Assembly (NCBI RefSeq): GCF_022701255.1
Contig: NZ_CP031705.1
Location: 6,324,001 to 6,388,000, forward strand
From: Microcoleus vaginatus HSN003
GTDB lineage: Bacteria > Cyanobacteriota > Cyanobacteriia > Cyanobacteriales > Microcoleaceae
Direction of reading: 5' to 3'
DNA: 64,000 nucleotides
Shown here: one piece after another, positions 1-64,000 of the stretch
How positions within the stretch are numbered: position 1 is the first letter of the stretch
Layout of the letters: every line of letters begins with the position of its first letter
Notes under the pieces: model-generated
What the model was told of the DNA's origin: nothing
Database searches by the model: none
The model's input: the letters and a program-made list of their open reading frames with translations, nothing else
Translations under genes and position numbers: made by a program

Positions 1-325
1 GATCCAACTGCGCGCTGAGTTGACTAAGGTGATGTTCCAGTCCCTCCAAACGGCTTAATTCCTCTGCCGAAACATTGTGCTCAAACTCAGCAAATTTGAC
101 CACAAGTTCAGCAATACGCTGTTCCAACCGCTGAAAGCTCTGTGTAGAGCTCGTAGACTCAGATACAGACAAAAACTGCCACAAAGCCTGCTTGCAGAGA
201 TTGCTGAAAGTCTGATACTTCGTGAAAGCCAACTCTTTTTCAATAGCGGCCAGCAAAGTTTGATCGGCAGCATCTTCCGTAAATGCCACCGAGAAATTCG
301 CCTTATTTTTTGCCCACAGTGCCAT
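1..325 (-). CDS. ParR-like partner of actin-like protein, partial at window edge
   Basis: An open frame starts at the ATG at 325 and runs off the left edge without a stop, giving at least 108 residues. It begins MALWAKNKANFSVAFTEDAA and continues as a hydrophilic, helix-prone protein whose second half (about residues 63-108) has a heptad-like pattern of Leu/Ile/Val suggesting a coiled coil. It lies 20 bp downstream of the ParM-like gene on the same strand, so the two are probably co-transcribed. In ParM systems the gene after parM encodes the small DNA-binding adaptor ParR. The position and size fit, but I see no certain ribbon-helix-helix signature, so the role is inference from context. Confidence 0.6.
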   Translation of the reverse strand, partial: MALWAKNKANFSVAFTEDAADQTLLAAIEKELAFTKYQTFSNLCKQALWQFLSVSESTSSTQSFQRLEQRIAELVVKFAEFEHNVSAEELSRLEGLEHHLSQLSAQLD

Positions 326-345
326 AGGGTTCAAGCCTTAATGCG

Positions 346-1431
346 TTACTTTATCGTGGCTAGCTGAGCCTCAGCATAAATAAACTGTCCCAAAGCATTA
401 GCTTTCCGGGAAGGCTGAGCCAAGTGAGCCTTAAGATTGGCGTCTTTCAGCAAAGGTTGCAACACCTCCCAGAAAAACTCGCCGCCACCGCCAGTCAGAA
501 CCACATCCGTCACCCGTTCCGGCAGCCACTGCACCAAACGTTCGGACAGTTCGTTAGCGAAAGCCTCCCGCAAATCCTTAATAATCGGATCTAAATTAGT
601 CGGCTTAGTCGCTCCTCTGGGGCGGTAAAAACGCTGGCCCTCGGGTTTATTCACTGCTTCCAGTAAAGACAGAGATTGAGGGTCTGCACCCGGAATCTTT
701 GAGGCAACTTGTTCGTAGAACTTGTTCATTGCGAAGGAATCGCTCTTAGAAGCCGCGCGGGCGAACCGGAAACGATCGACCATTAACAAATCGGTAGTTT
801 GGTGTCCGATATCAACAACAGCCACCGACAGTTCCGGCAACTCCGGCGTAAACTCCTTGTTATCTTGAGCCTCGCACCAAATCAGGCTGCCGAACCCTTC
901 CGGCATCACCCAAACGTGACTGATGTTAATATCCACCCGCTCGCCCCGGTACACCACAACGTGGGGAGAGCGCAGTTGGCTGATAATCTCTTCCTTTTCC
1001 TTCTCAAACTGATCCTGCGAATAAAACGGCAAACCCAGCACAACTGCTATTTCGCCCTTCATCTGGAAATATCCAGCACAGGAAAAGACCTTAACCAAAG
1101 CATCTACTACTTTCGACTGATCAGCGCCACCGAGATTAGCGCCAAAATCTGCCGCCAATTGACCTATAGCGTAACCCCTGCCCTGGTACTCCAGCCACAT
1201 ATCCAACAGAGGGTCTGTTGCTTTGGACTCAAAGCTGCCACCCCGCACCTTTTCCACGGGCATAGCAGCCACGTTAGCCGGGATGAAAACAACGCTACTC
1301 GGGTTGCGACTCACGCAAGCTTTAGTTGCCGTCCGACCCAAATCAGCACTAATAATCGATTTGTTGTTAGAAGCGACTTTAGTCTGCTGGGTCAGCATAG
1401 CCGAATTAGGAACAAGCTGTCTAGTTGTCAT
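346..1431 (-). CDS. ParM/StbA-like actin-fold ATPase
   Basis: A 361-residue protein of the actin/Hsp70 ATPase fold. The phosphate-1 loop is near residues 29-40 (ISADLGRTATKAC). The phosphate-2 loop is VAVVDIGHQTTDLLMVD in the middle, and the adenosine loop DVVLTGGGGEFF is near the C terminus. These three motifs in order are diagnostic of the superfamily. The length and the DLGRTATK start fit the ParM/StbA branch rather than MreB or FtsA. ParM proteins form dynamic filaments that push apart DNA bound by ParR. Here the neighbour is a small coiled-coil gene. Whether it segregates a plasmid, an integrated replicon or does something else cannot be told from this sequence. The start is the ATG at 1431. 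Confidence 0.85.
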   Translation of the reverse strand: MTTRQLVPNSAMLTQQTKVASNNKSIISADLGRTATKACVSRNPSSVVFIPANVAAMPVEKVRGGSFESKATDPLLDMWLEYQGRGYAIGQLAADFGANLGGADQSKVVDALVKVFSCAGYFQMKGEIAVVLGLPFYSQDQFEKEKEEIISQLRSPHVVVYRGERVDINISHVWVMPEGFGSLIWCEAQDNKEFTPELPELSVAVVDIGHQTTDLLMVDRFRFARAASKSDSFAMNKFYEQVASKIPGADPQSLSLLEAVNKPEGQRFYRPRGATKPTNLDPIIKDLREAFANELSERLVQWLPERVTDVVLTGGGGEFFWEVLQPLLKDANLKAHLAQPSRKANALGQFIYAEAQLATIK

Positions 1432-1754
1432 TGAAATGTGTTACCTCACTGAGCCTCACCATTATCATGCCTTATCCCTTGACACTGCCACGCTTAAAGA
1501 CAGTGGGTGAAAGCGGCGATTCTTTTAACTCTACCTAGATCGGTATCGAAATCAGCACCAAACATTATATTCGGGACGATCGCCCTTACCCTAACTAACC
1601 TAACTTTTTCTGGAGCGATCGTGGTCGAAGGTCTGTTGCCTGAGAGTGCATTGTTAAGTTAAATTTAGTTAAGATTCTGAGTGTAAACTTTTGTCGCACT
1701 TCTCCGACACCGCGATCTTACCCGATCTGTCCCCAATTCAAGGCATCCGCATTT
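1432..1754. promoter_or_regulatory. Divergent intergenic region, parM-like gene / ftsH
   Basis: This 323-bp gap separates two divergent genes and should hold promoters for both. It contains an AT-rich stretch near 1650-1690 upstream of ftsH. I see no clear terminator, RNA gene or repeat. A small open frame starting at 1691 overlaps the ftsH start in another frame and is not credible. Confidence 0.4.
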
Positions 1755-3641
1755 ATGAAAATTTCTTGGCGAACTATACTACTTTGGACTTTACCCGCCT
1801 TAGTCATCGGCTTTTTCTTGTGGCAGGGGGCCTTTGCCCCATCCCCCGCAGAAATGAGCAAGAACACCGCCAGCACCCGCCTGAGCTACGGTCGATTCTT
1901 AGATTACTTAAACGCCGGTCGAGTGACCAGCGTTGACCTTTACGACGGAGGTCGGACGGCTATTGTCCTAGCAGTCGATCCCGAACTGGACAATCACGAG
2001 CAGCGGTGGCGGGTAGACTTGCCCTCAAATGCCCCGGAACTGGTTTCTAGGCTCAGAGACTCCAAAATCAGCTTCGACACTCACCCACTACGCAACGACG
2101 GCGCTGTCTGGGGACTTTTAGGCAATCTAGTATTTCCCCTCTTGTTAGTAGGAGGCCTGTTTTTCCTCTTCCGCCGCGGTGGCAACGTTCCCGGCGGCCC
2201 GGGCCAAGCCATGAATTTTGGCAAATCCAAAGCTCGCTTTCAAATGGAAGCTAAAACAGGCGTACTGTTCGACGACGTAGCAGGCGTTGAGGAAGCCAAA
2301 GAAGAACTACAAGAAGTAGTGACATTCCTCAAAAAACCCGAACGCTTCACCGCAGTCGGGGCGAAGATTCCCAAAGGTGTGCTGCTAGTTGGCCCTCCCG
2401 GAACCGGTAAAACCCTGCTGGCAAAAGCGATCGCAGGCGAAGCCGGCGTGCCTTTCTTCAGCATCTCCGGTTCGGAATTTGTCGAAATGTTCGTCGGTGT
2501 CGGCGCTTCCCGCGTCCGCGACTTGTTCAAGAAAGCTAAAGAAAATGCTCCTTGCATCATCTTTATCGATGAAATCGATGCAGTGGGTCGCCAGCGCGGC
2601 GCCGGTATCGGCGGCGGTAACGACGAACGGGAACAAACCCTGAACCAGTTGCTGACCGAAATGGACGGTTTTGAGGGCAATACTGGCATTATCATCATTG
2701 CTGCCACGAACCGCCCCGACGTGCTCGACTCAGCGCTGCTGCGTCCGGGACGTTTTGACCGCCAAGTTAGCGTAGATACGCCGGATATTAAAGGCCGCTT
2801 GGAAATTTTGGAAGTTCACGCGCGCAACAAGAAGCTGTCTGCAGAGATTTCTTTGGACGCCATCGCCCGCCGCACTCCTGGTTTTACCGGGGCTGATTTG
2901 GCTAACTTGCTCAACGAAGCGGCTATTTTAACCGCCCGCCGCCGCAAAGAAGCGATTACGATGCTCGAAGTTGACGATGCAGTCGATCGCGTGGTAGCAG
3001 GTATGGAAGGCACTCCTTTGGTGGACAGCAAGAGCAAGCGCTTGATTGCTTACCACGAAATTGGCCACGCGATCGTCGGTACAATCATTCAAGCCCACGA
3101 TCCAGTTCAAAAAGTTACCTTAGTACCTCGCGGACAGGCCCGCGGCTTGACTTGGTTCATGCCCAGCGAAGACCAAGGTTTGATTTCTCGATCGCAAATT
3201 TTAGCCCGGATTAGCGGTGCTTTAGGTGGTCGCGCAGCCGAAGAAGTAGTTTTTGGTGATGCTGAAGTAACCACCGGTGCGGGTAACGACTTGCAACAAG
3301 TAAGCGGTATGGCGCGCCAAATGGTGACTCGCTATGGGATGTCTACCTTGGGCCCGATCGCCTTGGAAGCTCAGCAAAGCGAAATTTTCCTCGGCCGCGA
3401 CTACACAGCGCGATCGGAATATTCCGAAGAAATAGCCTCTCGGATTGACGGACAAGTTCGATCTATTGTCGATCATTGCTACGACGACGCCCGCCGAATT
3501 ATTCGCGAAAATCGCACCGTAATCGATCGCTTAGTCGATTTGTTGATCGAAAAAGAAACCATCGACGGCGAAGAGTTGCGCCTAATCGTCTCTGAATACA
3601 CTTTTGTTCCTGAGAAAGAACAATACGTTCCTCAGCTTTAA
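1755..3641 (+). CDS. ftsH: ATP-dependent zinc metalloprotease FtsH
   Basis: A 628-residue membrane-anchored AAA+ protease. An N-terminal membrane segment spans about residues 8-28, followed by a lumenal/periplasmic domain and a second membrane segment near 118-140. The AAA module has Walker A GPPGTGKT at 213-220, Walker B IIFIDEID near 268-275 and the second region of homology with AATNRPD and LLRPGRFDR. The zinc protease motif HEIGH is at 434-438. Length and layout are complete. In cyanobacteria several FtsH paralogues form hexamers in the thylakoid or plasma membrane and degrade damaged PSII D1 and other proteins. Which paralogue this is cannot be settled by eye. It is monocistronic as far as visible. 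Confidence 0.97.
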
Positions 3642-3650
3642 AAAGTCAGG

Positions 3651-3755
3651 GCGAATAAAATTCGCTTCTACACAAACAAAGTCCGCCTACGCGGACTGAA
3701 GAAATTCAACCCGCGCAGGCGGGTTTTGTCTGTGTAGCAGCGGTTTCAACCGCCG
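3651..3755. repeat. Palindromic dispersed intergenic repeat
   Basis: About 105 bp made of nested inverted arms: GCGAATAAAATTCGC, then CTACACA...TGTGTAG enclosing CCGCCTACGCGG and CCCGCGCAGGCGGG. It could fold as a strong branched hairpin just after ftsH and could act as a terminator. The style matches REP/MITE-like repeats common between cyanobacterial genes. No second full copy is present in the window. Confidence 0.6.
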
Positions 3756-3886
3756 AGTCTAAAGAAACCCGCTAAATTTGCTAGATGTATGATTAAGAAT
3801 TCCTCGATTTTTTTGATGGTAATTTTGACATTTATTTTTAGCAGAATTTTTAGGGACTCAATCTACAATCTACAATCTAAAATCGA

Positions 3887-5176
3887 ATGACCAACCCCAA
3901 CGAATATCGGCAAAGACGCGAACAATTAATGGCAAAAATTGGCAGCGGGACGGCGATATTTCGCAGCGCGCCCGCTGCCGTCATGCACAACGATGTAGAA
4001 TATGCCTACCGACAAGATAGCGATTTTTTCTACTTGACCGGTTTCAACGAAGCTGCGGCGGTAGCAGTGCTCGCGCCACACCATGAAGAACACAAATTTG
4101 TGTTGTTTGTGCAGCCAAAAGACTTGGAAAAAGAAACTTGGCACGGTTATCGCGCCGGAGTAGAAGGCGCTAAGGAATTGTACGGCGCGGATGAAGCTTT
4201 CCCGATTAATGAACTGGCCGAAAAACTGCCGAAATATTTAGAAAAAGCCGATCGCATATACTATCACTTCGGGCGCGATCGTAGTTTCGACCAAACAGTC
4301 CTCAATCACTGGCAGCGCTTGATGGCAACCTACCCAAAACGCGGCACCGGCCCGACAGCAATCGAAGATTCCAACATCATTTTACACCCGATGCGGCTGG
4401 TGAAAAGCGAAACTGAATTAGCATTAATGCGAAAAGCCGCTAATATCTCAGTTGCAGCCCACAACCGCGCCCAAGAATTCGCCAAACCGGGCAGGTACGA
4501 ATATGAAATTCAAGCTGAAATAGAACATACTTTTGGCTTAAATGGCTGCACTCCGGCTTACCCTTCAATTGTTGCATCCGGTTACAACTCCTGCGTCCTC
4601 CACTACATCGAAAACAACCGGCAAATGCAGGAAAACGATTTGTTGCTAATAGATGCCGGTTGTGCTTGCGGGTACTACAACGCCGATATTACTCGCACAT
4701 TTCCTGTTAGCGGCAAATTTACAACTGAACAACAGATAATTTATGACTTAGTTTTGCAAGCACAATTGCAGGCAATTAGTCAAGTATATCCGGGAAATCC
4801 TTACAGCAAAATTCACGAAACGGCAGTGCGCGTTTTGGTGGAAGGTTTAATGGATTTAAAACTTTTGGTGGGGGACATTGAGGAGATAATTAAAGAAGAG
4901 AAATACAAGCCATTTTATATGCACCGCACTGGTCATTGGCTGGGATTGGATGTGCACGATGTCGGCGTTTATCAGTACGGCGAAAATCCGCAAGTTTTGC
5001 AGCCAGGACAAGTGCTGACGGTGGAACCGGGGATTTATATTTCTCCTTATATTAAACCCGTGGAAGGACAGCCGGAGGTTCCTGAAAAATGGCGCGGTAT
5101 TGGCGTGAGAATTGAAGATGATGTGTTGGTGACAGTTGACAGCCATGAAGTCTTGACGGCGGGAGTTCCTAAATGA
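3887..5176 (+). CDS. pepP: Xaa-Pro aminopeptidase (M24B family)
   Basis: A 429-residue metallopeptidase that removes N-terminal residues preceding proline. The N-terminal creatinase-like domain occupies roughly 1-165 and the pita-bread catalytic domain roughly 170-425. The five metal ligands are visible: Asp256 (LLIDAG), Asp267 (YNADITRTF), His350 (HRTGHWLGLDVHDVG), Glu380 (LTVEPGIYI) and Glu410 (GVRIEDD). Length is normal for PepP. The ATG at 3887 directly follows a short tandem repeat (ATCTACA/ATCTAAA units, about 3860-3882), which takes the place of an obvious ribosome-binding site. It stands alone between ftsH and a kinase gene on the same strand. Confidence 0.93.
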   Translation: MTNPNEYRQRREQLMAKIGSGTAIFRSAPAAVMHNDVEYAYRQDSDFFYLTGFNEAAAVAVLAPHHEEHKFVLFVQPKDLEKETWHGYRAGVEGAKELYGADEAFPINELAEKLPKYLEKADRIYYHFGRDRSFDQTVLNHWQRLMATYPKRGTGPTAIEDSNIILHPMRLVKSETELALMRKAANISVAAHNRAQEFAKPGRYEYEIQAEIEHTFGLNGCTPAYPSIVASGYNSCVLHYIENNRQMQENDLLLIDAGCACGYYNADITRTFPVSGKFTTEQQIIYDLVLQAQLQAISQVYPGNPYSKIHETAVRVLVEGLMDLKLLVGDIEEIIKEEKYKPFYMHRTGHWLGLDVHDVGVYQYGENPQVLQPGQVLTVEPGIYISPYIKPVEGQPEVPEKWRGIGVRIEDDVLVTVDSHEVLTAGVPK

Positions 5177-5299
5177 AGGAAGGAGGCTTTCGGCCCCAGT
5201 CTAGAAAGATGGACTAATTAAGTTGGCAGTGTAGGCTTGAGCTTTGTTAGTATTGACTTGAAACAGCTCAAGTCCGCAACTGCAAAACCTAGAGCAATT

Positions 5300-7846
5300 A
5301 TGTGTATTGATCTTACAGGGATCGATCGACCTTTTGAAACCTGCGAAGCATTAGTAGCAGAGCAAAAAGCAAAAATTCGGCAACTCGAAGAGGATTTGCA
5401 GCAGCAGAGAGAATTGTGCCAGAAATTAGAAGCACAACTCCAAGCAGTCGAGAATGCTGGCTTTTCGGGTTCCGTAACTGAATTGGATATCACCGAGGAC
5501 GATCGCATTCGGTTAATCGCCTCTCTGGAAAAAAGCCAGGAAATGTACCGAACTCTCCTCAAACATTATCCGAATGGCTCGGTGTTTTTGTTCGATCGCG
5601 ATTTGCGCTATACTCTGGTTGACGGCCAAGGTTTAGCACTAGCTGGTTGGTCTAAAGAACAGTTGGAAGGCAAAACATTGTGGGAAGTATCGCCACCTGA
5701 AGATTTGCCGGTTTTTGAGACTAAATATCGCGCTGCTTTGGCAGGAAAAGAGAATACTTGTGAATATAAATACGGCGATCGCATTTATTCCACAACAATT
5801 GTTCCGGTCAAAAACGACCGGGAAGAAATTATTGCCGGCCTGGTCGTTACTCAAGATATTACCGAAAAAAAACAAACCGAAATAGCACTGCAAGAAATCA
5901 AAAATCAGCTAGAAATAAAATATCAAAACCGCACTGAAGAGCTAAGAATAGCTAATCAACAATTGCGGGAAGAAATCATGTATCGCTGGCGCACCGAAGA
6001 ATTTTTGCGGGAAAGCCAGGAACAGCTAGAACTGTTTTTTTCTCAATCTTTAGATGGCTTTTTCTTTGTGATGCTGGACGAACCAGTGCACTGGGACGAT
6101 ACAGTTGACAAAGAAAAAGTCTTGGATTACGTGTTTGCTAACGGCAGAGTAACGAAGGCAAATGATGCTTTGATAGCTCAATACGGAGGTATTAGGGAAG
6201 AGTTTATTGGTCGGACGCTTTACTCTTTCTTATCGCACAACTGGACGGGCGGCAGAGAGATAATCCGGTCATTTTTCGATGCTGGCAGAATTCACATCGA
6301 AAATGAAAATCGCAAGTTTGACGGGGTTCCAGTGTGGGTGGAAGGCGACTATATTTGCATTTACGATTCCCACGGCAGAATCGTCGGGTATTTTGGCGTG
6401 CAGCGCGATATTAGCGCTCGCAAAAAAACAGAAGCAGCCCTGAAAGAAAGCGAAGAAAGATTCCGACAGCTAGCAGAAAACATTGAAAGCGTGTTTTGGA
6501 TGGTAAACGTTCAACCCCAGGAAATTATTTATATCAGTCCGGGTTACGAAAAGATTTGGGGCAGAAGCAGCGCTGATGTGTATGCTAAGGGGCGCTTTTT
6601 TGCAGATTCCCTCCATCCAGAAGATCGCGAGCGGGTTATTGCTAATTTAACTAGACAAATTGAGTCGGAAGACGAGATAGAATACCGAATTGTCAGGCCG
6701 GACGGCCAAATTCGCTGGATTCGCGATCGGGCTTTTCCGATTAAAAATCAAGCTGGTCAAGTTTACCGCATTGTTGGCATTGCAGAAGATATAAGTGAAG
6801 GCAAACAGGCAGAAAAAACCATCCGCGAAAGTGAAGAACGCTTCCGCCAGTTAGCAGAAAATATCCAAGATTCCGTCTGGCTAATGTCTGCGGAATTCAC
6901 CGATTTATTGTATCTGAGTCCAGCTTACGAACAAATCTGGGGGCGCAGTCGCGAAGAACTCTATGCTGATCCCTTAAAAATGATGGAGTGGGTGCATCCA
7001 GAAGATAAACATTTGTTGGAAGAGGCCATGGGGCGAGTGTTGCAGGGCGAGTCCACCAATACCGAATATCGGGTTTTTCTGCCAGACGGCACAATTCGCT
7101 GGGTGTGCGATCGAGCTTTTCCCATTTACGACGAATCGGGCAACATTTACCGCATCGCAGGTATTGCCGAAGATATCAGCGATCGCAAATTTACCGAAGC
7201 CCGCATCCAAGCAGCACTCCGTGAAAAAGAAGTATTGATCAAAGAAATTCACCACCGAGTCAAAAATAATATGCAGGTAATTTCCAGCCTGCTGCAACTT
7301 CAGGCTCAATATATTGAAGACGAAGCGACGCTAACTTTATTTGAAGAAAGCCAGACTCGCATCCATTCAATGGCTTTGATTCATGAGCAACTCTATCAAT
7401 CAGAACATCTCGATCGCATCGATATCCCCCCCTACGTCGAGAACTTGGTTGCTAATTTATATCAATCGTTTGGGTGCGGCAACACTGCCATCCAATTCAA
7501 TCTCAACGTTGACCCCATTTATTTAAACATAGAAACAGCAATTCCTTGTGGCTTAATTATTAACGAACTGGTTTCCAATTCCCTAAAATATGCTTTTACC
7601 CAAAGCTTAATAGGTGAAATTAACATTGAACTCAATGAAATTAATTTTCAGCAATTTCGATTAATTATTAAAGATAATGGTAGTGGCTTCCCGCCTGGTT
7701 TTGACGTAGAAAATACTGAAACATTAGGCTTGCGATTAGTAAGGATGTTGGCTTACCAATTAGAGGGGACTATTGCCATTGACAGTCAGCATGGAACCTG
7801 TTACACTCTGATTTTCCAAGAGTTGAATTATCGGCAGCGTATTTAA
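5300..7846 (+). CDS. Multi-PAS sensor histidine kinase, HisKA_2 (HWE-like) type
   Basis: An 848-residue soluble kinase when started at the ATG at 5300; the frame stays open to a TTG at 5237. An N-terminal coiled coil (about 18-60) leads into four PAS/PAC units near residues 85-195, 240-375, 380-505 and 507-630. The third and fourth are clear duplicates (FRQLAENI..., then RWI/VRDRAFPI). The kinase core has the H-x-R-x-K-N motif with the likely phospho-acceptor His651 (EIHHRVKNNMQVISSLLQLQ) and then a GHKL ATPase with INELVSNSLKYAF and DNGSGFP. No membrane segment is present, so it senses a cytoplasmic signal. The next gene starts 15 bp downstream and carries a receiver domain, which suggests one phosphorelay. 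Confidence 0.9.
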   Translation: MCIDLTGIDRPFETCEALVAEQKAKIRQLEEDLQQQRELCQKLEAQLQAVENAGFSGSVTELDITEDDRIRLIASLEKSQEMYRTLLKHYPNGSVFLFDRDLRYTLVDGQGLALAGWSKEQLEGKTLWEVSPPEDLPVFETKYRAALAGKENTCEYKYGDRIYSTTIVPVKNDREEIIAGLVVTQDITEKKQTEIALQEIKNQLEIKYQNRTEELRIANQQLREEIMYRWRTEEFLRESQEQLELFFSQSLDGFFFVMLDEPVHWDDTVDKEKVLDYVFANGRVTKANDALIAQYGGIREEFIGRTLYSFLSHNWTGGREIIRSFFDAGRIHIENENRKFDGVPVWVEGDYICIYDSHGRIVGYFGVQRDISARKKTEAALKESEERFRQLAENIESVFWMVNVQPQEIIYISPGYEKIWGRSSADVYAKGRFFADSLHPEDRERVIANLTRQIESEDEIEYRIVRPDGQIRWIRDRAFPIKNQAGQVYRIVGIAEDISEGKQAEKTIRESEERFRQLAENIQDSVWLMSAEFTDLLYLSPAYEQIWGRSREELYADPLKMMEWVHPEDKHLLEEAMGRVLQGESTNTEYRVFLPDGTIRWVCDRAFPIYDESGNIYRIAGIAEDISDRKFTEARIQAALREKEVLIKEIHHRVKNNMQVISSLLQLQAQYIEDEATLTLFEESQTRIHSMALIHEQLYQSEHLDRIDIPPYVENLVANLYQSFGCGNTAIQFNLNVDPIYLNIETAIPCGLIINELVSNSLKYAFTQSLIGEINIELNEINFQQFRLIIKDNGSGFPPGFDVENTETLGLRLVRMLAYQLEGTIAIDSQHGTCYTLIFQELNYRQRI

Positions 7847-7861
7847 CCTATTTAACGAAAA

Positions 7862-9082
7862 ATGAACCCTCTACAAATTTTGGTGGTAGAAGACGAAGTT
7901 ATTGTAGCCCAAGACATAGCAGGTCGATTAAAAAAACTCGGATATGTAGTAACAGCTACAGTTTCTTCAGGAGAAGAAGCAATTCAAAAAGCTATAGAAA
8001 AGCCGCCAGATTTAGTATTGATGGACATCGTGCTTAAAGGTGACATGGACGGCGTAACAGCGGCAGAAAAAATCAGAACCCATAGGAATGTGCCGACTGT
8101 ATTTTTAACAGCTTATGCCGATGATAAAACGCTGCAAAGAGCGAAACTTACAGACCCATTCGGTTATATTATCAAACCATTTCAACAAAATGATTTGCGG
8201 GTGGCGATCGAGATTGCCATGCACAGACACGAAATCGAAACCAAGATGCGAGAATCTCTCAAAGCCGCGGAAGCAGCCAGAGAGGCGGTGGAAGAAAAAT
8301 CGCACCGCCAAAACCAGTATATTTCAATGGCCGCTCACGAATTGCGGAACCCGCTCAACGCGATTTTAATTTCTGCGGAACTTCTGGAGCTCGATCGAAC
8401 TCGCAGCACTGACGAATCCCAAGTTAGAACCCTGCGGCTGGTGCACTCAGCTACCCAAAAGATGAACCAGCTAATCGACGATATGCTGTTCATGGGTCGA
8501 GCAGAATCAGGCCAACTCAAATGCAATCCATTACCGATAAATTTAGTCGAATTTTGTCAAGACTTGCTGGCTCAATTGCAGTTAGGAAATGAAGCCAAGC
8601 ACAAACTAATATTAAGCCCGTCAGATGTTACCAGCGCGATTTTAGATCAACAATTGCTGCACGGCATTCTCTCCAACTTAATCGTCAACGCCATCAAATA
8701 TTCTCCCAACGGCGGGCAAGTCACCTTGGAATTGGAATGCCCTCCAGTAAGCGAAGGAGACAAAGAAGCTATTTTCGGCTTGTGTCCTCAGTGTTTGTTT
8801 CCCAATTCCCAATTTACAAATATTAACTCTCCCTTACTAATTCTGCGTATCCGAGACGAAGGTATCGGTATCCCCGAAACCGAACTAGGGAAAATATTTG
8901 AAATGTTTTACCGCTGCAAGAATACGGGAAAGATTAAAGGTAACGGTTTGGGATTAACAATTGTTAAAAAAGCTGTGGAATTGCAAGGAGGGGCGATCGC
9001 CTGCGAAAGCAAAATGGGCATCGGTACAACCTTCACAGTCGCGCTTCCTTACGTCGCACTTTCCTGCAAGACTCAACGATAA
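7862..9082 (+). CDS. Receiver-histidine kinase hybrid (REC-HisKA-HATPase)
   Basis: A 406-residue protein with an N-terminal receiver domain (about 1-125; acidic pocket EDE near 10-12, likely phospho-Asp55 in LVLMDIVLKGDMDG, conserved Lys in GYIIKPF). A coiled coil follows, then a HisKA domain with His159 in MAAHELRNPLNAIL, then a GHKL ATPase with N box NLIVNAIKYSPNGG, G1 DEGIGIP and G2 GNGLGLTIVKKAV. Receiver-first kinases are common in cyanobacterial relays and are usually phosphorylated by another kinase; the gene 15 bp upstream is the obvious candidate. An unusual loop between the N and G1 boxes (about residues 295-325) contains CPQC, a possible metal or redox site. No output DNA-binding domain is present. 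Confidence 0.92.
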   Translation: MNPLQILVVEDEVIVAQDIAGRLKKLGYVVTATVSSGEEAIQKAIEKPPDLVLMDIVLKGDMDGVTAAEKIRTHRNVPTVFLTAYADDKTLQRAKLTDPFGYIIKPFQQNDLRVAIEIAMHRHEIETKMRESLKAAEAAREAVEEKSHRQNQYISMAAHELRNPLNAILISAELLELDRTRSTDESQVRTLRLVHSATQKMNQLIDDMLFMGRAESGQLKCNPLPINLVEFCQDLLAQLQLGNEAKHKLILSPSDVTSAILDQQLLHGILSNLIVNAIKYSPNGGQVTLELECPPVSEGDKEAIFGLCPQCLFPNSQFTNINSPLLILRIRDEGIGIPETELGKIFEMFYRCKNTGKIKGNGLGLTIVKKAVELQGGAIACESKMGIGTTFTVALPYVALSCKTQR

Positions 9083-9106
9083 ACAACTTAAACACCCCTA
9101 CAAACA

Positions 9107-9688
9107 CTAATCAATGTGTTGCAAAATCCACTCCACCGCCACGGCTAAATTTGCTGCAATAAAATCCGGTTTAGTATGGTGCTGATACTCCCCACTCAAC
9201 ACGCTTTCTCCGTAACCAGTCTGCACCAAAATACCAGTACAGCCGGCATTGTGAGCCATATCAACATCAGTCGCTTTATCCCCGACCATAAAACTATTTC
9301 GCAAATCTAGATCCTGTTCCCAAGCAGCCGCTACCAACATCCCTGTATTTGGTTTTCGCCACGTTGTATATCGCGTGAATTCTGGGTTGGTTCCGCCTTC
9401 GGCTGCGCTTAAATAAGGACAGTAATAAAGAGCATCTAACTTGGCTCCCGCTTCATTTTCTAATAGCTGACAGAGGCGTTTGTGCAAAGCTTCTACGTGG
9501 CTAACCGGATAATAACCCCTCGCCGGGCCCGATTGATTGGAAACCAAACAGCAAAATATTTGTTTGTCATTTAAACGACGTACAGCTTCGGCTACTCCGG
9601 GGATTAAATGCAAATCTTCTACTTTGTGGATGTAGCCCGCTTCGATATTGAGAACGCCATCTCTGTCAAGAAATACTGCTCGTTTCAT
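9107..9688 (-). CDS. HAD-family phosphatase, GmhB-like (heptose bisphosphate phosphatase type)
   Basis: A 193-residue HAD phosphatase. Motif I is FLDRDGVLN (residues 6-14), motif II is the Ser in CLVSNQSG, motif III includes the Lys of WRKPNTGML, and motif IV is MVGDKATDVDMAHNAG. The GYIHKVEDLHLIPGV block after motif I is characteristic of GmhB-type enzymes, which remove the 7-phosphate from heptose 1,7-bisphosphate. Most GmhB proteins have a four-ligand Cys/His zinc loop between motifs II and III. Here only the first Cys (YYCPY) remains and the later pair is replaced (YTTWRKP), so the zinc site looks lost. The substrate is therefore uncertain. It is convergent with the upstream kinase gene. 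Confidence 0.82.
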   Translation of the reverse strand: MKRAVFLDRDGVLNIEAGYIHKVEDLHLIPGVAEAVRRLNDKQIFCCLVSNQSGPARGYYPVSHVEALHKRLCQLLENEAGAKLDALYYCPYLSAAEGGTNPEFTRYTTWRKPNTGMLVAAAWEQDLDLRNSFMVGDKATDVDMAHNAGCTGILVQTGYGESVLSGEYQHHTKPDFIAANLAVAVEWILQHID

Positions 9689-9796
9689 TGTTGTATTGTT
9701 GCTTGAAAATTGGGTTTAGGGTGAGGATGCGGCAGTGTTCGTTGGTGTTAACTTAAGCTTAAAAACCTTTGTATCTATCGTTTATAGTCGAGTCTA

Positions 9797-9912
9797 GATC
9801 CCCCTAAATCCCCCTTAAGAAGGGGGACTTTGAGTGTTCCAGTCCTCCTCTTTTTCCGCTTGGGACTTTGGCTACTCTTGTCCCCCCCTTATTAAGGGGG
9901 TTAGGGGGGATC
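9797..9912. repeat. Inverted-repeat intergenic element (CCCCCT/AGGGGG type)
   Basis: About 116 bp bounded by GATCCCCCTAAATCCCCCTT on the left and AAGGGGGTTAGGGGGGATC on the right, with a further AAGAAGGGGGA arm inside. It can fold into a long hairpin. Elements of this look are widespread between cyanobacterial genes and are probably non-autonomous mobile repeats. It lies in the 281-bp gap between the GmhB-like gene and the STAND ATPase gene, both minus strand. No target duplication is obvious. Confidence 0.65.
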
Positions 9913-9969
9913 GGGAAGACTGGACAAGGAAGACTATAGGCTGGTACAGCGAAAATTTAGGTACGATCA

Positions 9970-11094
9970 TCATTCTAAAATAGATTGTTTGCCTAACCAT
10001 TCGCGGAAACTATTATGATACAAACTATAGCAAATTTCTCCTCCAATTTCTTGTTTATGTAAGAACTCGATCCAATTGTCTAACGCTTTTTCAACATCGT
10101 ATTCATCCTGATCAATTATATTGGATATCGCACTTACAGATAAACCTGTTGTGGATTTTACCAAAACATTCAGCACAGACAATTCGATCGCCGATAAGCC
10201 ATCACCTCTCATCCGCAGCCAGTGGTTTTGATAATACGCTGCTAAACGGGGAGGAAGTTCAGAGAGAAGTGAGGACTCCCCCAGATTAGCATCGGGGCGT
10301 GAATTCTCGTTAATGGCAGGTAACATCTCACTCAGATACATGAAATTGTCTTCGCTGACAGTTGCGAGTTGTTGGCCCAATTCCGGTGCCGTTAAATCCG
10401 GTGCGGTGGATAGGTATTGCTGAATGTAGTTCAGGGCATCCTCGCGATTTTGGGCGGGATAATCTCTTAAATCGAGAGTTTGAGAGGGCGTTTCAATTAA
10501 CAAACCGGATTTCTCTCTCAAAAACGGGCGGCGGGCGAGGATAAAATAAGTACGATCGCCCAAATATCTCGGCAGATAAAACAGATTTGTGCTGGGAGGC
10601 TGACTCGTGCGGGCGATCGCGTCTACAGAATCAATGACTATTATCAACTTTTGGCGAGCGTCTAATTTATCGCTAATTTGCTGAAGCAACAAAGACAGAA
10701 ACCAACTCCCATCATGGGATTCGAGATTTTGAAGTTGAGATTTGAGCTTGAGAATTTCCGATGTTTCCCCATTGGCGGCAAGGTATTTGTCAATCAGTTG
10801 ATTGCAGACAGAAGCGAGAAAATCTTCAGCTCGATTTTTGCCCTCAACTGCAGCGTTGTAATAGATACTGCGAGGATGGGCGGTGACATATTGGGCGAGG
10901 ATGGAACTTTTGCCGCAGCCGGGAGTGCCGACAATTGTGAAATAACCGCGGCTGTGGGAGTTGAGAAAGTTGGAAATGGCATAAAAAAGAAATTCGCGCC
11001 CGACAAAATTATCGGTTTTTTCTCGCAGGAGTTGCTGAAATTCTTTTGGGTAAGCAGCGGTAGAGATGGGAGTTGAGAGAGGTGAGGAATTCAT
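9970..11094 (-). CDS. STAND/NACHT-like P-loop ATPase without visible effector domain
   Basis: A 374-residue protein started at the ATG at 11094, whose ATGA overlaps the stop of the upstream WD40 gene. An upstream in-frame extension is only WD40 coding sequence read out of frame. Walker A is GTPGCGKS (56-63) after a NFVGREF lead typical of STAND ATPases, Walker B is LIIVIDSVDAI (150-160), and a sensor region ILARRPFL follows. The rest is an all-helical/winged-helix part ending in GGEICYSLYHNSFREWL. That ending matches the tail of the interrupted ATPase gene at 19256-21850, so the two are paralogues. There is no N-terminal HTH here. STAND proteins are ATP-switched sensors in defence and signalling; the propeller genes just upstream are the likely sensor partners (inference). 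Confidence 0.8.
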   Translation of the reverse strand: MNSSPLSTPISTAAYPKEFQQLLREKTDNFVGREFLFYAISNFLNSHSRGYFTIVGTPGCGKSSILAQYVTAHPRSIYYNAAVEGKNRAEDFLASVCNQLIDKYLAANGETSEILKLKSQLQNLESHDGSWFLSLLLQQISDKLDARQKLIIVIDSVDAIARTSQPPSTNLFYLPRYLGDRTYFILARRPFLREKSGLLIETPSQTLDLRDYPAQNREDALNYIQQYLSTAPDLTAPELGQQLATVSEDNFMYLSEMLPAINENSRPDANLGESSLLSELPPRLAAYYQNHWLRMRGDGLSAIELSVLNVLVKSTTGLSVSAISNIIDQDEYDVEKALDNWIEFLHKQEIGGEICYSLYHNSFREWLGKQSILE

Positions 11095-12813
11095 GTTAGT
11101 GCCTCCACCCCTTCTAGCCGCAGGAAATATACGCGACCGGATTCTTCGCCTACCACAATTGTGACTCCATCGGGTGCAATAGCGCAAGAGGCGATCGAAC
11201 TTTCACCCCTGAAACTGGCAATGACATTTCTACTGGACAAATCCCAGACTTTGAGGGTTTTGTCATCTGAACCAGAAATCGCCCATTTGCCGTCGGGGGT
11301 GATGGCTACTGCTTTTACCGATTTGCTGTGATCTTTGAGAGTAAACTCTTCCTTTCCAGTTGTTAAATCCCAGACTTTTAGGGTGTTGTCGCACGAACCA
11401 GAAATGGCCAGCTTCCCATTAGAAGTGATGGCAACTGAATTTACCGAGTCTCTGTGAACATTTAAAGTAAACAGTTCCTTTCTAGCGGTTAAATTCCAGA
11501 CTTTGATGCTGGTGTCATCTGAACCAGAAATCGCCAGCTTGCCGTCAGCAGTGATAGCAACTGCATTTACCGAGTAGCTGTGGAGAGTAAACTCTTCCTT
11601 TCCAGTTGTTAAATCCCAGACTTTGATGGCCTTGTCCCACGAACCGGAAACCGCCCTCTTCCCATCAGCAGTGAGGGCTACTGCATTGACCGATTCGCTA
11701 TGACCTTGGAGAGTAAACTCTTCTTTTCCAGTTGTTAAATCCCAGACTTTGACAGTCTTGTCGAAAGAACCCGAAATCGCCCGCTTACCATCAGCAGTGA
11801 CGGCTACCGAATTTACCAAGTAGCTATGACCAGTGAGAGTAAATTCTTCTTTTCCAGTGGTTAAATCCCAGACTTTGAGGGTTTTGTCTGCTGAACCAGA
11901 AATCGCGCGCTTGCCATCAGCAGTGACGGCTACCGAATTTACCAAGTAGCTGTGACCTTTGAGAGTAAACTGTTCGTTTCCAGTGGTTAAATCCCAGACT
12001 TTGAGGGTTTTGTCCGATGAACCAGAAATTGCCCGCTTGCCATCAGCAGTGACGGCTACTGCATTTACTGAGTAGCTGTGACCTTCGAGAGTAAACTGTT
12101 CCTTTCGAGTTGTTAAATCCCAGACTCTGAGGGAGTTGTCAAATGAACCAGAAATTGCCCGCTTGCCATCAGCAGTGACGGCTACTGTATATAGTGAGTC
12201 GCTGTGACCTTCGAAAGTAAACAGTTGCTTTCCAGTGGTTAAATCCCAGACTCTGAGGGTTTTGTCTCTTGAACCAGAAATCGCCTGTTTCCCATCCTCC
12301 GTGACGGCAACTGCATTTACTGAGTAGCTGTGACCTTTGAGAGTAAACTCCTCCTTTCGAGTTGTTAAATCCCAGACTTTGATGGTGTTGTCCCACGAAC
12401 CAGAAATTGCCCGCTTGCCATCCTCCGTGACAGCGACTGCATTTACTGAGTAGCTGTGACCTTTGAGAGTAAACAGTTGCTTTCCAGTGGTTAAATCCCA
12501 GACTTTGATGGTGTTGTCGAAAGAACCAGAAATTGCCCTTTTGCCATCCTCCGTGACGGCGACTGCATATACTGAGTTACTGTGACCTTCGAGGGTAAAT
12601 TCTTCCTTTGCAGTGGTTAAATCCCAGACTTTGAGGGTGTTGTCTGTTGAACCAGAAATGGCCCGCTTGCTATCCTCCGTGACGGCGACTGCATATACTG
12701 AATTACTGTGACCTTCGAGGGTAAATTCTTCCTTTCCAGTGGTTAAATCCCAGACTTTGAGGGTCTTGTCTCTTGAACCAGAAATTGCCCTTTTGCCATC
12801 CTCCGTGACGGCG
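11091..12813 (-). pseudogene. WD40 propeller gene C, 3' part (separated from its start by an IS)
   Basis: This stretch is one uninterrupted frame of about thirteen WD40 blades read on the minus strand from the IS boundary to the stop at 11091. It has no ATG, GTG or TTG of its own until a TTG at 11945, so alone it lacks a start. It is the distal half of the gene whose first 170 codons lie at 14088-14596. Blades follow the pattern GHSxxVNAVAVTxDGKRAISGSxDxTLKVWDLTTGKEEFTL, about 41 residues each. The last blade is degenerate and ends VYFLRLEGVEALT. The stop overlaps the start of the next ATPase gene. Bases 12805-12813 are one copy of the IS4 target duplication. Confidence 0.85.
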
Positions 12814-14087
12814 CTGGGGGGGTAACAACACGCCCCAAACCCAGACGTGGTAAAGATTGGCCTGTGTTGTGGTAAAAAAAGATAGGCAGCAGAATTGTTA
12901 CACGCTTGCCTATCCCAAAAAATATGTTACCAACATTTTACCAGACTCACTTACAAAAACAACTGACGCAAGCCCAGTTTATTTTACTCACAATCTTATT
13001 GAACCTGATACAATCCGAGAAACAAGTGAGGTTAGAGAGACTGGTACGAGTATTTCCTTACCCAATTACTACCGAAAGTCGCCGTCGCAAATTACAAAGA
13101 TTTCTCGATTTACCTCAATTAACGCTCGCACTAATCTGGTTCCCATTAATCACTTATTGGTTAACAACTTATTGTCCTATCGGACAAAGGTTATCGATTG
13201 CGATCGACCGCAGTCAGTGGGGGTGTATTAATCTGTTCACGCTCGCATTGATTTGGCAGAAGAGGGCTATCCCATTATACTGGTGTTTATTACCCAAATT
13301 AGGAAACAGTAACTTAGAAGAACAAACCCTCGCTCTCCAACAAGTCTTACCCTTACTTAAAGAATATAAAGTCATCGTTTTAGGAGACCGTGAATTTTGC
13401 TCGGTAGACTTGGGAAACTGGCTCAAGACAATGGGTGTATCTTTTTGCTTGAGACTGAAAAAAAATCATTGCCTGGAAACAGAAAATTTAATCTGGCAAC
13501 GTTTAGACCAATTAGGAATAATACCAGGAACTTCGTTATACTTTCAAGGAATAAGAGTCAGAAAAACCCGACCAGTAGCCGGATTTGATATCGCCTGTAA
13601 ATGGAAACGTAACTATCAGGGAATAAAAGTCAAAGATGCTTGGTTTATTCTGACAGATTTAGGCTCATTGCCCGTCGCGATTGCAGCTTACAAAAAGCGG
13701 ATGGGGATAGAAGAAATGTTCCGAGATTATAAGACAGGAGGCTACAATATAGAAGGAACTGGTTTAAAGGGAGAGCGGCTTATTAAAATAATTTTATTAA
13801 TGGCTATCGCCTACAGTTCGGCAATATTTCAGGGTAAGGAAATTCAGAAAAAGCAGCTACAAAAATATATATCTCGTTCTAAAGAACCCAGAAAAAAATA
13901 CCGAAGACGGAGTACATTTGGCATTGGTCAAGATGGGGAACAGTGGGTAAATTATCTCGCTCAACATTCCGAACTCGTTCAAGAGTTAATGAAATTAACC
14001 CGCAATAAACGTCGCTTTTACCAACAGGGTATACGGGCTGCAACCTTGATTAGGTCTAGTTCCTAGACCTCTTTGTCACCCTCCCAG
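12814..14087 (+). mobile_element. IS4-family insertion sequence, complete, 9-bp target duplication
   Basis: A 1274-bp element. The left end reads CTGGGGGGGTAACAAC and the right end, read inward, CTGGGAGGGTGACAAAG: imperfect terminal inverted repeats matching at about 13 of the first 15 bases. Direct repeats GTGACGGCG flank it at 12805-12813 and 14088-14096, the length typical of several IS4-type elements. It contains one transposase gene on the plus strand. Removing the element and one repeat joins the two WD40 gene parts in frame as 741 codons including the stop, so the insertion is well defined and probably recent. Confidence 0.93.
12924..14066 (+). CDS. IS4-family transposase (DDE)
   Basis: A 380-residue transposase from the ATG at 12924; a TTG six codons upstream is an alternative start. 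The catalytic residues are visible: Asp in SIAIDRSQW, Asp in VLGDREFC, and the Glu of the IS4 YREK signature YKKRMGIEEMFRDYKTGG (Y-x2-R ... E ... K spacing). The C terminus is basic. No stop codons or frameshifts occur, so the enzyme may be active. It is read opposite to the WD40 gene it interrupts. Confidence 0.92.
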   Translation: MLPTFYQTHLQKQLTQAQFILLTILLNLIQSEKQVRLERLVRVFPYPITTESRRRKLQRFLDLPQLTLALIWFPLITYWLTTYCPIGQRLSIAIDRSQWGCINLFTLALIWQKRAIPLYWCLLPKLGNSNLEEQTLALQQVLPLLKEYKVIVLGDREFCSVDLGNWLKTMGVSFCLRLKKNHCLETENLIWQRLDQLGIIPGTSLYFQGIRVRKTRPVAGFDIACKWKRNYQGIKVKDAWFILTDLGSLPVAIAAYKKRMGIEEMFRDYKTGGYNIEGTGLKGERLIKIILLMAIAYSSAIFQGKEIQKKQLQKYISRSKEPRKKYRRRSTFGIGQDGEQWVNYLAQHSELVQELMKLTRNKRRFYQQGIRAATLIRSSS

Positions 14088-14596
14088 GTGACGGCGACTG
14101 CATATACTGAGTTGCTGTGACCTTCGAGGGTGCGTAGCAATCCCCTGCGAGGGGGAGTTAAACAAGCTGTCAAAGGACGCAACCAAGGTGGTGCTTTCCA
14201 CTGCTTCGCTACCTCCAGCATTGCCTGAATCTGAGGCATTTCAAAGTCCTGTAGGCGCCCTAACAATTGTTCCGCCAGTTTGGTTTTATCTCGCTCCAAA
14301 ATATCGGCTGACATCCACAGTACCCTTTGAATCAAGTTCAAGGCTTTTGCTGTTTCTGAGTTGTATTTTAGGTTAGTGACTGCTTCAGAAGCGCTAACCA
14401 AATCGAAATCATCAATCAGTGCCTGCACCCCAAATTCAGGATGCTGAATCTTTGCCATCAGAAAGTTAAAATCAGTCAGTTTTTGAGAATACTTTTCTAA
14501 ATTCCCTGACTTAACATAATTTGGCAGTAAACTGCCCAGATAAGCACGTTGATAGAAAAGTGGTTTGGCAGCTAACTTGTCAGTAAACTCTCCCAT
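14088..14596 (-). pseudogene. WD40 propeller gene C, 5' part (N-terminal helical domain and first blade start)
   Basis: The first 170 codons of the third WD40 gene, from the ATG at 14596. It carries the N-terminal helical domain shared with the two upstream genes (MGEFTDKLAAKPLFYQRAYL, then LLGRLQDFEMPQIQAMLEVA) and starts the first blade (LLRTLEGHSNSVYAVAV) before the IS4 element. If translated as it stands it would pick up about eight foreign residues from the IS end and stop at 14063. The ATG sits one base after the stop of the previous WD40 gene (TGAGATGG), the same junction found upstream of every WD40 gene in this array. The ancestral product would be 740 residues with 14 blades. Confidence 0.85.
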
Positions 14597-14597
14597 C

Positions 14598-16973
14598 TCA
14601 CCCCATCCCCTCTTCTAAATACTCAGTAATCCCTTCTAGTCGCAGGAAATATACGCGGCCCGATGCGTCGCCGGCCACAATTGTCAGTCCATCGGGTGCA
14701 ATAGCGCAACAGATTATCGCACTTTCACCCGTAAAACTGGCAATGAGATTTCCAGTGGTTAAATCCCAGACTTTGATGGTCTTGTCCGAGGAACCAGAAA
14801 TCGCCCGTTTACCATCAGGAGTGACAGCTACTGCTTTTACCAAATCGCTGTGACCAGTGAGAGTAAACTCTTCCTTTCGAGTTGTTAAATCCCAAACTTT
14901 GATAGTGTTGTCATGTGAACAAGAAATTGCCCGCTTCCCATCAGTAGTGAGGGCTACTGCATTTACAAAGTTGCTGTGACCAGTGAGAGTAAACTCTTCC
15001 TTTTTAGTGATTAAATCCCAGACTTTGATGGTGTAGTCCGATGAACCAGAAATTGCCAGCTTGCCATCAGCAGTGACAGCGACTGCATTTACAAAGTTGC
15101 TGTGACCATTAAGAGTAAACTGTTCCTTTCCAGTTGTCAAATCCCAGACTTTTAGGGTGTTATCCGATGAACCAGAAACTGCCCTTTTGCCATCAGCAGT
15201 GACGGCTACTCCATTGACTGAGGAGCTGTGACCTTTGAGAGTAAACAGTTCCTTTCCAGTTGTTAAATCCCAGACTTTTAGGGTGTTGTCTTTTGAACCA
15301 GAAATCGCCCGCTTCCCATCCGCAGTGACGGCTACCGCATTTACAAAGTAGTTATGGCTTTCATAAGTAAACAGTTTCTTTCCAGTTGTTAACTCCCAGA
15401 CTTTTAGGGTGTTGTCTTTTGAACCAGAAATAGCCCGCTTCCCATCCGCAGGAATAGCGGCTGCATTTACCGAGTAGTTATGGTCATGAGAAGTAAGCTC
15501 TTCCTTTTCAGTTGTTAAATCCCAGACTTTGAGCGTGCTGTCCGAGCAACCAGAAATCGCCCGCTTACCATCAGCAGTGACGGCTACCGAGTTTACCGAG
15601 TAGTGATGGTCATGAGAAGTAAACTCTTCCTTTCCAGTTGTTAAATCCCAAACTTTGAGAGTGTTGTCTTTTGAACCAGAAATCGCCCGTTTCCCATCAG
15701 CAGTGACGGCTACCGAATTTACCGAGTAACTGTGACTATTGAGAGTAAACTCTTCCTTCCCCGTTGTTAAATCCCAGACCTTGAGCGTCCTGTCTCTTGA
15801 ACCAGAAATCGCTCGCTTGCCATCAGCAGTAACGGCTACCGCATTGACCGAAGAGCTGTGACCTTTGAGAGTAAATTCTTCCTTTTTATTTGTTAAATCC
15901 CAAACTTTAAGAGTGTTGTCCGATGAACCAGAAATCACCCGATTCCCATCAGTAGTGACAGCGACGGCCCATACCGAATTACTGTGGCCTTTGAGAGTAA
16001 ACTCTTCCTTCCGAGTTGTTAAATCCCAAACTTTGACCGTTTTATCCTCTGAACCAGAAATTGCTCGTTTGCCATCAAGAGTGACAGCGACGGCCCATAC
16101 GGAGTTACTGTGACCTTTGAGAGTAAACTCTTCCTTTCCAGTTACTAAATTCCAGACTTTGAGGGTGTTGTCCGATGAACCAGAAATTACTCGTTTACCA
16201 TCAGCAGTGACAGCAACTGCATTTACCCAGTAAGTGTGACCTTTGAGAGTAAACTCTTCCTTTCCAGTTGTTAAATCCCAAATTTTTATGGTATTGTCCC
16301 AAGAACCAGAAATCACCCGCTTGCCATCCTCCGTGACAGCAACTGCATTTACATTTACTGAGTAGCCATGACCTTGGAGTGTAAAAAGTTCCTTTCCAGT
16401 TGTTAAATTCCAGACTTTTATGGTCTTATCTACTGAACCAGAAATCACCTGTTTGCCATCAGTAGTGACGGCAACTGCATTTACAAAATTTGTGTGGCCT
16501 TCAAGTGTACGTAGTAATCCTCCTCGGGGGGGAATGAGACAAGGGATTAAAGGACGCAACCAAGGTGCTGCTTTCCACTTTTTTGCTACCTGCAGCATTG
16601 CTTGAATCTCTGGCATTTCAAAGTACAGTAGGCGGCCTAACAATTGTTGTGCTAGTTTAGCTTTATTTAGTTCTAAAATATCCGCTGACATCCACAGCAC
16701 CGATTGAATCAAGTTCAGAGATTTCGCTCTTTCTAGGTTGTAATCGGAGTGAGTTACTGCTTCTGGCTCCTCTACTAAATTAAAATCATCAATAAGCGCC
16801 TGCACCCCAAACTCAGGATGCTGAATCTTTGCCATCAGGAAGTTAAAATCAGTCAGTTTTTGATAATACTTTTCTAAATTACCTGACTTGACATAATTTG
16901 GCAGTAAGCTGCCCAGATAAGCACGTTGATATGAAAGTGGTTTAGCCGCTAACTTGTCAGCAAATTCTCCCAT
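14598..16973 (-). CDS. WD40 repeat protein B (N-terminal helical domain plus about 15 blades)
   Basis: A 791-residue protein, the middle of three tandem paralogues. Residues about 1-145 form a helical domain starting MGEFADKLAAKPLSYQRAYL that carries the LAQQLLGRLLYFE and PEIQAMLQVAKKWKAAPWLR blocks, seen between ATPase and propeller in cyanobacterial NACHT-WD40 proteins. About fifteen WD40 blades follow, nearly identical to one another at the DNA level, and the tail is ITEYLEEGMG. Fifteen blades would fold as two stacked propellers. The ATG follows the stop of gene A after one base. Here the sensor part is a separate gene from the STAND ATPase, so it may be a partner subunit. The ligand is unknown; no enzyme domain is present. 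Confidence 0.88.
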   Translation of the reverse strand: MGEFADKLAAKPLSYQRAYLGSLLPNYVKSGNLEKYYQKLTDFNFLMAKIQHPEFGVQALIDDFNLVEEPEAVTHSDYNLERAKSLNLIQSVLWMSADILELNKAKLAQQLLGRLLYFEMPEIQAMLQVAKKWKAAPWLRPLIPCLIPPRGGLLRTLEGHTNFVNAVAVTTDGKQVISGSVDKTIKVWNLTTGKELFTLQGHGYSVNVNAVAVTEDGKRVISGSWDNTIKIWDLTTGKEEFTLKGHTYWVNAVAVTADGKRVISGSSDNTLKVWNLVTGKEEFTLKGHSNSVWAVAVTLDGKRAISGSEDKTVKVWDLTTRKEEFTLKGHSNSVWAVAVTTDGNRVISGSSDNTLKVWDLTNKKEEFTLKGHSSSVNAVAVTADGKRAISGSRDRTLKVWDLTTGKEEFTLNSHSYSVNSVAVTADGKRAISGSKDNTLKVWDLTTGKEEFTSHDHHYSVNSVAVTADGKRAISGCSDSTLKVWDLTTEKEELTSHDHNYSVNAAAIPADGKRAISGSKDNTLKVWELTTGKKLFTYESHNYFVNAVAVTADGKRAISGSKDNTLKVWDLTTGKELFTLKGHSSSVNGVAVTADGKRAVSGSSDNTLKVWDLTTGKEQFTLNGHSNFVNAVAVTADGKLAISGSSDYTIKVWDLITKKEEFTLTGHSNFVNAVALTTDGKRAISCSHDNTIKVWDLTTRKEEFTLTGHSDLVKAVAVTPDGKRAISGSSDKTIKVWDLTTGNLIASFTGESAIICCAIAPDGLTIVAGDASGRVYFLRLEGITEYLEEGMG

Positions 16974-16974
16974 C

Positions 16975-19254
16975 TCACGCCATCCCCTTTTCTAAATACT
17001 CAGTAATCCCTTCTAGCCGCAGGAAATATACGCGGCCGGATTCTTCGCCTACCACAATTGTGATTTGATCTGGTGCAATAGCGCAAGAGGCGATCGAACT
17101 TTCACCCGTGAAACTAGCAATGATATTTCCATTCGACAAATCCCAGACTTTGAGGGTGTTGTCCGACGAACCAGAAATCGCCCGCTTGCCATCAGCAGTG
17201 ACGGCTACTATATTTACTGAGTTGCTGTGACCTTTGAGAGTAAACTGTTCTTTTCCAGTTGTTAAATCCCAGACTTTAAGAGTTTTGTCTCTTGAACCAG
17301 AAATTGCCCGCTTGCCATCAGCAGTAGTAGCGACTGCTATTACCGACTTGCTGTGACCCGTGAGGGTAAAAAGTTGCCTTGGAGCTATTGGATTTCTCCA
17401 AATAAAAGCTAACAATTCCCTCCTTATTTCTAAATCCCAGACTTTGATGGTGTTGTCCGACGAACCAGAAATGGCCCGCTTCCCATCAGTGGTGACGGCG
17501 ACTGCATATACCGAGTCCCTGTGACCTTTGAGCGTAAACAGTTCCTCTCGATTTACTAAATCCCAAACTTTGAGGGTGTCGTCCCGTGAACCAGAAATGG
17601 CCCGCTTCCCATCAGTGGTGACGGCGACTGCATATACCGAGTCCCTGTGACCTTGAAGCGTAAACAGTTCATCTTCAGTTTCTAAATCCCAAACTTTGAG
17701 GGTGTGGTTCCGTGAACTAGAAATCGCCCGCTTGCCATCAGTGGTGACGGCGACTGCACTTACTGATTCCCTGTGACCAGTGAGAGTAAACTGTTCATTT
17801 CCAGTTGTTAAATCCCAAACTTTGAGGGTGTTGTCCGACGAACCGGAAATCGCCCACTTCCCATCAGCAGTTACGGCTATTGCTTTTACCAAGTAGCTGC
17901 GATCTTTGATGCTAAACAGTTTATCTCCAGTTGTTAAATCCCAGACTTTGAGGCTGTTGTCCGACGAACCAGAAATCGCCCGCTTGCCATCAGCAGTTAC
18001 GGCTACTGCATTTATCGAGTCCATGTGACCTGTAAGCGTAAACAGTTCCTTTCCAGTTGTTAAATCCCAAACTTTGAGGAGGTTGTCCGACGAACCGGAA
18101 ATCGCCCGCTTGCCATCAGCAGTGACGGCTATTGCTTTTACCCTGTGACTTTTGATGGTAAACAGTTCCTTTCCAGTGGTTAGATCCCAGACTTTGAGGG
18201 TGTTGTCCGACGAACCAGAAATCGCCCGCTTCCCATCAGCAGTGACGGCGACTGCTTTTACCCAGTCGCTGTGACCTTTAAGAGTAAACAGTTCCTTTCC
18301 AGTGGTTAAATCCCAGACTTTTAGGGTGTTGTCCGACGAACCGGAAATCGCCCGCTTGTCATCAGCAGTGACGGCTACTACTTTTATCGAGTCGCTGTGA
18401 CCTGTAAGCGTAAACAGTTGATTTCCAGTGGTTAAATCCCAGACTTTTAGGGTGTTATCCGACGAACCAGAAATCGCCATTTTGCCATCAGCAGTGACGG
18501 CTACTGCTGTTACCCAGCTACTATGATCTTCAAGAGTAAACAGTTGATTTCCAGTGGTTAGATCCCAGACTTTTAGGGTGTTGTCCGACGAACCAGAAAT
18601 CGCCCGCTTCCCATCAGCAGTGACGGCTACTGCATATACTGAGTTGCTGTGACCTTTGAGAGTAAACTGTTCATTTCCAGTTGTTAAATCCCAAACTTTG
18701 AGGGTGTTGTCTCCTGAGCCAGAAATTGCTCGCTTGCCATCAGCAGTGACAGCGACTGCATTTACCGAGTTTCTGTGACCTTTGAGGGTGCGTAGTAGTC
18801 CCCTGCGAGGGGGAGTTAAACAGGGTGTCAAAGGACGCAACCAAGGTTCTGCTTTCCACTGCTTGGCTACTTCCAGCATGACCTGAATCTCGGGCATTTC
18901 AAAGTACAGTAAGCGCCCTAACAATTGTTCCGCCAGTTTGCTCCGATCTCGCTCCAAAATATCGGCTGACATCCACAGTACCCTTTGAATCAAGTTCAAG
19001 GCTTTTGCTGTTTCTGAGTTGTATTCTGAGTGAGTTACTGCTTCTGAATCGTCAAGCAAATTGAAATCATCAATAAGTGCCTGCACCCCAAATTCAGGAT
19101 GCTGAATCTTTGCCATCAGAAAGTCAAAATCTGTCAGTTTTTGATAATACTTTTCTAAATTACCTGACTTGACATGATTTGGCAGTAAGCTGCCCAGATA
19201 AGCACGTTGATAGAAAAGTGGTTTGGCCGCTAACTTGTCAGCAAATTCTCCCAT
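16975..19254 (-). CDS. WD40 repeat protein A (N-terminal helical domain plus about 14 blades)
   Basis: A 759-residue paralogue of protein B with the same start (MGEFADKLAAKPLFYQRAYL), the same helical domain to about residue 145, and about fourteen WD40 blades. One blade connection is irregular: near residue 590 the sequence LEIRRELLAFIWRNPIAPRQ replaces the usual short turn, adding about 18 residues. One other blade is shortened (IKSHRVKAIAV). The last blade is degenerate (FTGESSIASCAIAPD) and the tail is ITEYLEKGMA. The ATG comes one base after the stop of the upstream STAND ATPase gene, so the whole set was probably one operon before the IS insertions. Confidence 0.88.
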   Translation of the reverse strand: MGEFADKLAAKPLFYQRAYLGSLLPNHVKSGNLEKYYQKLTDFDFLMAKIQHPEFGVQALIDDFNLLDDSEAVTHSEYNSETAKALNLIQRVLWMSADILERDRSKLAEQLLGRLLYFEMPEIQVMLEVAKQWKAEPWLRPLTPCLTPPRRGLLRTLKGHRNSVNAVAVTADGKRAISGSGDNTLKVWDLTTGNEQFTLKGHSNSVYAVAVTADGKRAISGSSDNTLKVWDLTTGNQLFTLEDHSSWVTAVAVTADGKMAISGSSDNTLKVWDLTTGNQLFTLTGHSDSIKVVAVTADDKRAISGSSDNTLKVWDLTTGKELFTLKGHSDWVKAVAVTADGKRAISGSSDNTLKVWDLTTGKELFTIKSHRVKAIAVTADGKRAISGSSDNLLKVWDLTTGKELFTLTGHMDSINAVAVTADGKRAISGSSDNSLKVWDLTTGDKLFSIKDRSYLVKAIAVTADGKWAISGSSDNTLKVWDLTTGNEQFTLTGHRESVSAVAVTTDGKRAISSSRNHTLKVWDLETEDELFTLQGHRDSVYAVAVTTDGKRAISGSRDDTLKVWDLVNREELFTLKGHRDSVYAVAVTTDGKRAISGSSDNTIKVWDLEIRRELLAFIWRNPIAPRQLFTLTGHSKSVIAVATTADGKRAISGSRDKTLKVWDLTTGKEQFTLKGHSNSVNIVAVTADGKRAISGSSDNTLKVWDLSNGNIIASFTGESSIASCAIAPDQITIVVGEESGRVYFLRLEGITEYLEKGMA

Positions 19255-19255
19255 C

Positions 19256-19430
19256 TCACGCCATCCCTTGTTCTAAATACTCAGTAATCCGTTGATTTAC
19301 TTGCTTAAAAATTCTCCGCTTTGAATCCATCTCCCGTTTGGTTTTCAGAAAGTCAAGGAAACTAGCATGATAGATGGTGTAGCAGATTTCTCCGTCTACA
19401 TTCTGCTTTTTCAAATACTCAACCCACTTA
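19256..19430 (-). pseudogene. STAND ATPase 1, 3' part (cut off by IS630)
   Basis: The last 57 codons of the STAND ATPase gene that starts at 21850, plus the TA target copy at 19429-19430. Read from the IS boundary it encodes KWVEYLKKQNVDGEICYTIY, then HASFLDFLKTKRE and the tail QRITEYLEQGMA before TGA at 19256-19258. The homologous tail of the other ATPase (NWIEFLHKQEIGGEICYSLY) confirms the identity and frame. The stop is followed after one base by the ATG of WD40 gene A. Confidence 0.8.
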
Positions 19431-20607
19431 TAGCAATCCTAAATGATTTTCTATATCTAGAGCAATCCTAAATGATTTTCTGTGTGTAAGTATATTGACG
19501 TATTTTGGGGAAATCAAATTTATGTTCGTTAGTAAAAAACTCAAACAGAAACTTGACAATCTTAAAAGACCTACATAAATACCAATACTTTCTTAAAAAG
19601 TTTTTAGCTTGTAACCAAATATCTTCAACGGGGTTCTGTTGGGGAGCATTGGGAGCAAATAAAATACAAGTAATTGACCAATTAGCAGGTTCTTTGGCAG
19701 CATTAAGTTCTAATAAAAAGTCTCTAAATTCTCCATATTTATGATAACTAGCTCCATCCCAAATCAAGATAATTTTGCGATTTTTATATTTATCTTGTAA
19801 GTATTTTATGAATTTAACTGTTGATTTTCCATCACCAGATGGATGGCTCTGAACATGGAATTCTTTGCTTTGATAATTGAGTGCGCCAAAATAAGTTTGT
19901 CTATCTTTTTCATTGGTAATTGGGACTTCAATTCGGATTTGGGATTGACCCCAAACATAACCAGTCAGATCACCATGAAGTAGATGACATTCATCTAAAA
20001 ACAATACTATTATTTCCCCAGACTCTATACCAGCCTTGTTTTTAAATAAAATATCGTTAATTTCTTCCGTCTTTTTTTTTACCAGTTCTTTATCAAATTT
20101 AGGATTAATTTTTTGAGTTTTTTTCCAACTAATTTTCGCCCGGTCAAAAAGTTCATAGTAACTCTGTTTTGATTTATATATCACACCAAATTCTTGTTCT
20201 AAATAAGTAACTAGCTCATCTAAATTCCAATATTCTTTATTTCTTAACCACTCGATTACTTCAGTATTTTGTAGAGCTGTTAAATACCCTTTTGACCCTT
20301 TATGTCCTAGTTTGATTCCGGCGATGCCTTTGGTTTTAAATTGTTTTTTCCAATAACCAATAAAAAAATTACTTACACCTAAAATTTTGCTGATCTCATG
20401 GTAGATATTACCTGAGAGCGCCATCCTTACAGCTATTGCTCGTTTTAGTTCTCTGGCATCTATATCGCTTTTAATGAAAGATTCTAAACAATCTATTTCT
20501 TTTTGCCTATCTTTTTGTTGCAGGTGTAAGTTATTCATTTTTTTATGGTCACGATCGAGTATTGCATATAATTGTATCACAATCATGATAATGATTTAGG
20601 ATTGCTA
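19431..20607 (-). mobile_element. IS630/Tc1-mariner type insertion sequence, complete, TA target
   Basis: A 1177-bp element with inverted ends TAGCAATCCTAAAT on the left and its complement at the right end, flanked by TA at 19429-19430 and 20608-20609 as expected for this group. It contains an intact transposase on the minus strand. The left end is duplicated: AGCAATCCTAAATGATTTTC occurs at 19432 and again at 19461. Excising the element with one TA restores VLED-KWVEYL in the STAND ATPase (472 codons in total including the stop). Confidence 0.92.
19468..20538 (-). CDS. IS630-family transposase (DDE)
   Basis: A 356-residue transposase from the ATG at 20538 (MNNLHLQQKDRQ); the frame stays open to 20586. 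An N-terminal HTH region (ISKILGVSNFFIGYWKKQF) recognises the ends. The catalytic triad is Asp in VLFLDECHLLHGD, Asp in ILIWDGASYH, and Glu in APNAPQQNPVEDIWLQAK. No disruptions are visible. The stop codon lies inside the inner copy of the duplicated left end. It is read in the same direction as the ATPase gene it interrupts. Confidence 0.92.
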   Translation of the reverse strand: MNNLHLQQKDRQKEIDCLESFIKSDIDARELKRAIAVRMALSGNIYHEISKILGVSNFFIGYWKKQFKTKGIAGIKLGHKGSKGYLTALQNTEVIEWLRNKEYWNLDELVTYLEQEFGVIYKSKQSYYELFDRAKISWKKTQKINPKFDKELVKKKTEEINDILFKNKAGIESGEIIVLFLDECHLLHGDLTGYVWGQSQIRIEVPITNEKDRQTYFGALNYQSKEFHVQSHPSGDGKSTVKFIKYLQDKYKNRKIILIWDGASYHKYGEFRDFLLELNAAKEPANWSITCILFAPNAPQQNPVEDIWLQAKNFLRKYWYLCRSFKIVKFLFEFFTNEHKFDFPKIRQYTYTQKII

Positions 20608-21850
20608 TATCTTCTAAAACCTTTCCCACATCGCATTCATCCACCTTGGCAATTCCAGCAATCATCTCGCAGGGAATCGGCGTGCCAATCTCTAGTAAAA
20701 TATACAAGACATTCTCCATCAATTGCCCTGGCTTAGCTTCCATCCCCATCTTTACCCAATGGCTTTGATAATACTCTAGCAACCCGTCTGGCAATTGCTT
20801 TAAACTCAAGTCATTGTAAACGCCTTTAGCAATTGCCGGCAAAACATACCGCAAATACATAAAATTATTTTCGCTCTTGTTTGCCACTTGTTCGACAAAA
20901 GTTTTATCGGGAATGTTGCGGGTTTTAATCCAGTTCCTCAGTCCATTTTTATGGTCAGAATCGGTATTTATAACAAAGCGAATATATTCTTTGATATCAT
21001 CCTGATTGAAATTAGCATACTGGCTATCTCTTAAATCTAACTCTTCTTCGGGAACATCTACTAACAATCGCTTTTTATCGAGGCTATAGGGTCGCCGAGT
21101 CAGCAGAAAATATACGTTAGTGGGCAGATTCTTCGGTAAATGTAAAAGATTTCCTCCCGGTTCTTGTTCGACTTCATCCAGTGCATCAACTGCAATTACC
21201 AAACGTTCAGTACCAGTGAGTTTTGCCGCCGCCTTTGCCAGTAAAGTTGGTAAATCGGCGTCTTCTGAATTTGGCAATTGATAGCGGTCAATTAATTGCC
21301 GGCGAATGCTCTTCAAAAACAATTCTGGTCTGTTGCGACGTTCGACGAGAATATTGAAATAGCAGGGAGATTTATGTTCCCAGACGTATTTGGCAACGAT
21401 CGAGCTTTTGCCCATTCCCGCATCCCCGATGATTGTAAAATAACCGTGAGGGTTGTCGGTGATAAATTGCTGAAACGTCTCAAAAACAAATTGGCGTCCG
21501 CAAAACCTCCGAATTTTTTCTTCTATTAACGATAGAAATTCTTCAGGGTAGGGGGCAACTACTGGGTCTGGTTTTGGATAATACTTCTGTTTTAATTTTA
21601 TAAACAATATATCCAATTTGCCGGCACCGTTTTGGTCAAGAAGTTGAGGAAAAGTATTTCCAAATTTCTTGTAAATCACTCCCAGCCGCTGTTTTACAGT
21701 AGCTTCTGATATTCTTAATTCTAGTGAAAGCTCTACCTGATTGCGGGGTGCTCTTTCAGGAGAGAAGAGTGCTGCTAATAATGTTTCTTTTTGTTCCATC
21801 GATAATCCATGTGTCCCAGATTCCCCTCTAAGGAATTCTTGCCAATCCAT
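20608..21850 (-). pseudogene. STAND/NACHT-like ATPase 1 with N-terminal HTH, 5' part (IS630-interrupted)
   Basis: The first 414 codons of a protein of 471 residues before disruption. Residues 1-90 resemble an HTH: NQVELSLELRISEATVKQRL at 37-56, followed by GVIYKKFGN, as seen at the start of many cyanobacterial NACHT and vWA-MoxR-associated proteins. The STAND ATPase follows with RRFCGRQF, Walker A GDAGMGKS (142-149) and Walker B LVIAVDALDEVEQ (217-229). Helical and winged-helix parts come next, up to the IS at VGKVLED. As it stands, translation runs through the IS end and stops at 20549, giving a 433-residue product without the natural tail. It is the first gene of the STAND-WD40 array. Confidence 0.83.
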
Positions 21851-22143
21851 CTAGGTTAACCCCTCATTTAACTTTATTACAACTTACGCATCATGCACTT
21901 AAATCATCCTGAGCCTTGCCAATGAGCTCTTAGACGGCTGGGATGCTTGCCAGTCCTGAGCCTTGCGAAGGATAGGGACTCTGCATGACAGTAGTTTAAT
22001 TATACCTTGAGTATACTTTGATTATACCGACCTCTAATAGACCTAACTTTATACCTCTGGTCAACTTCACTCAATTAAAGTGATGCGATGATTTGATCAG
22101 AAGCACAAAAGCAATTTTTGATAAACATTGGAGGTCACTAGAA

Positions 22144-22770
22144 ATGAATCTTAACTTATTCGGCAACTCACACCCAGACGAAGATTATAGCAAAATGGAT
22201 GAAATCCCATCACTTGGGATAGGTATAAAAATTATTAGCCAAATTGCCGATGAGCTTAGTTATACCCACACTTCTGACCGTCGAAACTGTCTGTTAATTG
22301 TAAAATATTTTCAGCCTGTACTACCTCACCCTAGCACTCAAGCTGATTGTTTTAAGCGAGCGACCGATACTTTAAACATTTTCAACTGGCTGAAAGAGCA
22401 AAAAACTAGCCAATTCGATCGAATTTCTAACCAGCCACTGCAAAAAATTACTCTGCAACTTAATAGTGATATTGCCACAGTCACTCAAGTTTTATGGTGG
22501 GTGGAACAGTTAGAGAATCTACCACTTCCCGAAGAAGTTTTGCAGCTTTGTAAACTTGCGACGGTCGAGGGGTTTATTAATGCTATTCACCACCACAAAA
22601 ATCTGCCATCAAACACTCCTATTGATCTGGCGATCGCAGTTTTTAACGAACGCATAGAAATTCAAATTTGGGATTGGGGAAAGCCTCTTAATTTCCCAAG
22701 CAAAGTTAAAAGTCAACAATCGCCAGCAAAAGAGCCGTTCGGTTTAAAAGAGCTGGAATTTATGTTTTAG
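22144..22770 (+). CDS. RsbW-like GHKL protein with permuted motif order (paralogue 1)
   Basis: A 208-residue protein starting at the ATG at 22144, with GGAGG at 22130-22134 as ribosome-binding site. Cyanobacterial anti-sigma kinases of the RsbW/SpoIIAB type normally run N box, G1 box, G2 box, then a final strand ending in RNCLLIVK. Here the G2-to-end block comes first (SLGIGIKIISQIADELSYTH and RRNCLLIVKYFQP, residues 23-58). A linker of about 45 residues follows, then the N-terminal half: QVLWWVEQLENLPLP, N box EGFINAIHHH (142-151) and G1 IWDWGKPLN (175-183), and the protein ends. This order suggests a circularly permuted ATPase fold. It may bind a sigma or anti-sigma-antagonist-type partner; that is inference. 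It is not recognised as a named gene. Confidence 0.75.
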   Translation: MNLNLFGNSHPDEDYSKMDEIPSLGIGIKIISQIADELSYTHTSDRRNCLLIVKYFQPVLPHPSTQADCFKRATDTLNIFNWLKEQKTSQFDRISNQPLQKITLQLNSDIATVTQVLWWVEQLENLPLPEEVLQLCKLATVEGFINAIHHHKNLPSNTPIDLAIAVFNERIEIQIWDWGKPLNFPSKVKSQQSPAKEPFGLKELEFMF

Positions 22771-22975
22771 CAAAGATGACTCTATCTGCAAATCATTCTT
22801 TAATTAGTTCTGCCTGACTAGGGCCGATAGGTTTTAATCTACTGCCCGATTTGCTCTAAAAATCATGGGCGATCGCAAATTAAAACTCACCTTGTGTACC
22901 CTACCTTCTCCCTTTTTGCTTCAGTAGGATATCTGTACAAACAAAAAACCTCAATATTTAGCAGAGAAAACCGTT

Positions 22976-23605
22976 ATGAACTCTAACTTAGAAAATTCGC
23001 ACCGTGACGAAGATTTTAGCGAAATCGAGGAAATAGGCAAGATAGGTATAAAACTTATTGGCAAAATTGCCGATGAGCTAAGTTATACCCGCACGTCTGC
23101 CGGTCGAAACTGTCTGTTAATTGTAAAATATTTTCAGCCCGGTCTAGTAGCACCCCAACCTAGCACTGAAGCTAGTATTTTTAAGCGTGCGATCGACGTT
23201 TTACACAGCTTTAACTGGCTTCAAGAGCAACGAAATCCCCCATCCGAGTCAAGTTATAACCAGCCACTTCACAAATTTAAGCTTCAAGTAAATAGCGATC
23301 TCCAGGCCGTTACTCAAGTTTTATGGTGGGTCGAGCAGTTAGAGCTTCTACCCATTCCCGAACCAGTTTTGCAGCTTTGTAAACTTGCTGCGATCGAGGG
23401 TTTTGCCCATGCTGTTCGCCACGCCCACACAAATCGGTCATTGGAAACTCCGAAAATAGAACTGGCGATCGCAGTATTTAACAAACGCCTAGAGATCGAA
23501 ATATGGGATTGGGGCAAGCCTTTTGACCTCAAGACCAAGCTGAAAGAAGAATTGCCGGAAAAAACTCTGTTTAGTTGGAACGACCTGGCCTTTACTCTTC
23601 ACTAA
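22976..23605 (+). CDS. RsbW-like GHKL protein with permuted motif order (paralogue 2)
   Basis: A 209-residue paralogue of the preceding gene, 205 bp downstream. It has the same layout: GIKLIGKIADELSYTRTSAG and RNCLLIVKYFQPG at the N terminus, then QVLWWVEQLELLPIP, the N-box region EGFAHAVRHAH, and WDWGKPFDL near the C terminus. The key Asn of the N box, which binds Mg-ATP in this family, is His here, and the G2 glycines are reduced. Nucleotide binding may therefore be weak or lost, making this a possible regulatory partner of paralogue 1. The response-regulator gene follows 54 bp downstream on the same strand, so the three may form an operon. Confidence 0.75.
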   Translation: MNSNLENSHRDEDFSEIEEIGKIGIKLIGKIADELSYTRTSAGRNCLLIVKYFQPGLVAPQPSTEASIFKRAIDVLHSFNWLQEQRNPPSESSYNQPLHKFKLQVNSDLQAVTQVLWWVEQLELLPIPEPVLQLCKLAAIEGFAHAVRHAHTNRSLETPKIELAIAVFNKRLEIEIWDWGKPFDLKTKLKEELPEKTLFSWNDLAFTLH

Positions 23606-23659
23606 AGCTGTTCGGAAATTGCTAGGTTTCCCTTGACAACAGAAAGGAAGTTTTTTGTG

Positions 23660-24111
23660 ATGATTACTGATACTACTCCCAAGATTCTCGTTGTGGATGA
23701 TGACCCCTCCATCCGCACTCTAGTTCATCGTTTTTTAACTCAGAAATATCAAGTAGATTCGGCAGCCGATGGCGAGACGGCTTTAGAATTGTTTGATAAA
23801 TTCAAGCCACTGCTAGTAGTTCTCGATTGGAATTTACCAGATACTACAGGTTATCACCTCTGCCAGGAAATGCAGCGCCGTACTAATGTTTTTGTGGTAA
23901 TGCTAAGCAGCCGCACAGACGAAGCTGATAAACTTAAAGTCCTGTCCGCCGGTGCTGATGACTATATCTGCAAACCCTTTGGTTTGGCCGTGTTGGCAAT
24001 TCGTATAGAAGTTGTGTTGAGACGCATGAGGCCTGTGACTCCATCACGTATTGTAGTCGATCAATTCGCGATCGATTCAGCGCGTCGGGAAGCAACACTC
24101 AACGATCGCAT
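23660..24111 (+). pseudogene. OmpR-type response regulator, 5' part (receiver domain; IS66-interrupted)
   Basis: The receiver domain of a response regulator from the ATG at 23660. The acidic pocket is VVDDDPS (11-17), the likely phospho-acceptor is Asp56 in LLVVLDWNLPD and the conserved Lys105 is in DYICKPFG. The linker continues to LNDR, where the IS66 element enters; in place the frame ends within a few bases in a TAA-type stop at 24115. Alone this part would still make a free-standing receiver domain. The rest, a winged-helix DNA-binding domain, resumes at 25634. Bases 24104-24111 are one copy of the target duplication. Confidence 0.88.
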
Positions 24112-25633
24112 GTAAGGATTCAGGTAAAAAATAGTTCATTGAGAGCGAAAAATATGGTGTAGTCAGATGAGCGAAAAGCCAGAGTTATCAGCAGCACTAA
24201 AATTAGAAATAGTTGACCAGTTGAGCCGTGAGGAGCTGGTCAAAATTGTGCTAACCCAACAGAAGCTGATTGAAAAATTACAACAAGAGCTCGAAAAGCT
24301 CAAAGAGAGACAGCCCAGCAATAGCAAAACATCATCGAAACCCCCATCAAGCGATCTCATACAGAAATCAGAGCTCGCCAAAGTTGATAACTTAAAAGAG
24401 TCAGACCCAGAGCCCAAGCGTAAACCAGGAGGACAGCCAGGACATATCGGCAAAACCCGAAAAGGATTTGGACGAGTGGATAGATATCAAATCAGCACTC
24501 CTGACTCTTGTGAGCATTGTGGTAGCAGAGAATTAAGTGAGGCGATTGGTTATAGCAAGCAGCAAGTAGCGTGTTTAGCAGCCTTACCAATTGAAGTAGT
24601 GGAATATCAACGAGTCAAATGTCAATGCCTAGAATGTGGAGCAATGGTGATGGGTTCACCAGCATCCGGGATAGTTCCAGGACAAGACTTAAGCATCGAC
24701 CTACAAGCATTATTGGTATGGCTAGGTAATTATGGGCACATATCCTACGAAAAGCAACAAGAGTTCCTGCGCGAACTAGGTGGAATCGAAATAGGGATAG
24801 GGACATTACAAGCGACAAATGCGCGGGTAGCCGATGCTGTAAAGTCTGCCGTTGAAGCCTTATGGAAATGGGCACCATTACAAGCCAACGTCCATGTCGA
24901 TGAAACCCCTTGGTGTGTCAAGGGAGTCAAAGAATGGTTGTGGACAGCTACGGGTCAAGATTTTTGCCTGTTTCATGCTGCGGATACTCGGAGTAGAGCC
25001 GAATTAGAGACGATGCTGGGCCAGGAATTTGCGCTCAGTGTTGAGCTCTGATGATTTTAGCGTCTACAACGGTGTGATTGTGGGAGCGCAACAAAAATGT
25101 TTAGCCCATCTACGGCGACATTTTAAGAAAGTTCTGCTTCTTAGTTACGGTAACAATACAGTCGTCGCCTCTGCGTTCTTGGAATTAATTGATGAGGCAT
25201 TTCGACAACATCGAAAATGGCGGGAACACCCTCAAGAGCTTGATTATCAGACTTGGGCGAGGGACTTTAAGACCAGGTTGGCAGAATTGTTAAATACTTG
25301 GCAAGGTCATGTTGGTCATGCTGCTGGACTGTTATTGCGCTCGTTGCGTGAGAAAGCACATCAATGGTGGTACTTTTTAGACCATCCTTCCATTCCTCCT
25401 GATAATAATTTGGCAGAACGTTCTCTCCGATTAGCAGTGACGAAGCGTAAGGTATCTGGGGGCTCCCGGTCAATGTCTCGGTTTGAACAAACTGCTGATT
25501 TGTTATCTGTGATTCAGACTTGTCGGTTTCAGGGTAAAAGCGCAATGGCTTTTTTCCGTGATGCTATATTTGCCCATTCTTGTAACTTTTTCATGCCTTC
25601 TCTTATTCCCCAATCAAAGACCTGAATCCTTAC
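24112..25633 (+). mobile_element. IS66-family insertion sequence, 8-bp target duplication
   Basis: A 1522-bp element with perfect 14-bp terminal inverted repeats beginning GTAAGGATTCAGGT; the GTAA end is characteristic of IS66. It is flanked by direct repeats GATCGCAT at 24104-24111 and 25634-25641, and IS66 elements make 8-bp duplications. It carries only a tnpC-type transposase, as in the short single-gene branch, and that gene is frameshifted. Excision with one repeat restores the response regulator as LNDR-IIKLTALEF (240 codons including the stop). Confidence 0.93.
24167..25625 (+). pseudogene. IS66-family transposase, frameshifted
   Basis: Two overlapping frames, 24167-25051 and the following frame to 25625, together encode one IS66 TnpC-type transposase. 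The first has a leucine-zipper start, the linker SKTSSKPPSSD, the zinc-finger-like CEHCGSRE and CQCLECG, and the first catalytic Asp in HVDETPW. The second has the next Asp in VLSSDDFSVYNG and the Glu in DNNLAERSLR. The break is near 25030-25036, where one extra base (reading GCGCTCAG) moves the frame. Removing one C gives QEFASVLSSDDF, close to the family consensus. There is no slippery run, so I read this as an inactivating mutation rather than programmed frameshifting. Confidence 0.88.
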
Positions 25634-25909
25634 GATCGCATTATCAAGTTAACAGCCTTGGAATTTAAGATATTGTATTTTTTGGCAAGTCATTCTGGTC
25701 AATCTTGGAGTCGCCAACAGCTAATCGAAAAAATTTGGGGTTGGAACTGCAACGACACAGGAGAAGAGAACGTTGTTAGCGTACATATCGGTCAGATTCG
25801 CAAGAAAATGATTCAAGCTGATGCTACTGGGTCGCAGTTTATTAAAACTATTTGGGGTTACGGTTACAGGTTCGATCCGCCCTCGTGCACTGCAATGGCA
25901 ATTTCCTAA
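25634..25909 (+). pseudogene. OmpR-type response regulator, 3' part (winged-helix DNA-binding domain)
   Basis: This is the second half of the response regulator that starts at 23660. It encodes an OmpR/PhoB winged helix: IKLTALEFKILYFLASHSGQ, the recognition region SRQQLIEKIWG, then VSVHIGQIRKKM and IKTIWGYGYRFDPP. No start with a ribosome-binding site is present, so it is probably not made on its own. The intact protein would have had 239 residues, normal for the family. It followed the two GHKL paralogues and may have been their output, but that is inference from order only. Confidence 0.85.
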
Positions 25910-25967
25910 GCTCAGCAGTTTCGATATTGTATAATTGAATTAAATTGATCATCGTTGAGGTACTAAA

Positions 25968-26750
25968 ATGCCTTCTCCATTTCCAGGGATGAATCCTTAT
26001 TTAGAAAATCCAGAATTTTGGCCCGAAGTACACCACCGTTTGATCGTTGCGATCGCCGATGACATAGAGCAAAATCTCAGTCAGCAATATCGAGTGGCGA
26101 TCGAAAAACGCACTTATATGAGCGGTGGGGAAGACTCTGTGGATATAGCGATTCCCGATGTATCTGTAGTCGCTGCAAGGACAACAACCCAGACACAATC
26201 AGCAGTGATGACTTTACCACCCCGCCCCGAATTTGTAACAGTAACGCTGCCAATTTCTGAAGAATGCAGGGAAGGTTATTTAGAAATTAGAGAGGTAACA
26301 ACTGGCAGGGTGGTGACAGTCATTGAAATTTTGTCTCCCGCTAACAAACGTGCCGGCGAAGGAAGAACTGCTTACCTTAACAAGCGGCAGAAAGTTTTAG
26401 GAACTCTCACGCATTTGGTAGAGATAGATTTGCTCAGAAGCGGAAAATATCTGCCGTTTGCCAGCGAAATTCCGCAGACAGATTACCGAATCTCGATCGG
26501 CAGAGCAAATCAGCGACCACAAGCGCAATTATATGCTTTTAATGTGAGAGATGAAATTCCTGTATTTAGGATACCTTTGCAGTCAGGAGATGGAGAACCG
26601 GAGTTGAATTTACAGAGTTTGTTAATGGGGGTTTACGATCGCGCCAGATTTGATTTAACATTGGACTACGATCGGGAACCCGTACCCCGTTTCAAGGAAG
26701 AAGATAGAGTTTGGGCTGATGAATTGCTGCGAGGAATAGGCAGGCGGTAA
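25968..26750 (+). CDS. DUF4058 family protein
   Basis: A 260-residue soluble protein that begins MPSPFPGMNPYLENPEFWPE and continues VHHRLIVAIADDI, the hallmark start of DUF4058, a family very common in cyanobacteria and of unknown biochemical function. Further conserved pieces are YVAIEKRTY-like RVAIEKRTYMS, VTVIEILSPANKR and LDYDREPVPRF. The block VVTVIEILSPANKRAGEGR recalls PD-(D/E)XK nuclease-like cores (E-x-x-S-x-x-N-K), but I would not assign activity. It stands alone, 58 bp after the response-regulator remnant. Confidence 0.85.
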   Translation: MPSPFPGMNPYLENPEFWPEVHHRLIVAIADDIEQNLSQQYRVAIEKRTYMSGGEDSVDIAIPDVSVVAARTTTQTQSAVMTLPPRPEFVTVTLPISEECREGYLEIREVTTGRVVTVIEILSPANKRAGEGRTAYLNKRQKVLGTLTHLVEIDLLRSGKYLPFASEIPQTDYRISIGRANQRPQAQLYAFNVRDEIPVFRIPLQSGDGEPELNLQSLLMGVYDRARFDLTLDYDREPVPRFKEEDRVWADELLRGIGRR

Positions 26751-26810
26751 ATTACAGGGCTTTGCGGGTGACTAATATCATGTCTGGGAAATTACCGTAA
26801 TAAATAATGT

Positions 26811-26884
26811 TTGTAGTGAGAACCTTAGTCCTTTTTGGCCGGGGAACCAGCTAAAAAAGAGAGGACTAAAGTCCTTACTACGAA
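26811..26884. repeat. Palindromic intergenic repeat (TTGTAGTGAG ... CTTACTACGAA)
   Basis: A 74-bp imperfect inverted repeat. The left arm TTGTAGTGAGAACCTTAGTC pairs with the right arm GACTAAAGTCCTTACTACGA across a short centre. It lies between two convergent genes and may serve as a bidirectional terminator. Its form matches small dispersed repeats of Oscillatoriales genomes. Confidence 0.6.
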
Positions 26885-26893
26885 CTTTTGTTT

Positions 26894-27859
26894 TTAGCCG
26901 CCCCAAACTTTCTTCAAAACATCTTGAGGAGAGATGTCCGCCATCTTGCCAGTAGGAGATTTAATGCCCAAAAATCGATCGCTCTTTGGCAGCAATTTCG
27001 CCGGTTCAGTCGGGCCGAACAAAGCTATTGTATAAGTTTGAACCGCCACAGCTAAGTGCATCGGCGCACTGTCAGTACATATCATCAAATTAGCAGCAGC
27101 AATAGTGGCAGCCAACTTGCCGACATCATCCGGCGAGATAACTTTTACATTCGGACATAACTCGACTAACTTTGTCACGAAGTCTGCATCTTCGGGCCCT
27201 TTCACAACAACAACGGGCAAATTCGGCTGCCGCTGCTGACAATCTTCAATTATTTGCTTCCAGTTGTCTGTAGGGTAAATTTTGTCAATACCTTTAGACA
27301 CAGCTAATTGACTGGAACCGCCGTGAATTAGAATGTAGCCGCTTTCTTTTACGCCCAACCGCTGCTGTTCGGCTTCCGCCCACTGAATGTCCTGTTTAGG
27401 TACATTAATTGCGATCGCCGGACAAGGATTTGTAATGTTAAATCCTTGCAGCAAATCGTGGTACATTGAAGCCGCGTACTGTTCAGTTTTCAGCGGTACG
27501 GCAGCCGTGAGAAATCGAGCGCCATTGGTTCCCGAATAGCCAACTCTCTGCGGAATGCCGGTCAGCCACAGCAGCAGCCCTACAGTCCACCGCTGGCCTA
27601 GGGAAATAACTGCTTCGTATTCGCGATCGCGAATTACGCCCAGTAAATTGCCCAAATCTGCCATAGCGTTGCGGTCTTTGAAATTGTACGTCAAGACTTC
27701 TTTGACGGACTTGCAGACTCGGTAAGCGCCCTTCGCCCTCGGTTCCACGATGACATCAATTTGCGCCTCTGGATAAGACTGCTTGAGGTCATCGAGGGTG
27801 GGGAAAAATAAAATTTGGTCGCCAATCCCGCCAGGGACAAGTGCTAGTATTCGCATCAT
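26894..27859 (-). CDS. Glycosyltransferase family 9 (heptosyltransferase-like)
   Basis: A 321-residue GT-B glycosyltransferase. The N terminus ILALVPGGIGDQILFFPTL is the family's sugar-acceptor loop with the conserved Gly-Asp. The C-terminal nucleotide-sugar site has ILIHGGSSQ and the strongly conserved MICTDSAPMHLAVAV, then ALFGPTEPAKLLP. GT9 enzymes add heptose or related sugars to lipopolysaccharide cores. In cyanobacteria, which mostly lack heptose in their LPS, the sugar is uncertain. It is divergent from ispD. A GmhB-like phosphatase lies 17 kb away, not in an operon. Confidence 0.88.
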   Translation of the reverse strand: MMRILALVPGGIGDQILFFPTLDDLKQSYPEAQIDVIVEPRAKGAYRVCKSVKEVLTYNFKDRNAMADLGNLLGVIRDREYEAVISLGQRWTVGLLLWLTGIPQRVGYSGTNGARFLTAAVPLKTEQYAASMYHDLLQGFNITNPCPAIAINVPKQDIQWAEAEQQRLGVKESGYILIHGGSSQLAVSKGIDKIYPTDNWKQIIEDCQQRQPNLPVVVVKGPEDADFVTKLVELCPNVKVISPDDVGKLAATIAAANLMICTDSAPMHLAVAVQTYTIALFGPTEPAKLLPKSDRFLGIKSPTGKMADISPQDVLKKVWGG

Positions 27860-28025
27860 AAACGATCGGCTATTATCTATCGAGGTAGCTCTCAGCGATC
27901 GGTCTTCAGCTATCAGCTTATAGTATTTCTAGACTTTAAAAGCTACTGGCTGACAGCTAAACAACTGACCCAAAAGTACAGGACGCTCTTAATATATACC
28001 TAGTTGGGTGAAGAAGGGTTACTTA

Positions 28026-28712
28026 ATGCACTTATTAATTCCTGCAGCAGGTTCGGGGCGACGGATGGGGAGTCAGCGGAACAAACTGCTGCTGACTTTG
28101 CTGGGAAAACCTTTGCTGAGTTGGACTTTGGCTGCGGCTGAAGCTTCGCAGCACATTAGCTGGATTGGCATCATGGGTCAGCCAGACGATTTTCCTGATT
28201 TTAAAGCAATTCTGAGCGATTTATCTTTGGTTAAGCCCGTGGAACTGATTCAAGGAGGCGCCACCAGGCAAGAGTCAGTTTACAACGGTTTGCAGGCTTT
28301 GCCGCCGAATGCCGATCGAGTGTTGATTCACGACGGAGCCCGATGTTTGGCAACTCCTGAATTGTTCGATCGATCTGCAGAGGCCCTCTTGAGCTGTCCA
28401 GCCTTGATTGTCGCCATCCCGGTCAAGGATACGATTAAGGTCGTAGATGAGCGTCGGATCGTGCGAGACACCCCAGACAGAAGCAATTTATGGGCTGCTC
28501 AGACTCCCCAAGGATTTGAAGTGAAATTGTTAAAGCAGTGTCACCAAGAAGGGCGACAAAAAGGTTGGGAAGTTACAGACGATGCGGCTTTGTTTGAAAA
28601 ATGCGGTTTACCAGTGCAAATTGTGGAGGGAGAAGAGACGAATTTGAAAGTCACAACGCCCGTAGATTTAGCACTAGCTGAATTTATTTTGCGGCAAAGA
28701 TACGGGGAATAA
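28026..28712 (+). CDS. ispD: 2-C-methyl-D-erythritol 4-phosphate cytidylyltransferase IspD
   Basis: A 228-residue enzyme that joins CTP to 2-C-methyl-D-erythritol 4-phosphate in the MEP isoprenoid pathway. The signature MHLLIPAAGSGRRMGSQRNK holds the glycine-rich CTP loop with its catalytic Arg and Lys. VLIHDGARC, VAIPVKDTIK, LWAAQTPQGF and VTDDAALFE are also family motifs. I start at the ATG at 28026 because the motif begins there; a GTG at 28008 adds only six residues without a better ribosome site. Length is normal. It supplies precursors of carotenoids, phytol and quinones. Confidence 0.95.
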   Translation: MHLLIPAAGSGRRMGSQRNKLLLTLLGKPLLSWTLAAAEASQHISWIGIMGQPDDFPDFKAILSDLSLVKPVELIQGGATRQESVYNGLQALPPNADRVLIHDGARCLATPELFDRSAEALLSCPALIVAIPVKDTIKVVDERRIVRDTPDRSNLWAAQTPQGFEVKLLKQCHQEGRQKGWEVTDDAALFEKCGLPVQIVEGEETNLKVTTPVDLALAEFILRQRYGE

Positions 28713-28797
28713 TTTTGAATTGTGTAATGGGGAAGGCGACTCAGCTATGTTGTCGTCATTAGGATAAAGTCTGTAATACAAGTGGAGGAGGAAAAGA

Positions 28798-29127
28798 ATG
28801 CAATATAGCGGTAAATGGCGGAGCACAGAGATGGAACTGTGGGATAGTGATTACTTGGACATGGAGGTTGAAGCGTATATCGAGATTGAGCCTACGGGTT
28901 CAGGAGAATTTCAATTCGGTTTAGTATCAGGTCAAATTGACGGCGAAGTCGTAAAAGATGAAAAGGATCAGCGATTTGAGTTTACATGGGACGGTAATGA
29001 TGAGAACGATCCTGCATTTGGTAGCGGTTGGCTCAAATTAAAGGATAAAAATTCGGTAGATGGTCGAGTCAAATTCCACCAAGGCGATAGTTCTAGTCTG
29101 GTGGCTAAGCGCATTAGTAGTAAATAA
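28798..29127 (+). CDS. Small acidic hypothetical protein
   Basis: A 109-residue protein with a strong ribosome-binding site (GGAGGAGG at 28783-28790). It is acidic, without signal peptide or membrane segment, and has alternating hydrophobic residues suggesting a beta-rich fold: EVEAYIEIEPTGSGEFQFGL, then GQIDGEV, FEFTWDG and SGWLKLKDKN. I recognise it only as a conserved hypothetical type seen in bacteria. It is 85 bp after ispD on the same strand but probably separate. Function unknown. Confidence 0.75.
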   Translation: MQYSGKWRSTEMELWDSDYLDMEVEAYIEIEPTGSGEFQFGLVSGQIDGEVVKDEKDQRFEFTWDGNDENDPAFGSGWLKLKDKNSVDGRVKFHQGDSSSLVAKRISSK

Positions 29128-29177
29128 GCGACACACTTAATGCTTTAAAAGTGACTTTTTGAGCGATTTACTTACTT

Positions 29178-29282
29178 GTTCCCAGGAAGAGCCTGGTAAC
29201 GCAAATCCGAAGGCTCTGCCTCCAATTTTCCTCTCGCGAGGCAGAGACTCTAGAAATGGGTTCTCAGGCTCTTCCTGGGAAC
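29178..29282. repeat. Inverted intergenic repeat (GTTCCCAGGAAGAGCCT type)
   Basis: A 105-bp element bounded by GTTCCCAGGAAGAGCCT and its inverse AGGCTCTTCCTGGGAAC, with a second internal pairing AGGCTCTGCCTCC / CGAGGCAGAGACTC. A related piece GGCTCTGCCTGGGAACCAG occurs at about 32600, followed by the same AGTTAAA, so the family is dispersed. It overlaps a minus-strand open frame of 95 codons that I do not accept as a gene. Confidence 0.7.
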
Positions 29283-29514
29283 CAGTTAAAATTTCTTTGT
29301 TAGAAATCTCCTGAGAGTCCCTGGCAAGGTGTTGCTGATCAAGTCTGAATCCCACTAAAAACCGACCTGAACCATGCTTGATTCGAGTTTGGACAAATGT
29401 TATAGGTAGACCTTTTTCCATCAAAGATGAGGATTTAGCGACTACCTATAGCGTGATTTTAGGTTTTGTCCAAACTCTAAATGCTTCAGCGCTGTAGTGA
29501 ACACGAGAAACTTA

Positions 29515-30315
29515 TCACCATCCAAACCTCTGGTAGACCTCCTCCAACCAGTTGATGATACGTGGATGATTTAAAATACTATTGAGCATGGCATTACCCG
29601 AAAGATAGAACGAGGTGCAGGTTGTTCGGAAAAACCTTCCCGAAAACAACTGTTGATATTTCCCAATAATGCGACTTCTAGAGTTGATAAAATCTTGACT
29701 TATTTTTCCTGGTGACAAGTGATGAATATGGAAATCCACCACATATGCAGAATATCCACGCATGGCAGCCATAAAACATAAATCAAACCCATATAAATGA
29801 AATCCATCTAGGTCCCTAGATGTCCCCAAATTAGCATCTTTGCGTACTAGGATAAAGTTCTCATCCAAGGATTGAACCTTCACGGGAAATCCCCCAGTGT
29901 TATTATCGCCATGGGGGTCTGTAAGCCTTAGCGAGAGACCTCCGAGGGATTTTCCCCCTGCATTTCCTAACAGTGCCCACTGCGGATCAAGTTTATTCAA
30001 TTCAGCAATACAATTTTCCAATTGGGCAAGGTTGTGATTGACCAATACAATATCCTGATGGCAAATGATGATATACCGACCTTTTGCCATCCTCAGAAAC
30101 TCGTTAATCCCAGAATAGGCATCGGCTGCATTTGTGATGCTATTATCGATATACAAATACTCAGTAATATCGGAAGCAAAACCCGCTTGGACAAAGGACT
30201 CTAACATTTGCTGATAGAGAGCTTTATCCGTTAATAACGTGCAAATTGAATACCTTGGCAAAACTGTTTCGTTTACCAAGGTTCTAAGATCCGTTGCTTT
30301 AATATGATGATGCAT
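29515..30315 (-). CDS. GT2-like glycosyltransferase
   Basis: A 266-residue protein from the ATG at 30315 (MHHHIKATDLRT). It resembles single-domain family 2 glycosyltransferases of the GT-A fold: a nucleotide-binding start (YSICTLLTDKALYQQMLESF), a DxD-like IDNSITNAADAYSGIN and ICHQDIVLV, the mid block NFILVRKDA and the acceptor-site block DGFHLYGFDLCFMA, then VDFHIHHLSPGK. The expected role is transfer of a sugar to a surface polysaccharide or protein. Substrates are unknown. It stands alone next to a decayed transposon, which may indicate acquired DNA. Confidence 0.72.
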   Translation of the reverse strand: MHHHIKATDLRTLVNETVLPRYSICTLLTDKALYQQMLESFVQAGFASDITEYLYIDNSITNAADAYSGINEFLRMAKGRYIIICHQDIVLVNHNLAQLENCIAELNKLDPQWALLGNAGGKSLGGLSLRLTDPHGDNNTGGFPVKVQSLDENFILVRKDANLGTSRDLDGFHLYGFDLCFMAAMRGYSAYVVDFHIHHLSPGKISQDFINSRSRIIGKYQQLFSGRFFRTTCTSFYLSGNAMLNSILNHPRIINWLEEVYQRFGW

Positions 30316-30493
30316 TTTTACAAGACACCTTGTAGTTGAAAACAGCAAAATTCAGATATGCACGGAAAGAGACTATTTGCAAAAGAGTAGATGCTCCCTC
30401 ACCTTGTTGAGAGAGAAGAGCCCACACTAGCTCCCCTTAAGCAGGAGATTTCAGTGAAGTCTAGCTTAGATTATATCATAAAAAATCGGTATT

Positions 30494-32039
30494 ATACCAA
30501 ATCCGGGTTACTTACCCCCTTTATGATGGCGAAAAAAAACTTCACTCGCTTGTGTGCTTTTAAAAAACCCAACTAGGGAGGATTTTTTGAAGAAAGCTGT
30601 CGCCAATTTCCAGAAAGGAGCTGGTTCAACCATTAGTAAACAAGTGAATATAGTCGCGCTCGCCAGCCTCAGGCTCGTGGATAGTCATGTGAAATAAATT
30701 CACCGCCCAACCAGCGGTTAGCCTTCACAAGGCAAGCAGTTTTGTGATCACCAATAATAATTGGTCAGATTTTTGAGGGGTTGTGTCATAGTTGCTGATA
30801 AAATTTGACCACGTTCTCCGAGAACTGCTTTCAAGTCTTGTATTTTGTCAAAACTTTTATTGACTAATGGTTCATCAGCCACAGACCAAAGCCTTTCCGA
30901 TGGCTGAATTTCGGGAGAGTAAGGTGGTAAATACTCTCCATAAATTCCTGATGGTAGAATCACTGCGTCACTCCTATGCCAGCCAGCTCGTTCCATGACT
31001 AACAGGATTTTTTTCGAGGTGCCACCTCCTGTTTGTAAGGCAAAGTTTTCTCATACTAAATTCAACCATTCTATATTAACTCTCGGCTTGGGATAAACCA
31101 TTCGGTTTGACCAGTGGGAGGATTGACAAATCAGTGAAAATACACCCATTCGTAGCGATGCAAACCAACTGCCGATGGTCTTTCTCGGGGGCTCATACTT
31201 TACGGATGATTGGTGGCATTCTACTCTATGTTCGTCGAATGACCAGACCTCTATTTGATGTGAAGGAAACTCTTTTTGTACATCCTTCACTGGATTGGAC
31301 AGTTTTTTGAAAGAGTTCCTGCTCAATTAGCTCTCCATCTTTATGCCAATGGGGAGGTCTTGGAGGTGAGTAACCGGACTTTTTTAGGTATTCCCAACCC
31401 CTCTGTTTCCAGACTTGTTGTCTCCCGGTTTTTTGGGCAATCCATAATGCAACTTTGGACCCGATCGCCTCTACCTTGATCGGGCGATCCTCCTTTCAAA
31501 CTTAAATGCAGTTCTTCTAATTGAAGAGTGTTGAGTAAGGCATGGCTGGGGCGCTTTTTCGGGGGGAGTTTTTTCCGCAGGAGCGCTATCTTTCCTTGTT
31601 AGTTATAGCCCTTACCTATTTGTTTAGCATAGTCATAATTAATGCCGATTACTTTGGCTGCCTCTTTAATAGTCCAGCCGAGCGAAATTAACCACAGTAA
31701 TTACCAACGACGACCTTCTACTGGGTGAGTTGCTTCTCGATAACGATTTTTAAGTTCAAAAGATCTAAAGTAGGGTTCTAGATGTGCCACTATGCGTCAT
31801 CTTTTTGTTTGAACCATGAACTGATATTGATGAGCGTAGTTGATGAACGCCGCCCGCTGTTGTATCGATCGCCCGCTGTTGTATCGATCGCACCGTCCAC
31901 CCCTTCGGTTCATCAACACCGGACGAAGAGGGTTAACCAGACCCAGATTCCATCAGTCATTACATCACTGGTGAGCGTGCTGGTGGTAGCTGGATTCTGT
32001 TCGCCATCATAAACGGGGTAACTAACCCGGATTTGGTAT
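30494..32039 (-). mobile_element. Degenerate transposon with 38-bp terminal inverted repeats
   Basis: A 1546-bp segment bounded by near-perfect 38-bp inverted repeats, 30494-30531 and 32002-32039, each starting ATACCAAATCCGGGTTA and ending in TTTATGATGGCG; only two positions differ. Inside is a decayed IS630-type transposase on the minus strand. A 19-bp unit, CGCCCGCTGTTGTATCGAT, is duplicated in tandem at 31851-31888. The flanks are AT-rich with TA next to the ends, as expected for the group, but the exact target copy is ambiguous. Confidence 0.75.
30748..31786 (-). pseudogene. IS630-family transposase remnant
   Basis: The minus strand reads as a broken IS630-type transposase. Near 31786 the N-terminal region is AHLEPYFRSFELKNRYREAT and an in-frame stop follows GRRW. 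The middle has VALWIAQKTGRQQVWKQRGW and GEYLKKSGYSPPRP-type text. 31051-31326 contains VQKEFPSHQIEVWSFDEHRV with the first catalytic Asp. 30748-30996 contains GEYLPPYSPEIQPSERLWSV with the catalytic Glu. The parts are in different frames with at least one stop, so it is non-functional. Confidence 0.82.
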
Positions 32040-32200
32040 TAGATTGGACTTTGGACAAACGAAATTGCCCAGCTACCCAAATAGCTGAGTCCAAAAGCAA
32101 GTCATCAAGCTCAAGTCAGCAATTTTTACTCGTTTCCAGGCTCTCTGTGCCCGTTGGTGACAGCTTAAGCTGAAGTTCCCCGAGGCCGGGAACTTCAGGC

Positions 32201-32569
32201 TTGCCTCCAGCTCCATGGTGTCAGGTAATCGGGTCTGTAAGGTGTGAAAGAGGAGCAACATGGGAAAACGACGTACAATCAACCCAGATCATATTCCCGA
32301 TCGGAATGTACCAGCTCGCCTCAACTGAAGCGGTATTACTGGATGTGGCTGATGCCGTGGCTGATGAATTAGAACTCTCTACTGAGCAGATTTCTTTAGA
32401 AATGTTATTTCGCGGATTCTCTCACTTTAACCATGCCTATTCTTGCGGCAAGGCGTCCGATCATATCGCCTATTTTACTGCCAGGGAGAACCAGGATTGG
32501 AGGATTGTCAAATATGAGCATAAATCCAGGAGCCGACAACCGTTAAATATGTCTACCTATCCCATTTGA
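32201..32569 (+). pseudogene. Probable transposase-derived fragment
   Basis: A 122-codon open frame, more coherent than its surroundings from about residue 20 (ATWENDVQSTQIIFPIGMYQ, then EAVLLDVADAVADELELS and ARENQDWRIVKYEHKSRSRQ). It lies between the decayed transposon and another copy of the GGCTCTGCCTGGGAACC repeat. The upstream 150 bp hold partly related text broken by stops. I suspect the C-terminal end of an old transposase or other accessory gene but do not recognise the family. Low confidence that it is expressed. Confidence 0.35.
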
Positions 32570-32661
32570 CATTGGTGACAAATTAGGAAGTTGTCACCAA
32601 TGGGCTCTGCCTGGGAACCAGTTAAAGCACAAATAACAATAACCAATAACCAATTGACCAC

Positions 32662-33594
32662 TTAAGAAGGATTAATCGCAAACTCGCCTTCACAATCAAC
32701 CTCTGCGGCACTTTTAACTAAATCCAAAAACGCAAAGACGGCCGGAATTAACAACCCATCCCTCAAAACAGCCACCCCAATTACCCTTTCAAAATCCGCA
32801 GGCAAACTGCAAACTTTCACCGAAGTAGGTATCGGTTCCGCCGCCAAACGGGGGAGAATTGCTGTACCCAAACCTTGCATCACCATACTGACAATAGTTG
32901 AATCTTCGCTGAGTTCGTAAGCGATATTTAAGGGAAACCCCGAAGTTGTCAAATATTTTCGCAGTGGTACAGAACAAGCATTTTCGGCCGGCTGCAAAAT
33001 CAACGGATAAGCCGCTAATTCTTCCCAGGTAATCTTAGCACTTGACAATTTCGCACTTGGCGGCAGCAACACAACATCTTGATCCCGCAAAATTTCCCTC
33101 GTTTCAAATTCATCGGAGATGGGAAGAGAGACAAAGCCGATGTCTGCTTTGCCCGATCGCAAAGCCTCTTCCACAGCTTGGGTATAATAAACTTCGGTAA
33201 TGCTAACCGTAATTTTGGGAAAGCAACTGCGAAATTTAGCAATAATACCCGGTAGGATATGAGTTGCGACACTCCGAAAAGTAACTATCCGTACCTGGCC
33301 TCCCTGCAAACCTTTTTCTAAATGGGCTTCTTTGATCATCATTTCTAAGGCGCAGGCTATTTGACGCCCGTGACTCACTACCCTTTCCCCCACTGGCGTC
33401 AGTTGAGCACCGTGTCGCCCTCGGTGGAACAATTGCACTCCCAATTCTGTTTCTAAAGAGGCGATGGCGTGGCTGACGGCGGACTGGGACAGTTCCAATT
33501 GCAAAGCCGCCTCGCTAAAGTTTTCACAGTCTGCTACAGCTATCAAAGCTTGAATTTGAGAGAGTTTCATCCGCCGCGTATTGATTTCGTTCAT
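32662..33594 (-). CDS. LysR-family transcriptional regulator
   Basis: About 310 residues from the ATG at 33594; the ATG at 33570 (MKLSQIQALIAV) is equally plausible. The N-terminal winged helix is typical: IQALIAVADCENFSEAALQL and ELSQSAVSHAIASLETELG, with the wing LFHRGRHGAQLTPVG. A periplasmic-binding-like effector domain follows (VRIVTFRSVATHILPGIIAK, IGFVSLPISDEFE, MVMQGLGTAILPRLA). LysR regulators bind a small co-inducer and often control a divergent gene. The plus-strand neighbour starting at 33856 is the nearest candidate target. The co-inducer cannot be inferred. Confidence 0.92.
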   Translation of the reverse strand: MNEINTRRMKLSQIQALIAVADCENFSEAALQLELSQSAVSHAIASLETELGVQLFHRGRHGAQLTPVGERVVSHGRQIACALEMMIKEAHLEKGLQGGQVRIVTFRSVATHILPGIIAKFRSCFPKITVSITEVYYTQAVEEALRSGKADIGFVSLPISDEFETREILRDQDVVLLPPSAKLSSAKITWEELAAYPLILQPAENACSVPLRKYLTTSGFPLNIAYELSEDSTIVSMVMQGLGTAILPRLAAEPIPTSVKVCSLPADFERVIGVAVLRDGLLIPAVFAFLDLVKSAAEVDCEGEFAINPS

Positions 33595-33855
33595 AGCGTT
33601 TGTGCCAGTAGTACCCAAATTGTCACAAGGGCTTCGATATATCGATTTTATTCATACAACCTATGCAAGCAATGCTTTGATTGTGAATTGCCCCAGAGTT
33701 AAGGTTAATTTATCAGGTAACAGATAGACTTTTACAGAACTTGCACGACAACAATATTGTGCTGTAATTGCGATGAAGATATTGCAGTTAAAAGGGATCT
33801 TTTGTAATTTTATTGTTGCAATTTTTGTATGAGTTATCACTTGAAGGTGTTGGCT

Positions 33856-34149
33856 ATGTCTACTTACAAAAATCGGATATATCCCCGAATAATGAGGTTT
33901 TTTTCGATTGCCGATCGAGCTAAACCATCCGAAAAACCGAAAGGGCAATCTCTCTTTTTAGCTATAAATCAAATTGGGCAGTTTTTGCTCTACCTCATTC
34001 CTGGTGAGGACGAACTGAGAATTGGGCAGACGTGCGATCGCTATGGTAACACTTGGTGGCACGGTTGCGATCGCGCGACTGGTCGTTCTACCTGCGTGGC
34101 GACGGATGATGAAATGCGCGCTTGGATCGATCGGCGTTATTGCCAATAG
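33856..34149 (+). CDS. Small conserved hypothetical protein, Cys/Trp-rich C terminus
   Basis: A 97-residue protein starting at the ATG at 33856 (MSTYKNRIYPRIMRFFSIAD); the frame is open to 33829. The N terminus is basic, the middle is hydrophobic (SLFLAINQIGQFLLYLIPGE), and the C-terminal part TCDRYGNTWWHGCDRATGRS is followed by DDEMRAWIDRRY. This tail recurs in small cyanobacterial hypothetical proteins, as far as I recall. No known domain. Its position divergent to the LysR gene makes it a possible target of that regulator. Confidence 0.6.
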   Translation: MSTYKNRIYPRIMRFFSIADRAKPSEKPKGQSLFLAINQIGQFLLYLIPGEDELRIGQTCDRYGNTWWHGCDRATGRSTCVATDDEMRAWIDRRYCQ

Positions 34150-34199
34150 TAGTGTGTGCGTTGCGTGGAAATGAAGTGAAATACAGTTTTCGATTAGCA

Positions 34200-34246
34200 A
34201 TTACCCATTAGCAATTACCCATTACCAATTATCCATTACCAAGTAG
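34200..34246. repeat. Short tandem repeat, CCATTA(G/C)CAATTA units
   Basis: A run of degenerate units ATTACCCATTAGCAATTACC and variants directly upstream of the next gene's ribosome site. It belongs to the short tandem repeats frequent in the gaps of filamentous cyanobacteria. Confidence 0.6.
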
Positions 34247-34254
34247 GAGATGCT

Positions 34255-34518
34255 ATGCTTCAAATATCTTCCGAATGTGCAGCGCCAGCTCGCATTATTG
34301 TGATGGAAAACGAGGTATATAGATTGCCTCAAACTCATCGAGAAATTAAAGTTGTGTCAGGAATTGCTTGGATCACGCTTGACCAACAGGACATCATCTT
34401 GGAAAGCCCTGAAAAAGCATCGCTTCCACCCAGCAAAAACTTTGCTCTCATCTCCCCTCTCAATAATATGCCACTGATTCTGGCCGTCTGGGAAGACAAA
34501 AACCCAGTCAGAACCTAG
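34255..34518 (+). CDS. Small DUF2917-like protein
   Basis: An 87-residue protein with GGAG upstream (about 34246) and an ATG at 34255. The core MENEVYRLPQTHREIKVVSG with GIAWITLDQQDIILES and LPPSKNFALISPLNNMPLIL resembles DUF2917-type beta-rich small proteins (a cupin-like jelly-roll strand pattern), where a W-I-T is followed by a DxxD-like turn. The match is by eye and not certain. No signal peptide. Function unknown. Confidence 0.55.
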   Translation: MLQISSECAAPARIIVMENEVYRLPQTHREIKVVSGIAWITLDQQDIILESPEKASLPPSKNFALISPLNNMPLILAVWEDKNPVRT

Positions 34519-34599
34519 GGATTGAGAAAAAATTCGGCAGGAACACCCCAAAAAGCTCTATCTTAATAGTTATCACTTAGCTATTGGAGGACTCGATCG

Positions 34600-35688
34600 G
34601 TGCACAGCCGCTCTTACCACTTCAGCTATCTCGCAGCTATAAGTATTGTCTTATCGCCCGCACTCAGCTTGCTGGCAATTTCAGACGCTCTAGCTTATGC
34701 CCCAATTATCAATGCGAGGCGCACCCAAGCGAGCGATTCCCTACGGGATAACTTCGCTTCACTGGCTCAGGCAACAGACCCCAAAACGCAAGCAGACGAA
34801 CTCTTTGAAACAGGAGTAACACAGCACCGCGAGGGTTTGTTTCGAGAAGCAATCGAGAGTTTTGAGCAAGTTTTGGCAATTCGCAAGCAACTCGGCGACC
34901 AAGCCGGAATCGGAGAAACCCTCAACAATATGGGGGAAGTCTATGGCGAAATGGGTTTGAGGCCCAAAGCTTTGGAAGTTCTGCAGCAAGCTTTAGTCAT
35001 TCACCGAGAAATCAGCGGAGGGCGTCGTATTGCGCGCACTCTCAATCTCATCGGTTTCGTTAACCGGATTGGGGACAATTTTTCCGAAGCGATGAAACTG
35101 CACCAAGAAGCTTTGGAACTTGCCAAAACTAACGACGACCAAGTTGAAATTGGAGAATCGCTCCACAACATCGCGGCCGTGTACACAGAACAGGTAGATT
35201 ACGCCAAGGCGATCGAATTTTACCAGCAAGCGCGGACAATTCGCACGGCCGTCGGCGATCAGCGCGATTTAGGCCGTACCCTCAATAACATGGGCGGCGT
35301 CTACTACAACATCGGCGACTTTAATAGAGCGATGGAATTTTACCACCAAGCTTTAGCAATTCGCCGGGAAATCGGAGACCGGGCTGGCGTCGGCCGCCTC
35401 CTCAACAACATGGCACTTACCTCTCGCAAACTCGGCAAAGATACTCAAGCGCTGATCTATTTTCAGCAAGCAATACCGATGTTAGAAGCAATCGGCGACA
35501 AGACAAGTATCGGACGCTTGCTCAACAATATGGGCGCAATTCATGAAAGTCTCGGTCAATATCCTCAAGCTCTTGAATCCTACGAGGGAGCTTTAAAAAT
35601 TGCCCGCGATGGCGGTGATAAAGTCGGAGAAACTACAGCGATGGAGGGCATTAAGCGATTGTCTTCCGGTCAGCTTGTACCGCAATAA
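34600..35688 (+). CDS. Exported TPR repeat protein
   Basis: A 362-residue protein started at GTG 34600, supported by GGAGG at 34586-34590. Residues 1-33 form a signal peptide (YLAAISIVLSPALSLLAISD, then ALA). About seven TPR units follow from residue 65 on, of the TPR_12 type with 40-residue spacing and the recurring text LNNMGxVYxxxGxxxxALEF and ALAIRREIGDRAGVGR. TPR stacks bind other proteins; this one should act in the periplasm or at the cell surface. The neighbours give no partner. Tandem TPR proteins of this kind are abundant in filamentous cyanobacteria. Confidence 0.88.
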   Translation: MHSRSYHFSYLAAISIVLSPALSLLAISDALAYAPIINARRTQASDSLRDNFASLAQATDPKTQADELFETGVTQHREGLFREAIESFEQVLAIRKQLGDQAGIGETLNNMGEVYGEMGLRPKALEVLQQALVIHREISGGRRIARTLNLIGFVNRIGDNFSEAMKLHQEALELAKTNDDQVEIGESLHNIAAVYTEQVDYAKAIEFYQQARTIRTAVGDQRDLGRTLNNMGGVYYNIGDFNRAMEFYHQALAIRREIGDRAGVGRLLNNMALTSRKLGKDTQALIYFQQAIPMLEAIGDKTSIGRLLNNMGAIHESLGQYPQALESYEGALKIARDGGDKVGETTAMEGIKRLSSGQLVPQ

Positions 35689-35726
35689 TGACTGTTAGTT
35701 GCTATAACAATCAATCAATATAAGCT

Positions 35727-36236
35727 ATGGATATCCGTACCGAAAAGCCAGAAGATGTGGAAGCTGTTCGCAACATTAATATTCTGGCATTCGGGCGAGA
35801 AAATGAGGCTAAGTTAGTCGATCGATTGCGGGGAATTGCATCTACATTTTCCTTCCTTGCGGTACAAGCCGATCGCATTGTCGGACACATTTTCTTCAGT
35901 TTGGTTGCGGTTGAAGGAAAATGTTCTAGCAATTTGTCGATTCTGGGGTTGGCACCAGTCGCAGTTCTACCAAACTATCAGCGCCAAGGTATAGGAACGC
36001 TGCTGATCCAGCACGGTTTAAAAGAGTGCGGGCGATCGGGAGTTCAGGCAGTGGTTGTGCTTGGTCATCCAGATTTTTATTCGCGTTTTGGGTTTATTCC
36101 TGCTAGCAGAAAGAGCTTGAAATGTGAATATGATGTGTCCGATGAGGCTTTTATGGTGTTGGAATTAGAAAATGGAGCTTTGCAGGATTGCAGCGGAACG
36201 GTGAAGTATCGATCGGAGTTTAGTCTATGCGAGTGA
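35727..36236 (+). CDS. GNAT-family N-acetyltransferase
   Basis: A 169-residue acetyl-CoA-dependent acetyltransferase of the YhbS-like branch. It begins MDIRTEKPEDVEAVRNINIL; the acetyl-CoA loop is LPNYQRQGIGTLLIQHGLKE (Q/R-x-x-G-x-G/A pattern) and VVVLGHPDFYSRFGFIPASR is the conserved C-terminal block. The substrate is unknown. It lies 38 bp after the TPR gene on the same strand. Confidence 0.9.
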   Translation: MDIRTEKPEDVEAVRNINILAFGRENEAKLVDRLRGIASTFSFLAVQADRIVGHIFFSLVAVEGKCSSNLSILGLAPVAVLPNYQRQGIGTLLIQHGLKECGRSGVQAVVVLGHPDFYSRFGFIPASRKSLKCEYDVSDEAFMVLELENGALQDCSGTVKYRSEFSLCE

Positions 36237-36459
36237 TATTAATTCCGCCCTTCATCAGAATTATTCATCTCTCTGATCTCCCTCTGCGTTCTCTGCGTTC
36301 TCTGCGGTTAAATCATTCCGATGCAACCGGAACTGATCTGAGGAAGAAGTATCGTAAAAAATTATAAAAATAACATTTAGGAGTCAGAGTGGAAAGCGGT
36401 TGTGCTGTACTTGCCTTTGTGAACATAAAACCTGTCCAACTATTGCCCAGCAAAGTTAT

Positions 36460-38034
36460 TTAAACGCCCCCTTTTCCCTTCTCCCCTTTTGCAGCTTGCA
36501 AAGCAAAAATCGGAGTCAGAGCAGATTTCCCCTTCAGAGAAACAGCTCCCAAAGCCTCGCAAATGAAGCTTAGCCCGATCGACTCATAAACCCTTTCACC
36601 AATCAAAATTTGGTTTTCCCCCGCCTTGCTCATCAACCGAGCCGCCGTATTCACCGTATCACCGAGGATATTAAACTCCCTGCGCCCTCGCGGTTCCCCA
36701 ACCTCAGCAGCAAACACCGGCCCACGGGACAGCCCAATTTGACAGCTTACTTTTACTTCTTCACCCCCGATAGTTACCAGAGGCAAACCTGCAATCATAT
36801 CTCGGATCGCAATCGCCGCACTAGCCGCGCGGCTGGCGTCATCCCTGTGAGCGTCGGGCACGCCAAAATAAATCAGCATATCCGAACCGTCTAAGTGCGC
36901 CGTTACTTTTTGCAACACGCCCCCTTTAGCTGACACTACAGCATCGATCGACGCAAACACCCGAGAAAAACCCACTACCAGATTGACTTCTTCCGGGGGC
37001 GAAGCTTTGTCCACAGACTCCGGTAAACCAATCAAGTTGACAAACATCACCGTCGGTTCAGGAAAATCCGGCGGTATTTTGCGCTGATCAGCATTTTCAA
37101 CCAGCAGTCTCAGGATAGCTTTGGGAATATAACTAGCAAGGGGTTCAAGCCGCTTCACAGCTTCCCCGATTTCGCTTACCAAACCCGAAACGCTGCGATC
37201 GAGCAATACCGAACTCGGCATCCGCCGCCCAGTCAAAGTGATATCATACTCTCCGAGTTGATCGTCCGTGAAATCGTCCGCCACCAAAAAATAACCCTGT
37301 TTCCCGGGTTCAAAACGAAATTGCTCTCCCAAAGACTCTCTAGCAGCTTCAGTCACACACACCCGCCCCACAGTTCCAGAACCCTCAGCTTGCTTGGCTT
37401 GCTGGACTGAATGCCCCAGCAGTACGTGGGCCATCCGCAGCGGCGTACCGATGTCAGCACTAATATAGCGGCCGCAGTGGATGCCAACCCGCATCCTCAA
37501 AGACAAAACACCCCGCGCCGTTTCAATATTGGCAAATTCAGCCATCGCCCGCTGCATCCGCAAACCCGCCCGCACAGCCCTAGCTGTATCCTCTTGATGA
37601 GCCCCTGACAGAAACTGCACCAGCATCGCATCTCCGGTAAACTCCAGCAAATCCCCGCCCGATTTGCTGACAATTTCAATCATCAAGGCAAAATAGTCGT
37701 TAATCACGCCCAGCAGGCTTTCAGCTCCCTTGCGCCCCTGGGTCGCATTCGCTTCCAACAGCGAGGTAAACCCGGCCAAATCCGTGAACAGCAAGGTGCC
37801 TGTTTGCCACTGGTAGCGCACCTCGCCCGGGTTGGGCGGAGATTCAGACACGGGCCGGGGCACGTAGTCGTGGAGGATGTAACGGAGAGTACGCAGGTGC
37901 TCGAAAACCCCCATTAGCGTTGCGGGGGACGGATCTACCCACGCAGCAGCGTATAGTTGGGCGGAAAGGAGCGATCGCAGCCGCAATTCGATCGCAGCCA
38001 AGGGAGGATTGTAAGTTAATCTATTAATTTCCAC
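36460..38034 (-). CDS. Two-domain class III adenylate/guanylate cyclase, sAC-like
   Basis: A 524-residue soluble protein with two class III cyclase domains in one chain. The first (about 78-235) keeps both metal Asp residues, Asp85 (LLFTDLAGFTS) and Asp135 (EFTGDAMLVQF), but lacks the Asn-Arg pair (VQQAKQ). The second (about 325-500) has lost the first metal Asp (FVNLIGL, Asn333) but keeps Lys376 (GVLQKVT), and NILGDTVNTAARLM with Asn462 and Arg466. The complementary halves would make one active and one degenerate site, as in mammalian soluble adenylyl cyclase, and the text KVTAHLDGSDMLIYFGVP is reminiscent of its C2 domain. Lys376 favours ATP over GTP. No sensor or TPR part follows. Confidence 0.88.
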   Translation of the reverse strand: MEINRLTYNPPLAAIELRLRSLLSAQLYAAAWVDPSPATLMGVFEHLRTLRYILHDYVPRPVSESPPNPGEVRYQWQTGTLLFTDLAGFTSLLEANATQGRKGAESLLGVINDYFALMIEIVSKSGGDLLEFTGDAMLVQFLSGAHQEDTARAVRAGLRMQRAMAEFANIETARGVLSLRMRVGIHCGRYISADIGTPLRMAHVLLGHSVQQAKQAEGSGTVGRVCVTEAARESLGEQFRFEPGKQGYFLVADDFTDDQLGEYDITLTGRRMPSSVLLDRSVSGLVSEIGEAVKRLEPLASYIPKAILRLLVENADQRKIPPDFPEPTVMFVNLIGLPESVDKASPPEEVNLVVGFSRVFASIDAVVSAKGGVLQKVTAHLDGSDMLIYFGVPDAHRDDASRAASAAIAIRDMIAGLPLVTIGGEEVKVSCQIGLSRGPVFAAEVGEPRGRREFNILGDTVNTAARLMSKAGENQILIGERVYESIGLSFICEALGAVSLKGKSALTPIFALQAAKGEKGKGGV

Positions 38035-38117
38035 CTAGTATATTCTTAAAAAATAAGGTCAGTTCCATCTAGAGGCAACACCAATAGCTAGACCTATACC
38101 ATTATGATAAGTTTCCA

Positions 38118-38378
38118 GTGACCCGATACCAGCCGCACCCAGAACCCTGGATAGAAACTTCCGAAAGTCACAGCTTGCTAGCTCCCGATTTGATCCGAGT
38201 TGCTCGATCGGCCTATGGTATGTATCTGAAAGTGCATTCCGAGCAGATCCAGCGTCCGATCGGTGTAGTTGTCAGTGTAGGAAGCGATCGAGGGCAGCTA
38301 ATTTTTGCTTCGCAGCCGATTTTGTTGCCCGGTGAACGTTTTGTTACTTTTGACGAAATTGAATCTCAAATGTATTAA
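38118..38378 (+). CDS. Small conserved hypothetical protein
   Basis: An 86-residue protein from a GTG at 38118 (MTRYQPHPEPWIETSESHSL). It has a helix LLAPDLIRVARSAYGMYLKV and a beta-rich end, GVVVSVGSDRGQLIFASQPI. No signal peptide or known domain. The composition and codon use match the surrounding genes. It is divergent from the cyclase gene, 83 bp apart. Function unknown. Confidence 0.6.
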   Translation: MTRYQPHPEPWIETSESHSLLAPDLIRVARSAYGMYLKVHSEQIQRPIGVVVSVGSDRGQLIFASQPILLPGERFVTFDEIESQMY

Positions 38379-38564
38379 TTGGTAATTGGTAATTGGTAAC
38401 TAATATGTCCGCTCCAACCCTCGCAATAAAATAGGTCTGTAGCGCTCACTCAAGTTTTCAGAATTTTATGAAAACTTGCATTCCTGACTATTAACACCTT
38501 TTATTATTGCTAATTGACCGAACCCGATCTAACAACAGTCAACAGTCAACAGTCAACAAACTTA

Positions 38565-39395
38565 ATGGAAATAATTTTTAATTTTATTGTTTATGTCATT
38601 CTATTTGCTTTGGGTTCGGCTATTGGCAGCTTTCTAAATGTGGTAGTCTATCGGTTGCCTGCGGGTTTGTCGGTGATCCACCCTCCTTCTCGCTGTCCCA
38701 AGTGTTTAAATCAGCTCAGAACTTACGAAAATATACCCGTTTTCGGTTGGCTGTGGCTGCGGGGACGCTGCAATCACTGCCGCAGTCGGATTTCCGTCCG
38801 CTATCCGCTGGTGGAAGCAGCTACGGGTTTGCTGTTTTTGCTCATCTTCTGGCGGTTTGGCGTAACAGTGCAAACTCTGGGTTTTTGGGCTTTGTTTAGC
38901 TGGTTGTTGGCTTTGTCTTTGATTGATTGCGATACAATGACTTTGCCTAATTCTTTAACTCGATCGGGTTTGGTGCTCGGATTGGTTTTCCAGGTGGCAA
39001 AAGGTTGGTGGCCGACTTTTAGTTTGATCGACTCGATACAGTATCTGGTACTCGATGGGATCGCGGGAGCAGTTGTCGGGTTGTGGCTGTTTGACGCCAT
39101 CGGACTCGCCGGGACGATCGGACTGGGGCAGAATGCGATGGGGGCCGGAGATACCAAATTGGCCGCCTTGATGGGAGCTTGGCTGGGCTGGAAATACTTG
39201 CTGCTAGCGGGATTCATCGCCTGTTTCGCCGGGGCTTTTGCCGGTGGCGGGGCGATCGCCCTCGGCTTGCTCGATCGGCGTCAACCGATGCCTTTCGGCC
39301 CGTTTCTGGCTCTCGGTGCAGCAATTACTGCTCTGTGGGGGGAAGCGATCTTATCTACTTACTTCGAGTTGTTTTTCCCGAATTTTAGTTTCTGA
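38565..39395 (+). CDS. pilD: Prepilin peptidase / leader peptidase PilD
   Basis: A 276-residue polytopic membrane protease-methylase that cleaves type IV prepilin leaders and methylates the new N terminus. The start is the ATG at 38565; a TTG at 38514 would translate a CAGTCAA repeat and is rejected. GSAIGSFLNVVVYRLP opens the methylase part, followed by two CxxC pairs (Cys44/47 and Cys69/72). The two catalytic Asp residues sit in SLIDCDTMTLPN (near 121) and MGAGDTKLAALMG (Asp196). About seven membrane segments follow. It is needed for pili and thus motility and natural transformation. Confidence 0.93.
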   Translation: MEIIFNFIVYVILFALGSAIGSFLNVVVYRLPAGLSVIHPPSRCPKCLNQLRTYENIPVFGWLWLRGRCNHCRSRISVRYPLVEAATGLLFLLIFWRFGVTVQTLGFWALFSWLLALSLIDCDTMTLPNSLTRSGLVLGLVFQVAKGWWPTFSLIDSIQYLVLDGIAGAVVGLWLFDAIGLAGTIGLGQNAMGAGDTKLAALMGAWLGWKYLLLAGFIACFAGAFAGGGAIALGLLDRRQPMPFGPFLALGAAITALWGEAILSTYFELFFPNFSF

Positions 39396-39456
39396 TCTGC
39401 CCGTAGTCAGGCGCGATCGAACATAATATTGTCTCAAAAATTGGTAAAATTGTTCC

Positions 39457-39678
39457 GTGTCTTGGATTACACTTACAACTACTAGCTTTCGTTGGGAAGC
39501 GGAATTAATGCAGCAGCTCCTAGCTGCTCATGAAATCCCGGCCCGGATTGTAGACTTGGGCATAGCATCTTATTTGGGGGCTGGAAGTGCTACAGCCCTG
39601 CAAGTTCTTCCAGAACACCAGCGAACTGCATCGCTCCTCATCAGTCCCGTTGAAGATGAGTCTGAATCTGGTGATTAG
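39457..39678 (+). CDS. Small DUF2007-like protein
   Basis: A 73-residue protein from a GTG at 39457. The layout WITLTTTSFRWEAELMQQLL, then AHEIPARIVDLG and LQVLPEHQRTASLLIS resembles the DUF2007 fold (two strands around a helix that selects a 'later chain' residue), a putative signalling domain. The assignment is by eye. It sits 61 bp after pilD on the same strand. Confidence 0.6.
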   Translation: MSWITLTTTSFRWEAELMQQLLAAHEIPARIVDLGIASYLGAGSATALQVLPEHQRTASLLISPVEDESESGD

Positions 39679-39773
39679 TCATTAGTCAAGTCTGTTGTTT
39701 ATTGTCAGTTGTGATGGGTTATTGGTTATTAGTTATTAGTTATTGGTAGCAGCTAACAACTCACAAATAACAA

Positions 39774-39843
39774 CAGTCAACAGTCAACAGTCAACAGTCA
39801 ACAGTCAACAGTCAACAGTCAACAGTCAACAGTCAACAGTTAA
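39774..39843. repeat. Heptamer tandem repeat (CAGTCAA)n
   Basis: About nine and a half perfect copies of CAGTCAA, ending 16 bp before the accD start. The same unit occurs with about three copies just before pilD (38535-38558) and again near 46257-46276, so it is a dispersed family. It has no spacers and is not a CRISPR. Confidence 0.95.
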
Positions 39844-39859
39844 CAAATACCAAGTTTTA

Positions 39860-40810
39860 ATGTCTCTATTTGATTGGTTTGCAAATCGACGAAAATCAGT
39901 ACCGAACTCCCAAGAACGGCCGGAACGAGAAATTGCGGACGGACTTTGGAATAAATGCGAAGCTTGCGGTGCTCTCAGTTATACCAAAGACCTGCGAGCA
40001 AATCAAATGGTTTGCTTGGAATGCGGGCATCATATCAGAGTTTACAGTGACGATCGCATCGAGCAGTTGATCGATCCCAATACCTGGGTACCCATTAACG
40101 AAGGACTGCACGCCACAGATCCCCTGAAATTTCGCGATCGCAAAAAATATAGCGATCGACTCCGAGAATTTCAAGAAAAAACAGGCCACCTAGACGCCGT
40201 AGAAACAGGCATCGGCAAACTCGAAAATTTGCCAGTCGCCCTCGGAGTCATGGAATTTCAGTTCATCGGCGGCAGCATGGGCTCAGTTGTCGGAGAAAAG
40301 CTAACTCGTCTCATCGAACACGCCACGCGGGAACGTTTGTCCGTGATCATTGTCTGCGCTTCCGGTGGTGCAAGAATGCAAGAAGGAATGCTCAGCTTGA
40401 TGCAAATGGCTAAAATTTCCGGGGCTCTGGAACGCCACCGGGAAGCGAGACTGCTTTACATCCCGATTTTGACCCACCCGACCACGGGCGGCGTCACCGC
40501 GAGTTTTGCCATGCTGGGAGACATTATAATTGCAGAGCCAAAAGCTACTGTGGCCTTTACGGGCGGCCGGGTAATCGAGCAAACTCTGCGCGAAAAGCTG
40601 CCGGAAAATTATCAAACTTCCGAATACTCCTTCGCCCACGGTTTTGTAGACTTGATTGTACCCCGGACTCAATTAAAGAAAACTCTTGGTCAGCTCATCA
40701 GCCTCCACCAGCCCCAGCCTTTCTTGGCCGGCTCGGAATTCCCCGCCCTAGAAGCCAGCGATAACCACGCTTTGCCCACGCAGACTCACGCTTTCAAACT
40801 TTCTCCCTAA
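39860..40810 (+). CDS. accD: Acetyl-CoA carboxylase carboxyltransferase subunit beta
   Basis: A 316-residue subunit of the carboxyltransferase that makes malonyl-CoA, together with AccA, for fatty acid synthesis. The start is the ATG at 39860 ([13 protein letters not shown]). An open extension upstream only translates the heptamer repeat. An N-terminal zinc ribbon has Cys33/36/52/55 (CEACGALSY and [10 protein letters not shown]). The crotonase-like carboxyltransferase core contains [33 protein letters not shown] and [18 protein letters not shown]. Length and motifs are normal. accA is not nearby, as usual in cyanobacteria. Confidence 0.96.
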
Positions 40811-41193
40811 GCTGCTGCGCCGGAGGATTGTCTGTTGGTGAGTGCTGGGCACAGAGGAAATTGCTGAGGAATTGCGAAAAACCCGGCTTCTACCAACAAT
40901 ATTGAGTTTGGTAACGAGACGTTCACGCAGACACCGGGTTTTGAGCCCCGCCCGCGCAATTCCTATTGGTAATAACGACGCAGCAGTGGGATGATATTGA
41001 TCGGAAGTTGATTGGCCCTGAAATTTGGCTGGGCAAAAATGCCTAGTCGCAGTTAGCGGTTAGTTAGCTTGCGATAGATCAAACAAAATCTCAGAACAAA
41101 CTAACAGAACAAGCTAACAGCGCTTTCTAAAATTGTCCGGCTTTCAGTTAATAGCCGTCAACTCAATTTTGACCTGTCAGCGACCTAAAAATT
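40811..41193. other. Intergenic region with hairpin repeat
   Basis: This 383-bp gap holds an imperfect inverted pair, GAAAAACCCGGCTTCT near 40876 and AGACACCGGGTTTT near 40929, which could end accD transcription. The rest shows nothing recognisable: no RNA gene and no open frame worth naming. Confidence 0.4.
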
Positions 41194-41385
41194 ATGGGTT
41201 TTGCAGACCTGTCCATCGCAGAAATAGCAGAGGACTTCAACGTCCCTGTTGAAGACGTGATCCGCTTGTGCGATGAGTTGGAAATTGCCTACAAGCACCC
41301 TCAAACCCGTTTGGCTTTGGAGGATGTTAAGGCAATTATGTCCACTCTCGAAAAAAGGCGCGACTCAAAACTTCTTGCAGATTAG
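41194..41385 (+). CDS. Small HTH-like conserved cyanobacterial protein
   Basis: A 63-residue protein, MGFADLSIAEIAEDFNVPVE then DVIRLCDELEIAYKHPQTRL and LEDVKAIMSTLEKRR. The first half reads as a helix-turn-helix of the MerR/excisionase size (IAEIAEDFNVPVEDVIRLCD), followed by a second helical part. Small proteins of this kind occur upstream of psbV in related genomes, as far as I recall. A DNA-binding or adaptor role is inference. It lies 145 bp before psbV on the same strand. Confidence 0.65.
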   Translation: MGFADLSIAEIAEDFNVPVEDVIRLCDELEIAYKHPQTRLALEDVKAIMSTLEKRRDSKLLAD

Positions 41386-41530
41386 CTCGCAAAATTCCTC
41401 TACCTTTAAAGGTATAGCTGCACAAACTTTCGCCAGTTGTTGCAGAATCAGGGAATTTTGAACACACATCTGTTTGCCAGGTACGATCTCTTAGCGTTCA
41501 ATAATTTGCCGGATTTTTTTAAGGAGAACC

Positions 41531-42019
41531 ATGCTTAAAAGATATTTCATTGCTCTGACCGCTGTATTCTTGAGCTTTCAGTTATTTGTCAGCAGTGCGA
41601 TGGCTGTCGAACTGAGTCCTGAACTTCGCACTGTGACTTTGAATGACAAGGGTGCTCCGGTAGTGCTGAGCCTCAAACAAGTTCAGCAAGGCAAACGCCT
41701 CTTCAATTCGGCTTGCGCTCAATGTCACGCTGCGGGCATGACAAAAACTGACCCGAACGTGAATTTGAGCCCGGAAACTCTGGCTTTGGCCAGCCCGCCC
41801 CGGAATAATATTGAGTCGCTGGTGGACTTTATGAAAAATCCCACCACTTATGACGGGTTTGAGGAAATTTCGGAACTGCATCCGAGCATGAAGAGTGCGG
41901 ATATTTTCGCTGAGATGAGAAATCTCTCGGATGACGATTTGTACGCGATTGCCGGTCACATTCTGTTGCAGCCAAAAATTGTCTCCAAGCAGTGGGCTGG
42001 TGGCAAAGGCGCTCGCTAA
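41531..42019 (+). CDS. psbV: Photosystem II extrinsic cytochrome c-550
   Basis: A 162-residue precursor. The ribosome site AAGGAG lies at 41521-41526 and the ATG at 41531. A signal peptide ends near residue 25 (SSAMA, mature start VELSPELRT). Haem is attached at CAQCH (Cys62, Cys65, His66) and His117 (SELHPSM) is the likely second axial ligand. PsbV is a lumenal subunit that stabilises the oxygen-evolving Mn cluster of photosystem II. Length is typical. It is followed by its paralogue psbV2 and by petJ, all plus strand and separated by gaps with short repeats. Confidence 0.97.
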   Translation: MLKRYFIALTAVFLSFQLFVSSAMAVELSPELRTVTLNDKGAPVVLSLKQVQQGKRLFNSACAQCHAAGMTKTDPNVNLSPETLALASPPRNNIESLVDFMKNPTTYDGFEEISELHPSMKSADIFAEMRNLSDDDLYAIAGHILLQPKIVSKQWAGGKGAR

Positions 42020-42022
42020 TCG

Positions 42023-42060
42023 ATTTTAGATTTTAGATTTTAGATTTTGGATTTTGGATT
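42023..42060. repeat. Heptamer tandem repeat (AGATTTT)n after psbV
   Basis: About five degenerate units of AGATTTT/GGATTTT immediately after the psbV stop. The same unit type appears at about 42106-42130 (complementary), 43318-43387 and 62095-62114. Confidence 0.85.
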
Positions 42061-42173
42061 GGGAGAGGGCTGAAGTTCGGCAAGAATTGCTGGCTCGTCG
42101 TTTTTCGCTCTAAAATCTGAAATCTAAAATTTACCTCCTGCTCATTGATTATCGCAAAAGGTTGTAGTCCCTC

Positions 42174-42674
42174 ATGCTGCGTCGTGGTGCTTTTGTTTGC
42201 TTTCTGTTGGGGATGTTAATTATTTTGCCACTCGTGCTGTTGGCTCCTCAACCTGTTTTGGCTGCTGCCGATTCTTACGTCAATAGGTATTTACAAGCCA
42301 GCGAACCTGTGGCTCTGGAGTTGGACTCTGAGGGACATACTCGCTTGTTTTCGGCTCAGGATTTGTCTGCAGGCAAGGTATTGTTCGAGCAAAGTTGCCT
42401 TAATTGTCACGTCGGAGGAGCTAATTTGCCCGATCCGACGATATCTCTGTCTTTGGCTGACCTCAAAGGGGCAACGCCTCCCCGCAACAACATCAATAGT
42501 CTGGTGGCGTATCTGAGAGAACCGATGACTTATGACGGTACTGAGGAGACTTTTTGGTGCCGCCAAGTGCCGGAAAGCTGGATGCCACAGGCTGAGATTG
42601 AAAATTTAGCGGCTTTTGTGATCCGGGCTGCTCAGAAAGCTCCGGGCTGGGGCGTGGAGAATTTTAAGAGTTGA
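42174..42674 (+). CDS. psbV2: Cytochrome c-550-like protein PsbV2
   Basis: A 166-residue paralogue of PsbV. An N-terminal signal peptide spans about 1-31 (LLGMLIILPLVLLAPQPVLA). The haem site is CLNCH (Cys75, Cys78, His79), followed by the shared block ATPPRNNINSLVAYLREPMT. Where PsbV has SELHPSM, this protein has WCRQVPESWM, so the second axial ligand differs, which is characteristic of PsbV2. It is lumenal. Its function is less clear than that of PsbV; it can partly replace it in some species. Confidence 0.93.
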   Translation: MLRRGAFVCFLLGMLIILPLVLLAPQPVLAAADSYVNRYLQASEPVALELDSEGHTRLFSAQDLSAGKVLFEQSCLNCHVGGANLPDPTISLSLADLKGATPPRNNINSLVAYLREPMTYDGTEETFWCRQVPESWMPQAEIENLAAFVIRAAQKAPGWGVENFKS

Positions 42675-42799
42675 ACGGCCACTGCCAAAAAGTGGTAAAT
42701 TACTCGGAAGAAGGCGATACGAATGCGCGATCGCGCCTGTTTTAACAGGTAAAATATCTAAAGAATCACCCTTTGCGTGTCCATTAGAGGAGAACTGCG

Positions 42800-43138
42800 T
42801 TGAAAAGACTCTTATCGATCGCCCTGTTAGCGATCGCAATTTTTACCGTCGGCTTTGGCCGCCCTGCTTTGGCAGGAGATGCCGCTAACGGAGCTAAAAT
42901 CTTTAGCTCGAACTGTGCTGCTTGTCACATCGGTGGCGGCAACGTGGTTATGGCCATGAAAACCTTGAAAAAGGAAGCTCTTGAGAAGTACAGTATGAAT
43001 TCTCTGGAAGCTATTAGCACTCAGGTAGCTAAGGGCAAAAATGCTATGCCTGCTTTCGGCGCCAAGTTGAAGCCCCAACAAATTGAGGATGTAGCAACCT
43101 ACGTGCTCTCCCAATCTGAGAAAGACTGGAAAGGCTAA
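42800..43138 (+). CDS. petJ: Cytochrome c6 (lumenal electron carrier)
   Basis: A 112-residue precursor starting with TTG at 42800, supported by AGAGGAGA at 42786-42793; no ATG gives a full signal peptide. The signal peptide ends near residue 25 (RPALA, mature [13 protein letters not shown]). The haem site is CAACH (Cys39, Cys42, His43) and Met83 (NAMPAF) is the second axial ligand. It carries electrons from cytochrome b6f to photosystem I, replacing plastocyanin when copper is scarce, so copper regulation is likely, though no site is recognised here. Confidence 0.96.
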
Positions 43139-43547
43139 ACTGCCTCTTTGAAGTCGGGCAACCTGGGCGGGTTTGATTTAATTTAAAACTTGTCCTCCCG
43201 ATCGCACCCTCTCTCACCCTTTGGCGAATAAATATCGGTTTGCAGCGATCTTAACCTATTGGGGAAAGCGCGCCAGAAATCCGATTTTTATCAGCTCAAG
43301 GGTGAGGGAGGGTAATTTTATTTTAGATTTTAGATTTTAGATTTTAGATTCAAGATTGAAGATTTTAGATTGAAGATTTTAGATTGCTAAATGCTGACTT
43401 TGCATAAACTGTCAAGCACCTTATATTAAGATTTATGTATGGAAGCGAGTCATAAATTGGGGTTGTGTGCTAGGATGTAAACCCTTTACTACCAAAGCCT
43501 TGAAATCCAAATTAAAGTCGATCGGGGATCGGGAATCTACACCTGTT
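43139..43547. repeat. Intergenic region with AGATTTT heptamers
   Basis: A 409-bp gap after petJ. Positions 43318-43387 hold roughly nine degenerate copies of the AGATTTT heptamer (including AGATTGAAG variants). No other feature is clear. An in-frame GTG at 43467 would lengthen the next protein by 27 residues, but that text looks like non-coding sequence. Confidence 0.6.
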
Positions 43548-44549
43548 ATGAACGTAAAAACATCAGCCAAAGTTAAAACTCTCGGAGACGCTGCATCTGG
43601 GGCGATTGAGAAATATTTCCGCAAAAGTGTAGCGCACGAGGCTGAAGTTATCAAAGACAAAGACGCGGAAGAACTTCATCAAATGCGCGTGGGATTGAGA
43701 CGTTTGCGATCGGCTGTGACTGGTTTTGCTCCGGTTTTAAACTTGCCAAAAGAGGCTTCTGAAAGCAAAATTGGTAAGGTGGGGCGGATTCTGGGAACGC
43801 TCAGAGATTTGGATGTGATGCTCGAAAGTCTCCAAAACCGCTATTACCCGCATTTGCCGGCTGAGGAACAGGAAGTTTTGGATGAGGCTTTGGTGAATTT
43901 GCTCAAACAGCGCCACCGGGCTTTGAAAGGGGTGAGGGCGATTTTAGAGCACAAAAGCTACGAATCGCTGAAGGAGTCGATCGAGGATTGGCTGGAAAAA
44001 CCGAAGTTTCAGGCGATCGAACATTTGCCAATTACTGAGGTTTTGCCAGATTTACTCTTACCTCAAGTTAGTGAGTTTTTCCTGCATCCGGCTTGGCTGT
44101 TGGGCACGGAATATGAGGATGGCCAAGTTAAAGTTGCTGATGATTTGAATGCTGAGGCTGTCGAAGAGAAGTTAGCAGCCGAGGGAACTATTCTGCACGA
44201 TTTGCGGAAGCAAGCTAAGCGAGTTCGTTATTTGATGAATCTGTTTGGGGATTTTTACAGCGAGAGTTACGAAGTTTATGTCGAAGATGTGAAAGCTATT
44301 CAGGAATGTTTGGGCGATATTCAAGACAGTGAAGTTTTAGGGGAGTTTCTAACAGATTTTGTCGATCGCGATCTGAAAAAAGAGTTGCCGAAATTGGCTG
44401 GTTTGTTGGCCGAAAATCGCTACGCAGCTTGGCAAAAATGGCAGATTTTGCAGCGCAGGTATTTGAGTTCCGAAATTCGGCAAGGTTTGCGATCGGTATT
44501 AATTCATCCTGTAGTTGCAGATGCTGCTAACGTCGAAGCGTCGCATTAA
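43548..44549 (+). CDS. CHAD domain protein
   Basis: A 333-residue helical protein from the ATG at 43548. It has two CHAD halves rich in conserved His, Arg and Lys: EELHQMRVGLRRLRSAVTGF with LGTLRDLDVML in the first, and ILHDLRKQAKRVRYLMNLFG with IQECLGDIQDSEVL in the second. CHAD proteins bind polyphosphate through these basic helices and often localise to polyphosphate granules. No CYTH domain is attached. It is a single gene after petJ. Confidence 0.9.
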   Translation: MNVKTSAKVKTLGDAASGAIEKYFRKSVAHEAEVIKDKDAEELHQMRVGLRRLRSAVTGFAPVLNLPKEASESKIGKVGRILGTLRDLDVMLESLQNRYYPHLPAEEQEVLDEALVNLLKQRHRALKGVRAILEHKSYESLKESIEDWLEKPKFQAIEHLPITEVLPDLLLPQVSEFFLHPAWLLGTEYEDGQVKVADDLNAEAVEEKLAAEGTILHDLRKQAKRVRYLMNLFGDFYSESYEVYVEDVKAIQECLGDIQDSEVLGEFLTDFVDRDLKKELPKLAGLLAENRYAAWQKWQILQRRYLSSEIRQGLRSVLIHPVVADAANVEASH

Positions 44550-44983
44550 TTTTAGTGAGTTTGCAGTTGCGCCCAAGCGCAACTGCAAGCAACCGATAAG
44601 TAGCTCGTTCTAATTAGGGCTTACTGAAAAAGTCTACAGAGCGAATAAGCTCGCGCCACACAGCTTGAAAAATAATAGGTTCATCGCTTATTTCTCCAAT
44701 TTACCCAGCAACTTCCCAAGAAAGTGCCAGGGTTTTGAACCTCACTTATGGTATAATCTGCCATTCTTCGCTCAAAAAAAGATTAAAACCCTTCTCAGAC
44801 CTGCCTTCTGCTTTTATTCGGCAAGCCATAATGAAACGTAAGACGCTCTAGAGGAGCGTATCGCTACCCCCTGCTCTTAAAATTTGGATTGCCTATGTTA
44901 AAATTCTTTGGTGACAGGGAGAGTCCCCCCCCTGTCAAGATTTCCGTTTAAAGTAAAAAAAATTTTTAGTCATAGAAAAAACA
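44550..44983. other. Intergenic region, nothing recognised
   Basis: This 434-bp gap contains no credible open frame, RNA gene or strong repeat. An AT-rich stretch with CCCCCCCC-type text near 44925-44935 precedes the next gene. Confidence 0.4.
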
Positions 44984-46066
44984 ATGAACGGCGAACTTAA
45001 CAAACCTCTGGAAATATGGATCAATGAAGATTTACTACTTCCTGGTGTACGCTCAGCCCCACTGCTAATGCACCTCAGTCCGCCGGACACTCATCCACAG
45101 TTACAGTTTTGGAATTGGCTCAGGGATAAATTGCCGGAGCTAGTCAAGATTCACCGATTTACAAACTTGGCAGATGCAGGCAAAATTGTGGTAACTCCAC
45201 ATTTTATTTCAAGTTATTATGGCCTTAAGAAGGAAGCTCAATTACATAAATTTCGGCGCCAAGTATTAGGTTCAAAACGGACTCTCGTCACCTTTGCAAA
45301 CTGTTTGGAGTGTCAGCCTTATCCAGGAGAAATATTGTTTGCCTCGGCAACTTACCGTGATAAAAAAGAAAACTCAATACCCGCGCCCCCATGGATTTAT
45401 GACCTGGGAGAGAAGGTAAATATACCAAAACCATCAATTCCTACTGTCGGTTTTGTGGGAAATGTTGAATATCCATCCCGACTAAATTCGCTGATATTAC
45501 GTTATATTAAATTTTCTGATTCTATGGTTAACTGGATGGCATGCAACCTTTTTGTTAATCGTAATTTGAATTTGGGTCTGCGAAGGTTGATTGCACGATT
45601 AGTCAGAAAAAAAATAATTAATGAAGTGCGAAAAGCGAAAAATCTACAAACATCTTTGATAGAAAGAAAGGGAGATTTTTTTAGTCTTCCATTGGAAGAA
45701 AGAAAGCGCCAAAGAGCCGAGTATATCGAAAATATCGAGAAGAATGCTTATATCTTGGCGATGAGGGGAGACGATAATGGCTGTTACCATCTCGGGGAGG
45801 TGATGTCAGCAGGGAGAATTCCGGTTTTCATTGATACCAATAAATCGTTACCGGAGTTGAGAGGGATGAAATGGGAAGATTTTTGCGTTATCGTTCCTTT
45901 TTCGGAAGTGCATCGGATTGGAGATTATATCCAAGCTTTTCACGATAAACTTTCGGATGAAGATTTTGCTGAGGTTTGCCGCAAATCTCGCGCTGCTTTT
46001 GATCAGCTACTCCCTCACAATTTTGTTGTCAGGATTTTGGAAATAATTGCCAAAAGTACCAACTAA
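44984..46066 (+). CDS. Exostosin-like glycosyltransferase (GT47 type)
   Basis: A 360-residue protein with the C-terminal exostosin block YILAMRGDDNGCYHLGEVMS followed by AGRIPVFIDTNKSLPE and IVPFSEVHRIGDYI, as in GT47-like domains of bacteria and eukaryotes. The N-terminal half (LLLPGVRSAPLLMHLSPPDT, IVVTPHFISSY, TVGFVGNVEYPSR) fits the acceptor half of a GT-B fold. No signal peptide or membrane segment. The likely role is building surface polysaccharide; the sugar is unknown. It is flanked by gaps and lower in GC than its neighbours, which may hint at transfer. Confidence 0.8.
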   Translation: MNGELNKPLEIWINEDLLLPGVRSAPLLMHLSPPDTHPQLQFWNWLRDKLPELVKIHRFTNLADAGKIVVTPHFISSYYGLKKEAQLHKFRRQVLGSKRTLVTFANCLECQPYPGEILFASATYRDKKENSIPAPPWIYDLGEKVNIPKPSIPTVGFVGNVEYPSRLNSLILRYIKFSDSMVNWMACNLFVNRNLNLGLRRLIARLVRKKIINEVRKAKNLQTSLIERKGDFFSLPLEERKRQRAEYIENIEKNAYILAMRGDDNGCYHLGEVMSAGRIPVFIDTNKSLPELRGMKWEDFCVIVPFSEVHRIGDYIQAFHDKLSDEDFAEVCRKSRAAFDQLLPHNFVVRILEIIAKSTN

Positions 46067-46383
46067 TGAGGTAGAAAAATGGCTAGAGAATGGCGGCTAA
46101 GAATATAGGAGTTAATTTAAATGTCGGAGAAAAATACAGTAGTTATTAATCATTTGTCGGATTTCTCTCCGATCTAATATCGTTTCCCGTTGCATCGCCA
46201 TAATAAAATCGAGTCAACAGTTAACACTCAACCATTCAGTTTTTCGACCCGCCCGTCAACAGTCAACAGTCAACAATAATTCCGGTGCAACCGGAATTGA
46301 TATAAGTGTTAGAGTTTCCGAGTTATTTGTATTAGCGGTAGTTGATGAGAAGAAAAAGCGCTCGCTTTTTTCTTAATAGAAAA
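46067..46383. repeat. Intergenic region with CAGTCAA heptamers and small hairpin
   Basis: A 317-bp gap with a few CAGTCAA units (46257-46276) followed by the palindrome ATTCCGGTGCAACCGGAAT (46279-46297). A close relative, CATTCCGATGCAACCGGAA, occurs near 36315. The palindrome lies between convergent genes and may be a transcription end. Confidence 0.6.
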
Positions 46384-46881
46384 TCACGACTGCAACCACT
46401 TCATCAACTTATTCGTCGCAGTACCAATAGACTCTCCCACTTGTTTCTTCAACCGCCAGCGCCCAAAGGCTTTTTCGTACTCTTCCCCTTCAGTTTGATA
46501 AACATTCCAAGCATTCAGCGACAATCCCAAGCCCCAGGTTAGTAAAATGAAAAGCGACCAAGAAAGCTCGTGCGCTCCTGCTAAATTAAACAAAACTAAG
46601 AAACTATTGATAATGCCGTACTTTGTTACATTTTTCTGCAATTTAGCGCGACGGTAAGAGTTAAAAACCTGTTTTTCTTGAAATTCTCCTCTAGTGGCTA
46701 ACCATTGCTGTTCCGCCGCCACAATATCCTGTTCGGAAATGCCCAATTCCGCTGCTATCTCGAAAAGCTGCACTCTGGATAATTCCCCTTCATCCTGTCG
46801 CCGCGCGATCGCAAGCTGTAAAATACCCTGAGCATCCTCTGAACCGTAAATGTGATTTATTTGACTTTCATTTGTCGCCAT
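46384..46881 (-). CDS. 2TM domain-containing membrane protein
   Basis: A 165-residue protein from the ATG at 46881 (MATNESQINHIYGSEDAQGI). The soluble N-terminal part has ILQLAIARRQDEGELSRVQL and EIAAELGISEQDIVAAEQQW, which recalls a small SHOCT-like helical unit. It is followed by two membrane segments (YGIINSFLVLFNLAG and SWSLFILLTWGLGLSLNAW), as in the 2TM family. It is 169 bp downstream of the exosortase gene on the same strand. A degraded duplicate lies at 51351-51796. Function unknown. Confidence 0.75.
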   Translation of the reverse strand: MATNESQINHIYGSEDAQGILQLAIARRQDEGELSRVQLFEIAAELGISEQDIVAAEQQWLATRGEFQEKQVFNSYRRAKLQKNVTKYGIINSFLVLFNLAGAHELSWSLFILLTWGLGLSLNAWNVYQTEGEEYEKAFGRWRLKKQVGESIGTATNKLMKWLQS

Positions 46882-47050
46882 AACAAGTTTCCTATAATTC
46901 CTGACATCCTTTCTATGATAGATATAGGCGCACTTAAACAGCAGGTAGTGACATTGGCGGATTTCAACACCCGGACATTGGAGTGAGCGAGACTCCTCAC
47001 TATGGTAGTGGAAATCGAAGCACGGATATATTACCTCAAATTGCAACTAA

Positions 47051-47887
47051 TTAATTTCCCGACATTTGACTAAGTTTGCTATCTCGTTTCAACATAAATT
47101 GATAAAATATCCCAAACAAAATCACCGCAATCATTCCCACGACTAAAGAACCTTCACCCTCATGCCAATATTTAAACAAATCTAGGCGATTAGATGCAAC
47201 TAACAAGGCCATTCCCGCCACTCGAAAAACATTAATAATAAAACCAAAAATGACAGCAACACCTATTACCAACGCCTTATTTTGTTTAGTAGGAAACATC
47301 ACCAAACAAACTACAGCTAAACCTAATAAGTAATTCATTGCCTCTATACCAGAACAACCCCCATTTACCAACACCCTTCCTGTCGGTAAAGCCACATAAT
47401 TACCGTCACGTGTTACATCAAAACCGACATACCACAAAGAATAATAAGCAAATTTAGCAGTAAGCGAGGTAATAAAATCCACTAAAGGTAACGTAATGAC
47501 ACTGGGGATGCCATGAAAAAATAGTATTACCAATTCACGCCAATATAGTTTTAAGTTGTGAAAACCTACCGCAAGTAAGCTCAAACCTAAACCAGACAAA
47601 AAAGGTGCAACTCTTAAAAAAGGATCGAATTTACTTGAAACCCCAGCACTTTGAAATAAGATAAAAGCTATTAATAGCGTCCCGGCTACTTTCGACAATA
47701 GGTCACTTTTTATCTCACTCTGTTTGAGAATATCCTGGTTGTCCCAAAGCAGGGAACCCACAGCGAACCAAAAAACTATACTCATCCAAAAATGAGCAAT
47801 ATCGTCCAGTTTCCACAGGAGTGTCATATTCAGAGTTACTAAAGCTGTGGCGATAATGAGGAGCCAAAAAAGTTTTCTCTTGAACAT
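47051..47887 (-). CDS. Cyanoexosortase (exosortase/archaeosortase family)
   Basis: A 278-residue polytopic membrane protein with about eight membrane segments. The transpeptidase residues are in order: Cys178 in VNGGCSGIEAMNYLL, Arg222 in NVFRVAGM and His242 in YWHEGEGS. This is the exosortase/archaeosortase signature; the spacing and size fit the cyanobacterial branch. The enzyme is thought to cut and re-anchor proteins with a PEP-CTERM tail. A PEP-CTERM protein is encoded about 1 kb away (48903-49586). The small associated protein usually found directly after cyanoexosortase genes is not recognised; a 2TM protein follows instead. Confidence 0.9.
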   Translation of the reverse strand: MFKRKLFWLLIIATALVTLNMTLLWKLDDIAHFWMSIVFWFAVGSLLWDNQDILKQSEIKSDLLSKVAGTLLIAFILFQSAGVSSKFDPFLRVAPFLSGLGLSLLAVGFHNLKLYWRELVILFFHGIPSVITLPLVDFITSLTAKFAYYSLWYVGFDVTRDGNYVALPTGRVLVNGGCSGIEAMNYLLGLAVVCLVMFPTKQNKALVIGVAVIFGFIINVFRVAGMALLVASNRLDLFKYWHEGEGSLVVGMIAVILFGIFYQFMLKRDSKLSQMSGN

Positions 47888-48902
47888 TGTAGATAATAGT
47901 TATTAGTTGATTGATGAGAGCCATACTTCGGACAGTTTTTGATTGCCAACCGTAGAATAAGGGTTTACCGTCGATTCGGCAATCGAAGTACCAACGAAAA
48001 ATCCAGGGTTTCCGACTACGAACTAAAAACAGTCCAGACTATTGTTAGATCATATCATAAAAATAGTAGGAGATGTGGAAAACTCATTAGCTTGAACCCC
48101 TCTTACGGAAAGGACTCGGAGGATTTTAAGGGTCGTAAATCTTTGAGATGAGGTTAGTAGACACTCGGGAATTTGATGGGTGGTGAAACTCAGAGGCAAC
48201 CCATAGCTCAGCATTAGGACACCTAGTAAAAAGACTGCTACTCGAAATGATTGCTTGGGTGTCTAGCACTTGCTTACTCAGCCGCTGTAAGCAAAGACTA
48301 AAAAGAAAGTGAATAAACAATAATTAAAATAAGTAGCCTCAATGAGGCTGGCATTTCTTGAGAGTAGACGCAATTGGCACCGCGCACGGTGTGACACTGA
48401 GGTTTTAGTAAATACGGCTGAGCGAGTTAGAGTGCCAGCAATGATCAATGGTGATTATCTCCTTTTAAAAAATTTCAGTGTCTTTAATCGGAAATTATTA
48501 AGAAACAGCCTTACGATAGTTCTTAAATGCGCTGTCTAGGGGCGACTTGACGTTCAATACCACTACCCTGGGGTGCTGTAATTACGCCACCCATCTCGCG
48601 AGGATTGGCCCTTGAACTGTGCCGCATCAATTCGGCTCAGTCCGTTGCGGAGATTGCTCGCCCTCTAAGATGTTTCAATGCCTAGTTGATAGACTTGATT
48701 CCCTGGACTCAATTATAGATCTTAATAACAGCCGTAGCGCTGCAAATGTGTTTGAAATCGGCTTCCAAGTCAGGGGTTTTCACGGTGACGCGCTATTAGA
48801 TAATAAGAAACCTGGTTTCTTGGTGAAACCAGGTTTTTAGCTCGAACATAAAATAATCAGTTTGGCATCAAGCCAGGACCGAAAACCAGTTCAAACGATC
48901 GC
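47888..48902. other. Intergenic region of about 1 kb, no recognised gene
   Basis: It holds several short open frames, none longer than 73 codons and none with coherent protein-like composition or a good ribosome site. The only structured element is a hairpin at 48807-48839. The sequence may contain decayed genes that I cannot identify. Confidence 0.4.
48807..48839 (-). terminator. Hairpin terminator between ORF-free region and PEP-CTERM gene
   Basis: Inverted arms AAACCTGGTTT and AAACCAGGTTT around TCTTGGTG. It lies 64 bp after the stop of the PEP-CTERM gene and has T-rich flanks on both sides, so it can work in either direction. Confidence 0.6.
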
Positions 48903-49586
48903 CTATTCAGCTTTTTGAGCCCGAGCGCGTTGCTTTTTGAACATAGTACCAAACCCAACAGCGGCTCCAGCAGCAAGCATTGTTAAAGGTTCAGGAGTAG
49001 CTTCAGTGTTGGCAGCACTAATGGTGCTGACGAAACTATCGCTATACTCAGCTTTACGACCAATACCCTGGACGTGCAACCCTAATCTTAAAGTACCAGC
49101 ATTCAACGCGGAAACTACATTATTATAATTTCCCGTAAAACTCAACCCCAAAATCTCACCACCGTGAACACCGCTAGACGCAGCACCTGTTTTCGTAGCT
49201 GAAAAATCAGTAGACCAAGCACTAAGGTTCCCACTTTGTGCCATATTAGCAGTTCCACTATCTTCAAAATTAACTAGACCAGTATTACCAACATCAACGC
49301 CAAAGGCGCTCAATAAATTGCTATTAGAACCTGTGTCAAAGTAAACTGCACCAATAAACATGTCGGCTAGGGATGTATTATTTGCAATGTTGAAGATAAC
49401 GTTATTTGAGCCACCATCTTTGACATCAAAGCTAAACTGGTCAGCATAAGTATCTCCATACGTATTATCCCCACCACCTATATTACCAAAGCTGAAGGCA
49501 GAGGCAGGTGCTGCGGATACTGCACTAAGAGCGGCGACACCGGCAACAGCTAAAATAGATTTGACTAAGTTTAATTGGAATTTCAT
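48903..49586 (-). CDS. PEP-CTERM sorting domain protein
   Basis: A 227-residue exported protein from the ATG at 49586. A signal peptide covers about 1-32 (LVKSILAVAGVAALSAVSAA, then PASAF). The mature part is rich in Gly, Asn and Ser with beta-strand text (FDVKDGGSNNVIFNIANNTS). The C-terminal tag has the PEP box (TPEPLTML), a short hydrophobic helix (AAGAAVGFGTMF) and a basic tail (KKQRARAQ), the cyanobacterial PEP-CTERM form recognised by exosortase. The enzyme gene is 1 kb away. The likely fate is attachment to the cell surface or exopolysaccharide; the ligand is unknown. Confidence 0.93.
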   Translation of the reverse strand: MKFQLNLVKSILAVAGVAALSAVSAAPASAFSFGNIGGGDNTYGDTYADQFSFDVKDGGSNNVIFNIANNTSLADMFIGAVYFDTGSNSNLLSAFGVDVGNTGLVNFEDSGTANMAQSGNLSAWSTDFSATKTGAASSGVHGGEILGLSFTGNYNNVVSALNAGTLRLGLHVQGIGRKAEYSDSFVSTISAANTEATPEPLTMLAAGAAVGFGTMFKKQRARAQKAE

Positions 49587-50326
49587 GGTTGACACCGTTA
49601 TTTTTAAGTTGACTGGAAGCAGGTTTTTTCCCTTCACATATTCAATGTAAACGGAAGCACAGGTTAATGCAAGTGGTTTTGATAAAGATTCGATGAAGAT
49701 TCAGATTACGCTTATTAGATTTAGCCAAAATGCCTAAATTCATGACTTCTAGCTAGCGATTTGCTATGGCTTACATCAAAAAATAGGGGTGCTGCCATCC
49801 GGATTTTAGTCCTGACTTTTCTATCTTTCAAAAAGCTATAACTCAGATTCCTAAACTGGGGTGCGACACAGCAGAATTACTGATAAAACTATTTTAAAGC
49901 TCTAAATTATGCCTTTAAAATTTTTGTTATCCGTTAATGTACGTAGAAAAGTTTAAGTGAGAGCTTGATTGCTGGGTAAAAACAAGTAAAAACCGATGGT
50001 GACAGTTGAAGCTGCGGAATGTGGGCTATAGCTCAGGACAAAATCTGGGCTCATATTCGGTGCGTCGATTCTCGCTTTCGGATTCAGCAACCAGCGCCAT
50101 TTACACTTATATGTTGCACCATTACCCAGAATCGGCTCTGGGGCCCGTTCCACAAAGAATGAGTTTGCTTGTGGGGAGTAGGGGTTGGGCAGGAGATCCC
50201 GCCCAAAACAGCCTTATTGATTATGGTGCAACATTTCCGTTTAGAGAGGAATGGTTTGGGTGGTCGTTATTATCTGTGACGCCGGAAATTTGACCGACTA
50301 AAGGGACGACTCGACCTTCTGGGACA
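49587..50326. other. Intergenic region upstream of PEP-CTERM gene
   Basis: A 740-bp gap holding the PEP-CTERM promoter region. A plus-strand frame at 50006-50293 has no family resemblance or ribosome site and is not accepted. I see no RNA gene. Confidence 0.4.
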
Positions 50327-50974
50327 TAGTTTTCGGAACGCCTCTACCGTCAGGGCTGTTTCATTCTCAGGAAAACCAGCCTTTTGCACGGGTCGTGCCA
50401 AGAATGCCGACCCATCCCATCCAGAATTTGTTAGGCATTTGGTGGGATTGGGTCAGCCACGGGGGGCTGCCCCTACAAGAGAATGAAACAGCCCTGCGTC
50501 TACCGTAGAAGCAGGGCTGGGGGTTATCTAAAAATGTTGGGACTAATAATTCTATTTCTGGGTCTGCTTTCGCTAAAAATTGGTTAATATTATTTTTCCG
50601 AAAAAGCTCGATTCCAAGATTTAACGGGTGATAAGCAAGTAGAAAGAGTTTACGCAGTAAGGGTTTGAGTAGCTTGTTATCAAAAAAATCTGTGCGTGCG
50701 ACGATCGCTACTTTTGAGGCTTTCTACAGGGCCGAATGAGGAGCGTTGGCGATCGCTACCATCAAAATTGTCAATAGACTTGTGATAATTGCTACTCTCT
50801 TGAGGGAGGTTCAAGATCCTAAACCCTCTACATATCAAGGTTTCAGTGGCGTTGTCACCCCGTCAATTGCCAGATTCAGTTTGGCACTGTTTGAGGACAG
50901 CAGGAGGAACCGCCGCAGTCAGCAAAAATTTTCCCAGCCGTTGATTGAAGGTTCTCCGAGATGTATCGACTCAT
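50327..50974 (-). pseudogene. Broken duplicate of the secreted propeller gene, 5' end
   Basis: The minus strand resembles the start of the intact gene at 51986-53560. TAAAAATGTTGGGACTAATA and the adjoining TTCTATTTCTGGGTCTGCTT occur in both, as do GTTGATTGAAGGTTCTCCGA and the start-codon region (ATGAGT at 50974 for ATGAGC at 53560). The copy is interrupted by a 148-bp element (50351-50498) and by about 280 bp of unrelated sequence near 50570-50860, and has lost the reading frame. Confidence 0.8.
50351..50498. mobile_element. 148-bp MITE with 18-bp perfect inverted ends and 8-bp target duplication
   Basis: The left end CAGGGCTGTTTCATTCTC (50351-50368) is the exact inverse of 50479-50496. TCTACCGT occurs immediately before the element (50343-50350) and after it (50499-50506). 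Without the element the flanks read CCTCTACCGTAGAAG, matching CCTCTGCCGTAGAAA in the intact homologue at about 53340, which proves the insertion. It contains no gene, so it would move only with help from a related transposase. Confidence 0.85.
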
Positions 50975-51101
50975 TTGACATCTAAATTATCAGTGATCGT
51001 ATGAAAACAGGATGCTCAGCAACAACTCAGCTAAAACATCTCGCCCTAAACTGCTAGAGAACTGACAAGCTTACCCTGCAAAAGTTCAAGGGGATTTGAT
51101 T

Positions 51102-51342
51102 ATGGTCAACCGTCTTGCTCAATCCCAAACCCTTTATCTGCGAAAACAGGCCGAAAATCCGATCGACTGGTGGGCCTGGTGCGACGAAGCCTGAGAAAGA
51201 GCCTGGAGGGAAAATAAACCGATTTTTCTGTCAATTCGCTACTCTAGCTGCCACTGGTGTAGGGTGATGGAAGTTGAAGCATTTTGCGATCGCGCGATCG
51301 TCCAATACATGAATTCGCACTTTATACCGATAAAAAGCGCTT
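51102..51342 (+). pseudogene. Broken duplicate of the YyaL-like gene, 5' end
   Basis: From the ATG at 51102 it reads MVNRLAQSQTLYLRKQAENP and then IDWWAWCDEA before an in-frame TGA. The CHWC motif region follows, and the similarity stops after HFIPIK. The text is nearly the same as the intact gene at 53688. It ends abruptly where a copy of the 2TM gene begins (about 51345). Confidence 0.88.
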
Positions 51343-51350
51343 TTCACTGT

Positions 51351-51796
51351 CCCACCTGTTTCTTCAACCGCCCCCGCCCAAACGCTTGTTCGTAATCTTC
51401 CCCTTCAGTTTGATAAACGTTCCAAGCATCCAGAGACAATCCCAAGCCCCAGTTTAGTAAAAGGAAAAGCTACCAATCAAGCTCGTGCGACCCTGCTAGA
51501 TTAAACAAAACTAGAAAACTATTGATAATGCCGTACTTTGTCACATTTTTCTGCAATTTGCGACGACGGTAAGAGTTAAAAACCTGTTTTTCTTGAAATT
51601 CTCCTCTAGTTGCTAACCTTTGTTGTTCCGCCGCCACAATATCCTGTTCGGAAATGCCCAATTCCGCTGCAATCTCCAAAAGCTGCACTCTGGATAATGC
51701 CCCTTCATCCTGTCGCCACGCGATCGCAAGCTGTAAAATACCTTGAGCATCCTCTCAACCGTAAACTTGACTTATGTGAGTTTCATGAGTTGCCAT
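51351..51796 (-). pseudogene. Broken duplicate of the 2TM-domain gene
   Basis: The minus strand from an ATG at 51796 matches the intact gene at 46384-46881: the internal piece LLEIAAELGISEQDIVAAEQ and the following QVFNSYRRRKLQKNVTKYGI are almost unchanged. A TGA replaces the Ser codon in YGSEDAQ near the start and another stop occurs at 51470. Similarity continues about 75 bp upstream of the start into the promoter region. Confidence 0.88.
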
Positions 51797-51894
51797 AACG
51801 AGTTTCCGATAATTTCCGAAATTATTTCTCTCATATATATAACCGAAGTTAAACCGCAGGTAGGAATAGGTGGCGGATTTCAACACCCTTTTAA

Positions 51895-51959
51895 GAACAG
51901 GCCAGATGCCTGTTCCACAATAAGTAGACTCTGTTGTGGAACAGGCATCTTGCCTGTTC
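51895..51959. repeat. Palindromic repeat (GAACAGGC...GCCTGTTC)
   Basis: A 65-bp inverted repeat with arms GAACAGGCCAGATGCCTGTT and AACAGGCATCTTGCCTGTTC. A second member with C-to-G exchanges lies at 57239-57302 in the polyamine operon. Confidence 0.8.
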
Positions 51960-51985
51960 CCGATAGAGGTACAAAATACCAATAA

Positions 51986-53560
51986 CTAACCCAAAGTATA
52001 CATCCAGCCATCCCTCCCGCAAATCCTCACAATTCCGTCCCAAACTACAGGCGTCGCCTCAAATGACAAACCCGGCTTAAATCTCCCCGATTCTATTACT
52101 TTCAAACGGTAAAACTCCCCTTTAGCATTTTTCAACGCATTCTGATCCCCCGACTTGGCTCGTTCCCAATTCAAATTGAACAAATAAACACCGTTGTATC
52201 CCGCACTGATCAGTTTATTGCCATCGGTAAAAATCGGAGTGGAAATTGAAGAACCAATCGCTTTTTTAAATACTATTACCGGAGTATCGTAAGACTGGTT
52301 ACGCCAAGGCACAGCAATTTTTTTACCTGTAATCATATCTTGGGAACCGATGTACAAATTGCCGTCGAGCGCATTTGTGGCAAACAGCGCCGGAAACTCC
52401 CCTGAGTTGTACTCGTCATTCAACGCCACCGAGCCAATTATTCCGCCTTCCCAGCTAGAAACTCGGCGATTTCCGGTAGGCAAAAACCATTCGACGCTGG
52501 CATTCGGTTCCTTGTTGGGATTCAGCTTCAGCACTCCGCCGTTGCCCTGAATGTATTGTTTTTCAATGGCACAAAACAGTTTACCTGATTTAGAAATTAC
52601 AGCACTTCCATCCAAATCTGAACCAGTATAGAAATCCCAAACTATCTTTTTACTTGCAATGCTAATACCGTAAATATGACCTGAACCAGCAGCTATAAAG
52701 ATTCGATCTTTGAGCCGCGATGGCGATGATTCCGCTACCAAGTTGCCGCCGTGCTTCCTGATATCGGCTGCTGCATAAAGCTGTACTTCCGACAAGATAC
52801 TTGGCTGCTTGATACCTTGTTTGATTTTTGCATTGCTTGTGGAACTATCGAGAAAATAGCCGATCGCATTTTCCCCCGCATTGAACAAAACTCCACCGCC
52901 GATGTCCAAAGCGCTGCTGTCATTATCCCGGCTGTAGCTGGGCGTTTTCCTGATGTCCAATTTCCAAAGTTCCTTGCCAGTTCTAAAAGATATTGCCCTA
53001 AAACTCGGCACTACTTTTTTGCCACCCCCGCCACTGCGACTGCCTTGCAAAATCACAATTCTGTTTTCAGCATTCGCTTTTTCATCGATATAAATCGTTG
53101 ATGATCCTTTGATCACATCATCAAATTTATAGCGCCAAACTTCTTTATTGGTAGCAATATCTATTTTTCGCAAATTGTGGTCATAAGCACCTATAATTAA
53201 ATAAGTTTTTCCCCCGTCTCTGGTAATTGTCGGCTGTCCTGTCCAACCGGCACCGCTCCAAACTACAGACCGCCTTCCCAGAAAAGTCCGGCCGCCGCCT
53301 AGTTGAAATTTGTCGATTAACTTCAAGCTTTTCGGAACACCTCTGCCGTAGAAACGGCGCTTGTCATTACCTAAAAATGTTGGGACTAATAATTCTATTT
53401 CTGGGTCTGCTTTAGCCAGGAAATTGTTAAGATTAGTTTCTACTAAAGCTTGTTCCGAGGATGCAGTTTGGCTGAGTTTGATAACAGCAGGAGGAACAGC
53501 AGAACTCACCAAAAATTGTCCGAGCTGTTGATTGAAGGTTCTCCGAGATGATAAGCTCAT
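51986..53560 (-). CDS. Exported PQQ-like beta-propeller protein
   Basis: A 524-residue protein whose N terminus MSLSSRRTFNQQLGQFLVSS looks like a twin-arginine signal (SRRTF) with a modest hydrophobic stretch. The body is a repeated beta-blade pattern of the PQQ/quinoprotein type: KTYLIIGAYDHNLRKIDIAT and KEVWRYKFDD, later SFRTGKELWKLDIR, HIYGISIASKKIVWDFYTGS and LFATNALDGNLYIGSQDMIT. No dehydrogenase active-site residues are certain, so a binding or scaffold role is as likely as an enzymatic one. It is divergent from the YyaL-like gene (127 bp apart). A broken copy of the 5' end lies at 50327-50974. Confidence 0.75.
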   Translation of the reverse strand: MSLSSRRTFNQQLGQFLVSSAVPPAVIKLSQTASSEQALVETNLNNFLAKADPEIELLVPTFLGNDKRRFYGRGVPKSLKLIDKFQLGGGRTFLGRRSVVWSGAGWTGQPTITRDGGKTYLIIGAYDHNLRKIDIATNKEVWRYKFDDVIKGSSTIYIDEKANAENRIVILQGSRSGGGGKKVVPSFRAISFRTGKELWKLDIRKTPSYSRDNDSSALDIGGGVLFNAGENAIGYFLDSSTSNAKIKQGIKQPSILSEVQLYAAADIRKHGGNLVAESSPSRLKDRIFIAAGSGHIYGISIASKKIVWDFYTGSDLDGSAVISKSGKLFCAIEKQYIQGNGGVLKLNPNKEPNASVEWFLPTGNRRVSSWEGGIIGSVALNDEYNSGEFPALFATNALDGNLYIGSQDMITGKKIAVPWRNQSYDTPVIVFKKAIGSSISTPIFTDGNKLISAGYNGVYLFNLNWERAKSGDQNALKNAKGEFYRLKVIESGRFKPGLSFEATPVVWDGIVRICGRDGWMYTLG

Positions 53561-53687
53561 ATTAGATCGAGATAATCAGTCATAATATTAAAACATAATG
53601 ATCAACAACAACTAAACTAAAACATCTCGCGCTAAACTGCTAGAGGACTGACAAGCTTACCCAGCACGAGTAAAAGTATATTTGATT

Positions 53688-55775
53688 ATGGTCAACCGTC
53701 TTGCTCAATCCCAAAGCCTTTACCTGCGGAAACACGCCGAAAATCCGATCGACTGGTGGCCTTGGTGCGACGAAGCTTTGGAAGCGGCCCGGAGCGAAAA
53801 TAAACCGATTTTCCTGTCAATTGGCTACTCTAGCTGCCATTGGTGCACGGTGATGGAAGGGGAAGCATTTTCCGATCGCGCGATCGCCGAATACATGAAT
53901 TCGCATTTTATACCCGTAAAAGTCGATCGCGAAGAACGCCCGGATATTGACAGCATTTATATGCAAACCTTGCAAATGATGACCGGTCAAGGCGGTTGGC
54001 CGCTCAACGTTTTTCTCACTCCCGACGAGCGAGTTCCCTTCTACGGAGGCACTTATTTCCCCGTAGAACCGCGCTACGGACGGCCGGGATTTTTAGAGGT
54101 TTTGCAAGCAATTCGCCGCTTTTACGACACAGAAAAAGGCAAAGTAGAAACCTTCAAAGCAGAGATTTTAGGCAACCTCCAACAGACGGCAGCGCTGTCA
54201 GGAGTAACCGCCGAATTAAATCGCGAAATTTTTCAAAAAGGCTTAGAACTCAACACCGGAATTGTTGCCGGCCACAACCCCGGGCCCAGTTTTCCGATGA
54301 TACCTTATGCTGAGCTCGCACTGCGCGGAACGCGATTTAATTTTGAATCAAAATACGACAGCAAACAAGTCTGCACTCAGCGCGGATTAGACTTAGCATT
54401 GGGCGGCATTTACGACCACGTAGCAGGCGGATTTCACCGCTACACGGTTGATGCGACTTGGACTGTGCCACACTTTGAAAAAATGCTATACGACAACGGT
54501 CAAATTGTTGAGTATTTAGCGAATTTGTGGAGCGCGGGAGTACAAGAACCGGCTTTTGAATCTGCGATTGCGGGGACAGTAGAATGGTTGAAGCGAGAAA
54601 TGATGGCGCCAACAGGCTATTTTTATGCTGCACAGGATGCTGACAGCTTTAACACTTCTGAAGAACTTGAACCGGAAGAAGGAGCATTTTATGTCTGGAC
54701 TTATGCCGAACTGGAACAACTATTAACGGCTGAGGAATTGGCGGGAATTAAAGCACAGTTTACTGTTAGTCGCAGCGGCAATTTTGAAGGCAAGAATGTA
54801 TTGCAGCGGCGCCATCCGGGAAAACTGAACGACACGGTAGAAACGGCTTTGGCTAAACTCTTTACTGTGCGTTACGGTGGCAATCCCGATACTGTAAAAA
54901 CCTTTCCGCCAGCCCGCAACAATCAAGAAGCTAAAAACGACAGTTGGCCGGGTAGAATTCCCGCCGTTACTGACACGAAAATGATTGCTGCTTGGAATAG
55001 CTTAATGATTTCTGGTTTAGCCCGCGCGGCAGCGGTTTTTGGAAATTGGGAATATCTGGAATTAGCTGTGACTACTGCTAATTTTATTTTAGATAATCAG
55101 TGGACGGATGGGCGATTTCAGCGGTTGAATTATGACGGACAATCTGCTGTAACCGCGCAGTCGGAAGATTATGCTTTGTTTGTGAAAGCATTGTTGGATT
55201 TGCATCAAGCGAGTTTGACTTTAGGCAACGGGGAAGAGGCAAAACAGTTGCCGAGTTCTCAGTTTTGGTTGGAGAAAGCTGTGCAGGTGCAAGAAGAGTT
55301 TGATGAGTTTTTGTGGAGCGTGGAATTGGGAGGATATTACAATACTGCTAAGGATGCTAGCGGAGATTTGTTGGTGCGGGAACGCAGCTATATAGACAAT
55401 GCAACCCCGGCGGCGAATGGAATTGCGATCGCCTCTTTAATTCGTCTCGCACTGTTGGGGCAAAATTTGGAATATCTCGATCGCGCGGAGCAAGGTTTGC
55501 AAGCATTCAGCAGTGTTGTACAAGATGCTCCGCAAGCTTGTCCGAGTCTACTTTCGGCGATCGATTGGTATCAGCATTCTACCCTGATTCGCACGACTAC
55601 CGATCAAATTTCTGGCTTGGTTTCCCAGTATTATCCGACTGCTGTCTGTCAGATTGAGGCTGATTTGCCTGAAGGTGTTATCGGGTTAGTTTGCGAGTGT
55701 TTGACTTGCAAGGAACCGGCGAAAAGTCAAGAGCGGCTGTTGGAGGAAATTTTGCAAAGTCAAACGCGAGTTTAG
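53688..55775 (+). CDS. YyaL-like protein: thioredoxin-fold (DUF255) plus epimerase-like alpha-barrel
   Basis: A 695-residue protein from the ATG at 53688. The first 165 residues are the DUF255 thioredoxin-like domain: LRKHAENPIDWWPWCDEALE, the C-H-W-C motif at Cys50-Cys53 (SSCHWCTVMEGEAF), and GGWPLNVFLTPDERVPFYGG. The rest is an (alpha/alpha)6 barrel resembling N-acylglucosamine 2-epimerase/cellobiose epimerase folds (GGIYDHVAGGFHRYTVDATW, VPHFEKMLYDNGQ). The family is called spermatogenesis-associated protein 20 or YyaL; its reaction is not established. Length is normal for the family. A truncated duplicate lies upstream at 51102. Confidence 0.9.
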   Translation: MVNRLAQSQSLYLRKHAENPIDWWPWCDEALEAARSENKPIFLSIGYSSCHWCTVMEGEAFSDRAIAEYMNSHFIPVKVDREERPDIDSIYMQTLQMMTGQGGWPLNVFLTPDERVPFYGGTYFPVEPRYGRPGFLEVLQAIRRFYDTEKGKVETFKAEILGNLQQTAALSGVTAELNREIFQKGLELNTGIVAGHNPGPSFPMIPYAELALRGTRFNFESKYDSKQVCTQRGLDLALGGIYDHVAGGFHRYTVDATWTVPHFEKMLYDNGQIVEYLANLWSAGVQEPAFESAIAGTVEWLKREMMAPTGYFYAAQDADSFNTSEELEPEEGAFYVWTYAELEQLLTAEELAGIKAQFTVSRSGNFEGKNVLQRRHPGKLNDTVETALAKLFTVRYGGNPDTVKTFPPARNNQEAKNDSWPGRIPAVTDTKMIAAWNSLMISGLARAAAVFGNWEYLELAVTTANFILDNQWTDGRFQRLNYDGQSAVTAQSEDYALFVKALLDLHQASLTLGNGEEAKQLPSSQFWLEKAVQVQEEFDEFLWSVELGGYYNTAKDASGDLLVRERSYIDNATPAANGIAIASLIRLALLGQNLEYLDRAEQGLQAFSSVVQDAPQACPSLLSAIDWYQHSTLIRTTTDQISGLVSQYYPTAVCQIEADLPEGVIGLVCECLTCKEPAKSQERLLEEILQSQTRV

Positions 55776-56058
55776 CACCAATACTGTCTATATTATTGAA
55801 CCGCGAAGACACCAAGGACGCGAAGAAAGAAGGAGGAAGCTGGAGGAAGAAGTAGATTATCTTCTACCGGGAAGGAAGTACATCTTCAATCGGCTCCTCA
55901 ATCTTCTAAAATCTCAACTAAGTTTTCCATTGTCACATTGCTTGAACTTAGCTTTACTGGTTAGACGGTGCTTGGCGACCGTAGCGATAGTTAGACTTTG
56001 GATACTACCTAATCTTACTCTGTCGGCAGAATATCAGTAGTTGCAGCCCGCTTGAGTG

Positions 56059-57147
56059 TCAAAAAATACAGATACTTTCCGGCGGCACGGCAACTCGAAC
56101 GCTGTCGCCGACTTGGTATCGCTGCAAGTCATCTCTGTGCAAGTTTTGTCGGCGAAGGGCGATCGAACTTTTAGCAGTCAACCGCACCGTATAGCGCGTG
56201 TCAGTGCCAATATAAATAGCTTCTTCTACTATTCCCGGCCAGCTATTTTCAGCATCATAATTAGCCGGGAAAATAGCAGCTTTTTCTGGTCGCAACACCA
56301 GGGTGACAACTTTCCCAGCGGGCATATCTTCGGCTGTCGCAACTAACACGGGCAACTGCTGGTCAACCAACACGATTATTTGACCGTTTTGCTTTTCTAC
56401 TACTTGCCCGCTTAAAAAATTGCTGTCGCCAATAAAATCAGCAACAAACCGCGTTTTAGGATATTCATAAATATCAACTGGCGTCCCCACTTGTTGCAGT
56501 TTTCCTCCATCCATCACTGCAATTCTGTCCGACATTGTTAGTGCTTCTTCTTGATCGTGAGTCACATAAATAAACGTAATTCCCAATTTGCGCTGCATTT
56601 TTTTTAATTCTAACTGCATCTCTTTACGCAATTTTAAATCCAGCGCTCCTAGGGGTTCATCCAACAGCAAAACAGACGGCTGTTTGACTAAGGCTCTTGC
56701 TAGCGCTACTCGCTGCTGCTGTCCCCCTGACAGTTGGCGGGGATAGCGTTTTTCTACATCGGTTAACTGTACTAATGCTAAGGCTTCAACAACGCGATCG
56801 CGAATTGTTTTCTGAGGCAAATTCTCCATTTCCAACCCAAAAGCGGCATTTTGTGCTACTGTCATGTGCGGAAATAAAGCATAATTTTGAAATACCGTAT
56901 TCACTGGGCGGTGAAACGGTGGGCGATTTTGCATCGGTTGACCGTGAATGTAAATTTCGCCCGCTGTGGGAATTTCAAAACCCGCAATCATTCGCAAAGT
57001 TGTAGTTTTGCCACAGCCAGAAGGGCCGAGCAAAGAAAAGAATTCTCGATCGTAAATTTGCAGGTTGATGTTGTCTACAGCTAAGAAATCTTGACTGCGG
57101 ACACTTTTAAATACTTTGGAAACGTCTAAAACTTCGACAGCGTGCAT
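56059..57147 (-). CDS. potA: Polyamine ABC transporter ATP-binding protein
   Basis: A 362-residue ATPase of the spermidine/putrescine (MOI-type) importers. Walker A GPSGCGKT is at 40-47, the Q-loop is in VFQNYALFPHMTV, the signature LSGGQQQRVALARALV is in the middle, Walker B VLLLDEPLGALD follows, and the H-loop is in YVTHDQEEALTMSD. A C-terminal TOBE domain (about 280-360) binds the substrate-controlled regulatory site in relatives. It is the last gene of the potBCDA-type operon, 227 bp after the binding-protein gene, with a palindromic repeat in the gap. Confidence 0.93.
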   Translation of the reverse strand: MHAVEVLDVSKVFKSVRSQDFLAVDNINLQIYDREFFSLLGPSGCGKTTTLRMIAGFEIPTAGEIYIHGQPMQNRPPFHRPVNTVFQNYALFPHMTVAQNAAFGLEMENLPQKTIRDRVVEALALVQLTDVEKRYPRQLSGGQQQRVALARALVKQPSVLLLDEPLGALDLKLRKEMQLELKKMQRKLGITFIYVTHDQEEALTMSDRIAVMDGGKLQQVGTPVDIYEYPKTRFVADFIGDSNFLSGQVVEKQNGQIIVLVDQQLPVLVATAEDMPAGKVVTLVLRPEKAAIFPANYDAENSWPGIVEEAIYIGTDTRYTVRLTAKSSIALRRQNLHRDDLQRYQVGDSVRVAVPPESICIF

Positions 57148-57238
57148 TGTGTTAGTATGTATGAGTGATAAGTAATAAAAATCTTAGTTCGAGTCCGGTT
57201 AAACTGATATCTTGCACCATTCTCAATTACTTGTTTAG

Positions 57239-57302
57239 GAACGGGCAAGATGGCCGTTCCACAAAACTTAATTTTCTTGTGGAACGGGCATCTTGCCCGT
57301 TC
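57239..57302. repeat. Palindromic repeat (GAACGGGC...GCCCGTTC)
   Basis: A 64-bp inverted repeat, GAACGGGCAAGATGGCCGTT pairing with AACGGGCATCTTGCCCGTTC. It shares layout and central ATGCC/GGCAT text with the repeat at 51895. It lies between potD and potA and may reduce read-through to potA. Confidence 0.8.
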
Positions 57303-57374
57303 TTGACGATGGTGCAACTCCAATACAAGCTAAAAATTTAAGTAAACCAGCCCCGGCAGAAACCTGTTTTCTAT

Positions 57375-58436
57375 CTATTTTCCAGCCCCTGCTTTAACTT
57401 CCGTCCAAGCTCGATCGTACAATGCAGTTGCTTTCCCGACATCCTGCAATAATTTCATTTTGTCAAACACCTCAGCAGGCGGGTAAATTTGAGGATTTTT
57501 CAAATCGTTCGGGTCGATTAAACCTAGATCGATGGCTGCTTTGTTGGGCGATCCGAAGTGGGTAAAATTAGCAATTTTAGCGCCTACTTCTGGCTGCAAA
57601 ATAAAGTTAATAAATTTCTCCGCTAACTCTTTCTGGGGCGCACCTTTGGGAATTGCCATGTTGTCAGAGAAGATAATTGTTCCTTCTTTGGGGATAGCGT
57701 AGCGGAGATTGGGATTTTCTTTCATAACTTGGAAAACATCGCCGCTCCATTCCATTGTCAGATTTACTTCTCCTTGATCGAGGAGATTTTGACCAGTATC
57801 CGGGACAAAAGCGGCAATGATATTGTTACTTTTAATCAGCAAATCGCGGGCTTTGTTAATTTCTTCGGGATTGGTTGTATTGGGGTCAAATCCTAAATAC
57901 ATTAAAACTCCTGCAAATGTGTACCGGGCATCGTCTTGCCACGCGACTTTTCCGGTATATTTCGGGTCGAACATCGCCCCCCAACTGTTAAGTTCTCCCT
58001 GAGTTGTTTTCACGTTGTAGCCAATTCCCATTGTTCCCCACAGGTAGGGCAGGGAATATTTATTTCCCTGGTCAAATGCTTGATTGATAAACTTAGGTTG
58101 TAGGTTCTTTTGGTTGGGAATATTGTTTAGATTCAGCGGCTCAATTATATTTTCTGCGATCATGATTTTCACCATGTAATCGGCGGGAAATATTAAGTCG
58201 TAACCGGGGTTTCCCTGTTTGAGTTTGGCGTAGAGTGCGTCGCTGTTCTCAAAAGTGTCGTATTGAATTTTAACATTGTTCTCTTTCTCGAATTGGGCGA
58301 TCGCTTCTGGGGCGATATAACTTGCATAATTGTAAATGCTGAGGACTTGCTGCTGGTTGCCACCTGTGGGGCTACAGCCGAAAGCCACCGTTGCACTCAT
58401 CACAAACAAAATTAGGAAAGTCAGCAGGCGTTTCAT
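57375..58436 (-). CDS. potD: Polyamine ABC transporter substrate-binding lipoprotein
   Basis: A 353-residue periplasmic binding protein. The signal peptide ends in the lipobox-like TVAFGC (Cys21), so it is probably a lipoprotein. The mature text QVLSIYNYASYIAPEAIAQF, IQYDTFENSDALYAKLKQGN, YDLIFPADYMVKIMI and LPYLWGTMGIGYN is typical of PotD/PotF. PotD residues that contact the amine groups lie in the WGT and similar blocks. The expected ligand is spermidine or putrescine; specificity cannot be fixed by eye. It starts 51 bp after the permease gene upstream. Confidence 0.92.
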   Translation of the reverse strand: MKRLLTFLILFVMSATVAFGCSPTGGNQQQVLSIYNYASYIAPEAIAQFEKENNVKIQYDTFENSDALYAKLKQGNPGYDLIFPADYMVKIMIAENIIEPLNLNNIPNQKNLQPKFINQAFDQGNKYSLPYLWGTMGIGYNVKTTQGELNSWGAMFDPKYTGKVAWQDDARYTFAGVLMYLGFDPNTTNPEEINKARDLLIKSNNIIAAFVPDTGQNLLDQGEVNLTMEWSGDVFQVMKENPNLRYAIPKEGTIIFSDNMAIPKGAPQKELAEKFINFILQPEVGAKIANFTHFGSPNKAAIDLGLIDPNDLKNPQIYPPAEVFDKMKLLQDVGKATALYDRAWTEVKAGAGK

Positions 58437-58487
58437 AGGTTGTGTTAGTTGCAGACGACAATAATTATGACACAGAAAGCATTTTTT

Positions 58488-59345
58488 TTAACTTTTCTGA
58501 ACTTTTAACGATGATAAAACCAGCAATAAGGAAGCCAACAACATCAAAGTTGAAATGGCATTAATCGCTGGCGTTACTGCAAACTTTATCATGCCGTAAA
58601 CAAATAACGGCAGCGTCACGGAACCGACGCCGGTGGTAAAGAATGTCACGACAAAATCGTCTAGCGACAGAGTAAAAGCCAGCAGTGCCGCGCTGAAAAT
58701 AGCGGGTAGAATTAGAGGGAGAGTGATGCGCCAAAAAGTCCGCCATTCGTTAGCGCCTAAGTCAAAAGCTGCTTGTTCTAATATCGGATCGAGTTCCGCC
58801 AAACGCGCCCTGACAGTAATAGTCACAAAGGAAATATTAAAGACAACATGACCGATAATTACGGTAGGTAAGCCGAGATTGAGGCGAATTCCCGTGAGAT
58901 TTTCTACGATCCGAAATACTAGGGTAAAGAAAACTAGCAGCGAAATGCCGATCGTAATTTCGGGCATGATAATCGGCAAAAACAGTAAAGCTTCTACTGC
59001 TTTGCGCCCGGGGAAATGAAAGCGTTCCAGCGCTAGCGCGAGCGTTGTACCAAAAACGGTTGCCAGCACAGTCGAAATAGCTGCAATTAGCAAGCTGTTG
59101 TTGAGGGCTGTCAAGATTCCGGCGCTGCTACTCGTAGCCATCGTCGCCCCTGCATTGCTAAACAAACTGCGGTACCAATCGAGGGTAAAGCCGCGCCAAA
59201 CGGCATTGAATCTGGAGGCGTTAAAGGAGTAAATAATTAAGATCAGAATTGGCAGGTAGAGGAAGGCAAATGCTAGTGCAGCTTGTACCCAAAGCCACTT
59301 TTTGCCGATCGCCCGCACGAGTAAATCTAGTTTTGTTTTAGTCAT
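58488..59345 (-). CDS. potC: Polyamine ABC transporter permease
   Basis: A 285-residue inner-membrane permease with six membrane segments. It begins near FAFLYLPILILIIYSFNASR. The ABC coupling-helix EAA motif is LEQAAFDLGANEWRTFWRIT with LPLILPAIFSA following. VVFNISFVTITVRARLAELD precedes it. The pairing with the longer-loop permease encoded just upstream and the downstream binding protein fit PotC of spermidine importers. The gap to the upstream permease gene holds a heptamer repeat. Confidence 0.91.
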   Translation of the reverse strand: MTKTKLDLLVRAIGKKWLWVQAALAFAFLYLPILILIIYSFNASRFNAVWRGFTLDWYRSLFSNAGATMATSSSAGILTALNNSLLIAAISTVLATVFGTTLALALERFHFPGRKAVEALLFLPIIMPEITIGISLLVFFTLVFRIVENLTGIRLNLGLPTVIIGHVVFNISFVTITVRARLAELDPILEQAAFDLGANEWRTFWRITLPLILPAIFSAALLAFTLSLDDFVVTFFTTGVGSVTLPLFVYGMIKFAVTPAINAISTLMLLASLLLVLSSLKVQKS

Positions 59346-59402
59346 TAGTCAGTAGTCATTAGTCAGTAGTCAGGAGTCAGTAGTCATTAGTCAGTAGTCA
59401 TT
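59341..59402. repeat. Tandem repeat of AGTCATT/AGTCAGT units between permease genes
   Basis: About nine heptamers alternating AGTCATT and AGTCAGT. The repeat begins at the start codon of the downstream permease gene (59345) and extends upstream of it. This is another member of the short tandem repeats, placed here inside an operon. Confidence 0.9.
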
Positions 59403-59459
59403 AATCCTTAGCGCAGCTTCACCTAAACGCAGGGTGCAACGATTCGTGTATACCTTACC

Positions 59460-60308
59460 TTATTGAGTTTCGTCAGACACGCGGAAGTAAATTAACACAG
59501 GAATCAATATGATTACCGTCAACAGCATAGAAAGTGCTGAGCCAAAAGGCCAATCACGGGCTTTCATAAACTGATTTTGAATCAAATTTCCCACCATAAC
59601 TGTTTTAGAACCACCTAATATATCCGGTGTGATGAAAGCGCCGACAGCGGGTACAAAAACTAAAATAGATCCTGCAACAATGCCGCGACTTGTTAAGGGT
59701 AAAAACACGCGCCACAAAGTGCGGATGTCATTTGCCCCTAAATCGTGAGCGGCTTCTACCAATGAAAAATTGAAGCGTTCTATGCTAGAATATAAAGGCA
59801 GAACCATGAAAGGTAAATAGCCGTAAATAAGACCGATCGCCACAGCGAAAGGCGTAAAAAGCAAGTTTAACGGTTCGCTAATAATTTGCAGGCTTTGCAG
59901 GGCTGTGTTAACTACTCCTTCGCTCCGCAGGAGTATGATCCAGGCGTAGGTTCTTACTAAAAAATTCGTCCAAAATGGAATAATTACCAGCAAAAGCAAA
60001 GCATTTCGCCAGCGGGGAGAACGGGTGGCGATGAAAAATGCCAGGGGATAGCCAACTAACAAGCAAGCCGCTGTTGTCAGAAAAGCCAGCCAGAGCGATC
60101 GCCCAATTACTCCTAAGAAAAGTCCGCTGAACAAACGCTGGTAGTTGCTAAGAGTAAATATCCAAGTAACACCGCCGTAAGTACCGCGTTCTAAGAAACT
60201 GTACAAAAGTACAATTAGCACTGGCAAAATGAAGAAAACCATCAGCCATGCGGTAGCGGGAAATAAGAGCAGCAACAGGTTAGTTTGCTGGCGGTTTTTG
60301 ACACTCAT
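59460..60308 (-). CDS. potB: Polyamine ABC transporter permease
   Basis: A 282-residue permease with six membrane segments (first: LLLFPATAWLMVFFILPVLI). The EAA coupling loop is LVEAAHDLGANDIRTLWRVF with LPLTSRGIVAG following, and the conserved block VPAVGAFITPDILGGSKTVM is typical of PotB. It is the first gene of the operon, divergent from the FAD oxidoreductase gene with about 100 bp between. Together with the three genes below it forms a complete importer. Confidence 0.92.
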   Translation of the reverse strand: MSVKNRQQTNLLLLLFPATAWLMVFFILPVLIVLLYSFLERGTYGGVTWIFTLSNYQRLFSGLFLGVIGRSLWLAFLTTAACLLVGYPLAFFIATRSPRWRNALLLLVIIPFWTNFLVRTYAWIILLRSEGVVNTALQSLQIISEPLNLLFTPFAVAIGLIYGYLPFMVLPLYSSIERFNFSLVEAAHDLGANDIRTLWRVFLPLTSRGIVAGSILVFVPAVGAFITPDILGGSKTVMVGNLIQNQFMKARDWPFGSALSMLLTVIILIPVLIYFRVSDETQ

Positions 60309-60409
60309 TATTTACTCAAGCGAAATTTAGCACATAATTCAACACATTTTATATCAAATCCGCATTTTATGAATTATGTCATCATTAATAAATTATCAAG
60401 AGGTACGCA

Positions 60410-61921
60410 ATGTCAGCAGAATCGTCAACCCCAAAAATAGTCGTCGTCGGTGCAGGATGGGCCGGTTTAGGCGCTACCTATCACCTAGCGCAGCAAGGCT
60501 ATGATGTCACCCTTCTAGAAGCAGGCCCTTATCCGGGTGGCTTAGTTGCAGGGTGGAAAACCGCCGGCGGGCGTTCCGTAGAAGCAGGCATTCATGGCTT
60601 CTGGTATCCCTACAAAAATATCTTTTCCTTAGTCAAGGAATTAGGACTCCATCCCTTCACCCCTTGGACTCGTTCTTGTCAGTATTCACCCGCCGGATTG
60701 GAAGTAGAATCGCCGATTTTTCAGGACGAACCGATCCTTCCCACACCGTTAGGAACTTTTCTTTATACCAAATTTAAAAGGCTGCCATTAGTCGATCGCC
60801 TTTCAGCCTTGCCCTTACTCTACGCCGTCCTAGATTTCGACAATTCCGACGAAGCTTGGCGCAGGTACGATCGCGTCACAGCCCGCGAACTATTCAAACA
60901 GTTTGGCGTTTCTGCAAGACTGTACCGCGATGCTTTTGAACCGATGTTATTAGTAGGTTTATTTGCACCAGGAGAACAGTGTTCTGCTGCCGCAGCTTTG
61001 GGAATGCTCTATTATTTCATCTTAGCGCACCAACCGGATTTTGATGTAGTTTGGTGTCGCGGAACAGTCGGAGAAAAAATATTTCGTCCCTGGGTCGAAC
61101 GCCTGGAAAAAATCGGTGCAAAAGTATTGACCAAGCAGCGAGTTACTGACTTAGTAGTTGACAGCCACAACCGAGCAACAGGCGTTGTTTGCGGCGAAGA
61201 AACCTTCGATGCAGATGCTGTTATTTTTGCCGTTGGCGTCACGGGAATGCAAAAAATTATCAGCAGCAGCCCTGCTTTGCAAAGTCGCCAAGAGTTTCGA
61301 GAGGCGATGAATTTGGGTGCAGTTGACGTGTTAGCTGTTCGCCTGTGGTTTGACAGGAAAATTGACATTCCCCTGCCTTCTAATGCCTGTTTTGGATTTA
61401 GTTCAACTACAGGTTGGACGTTTTTTGATTTGAATGCTTTACACGACGAATTTCGAGACGAACCGGGAACAGTTGTCGAAGCTGACTTTTATCACGCCAA
61501 TCAATTAATTCCCCTGAAAGATGAGGAAATAGTTTCCTTAGTTCAGCGGGATTTAGCCACTTGCATCCCCGCTTTTCGGGAGGCAAAAGTAATTGACAGC
61601 AGCGCGATTCGGCTGTCGCGGGCGGTGACGCATTTTGCCCCGGGCAGTTATCAATATTTGTTGCCGGCCATAACAAGTTATGATAATGTATTCATGAGCG
61701 GCGATTGGGTTGTTACTCGTCACGGTTCTTGGTCGCAGGAAAAGGCTTATGTTACTGGTTTGGAGGCTGCCAATTTGGTAATTTCGCGTTTCGGACTTGG
61801 GAACAAAGCAGCAATTATTCCCGTGGAAGCTGACGAACCGCACATTCAAATCGGAAGAAAGATTAATCAGTTTACTCGCAGTTTGAGTAAAACATTTATT
61901 CCCGATTTTTGGCTGCCATAA
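60410..61921 (+). CDS. FAD-dependent oxidoreductase (amine oxidase / phytoene desaturase-like)
   Basis: A 503-residue flavoprotein. The N-terminal Rossmann loop IVVVGAGWAGLGATYHLAQQ is followed by the flavin ribose contact LLEAGPYPGGLVAGW; AGIHGFWYPYKNIFSLVKEL is in the substrate domain. The C-terminal FAD block is YDNVFMSGDWVVTRHGSWSQ and EKAYVTGLEAANLVI. The layout matches amine-oxidase/carotenoid-desaturase family members of cyanobacteria. It is divergent from potB. A role in polyamine or carotenoid oxidation is possible; neither is shown by sequence. About 70 residues of the C terminus are unusually variable (GNKAAIIPVEADEPHIQIG). Confidence 0.85.
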   Translation: MSAESSTPKIVVVGAGWAGLGATYHLAQQGYDVTLLEAGPYPGGLVAGWKTAGGRSVEAGIHGFWYPYKNIFSLVKELGLHPFTPWTRSCQYSPAGLEVESPIFQDEPILPTPLGTFLYTKFKRLPLVDRLSALPLLYAVLDFDNSDEAWRRYDRVTARELFKQFGVSARLYRDAFEPMLLVGLFAPGEQCSAAAALGMLYYFILAHQPDFDVVWCRGTVGEKIFRPWVERLEKIGAKVLTKQRVTDLVVDSHNRATGVVCGEETFDADAVIFAVGVTGMQKIISSSPALQSRQEFREAMNLGAVDVLAVRLWFDRKIDIPLPSNACFGFSSTTGWTFFDLNALHDEFRDEPGTVVEADFYHANQLIPLKDEEIVSLVQRDLATCIPAFREAKVIDSSAIRLSRAVTHFAPGSYQYLLPAITSYDNVFMSGDWVVTRHGSWSQEKAYVTGLEAANLVISRFGLGNKAAIIPVEADEPHIQIGRKINQFTRSLSKTFIPDFWLP

Positions 61922-62121
61922 GAAGCAAGAAAGAAGAAGGAAGAAGGAATTTCTGGTTTTAAGTGGTAAGGTGTGCATTGCACACCTACCTATAGACTAA
62001 TAACCAATGACCAATGACGACTGATTTTATATTCAAAAAAGAATGCAACTTTAGACAAGCTCGAAACCTGGAGATTCATCATTCATAGCCCATCTAAAAT
62101 CTAAAATCTAAAATGGTATGA

Positions 62122-62535
62122 CTATCGCCAATAAGGTCGGCCTTTCCAAAAAACTCCCACCGTAACTCCGATTAGTGCAGCTTCCGATAAACTTGCTAAT
62201 AAAGGAGGTATGGGTAGGAATGACTTTAACACCAAACCCAAGAGTACGCACAAAACTAAAACCCACAAACTAATTCGGTTGAGCAAAAATTGTTGTTGCC
62301 AATACTCTAAAAAGTACACTGCTAAAGCTCCCATGCCCACTGCAGCAGCGAAAGGTATCAATGTCCCGAGGGAGGAGCCGTAAAGAAGCGTCACGACGTT
62401 GCGGATTGGCCGCGATTGCGTGAAACCCCAGGCTAAAAATAACTCCAATCCAAGCACGATGCAGTTGACGAGGGCGGCAATTTGCAGCATTTCTCGCCAA
62501 GGTAAAAGCTTTAAGCGCCGAAGAAAATTACTCAC
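62122..62535 (-). CDS. Small membrane protein, conserved hypothetical
   Basis: A 137-residue protein with about four membrane segments: IAALVNCIVLGLELFLAWGF, LGTLIPFAAAVGMGALAVYF, ISLWVLVLCVLLGLVLKSFL and ASLSEAALIGVTVGVFW. The short N-terminal part is basic. No family recognised beyond cyanobacterial hypothetical proteins. It is preceded by AGATTTT-type units at 62095-62114 after its stop. Function unknown. Confidence 0.65.
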   Translation of the reverse strand: MSNFLRRLKLLPWREMLQIAALVNCIVLGLELFLAWGFTQSRPIRNVVTLLYGSSLGTLIPFAAAVGMGALAVYFLEYWQQQFLLNRISLWVLVLCVLLGLVLKSFLPIPPLLASLSEAALIGVTVGVFWKGRPYWR

Positions 62536-62700
62536 GATCGGCAGATTAGGTAGGTTGCTTTGATTTTATAACAGTTTTGCCCTGGCGATCGACCTTTGAG
62601 GCCAGTTTGTAAAGTAAAATAAACATAGAGGGCAGTCTCTTGACAAATTAACCCAGAGCATCTGCCTGCTAGTTGTTGGAACCGTGAAAGGAAAAAAGTT

Positions 62701-62907
62701 ATGGTGGAGAACACTGTCGATTGTGCTGTGGCTTGCGTCAATGGCTGCGTTCTGGGCGACAAGTGCCCGAAGCGGGAATACGCAGAAGCAACGTCTAACT
62801 TTATTGAAAATACTTCTCTGGATAAAATCCTAGAAATAGCAGAGGAAGCGGTGAGAAGGAAACGGACGGAACCCCCCAAATGGATAATCCCTGATTTTCC
62901 CGAATAG
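62701..62907 (+). CDS. Cys-rich small conserved protein
   Basis: A 68-residue protein from the ATG at 62701 with a ribosome site GAAAGGAAAA at 62686-62695. The N-terminal part has four Cys in CAVACVNGCVLGDKCP (C-x3-C-x3-C-x5-C; residues 8-22), which could bind zinc or an iron-sulfur cluster. The rest is a helix (LDKILEIAEEAVRRKR) and the end PPKWIIPDFPE. It appears conserved in cyanobacteria by memory, but I do not recognise a family. It is followed by a strong terminator, so it is its own transcript. Confidence 0.7.
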   Translation: MVENTVDCAVACVNGCVLGDKCPKREYAEATSNFIENTSLDKILEIAEEAVRRKRTEPPKWIIPDFPE

Positions 62908-62923
62908 CATTAGCCTCCGAATT

Positions 62924-62962
62924 AAAAAGCGATCGCCCTTTTGAAAATGGCGATCGCTTTTT
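62924..62962 (+). terminator. Rho-independent terminator built on HIP1 palindromes
   Basis: A perfect 14-bp stem AAAAAGCGATCGCC / GGCGATCGCTTTTT with an 11-base loop and a T run, 16 bp after the stop of the small Cys-rich gene. Each arm contains the HIP1 octamer GCGATCGC. Confidence 0.88.
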
Positions 62963-63145
62963 GTATTCCCAATGAAATAGCTAATCCGAATCAATATATT
63001 TCCTGGGATAGAAGCTAAAAGCTTAAATAGTAATTACAATACCACTTAATTATAGCCAGCGGCAATTACTAAAAACAATTCAGTTAAAGCCAAATTCGGA
63101 CATTTTTAATTTAATTGAGTTCAAAAACAAACAGGAGCAAGTATC

Positions 63146-63568
63146 GTGGCACAGCAAAAGAAAAGCAACGCAAAAACAACAACAGAACGCGATAATTTGG
63201 GCGATTTGCCTCAAGAAATTACCGAATCTTACGGTACCGGCATCATCGATCAACCGGGATTGAGCCAAGACGACATAACAACCCTGCAGGACAGCAGTTC
63301 GGACTACTCTTCCACCAGTGCCCAAATCGGCGGCGAGGATGGCGATCCGGCTGCGGAACAAGAAAGTGCCACTGGCGAGCAATCGGTGGGCGGAACCGCG
63401 CCTACTCCCGACCTGGATATGGTTGACGAACTGGGAGCCGCTGCGGGCATAGAAATGCCCGATGGCGCTATTTTGCACACAACAGATATGCTTGAACATC
63501 GAGATGAAAGTCGCTGGGAATTAGACCCTAGTTCTGCGGAAGATTATCAGGAACGACCGGATTTCTAG
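63146..63568 (+). CDS. DUF6335-like acidic protein
   Basis: A 140-residue, very acidic protein starting with GTG at 63146, with AGGAG at 63133-63137. It begins MAQQKKSNAKTTTERDNLGD and contains DLPQEITESYGTGIID, a disordered Ser/Asp/Glu/Gly middle, and the conserved C-terminal EMPDGAILHTTDMLEHRDES with RWELDPSSAEDY. I recall similar proteins in cyanobacteria under DUF6335. No enzyme motif is present. The function is unknown. It has its own promoter region after the 62924 terminator. Confidence 0.75.
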   Translation: MAQQKKSNAKTTTERDNLGDLPQEITESYGTGIIDQPGLSQDDITTLQDSSSDYSSTSAQIGGEDGDPAAEQESATGEQSVGGTAPTPDLDMVDELGAAAGIEMPDGAILHTTDMLEHRDESRWELDPSSAEDYQERPDF

Positions 63569-63658
63569 GTCTATTTTTAACCCAAAAATAGGTAGTATAA
63601 TAGGAGCGGGTTGACCATTATCCATACTTCATCTGCCAAGTATTTGTAAATCCGCCCC

Positions 63659-64000
63659 TCATCGCTTTTGCTCTCGAAGCACATATCCAACTCCCCGAAC
63701 AGTATGCAGCAGGCGTTTTGAGTTACTTGCTTATAACTTAATCCGCAACGCACGAATATACACTTCAATAATATTTGACTCGCCCATAAAATCGTAACCC
63801 CATACTTTTTCGGGAATTCGGTCGCCGGTAATTACTTGACGGGGATTTTACAGCCTAAATTCTAACAAATCCAACTATTTGGCGGTGAGTTCAATTAGTT
63901 GATTGCCTCCCTAAACTTCAGGGGTTAAACCGTTCCAAATTAAGTCTTCAAATTATAACTTATCCGGCTCATTTAGTTGAGTTCGGCGCAGAAGTGATTT
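63659..64000 (-). pseudogene. OmpR-type response regulator remnant, partial at window edge
   Basis: The minus strand reads as the end of a winged-helix response regulator: [17 protein letters not shown] [31 protein letters not shown], then an in-frame TAA and NSKRLLHTVRGVGYVLREQK. Further upstream (toward 64000) are LLRRTQLNEPDKL and GGNQLIELTAK, each followed by more stops. At least four stop codons in about 110 codons show it is not functional. The receiver domain would lie beyond the window. Confidence 0.8.

What the first reader, a model, noticed from the sequence alone, without database searches (positions are those of the whole stretch)
22144..23605. Two paralogous RsbW-like GHKL proteins with circularly permuted motif order
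The normal order in RsbW/SpoIIAB-type kinases is N box, G1, G2, final strand. Both proteins start with the G2-to-end block (GIKIISQIADELSYT, RNCLLIVKYF) and end with the N box and G1 (EGFxxAxxH, WDWGKP). The pieces are otherwise close to standard cyanobacterial anti-sigma kinases, and neither gene has a second G2 block. A permuted Bergerat ATPase would be a new architecture to my knowledge. Alternatively each works as a strand-swapped dimer.
Basis: partly seen in the sequence, partly recalled or inferred. Interest (0 to 1): 0.85.

Follow-up and report, generated by a model that had tools for sequence, protein, structure and literature searches.

The report
Circularly permuted RsbW-like kinases in cyanobacteria
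Two neighbouring genes of a Microcoleus-type cyanobacterium encode proteins of a well-known bacterial switch-kinase family whose chain is cut inside the ATP-binding lid and rejoined in the opposite order, a rearrangement shared by many related species and still accompanied by a half-way form that suggests how it arose.

Summary
Window 22144-22770 (W1, 208 aa) and 22976-23605 (W2, 209 aa) are intact genes with the G2-to-last-strand block of an RsbW/SpoIIAB-type ATPase at the N-terminus and the N-box/G1 block at the C-terminus. A profile of canonical relatives splits into two complementary pieces in swapped order in 45 of 45 representatives; the break lies in the ATP lid. The order is shared by 240 of 240 listed hits of two searches and by 31 of 61 genomes of the family. 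Both blocks are under purifying selection, the linker hardly. Five proteins, one of them from Oscillatoria sp. SIO1A7, have the order C-N-C, the half-truncated intermediate expected from permutation by duplication. The SIO1A7 gene sits beside the same ligase gene as C-N genes of another family. AlphaFold models a short natural permutant as one compact chain (pTM 0.82). N-box Glu and G1 Asp/Gly are invariant in 126 aligned proteins; W2 has lost the N-box Asn. Activity, partners and oligomeric state are inferred. My literature searches found no permuted GHKL ATPase.

The parts
22144..22770 (+). W1, permuted RsbW-like protein, 208 aa
   Evidence: intact ORF; Pfam HATPase_c_2 52.4 bits, cut-off 27.4; swapped profile pieces; GGAGG upstream
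22192..22311 (+). W1 C block (G2 box, helix, last two strands), now N-terminal, residues 17-56
   Evidence: canonical profile positions 99-138, i-E 7e-11
22312..22437 (+). W1 linker joining the old C-terminus to the old N-terminus, residues 57-98
   Evidence: gap between the two profile pieces; linkers evolve with little constraint, median dN/dS 0.66-0.89
22438..22728 (+). W1 N block (first strand, N box EGFINAIHH, G1 WDWGKP), now C-terminal, residues 99-195
   Evidence: canonical profile positions 3-100, i-E 3e-27
22976..23605 (+). W2, permuted RsbW-like protein, 209 aa
   Evidence: intact ORF; Pfam HATPase_c_2 48.1 bits; AlphaFold2 pLDDT 70, pTM 0.70
23018..23134 (+). W2 C block, residues 15-53
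   Evidence: canonical profile positions 100-138, i-E 7e-10
23135..23266 (+). W2 linker, residues 54-97
   Evidence: gap between profile pieces; mean pLDDT per ten residues 46-69
23267..23560 (+). W2 N block (N box with Asn replaced by His, G1), residues 98-195
   Evidence: canonical profile positions 3-99, i-E 2e-30; His at this place in 15 of 126 aligned permuted proteins, W2 included
23633..25909 (+). OmpR-type response regulator downstream of W2, split by an IS66 transposase (REC part 23633-24115, DNA-binding part 25658-25909)
   Evidence: Pfam Response_reg, DDE_Tnp_IS66, Trans_reg_C; an uninterrupted regulator follows the permuted gene in 6 of 19 related loci

Best explanation
W1 and W2 are naturally circularly permuted RsbW/SpoIIAB-type Bergerat-fold proteins. 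An ancestral gene was duplicated in tandem and fused; the first copy lost its N-terminal part and the second its C-terminal part, passing through a C-N-C form that still exists. The old C-terminus is joined to the old N-terminus by a loose linker, and the new chain ends lie in the ATP lid between G1 and G2. The chain folds back into one ordinary Bergerat domain (inferred from models). It probably still acts as a partner-switching Ser/Thr kinase or anti-sigma module (inferred), but with a lid made of two free tails instead of a closed loop. W1 keeps the conserved Glu, Asn and Asp; W2, without the N-box Asn, is probably a weak or dead kinase that works as a binding partner. A response regulator behind the gene in many loci suggests a link to two-component signalling.
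Against: No activity, nucleotide binding or partner has been shown. The structure aligners are sequential and matched the N block and the tail behind it; no coordinates were at hand to show that the C block docks in the canonical place, and Foldseek gave no match at E 0.001 or below. Doubling the sequence gave a profile match over 90% or more in only 17 of 45. No fused N-C-N-C ancestor was found, and no canonical gene next to the ligase in the other 27 of 30 loci looked at. The clade of rearranged rows has support 92/77 only, one permuted row (P0256) is unplaced, and an N-C row (P0258) nests inside. For SIO1A7 itself the first C block is as near to a canonical block as to the best C-N block, both 0.60. 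The response regulator is broken or missing in 13 of 19 loci, which weakens the link to it.
Confidence: 0.7

Rival explanations
1. Strand-swapped dimer: the N-terminal C block of one chain completes the sheet of the other chain, so the permuted order is not closed within one chain.
For: The RsbW/SpoIIAB family works as dimers (recalled), and the linker is a median of 40 residues with a predicted helix in W2, long enough to reach a neighbour.
Against: P0248 and P0249 have only 11 residues between the blocks as delimited by the profiles, and the monomer model of P0249 is confident (pTM 0.82). A swap would still be a permuted gene.
Confidence: 0.15
2. Non-catalytic adaptor: the permuted proteins have lost the kinase reaction and survive as protein-binding modules.
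For: W2 and 14 other aligned proteins have His instead of the N-box Asn and 2 have Leu. The residue between the two G2 glycines is R in 56 of 69 canonical representatives but R in 11 and I in 25 of 45 permuted ones. The lid is cut.
Against: N-box Glu, G1 Asp and Gly are invariant in 126 of 126 and Asn is kept in 109. The L004-type paralogue of the same genome keeps Asn, G1 and GGRG. Both blocks are constrained.
Confidence: 0.25
3. Artefact: frameshifted or misassembled fragments of neighbouring canonical genes.
For: Tandem canonical pairs, about 110 to 390 bp apart, exist in relatives.
Against: The same order in 240 of 240 listed hits and 28 further named loci, purifying selection, and four copies in one complete genome.
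Confidence: 0.01

Closest known systems
RsbW / SpoIIAB / UsfX anti-sigma Ser kinases (Pfam PF13581 HATPase_c_2)
   Same: Both sequence blocks, N-box Glu and G1 Asp-x-Gly; top PDB rows of both models by VIA-align.
   Different: Order of the two blocks is swapped; chain ends lie in the ATP lid; extra linker; NCBIfam RsbW equivalog cut-off not reached (24.3 and 30.6 against 145 bits).
Canonical RsbW-like paralogues in the same genome (1733137-1733457 and 1990537-1990917)
   Same: 45-55% identity to W2 in the matched pieces.
   Different: Ordinary N-G1-G2 order; Pfam profile covered to position 127.
Circular permutation by duplication (review PMC3320104, passages read, which name DNA methyltransferases and saposin/swaposin)
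   Same: Partly truncated intermediates predicted by that model are found here as C-N-C proteins.
   Different: No report for a GHKL/Bergerat ATPase in the searches made.

Membership tests
RsbW/SpoIIAB-type HATPase_c_2 (PF13581) | Pfam gathering score reached | tested here: met
   52.4 and 48.1 bits against 27.4
RsbW/SpoIIAB-type HATPase_c_2 (PF13581) | Linear order first strand - N box - G1 - lid - G2 - last strands | tested here: not met
   swapped in W1, W2 and all 45 representatives
RsbW/SpoIIAB-type HATPase_c_2 (PF13581) | N-box Glu and Asn, G1 Asp and Gly | tested here: met
   W1 has all four; Glu, Asp, Gly 126 of 126, Asn 109 of 126. W2 itself fails on Asn (His)
RsbW (NCBIfam equivalogs NF003144, TIGR01924) | equivalog score cut-off | tested here: not met
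   24.3 and 30.6 bits against 145; 15.8 and 22.3 against 155
RsbW/SpoIIAB-type partner switch | STAS (RsbV-like) gene next door | tested here: not met
   13 STAS places in the genome, none inside the window
RsbW/SpoIIAB-type partner switch | Ser/Thr kinase activity and sigma or STAS binding | not testable with these tools
   needs purified protein
Circular permutation by duplication | two complementary pieces of one domain in swapped order | tested here: met
Circular permutation by duplication | living half-truncated intermediate | tested here: met
   five C-N-C proteins
Circular permutation by duplication | fused full tandem (N-C-N-C) ancestor | tested here: inconclusive
   none among the 411 frames classified or in the 80 named loci; only unfused tandem canonical pairs
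Circular permutation | same three-dimensional fold as the unpermuted family | tested here: inconclusive

The most novel reading that the evidence does not exclude
A natural circular permutation that opens the ATP lid has created a new class of Bergerat-fold switch kinase whose lid tails are free to be captured by partners, so that nucleotide retention is controlled by protein binding rather than by a closed loop. The class has then diversified in filamentous cyanobacteria (four copies in the window's genome, one of them without the N-box Asn).
Probability: 0.3. Interest if true: 0.85.

Novelty: new variant of a known kind. Interest (0 to 1): 0.72.

Why it matters
The Bergerat (GHKL) fold underlies gyrase, Hsp90, MutL, histidine kinases and anti-sigma kinases (recalled), and my searches found no natural permutant of it on record. 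This one is conserved, under selection, and comes with a C-N-C intermediate. How a permutation passes through a working intermediate, and what a closed ATP lid is needed for, can therefore be tested by comparing C-N, C-N-C and N-C proteins from related bacteria.

Tried and rejected
Sequencing or frameshift artefact: rejected. A decayed second G2 block behind the permuted genes: searched in 450 bases behind the N block of 57 unique rearranged frames. Two hits lay below E 0.01: W2's own N-terminal block behind W1, and the intact second C block of the C-N-C gene. Five shuffles of each stretch gave none (best E 0.44). The weak hits in L107 and L109 (E 2.8 and 5.5) are therefore worth nothing. A tail FESEGLI in the Kamptonema-type proteins resembles the start of G2 but was not tested further.

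The first genome-contig scan found no relative. Literature: one search returned ten off-topic papers by title; of the five, passages of the SpoIIE paper PMC3517971 only name a permuted GTPase; the two were read in passages and do not concern a permuted GHKL domain; the one was seen as a listing only. Class and order searches list only the best matches and score few candidates per genome, so absence elsewhere is not proven. Two class rows (G172, G025) run into the query's front part only by reading through stops and were taken as canonical by me, without a check.

Full report
What is there. W1 (22144-22770) and W2 (22976-23605) are intact genes; their proteins are 61% identical in the alignment. 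The best Pfam HATPase_c_2 stretch lies in the C-terminal half of each and stops at profile position 83 or 91 of 127; a second stretch in each passed the loose E-value of 1, its place not shown. I built one profile for the N-terminal block (called C here, because it is C-terminal in ordinary relatives) and one for the C-terminal block (N), and classified the frames and proteins in hand: 311 C-N, 95 N-C and 5 C-N-C. With a profile of 69 ordinary relatives, each of 45 C-N representatives shows the last part of the profile (from about position 98-100) at its N-terminus and the first part (from about 3 to about 100) at its C-terminus. The pieces are complementary, so this is a circular permutation. 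The break falls between G1 and G2, that is in the ATP lid, which measures a median of 20 residues (18-25) in 86 of 95 ordinary frames where both boxes could be found by pattern. The lid is described as a flexible loop in RsbW/SpoIIAB relatives (PMC10120452, passages read).

How far it goes. The window's genome has four permuted genes (W1, W2, 4965818-4966378 and 3744632-3745279) and ordinary paralogues. Two protein searches found 507 and 699 relatives and listed 120 each; all 240 listed are permuted, three of them fragments that end before the N box. In the third search 26 of 82 are rearranged (4 of these C-N-C) and 56 ordinary. By genome: 27 of 29 in the genus, 3 of 3 and 1 of 1 in two further genera, 31 of 61 in the family. 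In a search of 388 genomes of the order, 4 further C-N genomes and 1 C-N-C genome came from three other families. In 291 genomes of the class, among the listed rows, only the 3 genomes of the window's own genus gave full-length permuted matches. Named records with the permuted order include Microcoleus, Tychonema, Kamptonema, Lyngbya and a Coleofasciculus MAG (28 C-N, 1 C-N-C, 49 with N-C only, 2 with the N block only, of 80); protein names add Limnoraphis and Capilliphycus.

How it arose. Four proteins of unnamed source (probably metagenomic) and Oscillatoria sp. SIO1A7 carry C-N-C in one frame. This is the half-truncated form that permutation by duplication predicts (PMC3320104, passages read). 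Taken together their first C block is nearer to C-N blocks (0.54) than to ordinary ones (0.43), and their second has no preference (0.46 against 0.45); for SIO1A7 alone the first block is as near to an ordinary one as to a C-N one. The C-N-C gene of SIO1A7 and the C-N genes of three genomes of another family lie in the same place, convergent with an AMP-binding ligase gene (menE-like by recall; Pfam; positions). In the N-block tree 44 of 45 C-N rows, the 5 C-N-C rows and one N-C row (P0258) form one group with support 92/77; the remaining C-N row, P0256, is unplaced nearby. P0258 nests among the C-N-C rows and has probably lost its first block. A single origin fits but is not proven by 95 columns. 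Pairs of unfused ordinary genes, about 110-390 bp apart, exist in relatives, three of four pairs beside a REC-PP2C (RsbU-like) gene (reading of the ORFs by eye); they are not close to the permuted rows in the tree.

Mechanism. Shown: gene structure, order, conservation, constraint, an intermediate form. Inferred: one compact ATP-binding domain; the two halves of the lid as free tails; partner switching with STAS or sigma partners. Thirteen STAS places exist in the genome, none in the window. In 19 loci of the W/L003 type the permuted gene is followed by an intact OmpR-type regulator in 6, a broken or partial one in 8 and none in 5 (my reading of the ORF list). In the L003 type an ECF sigma factor and a zf-HC2 anti-sigma gene lie close by. 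The kinase-like gene outlives the regulator, so the regulator is unlikely to be its only partner.

Novelty. Searches for circular permutation with GHKL, Bergerat, HATPase, RsbW, anti-sigma factor, or histidine kinase plus ATP lid returned nothing on a permuted GHKL ATPase (open-licence papers only). I rate it a new variant of a known kind: ordinary building blocks, a new connection, and a living intermediate.

Noticed in passing
window 23633-25909: Response-regulator gene downstream of W2 is split by an IS66 transposase (REC part before, DNA-binding part after); it is uninterrupted at the same locus in relatives L067 and L068 (G326, G324).
   Followed up: partly
window 16975-21850: A NACHT-type gene and a WD40-repeat gene, adjacent in relative L141, are separated here by an inserted ORF at 19468-20586 that looks like a transposase (recalled, not tested).
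   Followed up: partly
L138:5062-5748, P0250, P0253, P0254, P0255: C-N-C proteins with two G2 blocks: the intermediate form of the permutation.
   Followed up: yes
L095, L096, L097, L098 (L220 and L228 are the named records of L097 and L095): Tandem ordinary rsbW-like genes, about 110-390 bp apart, in three of the four loci next to a REC-PP2C (RsbU-like) gene.
   Followed up: partly
L104:6329-11619, L106:2738-8139: Permuted gene of the L003 type lies near an ECF sigma factor and a zf-HC2 anti-sigma gene, with a NACHT gene between.
   Followed up: partly
L069, L071, L073-L077, L079: The response regulator next to the permuted gene is frameshifted or truncated in 8 of 19 loci while the permuted gene stays intact.
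   Followed up: no
L177 / G414: A MAG named Microcoleus vaginatus WJT46-NPBG5 falls in a different family from the window's genome in the genome set used here, so its name is probably wrong.
   Followed up: no
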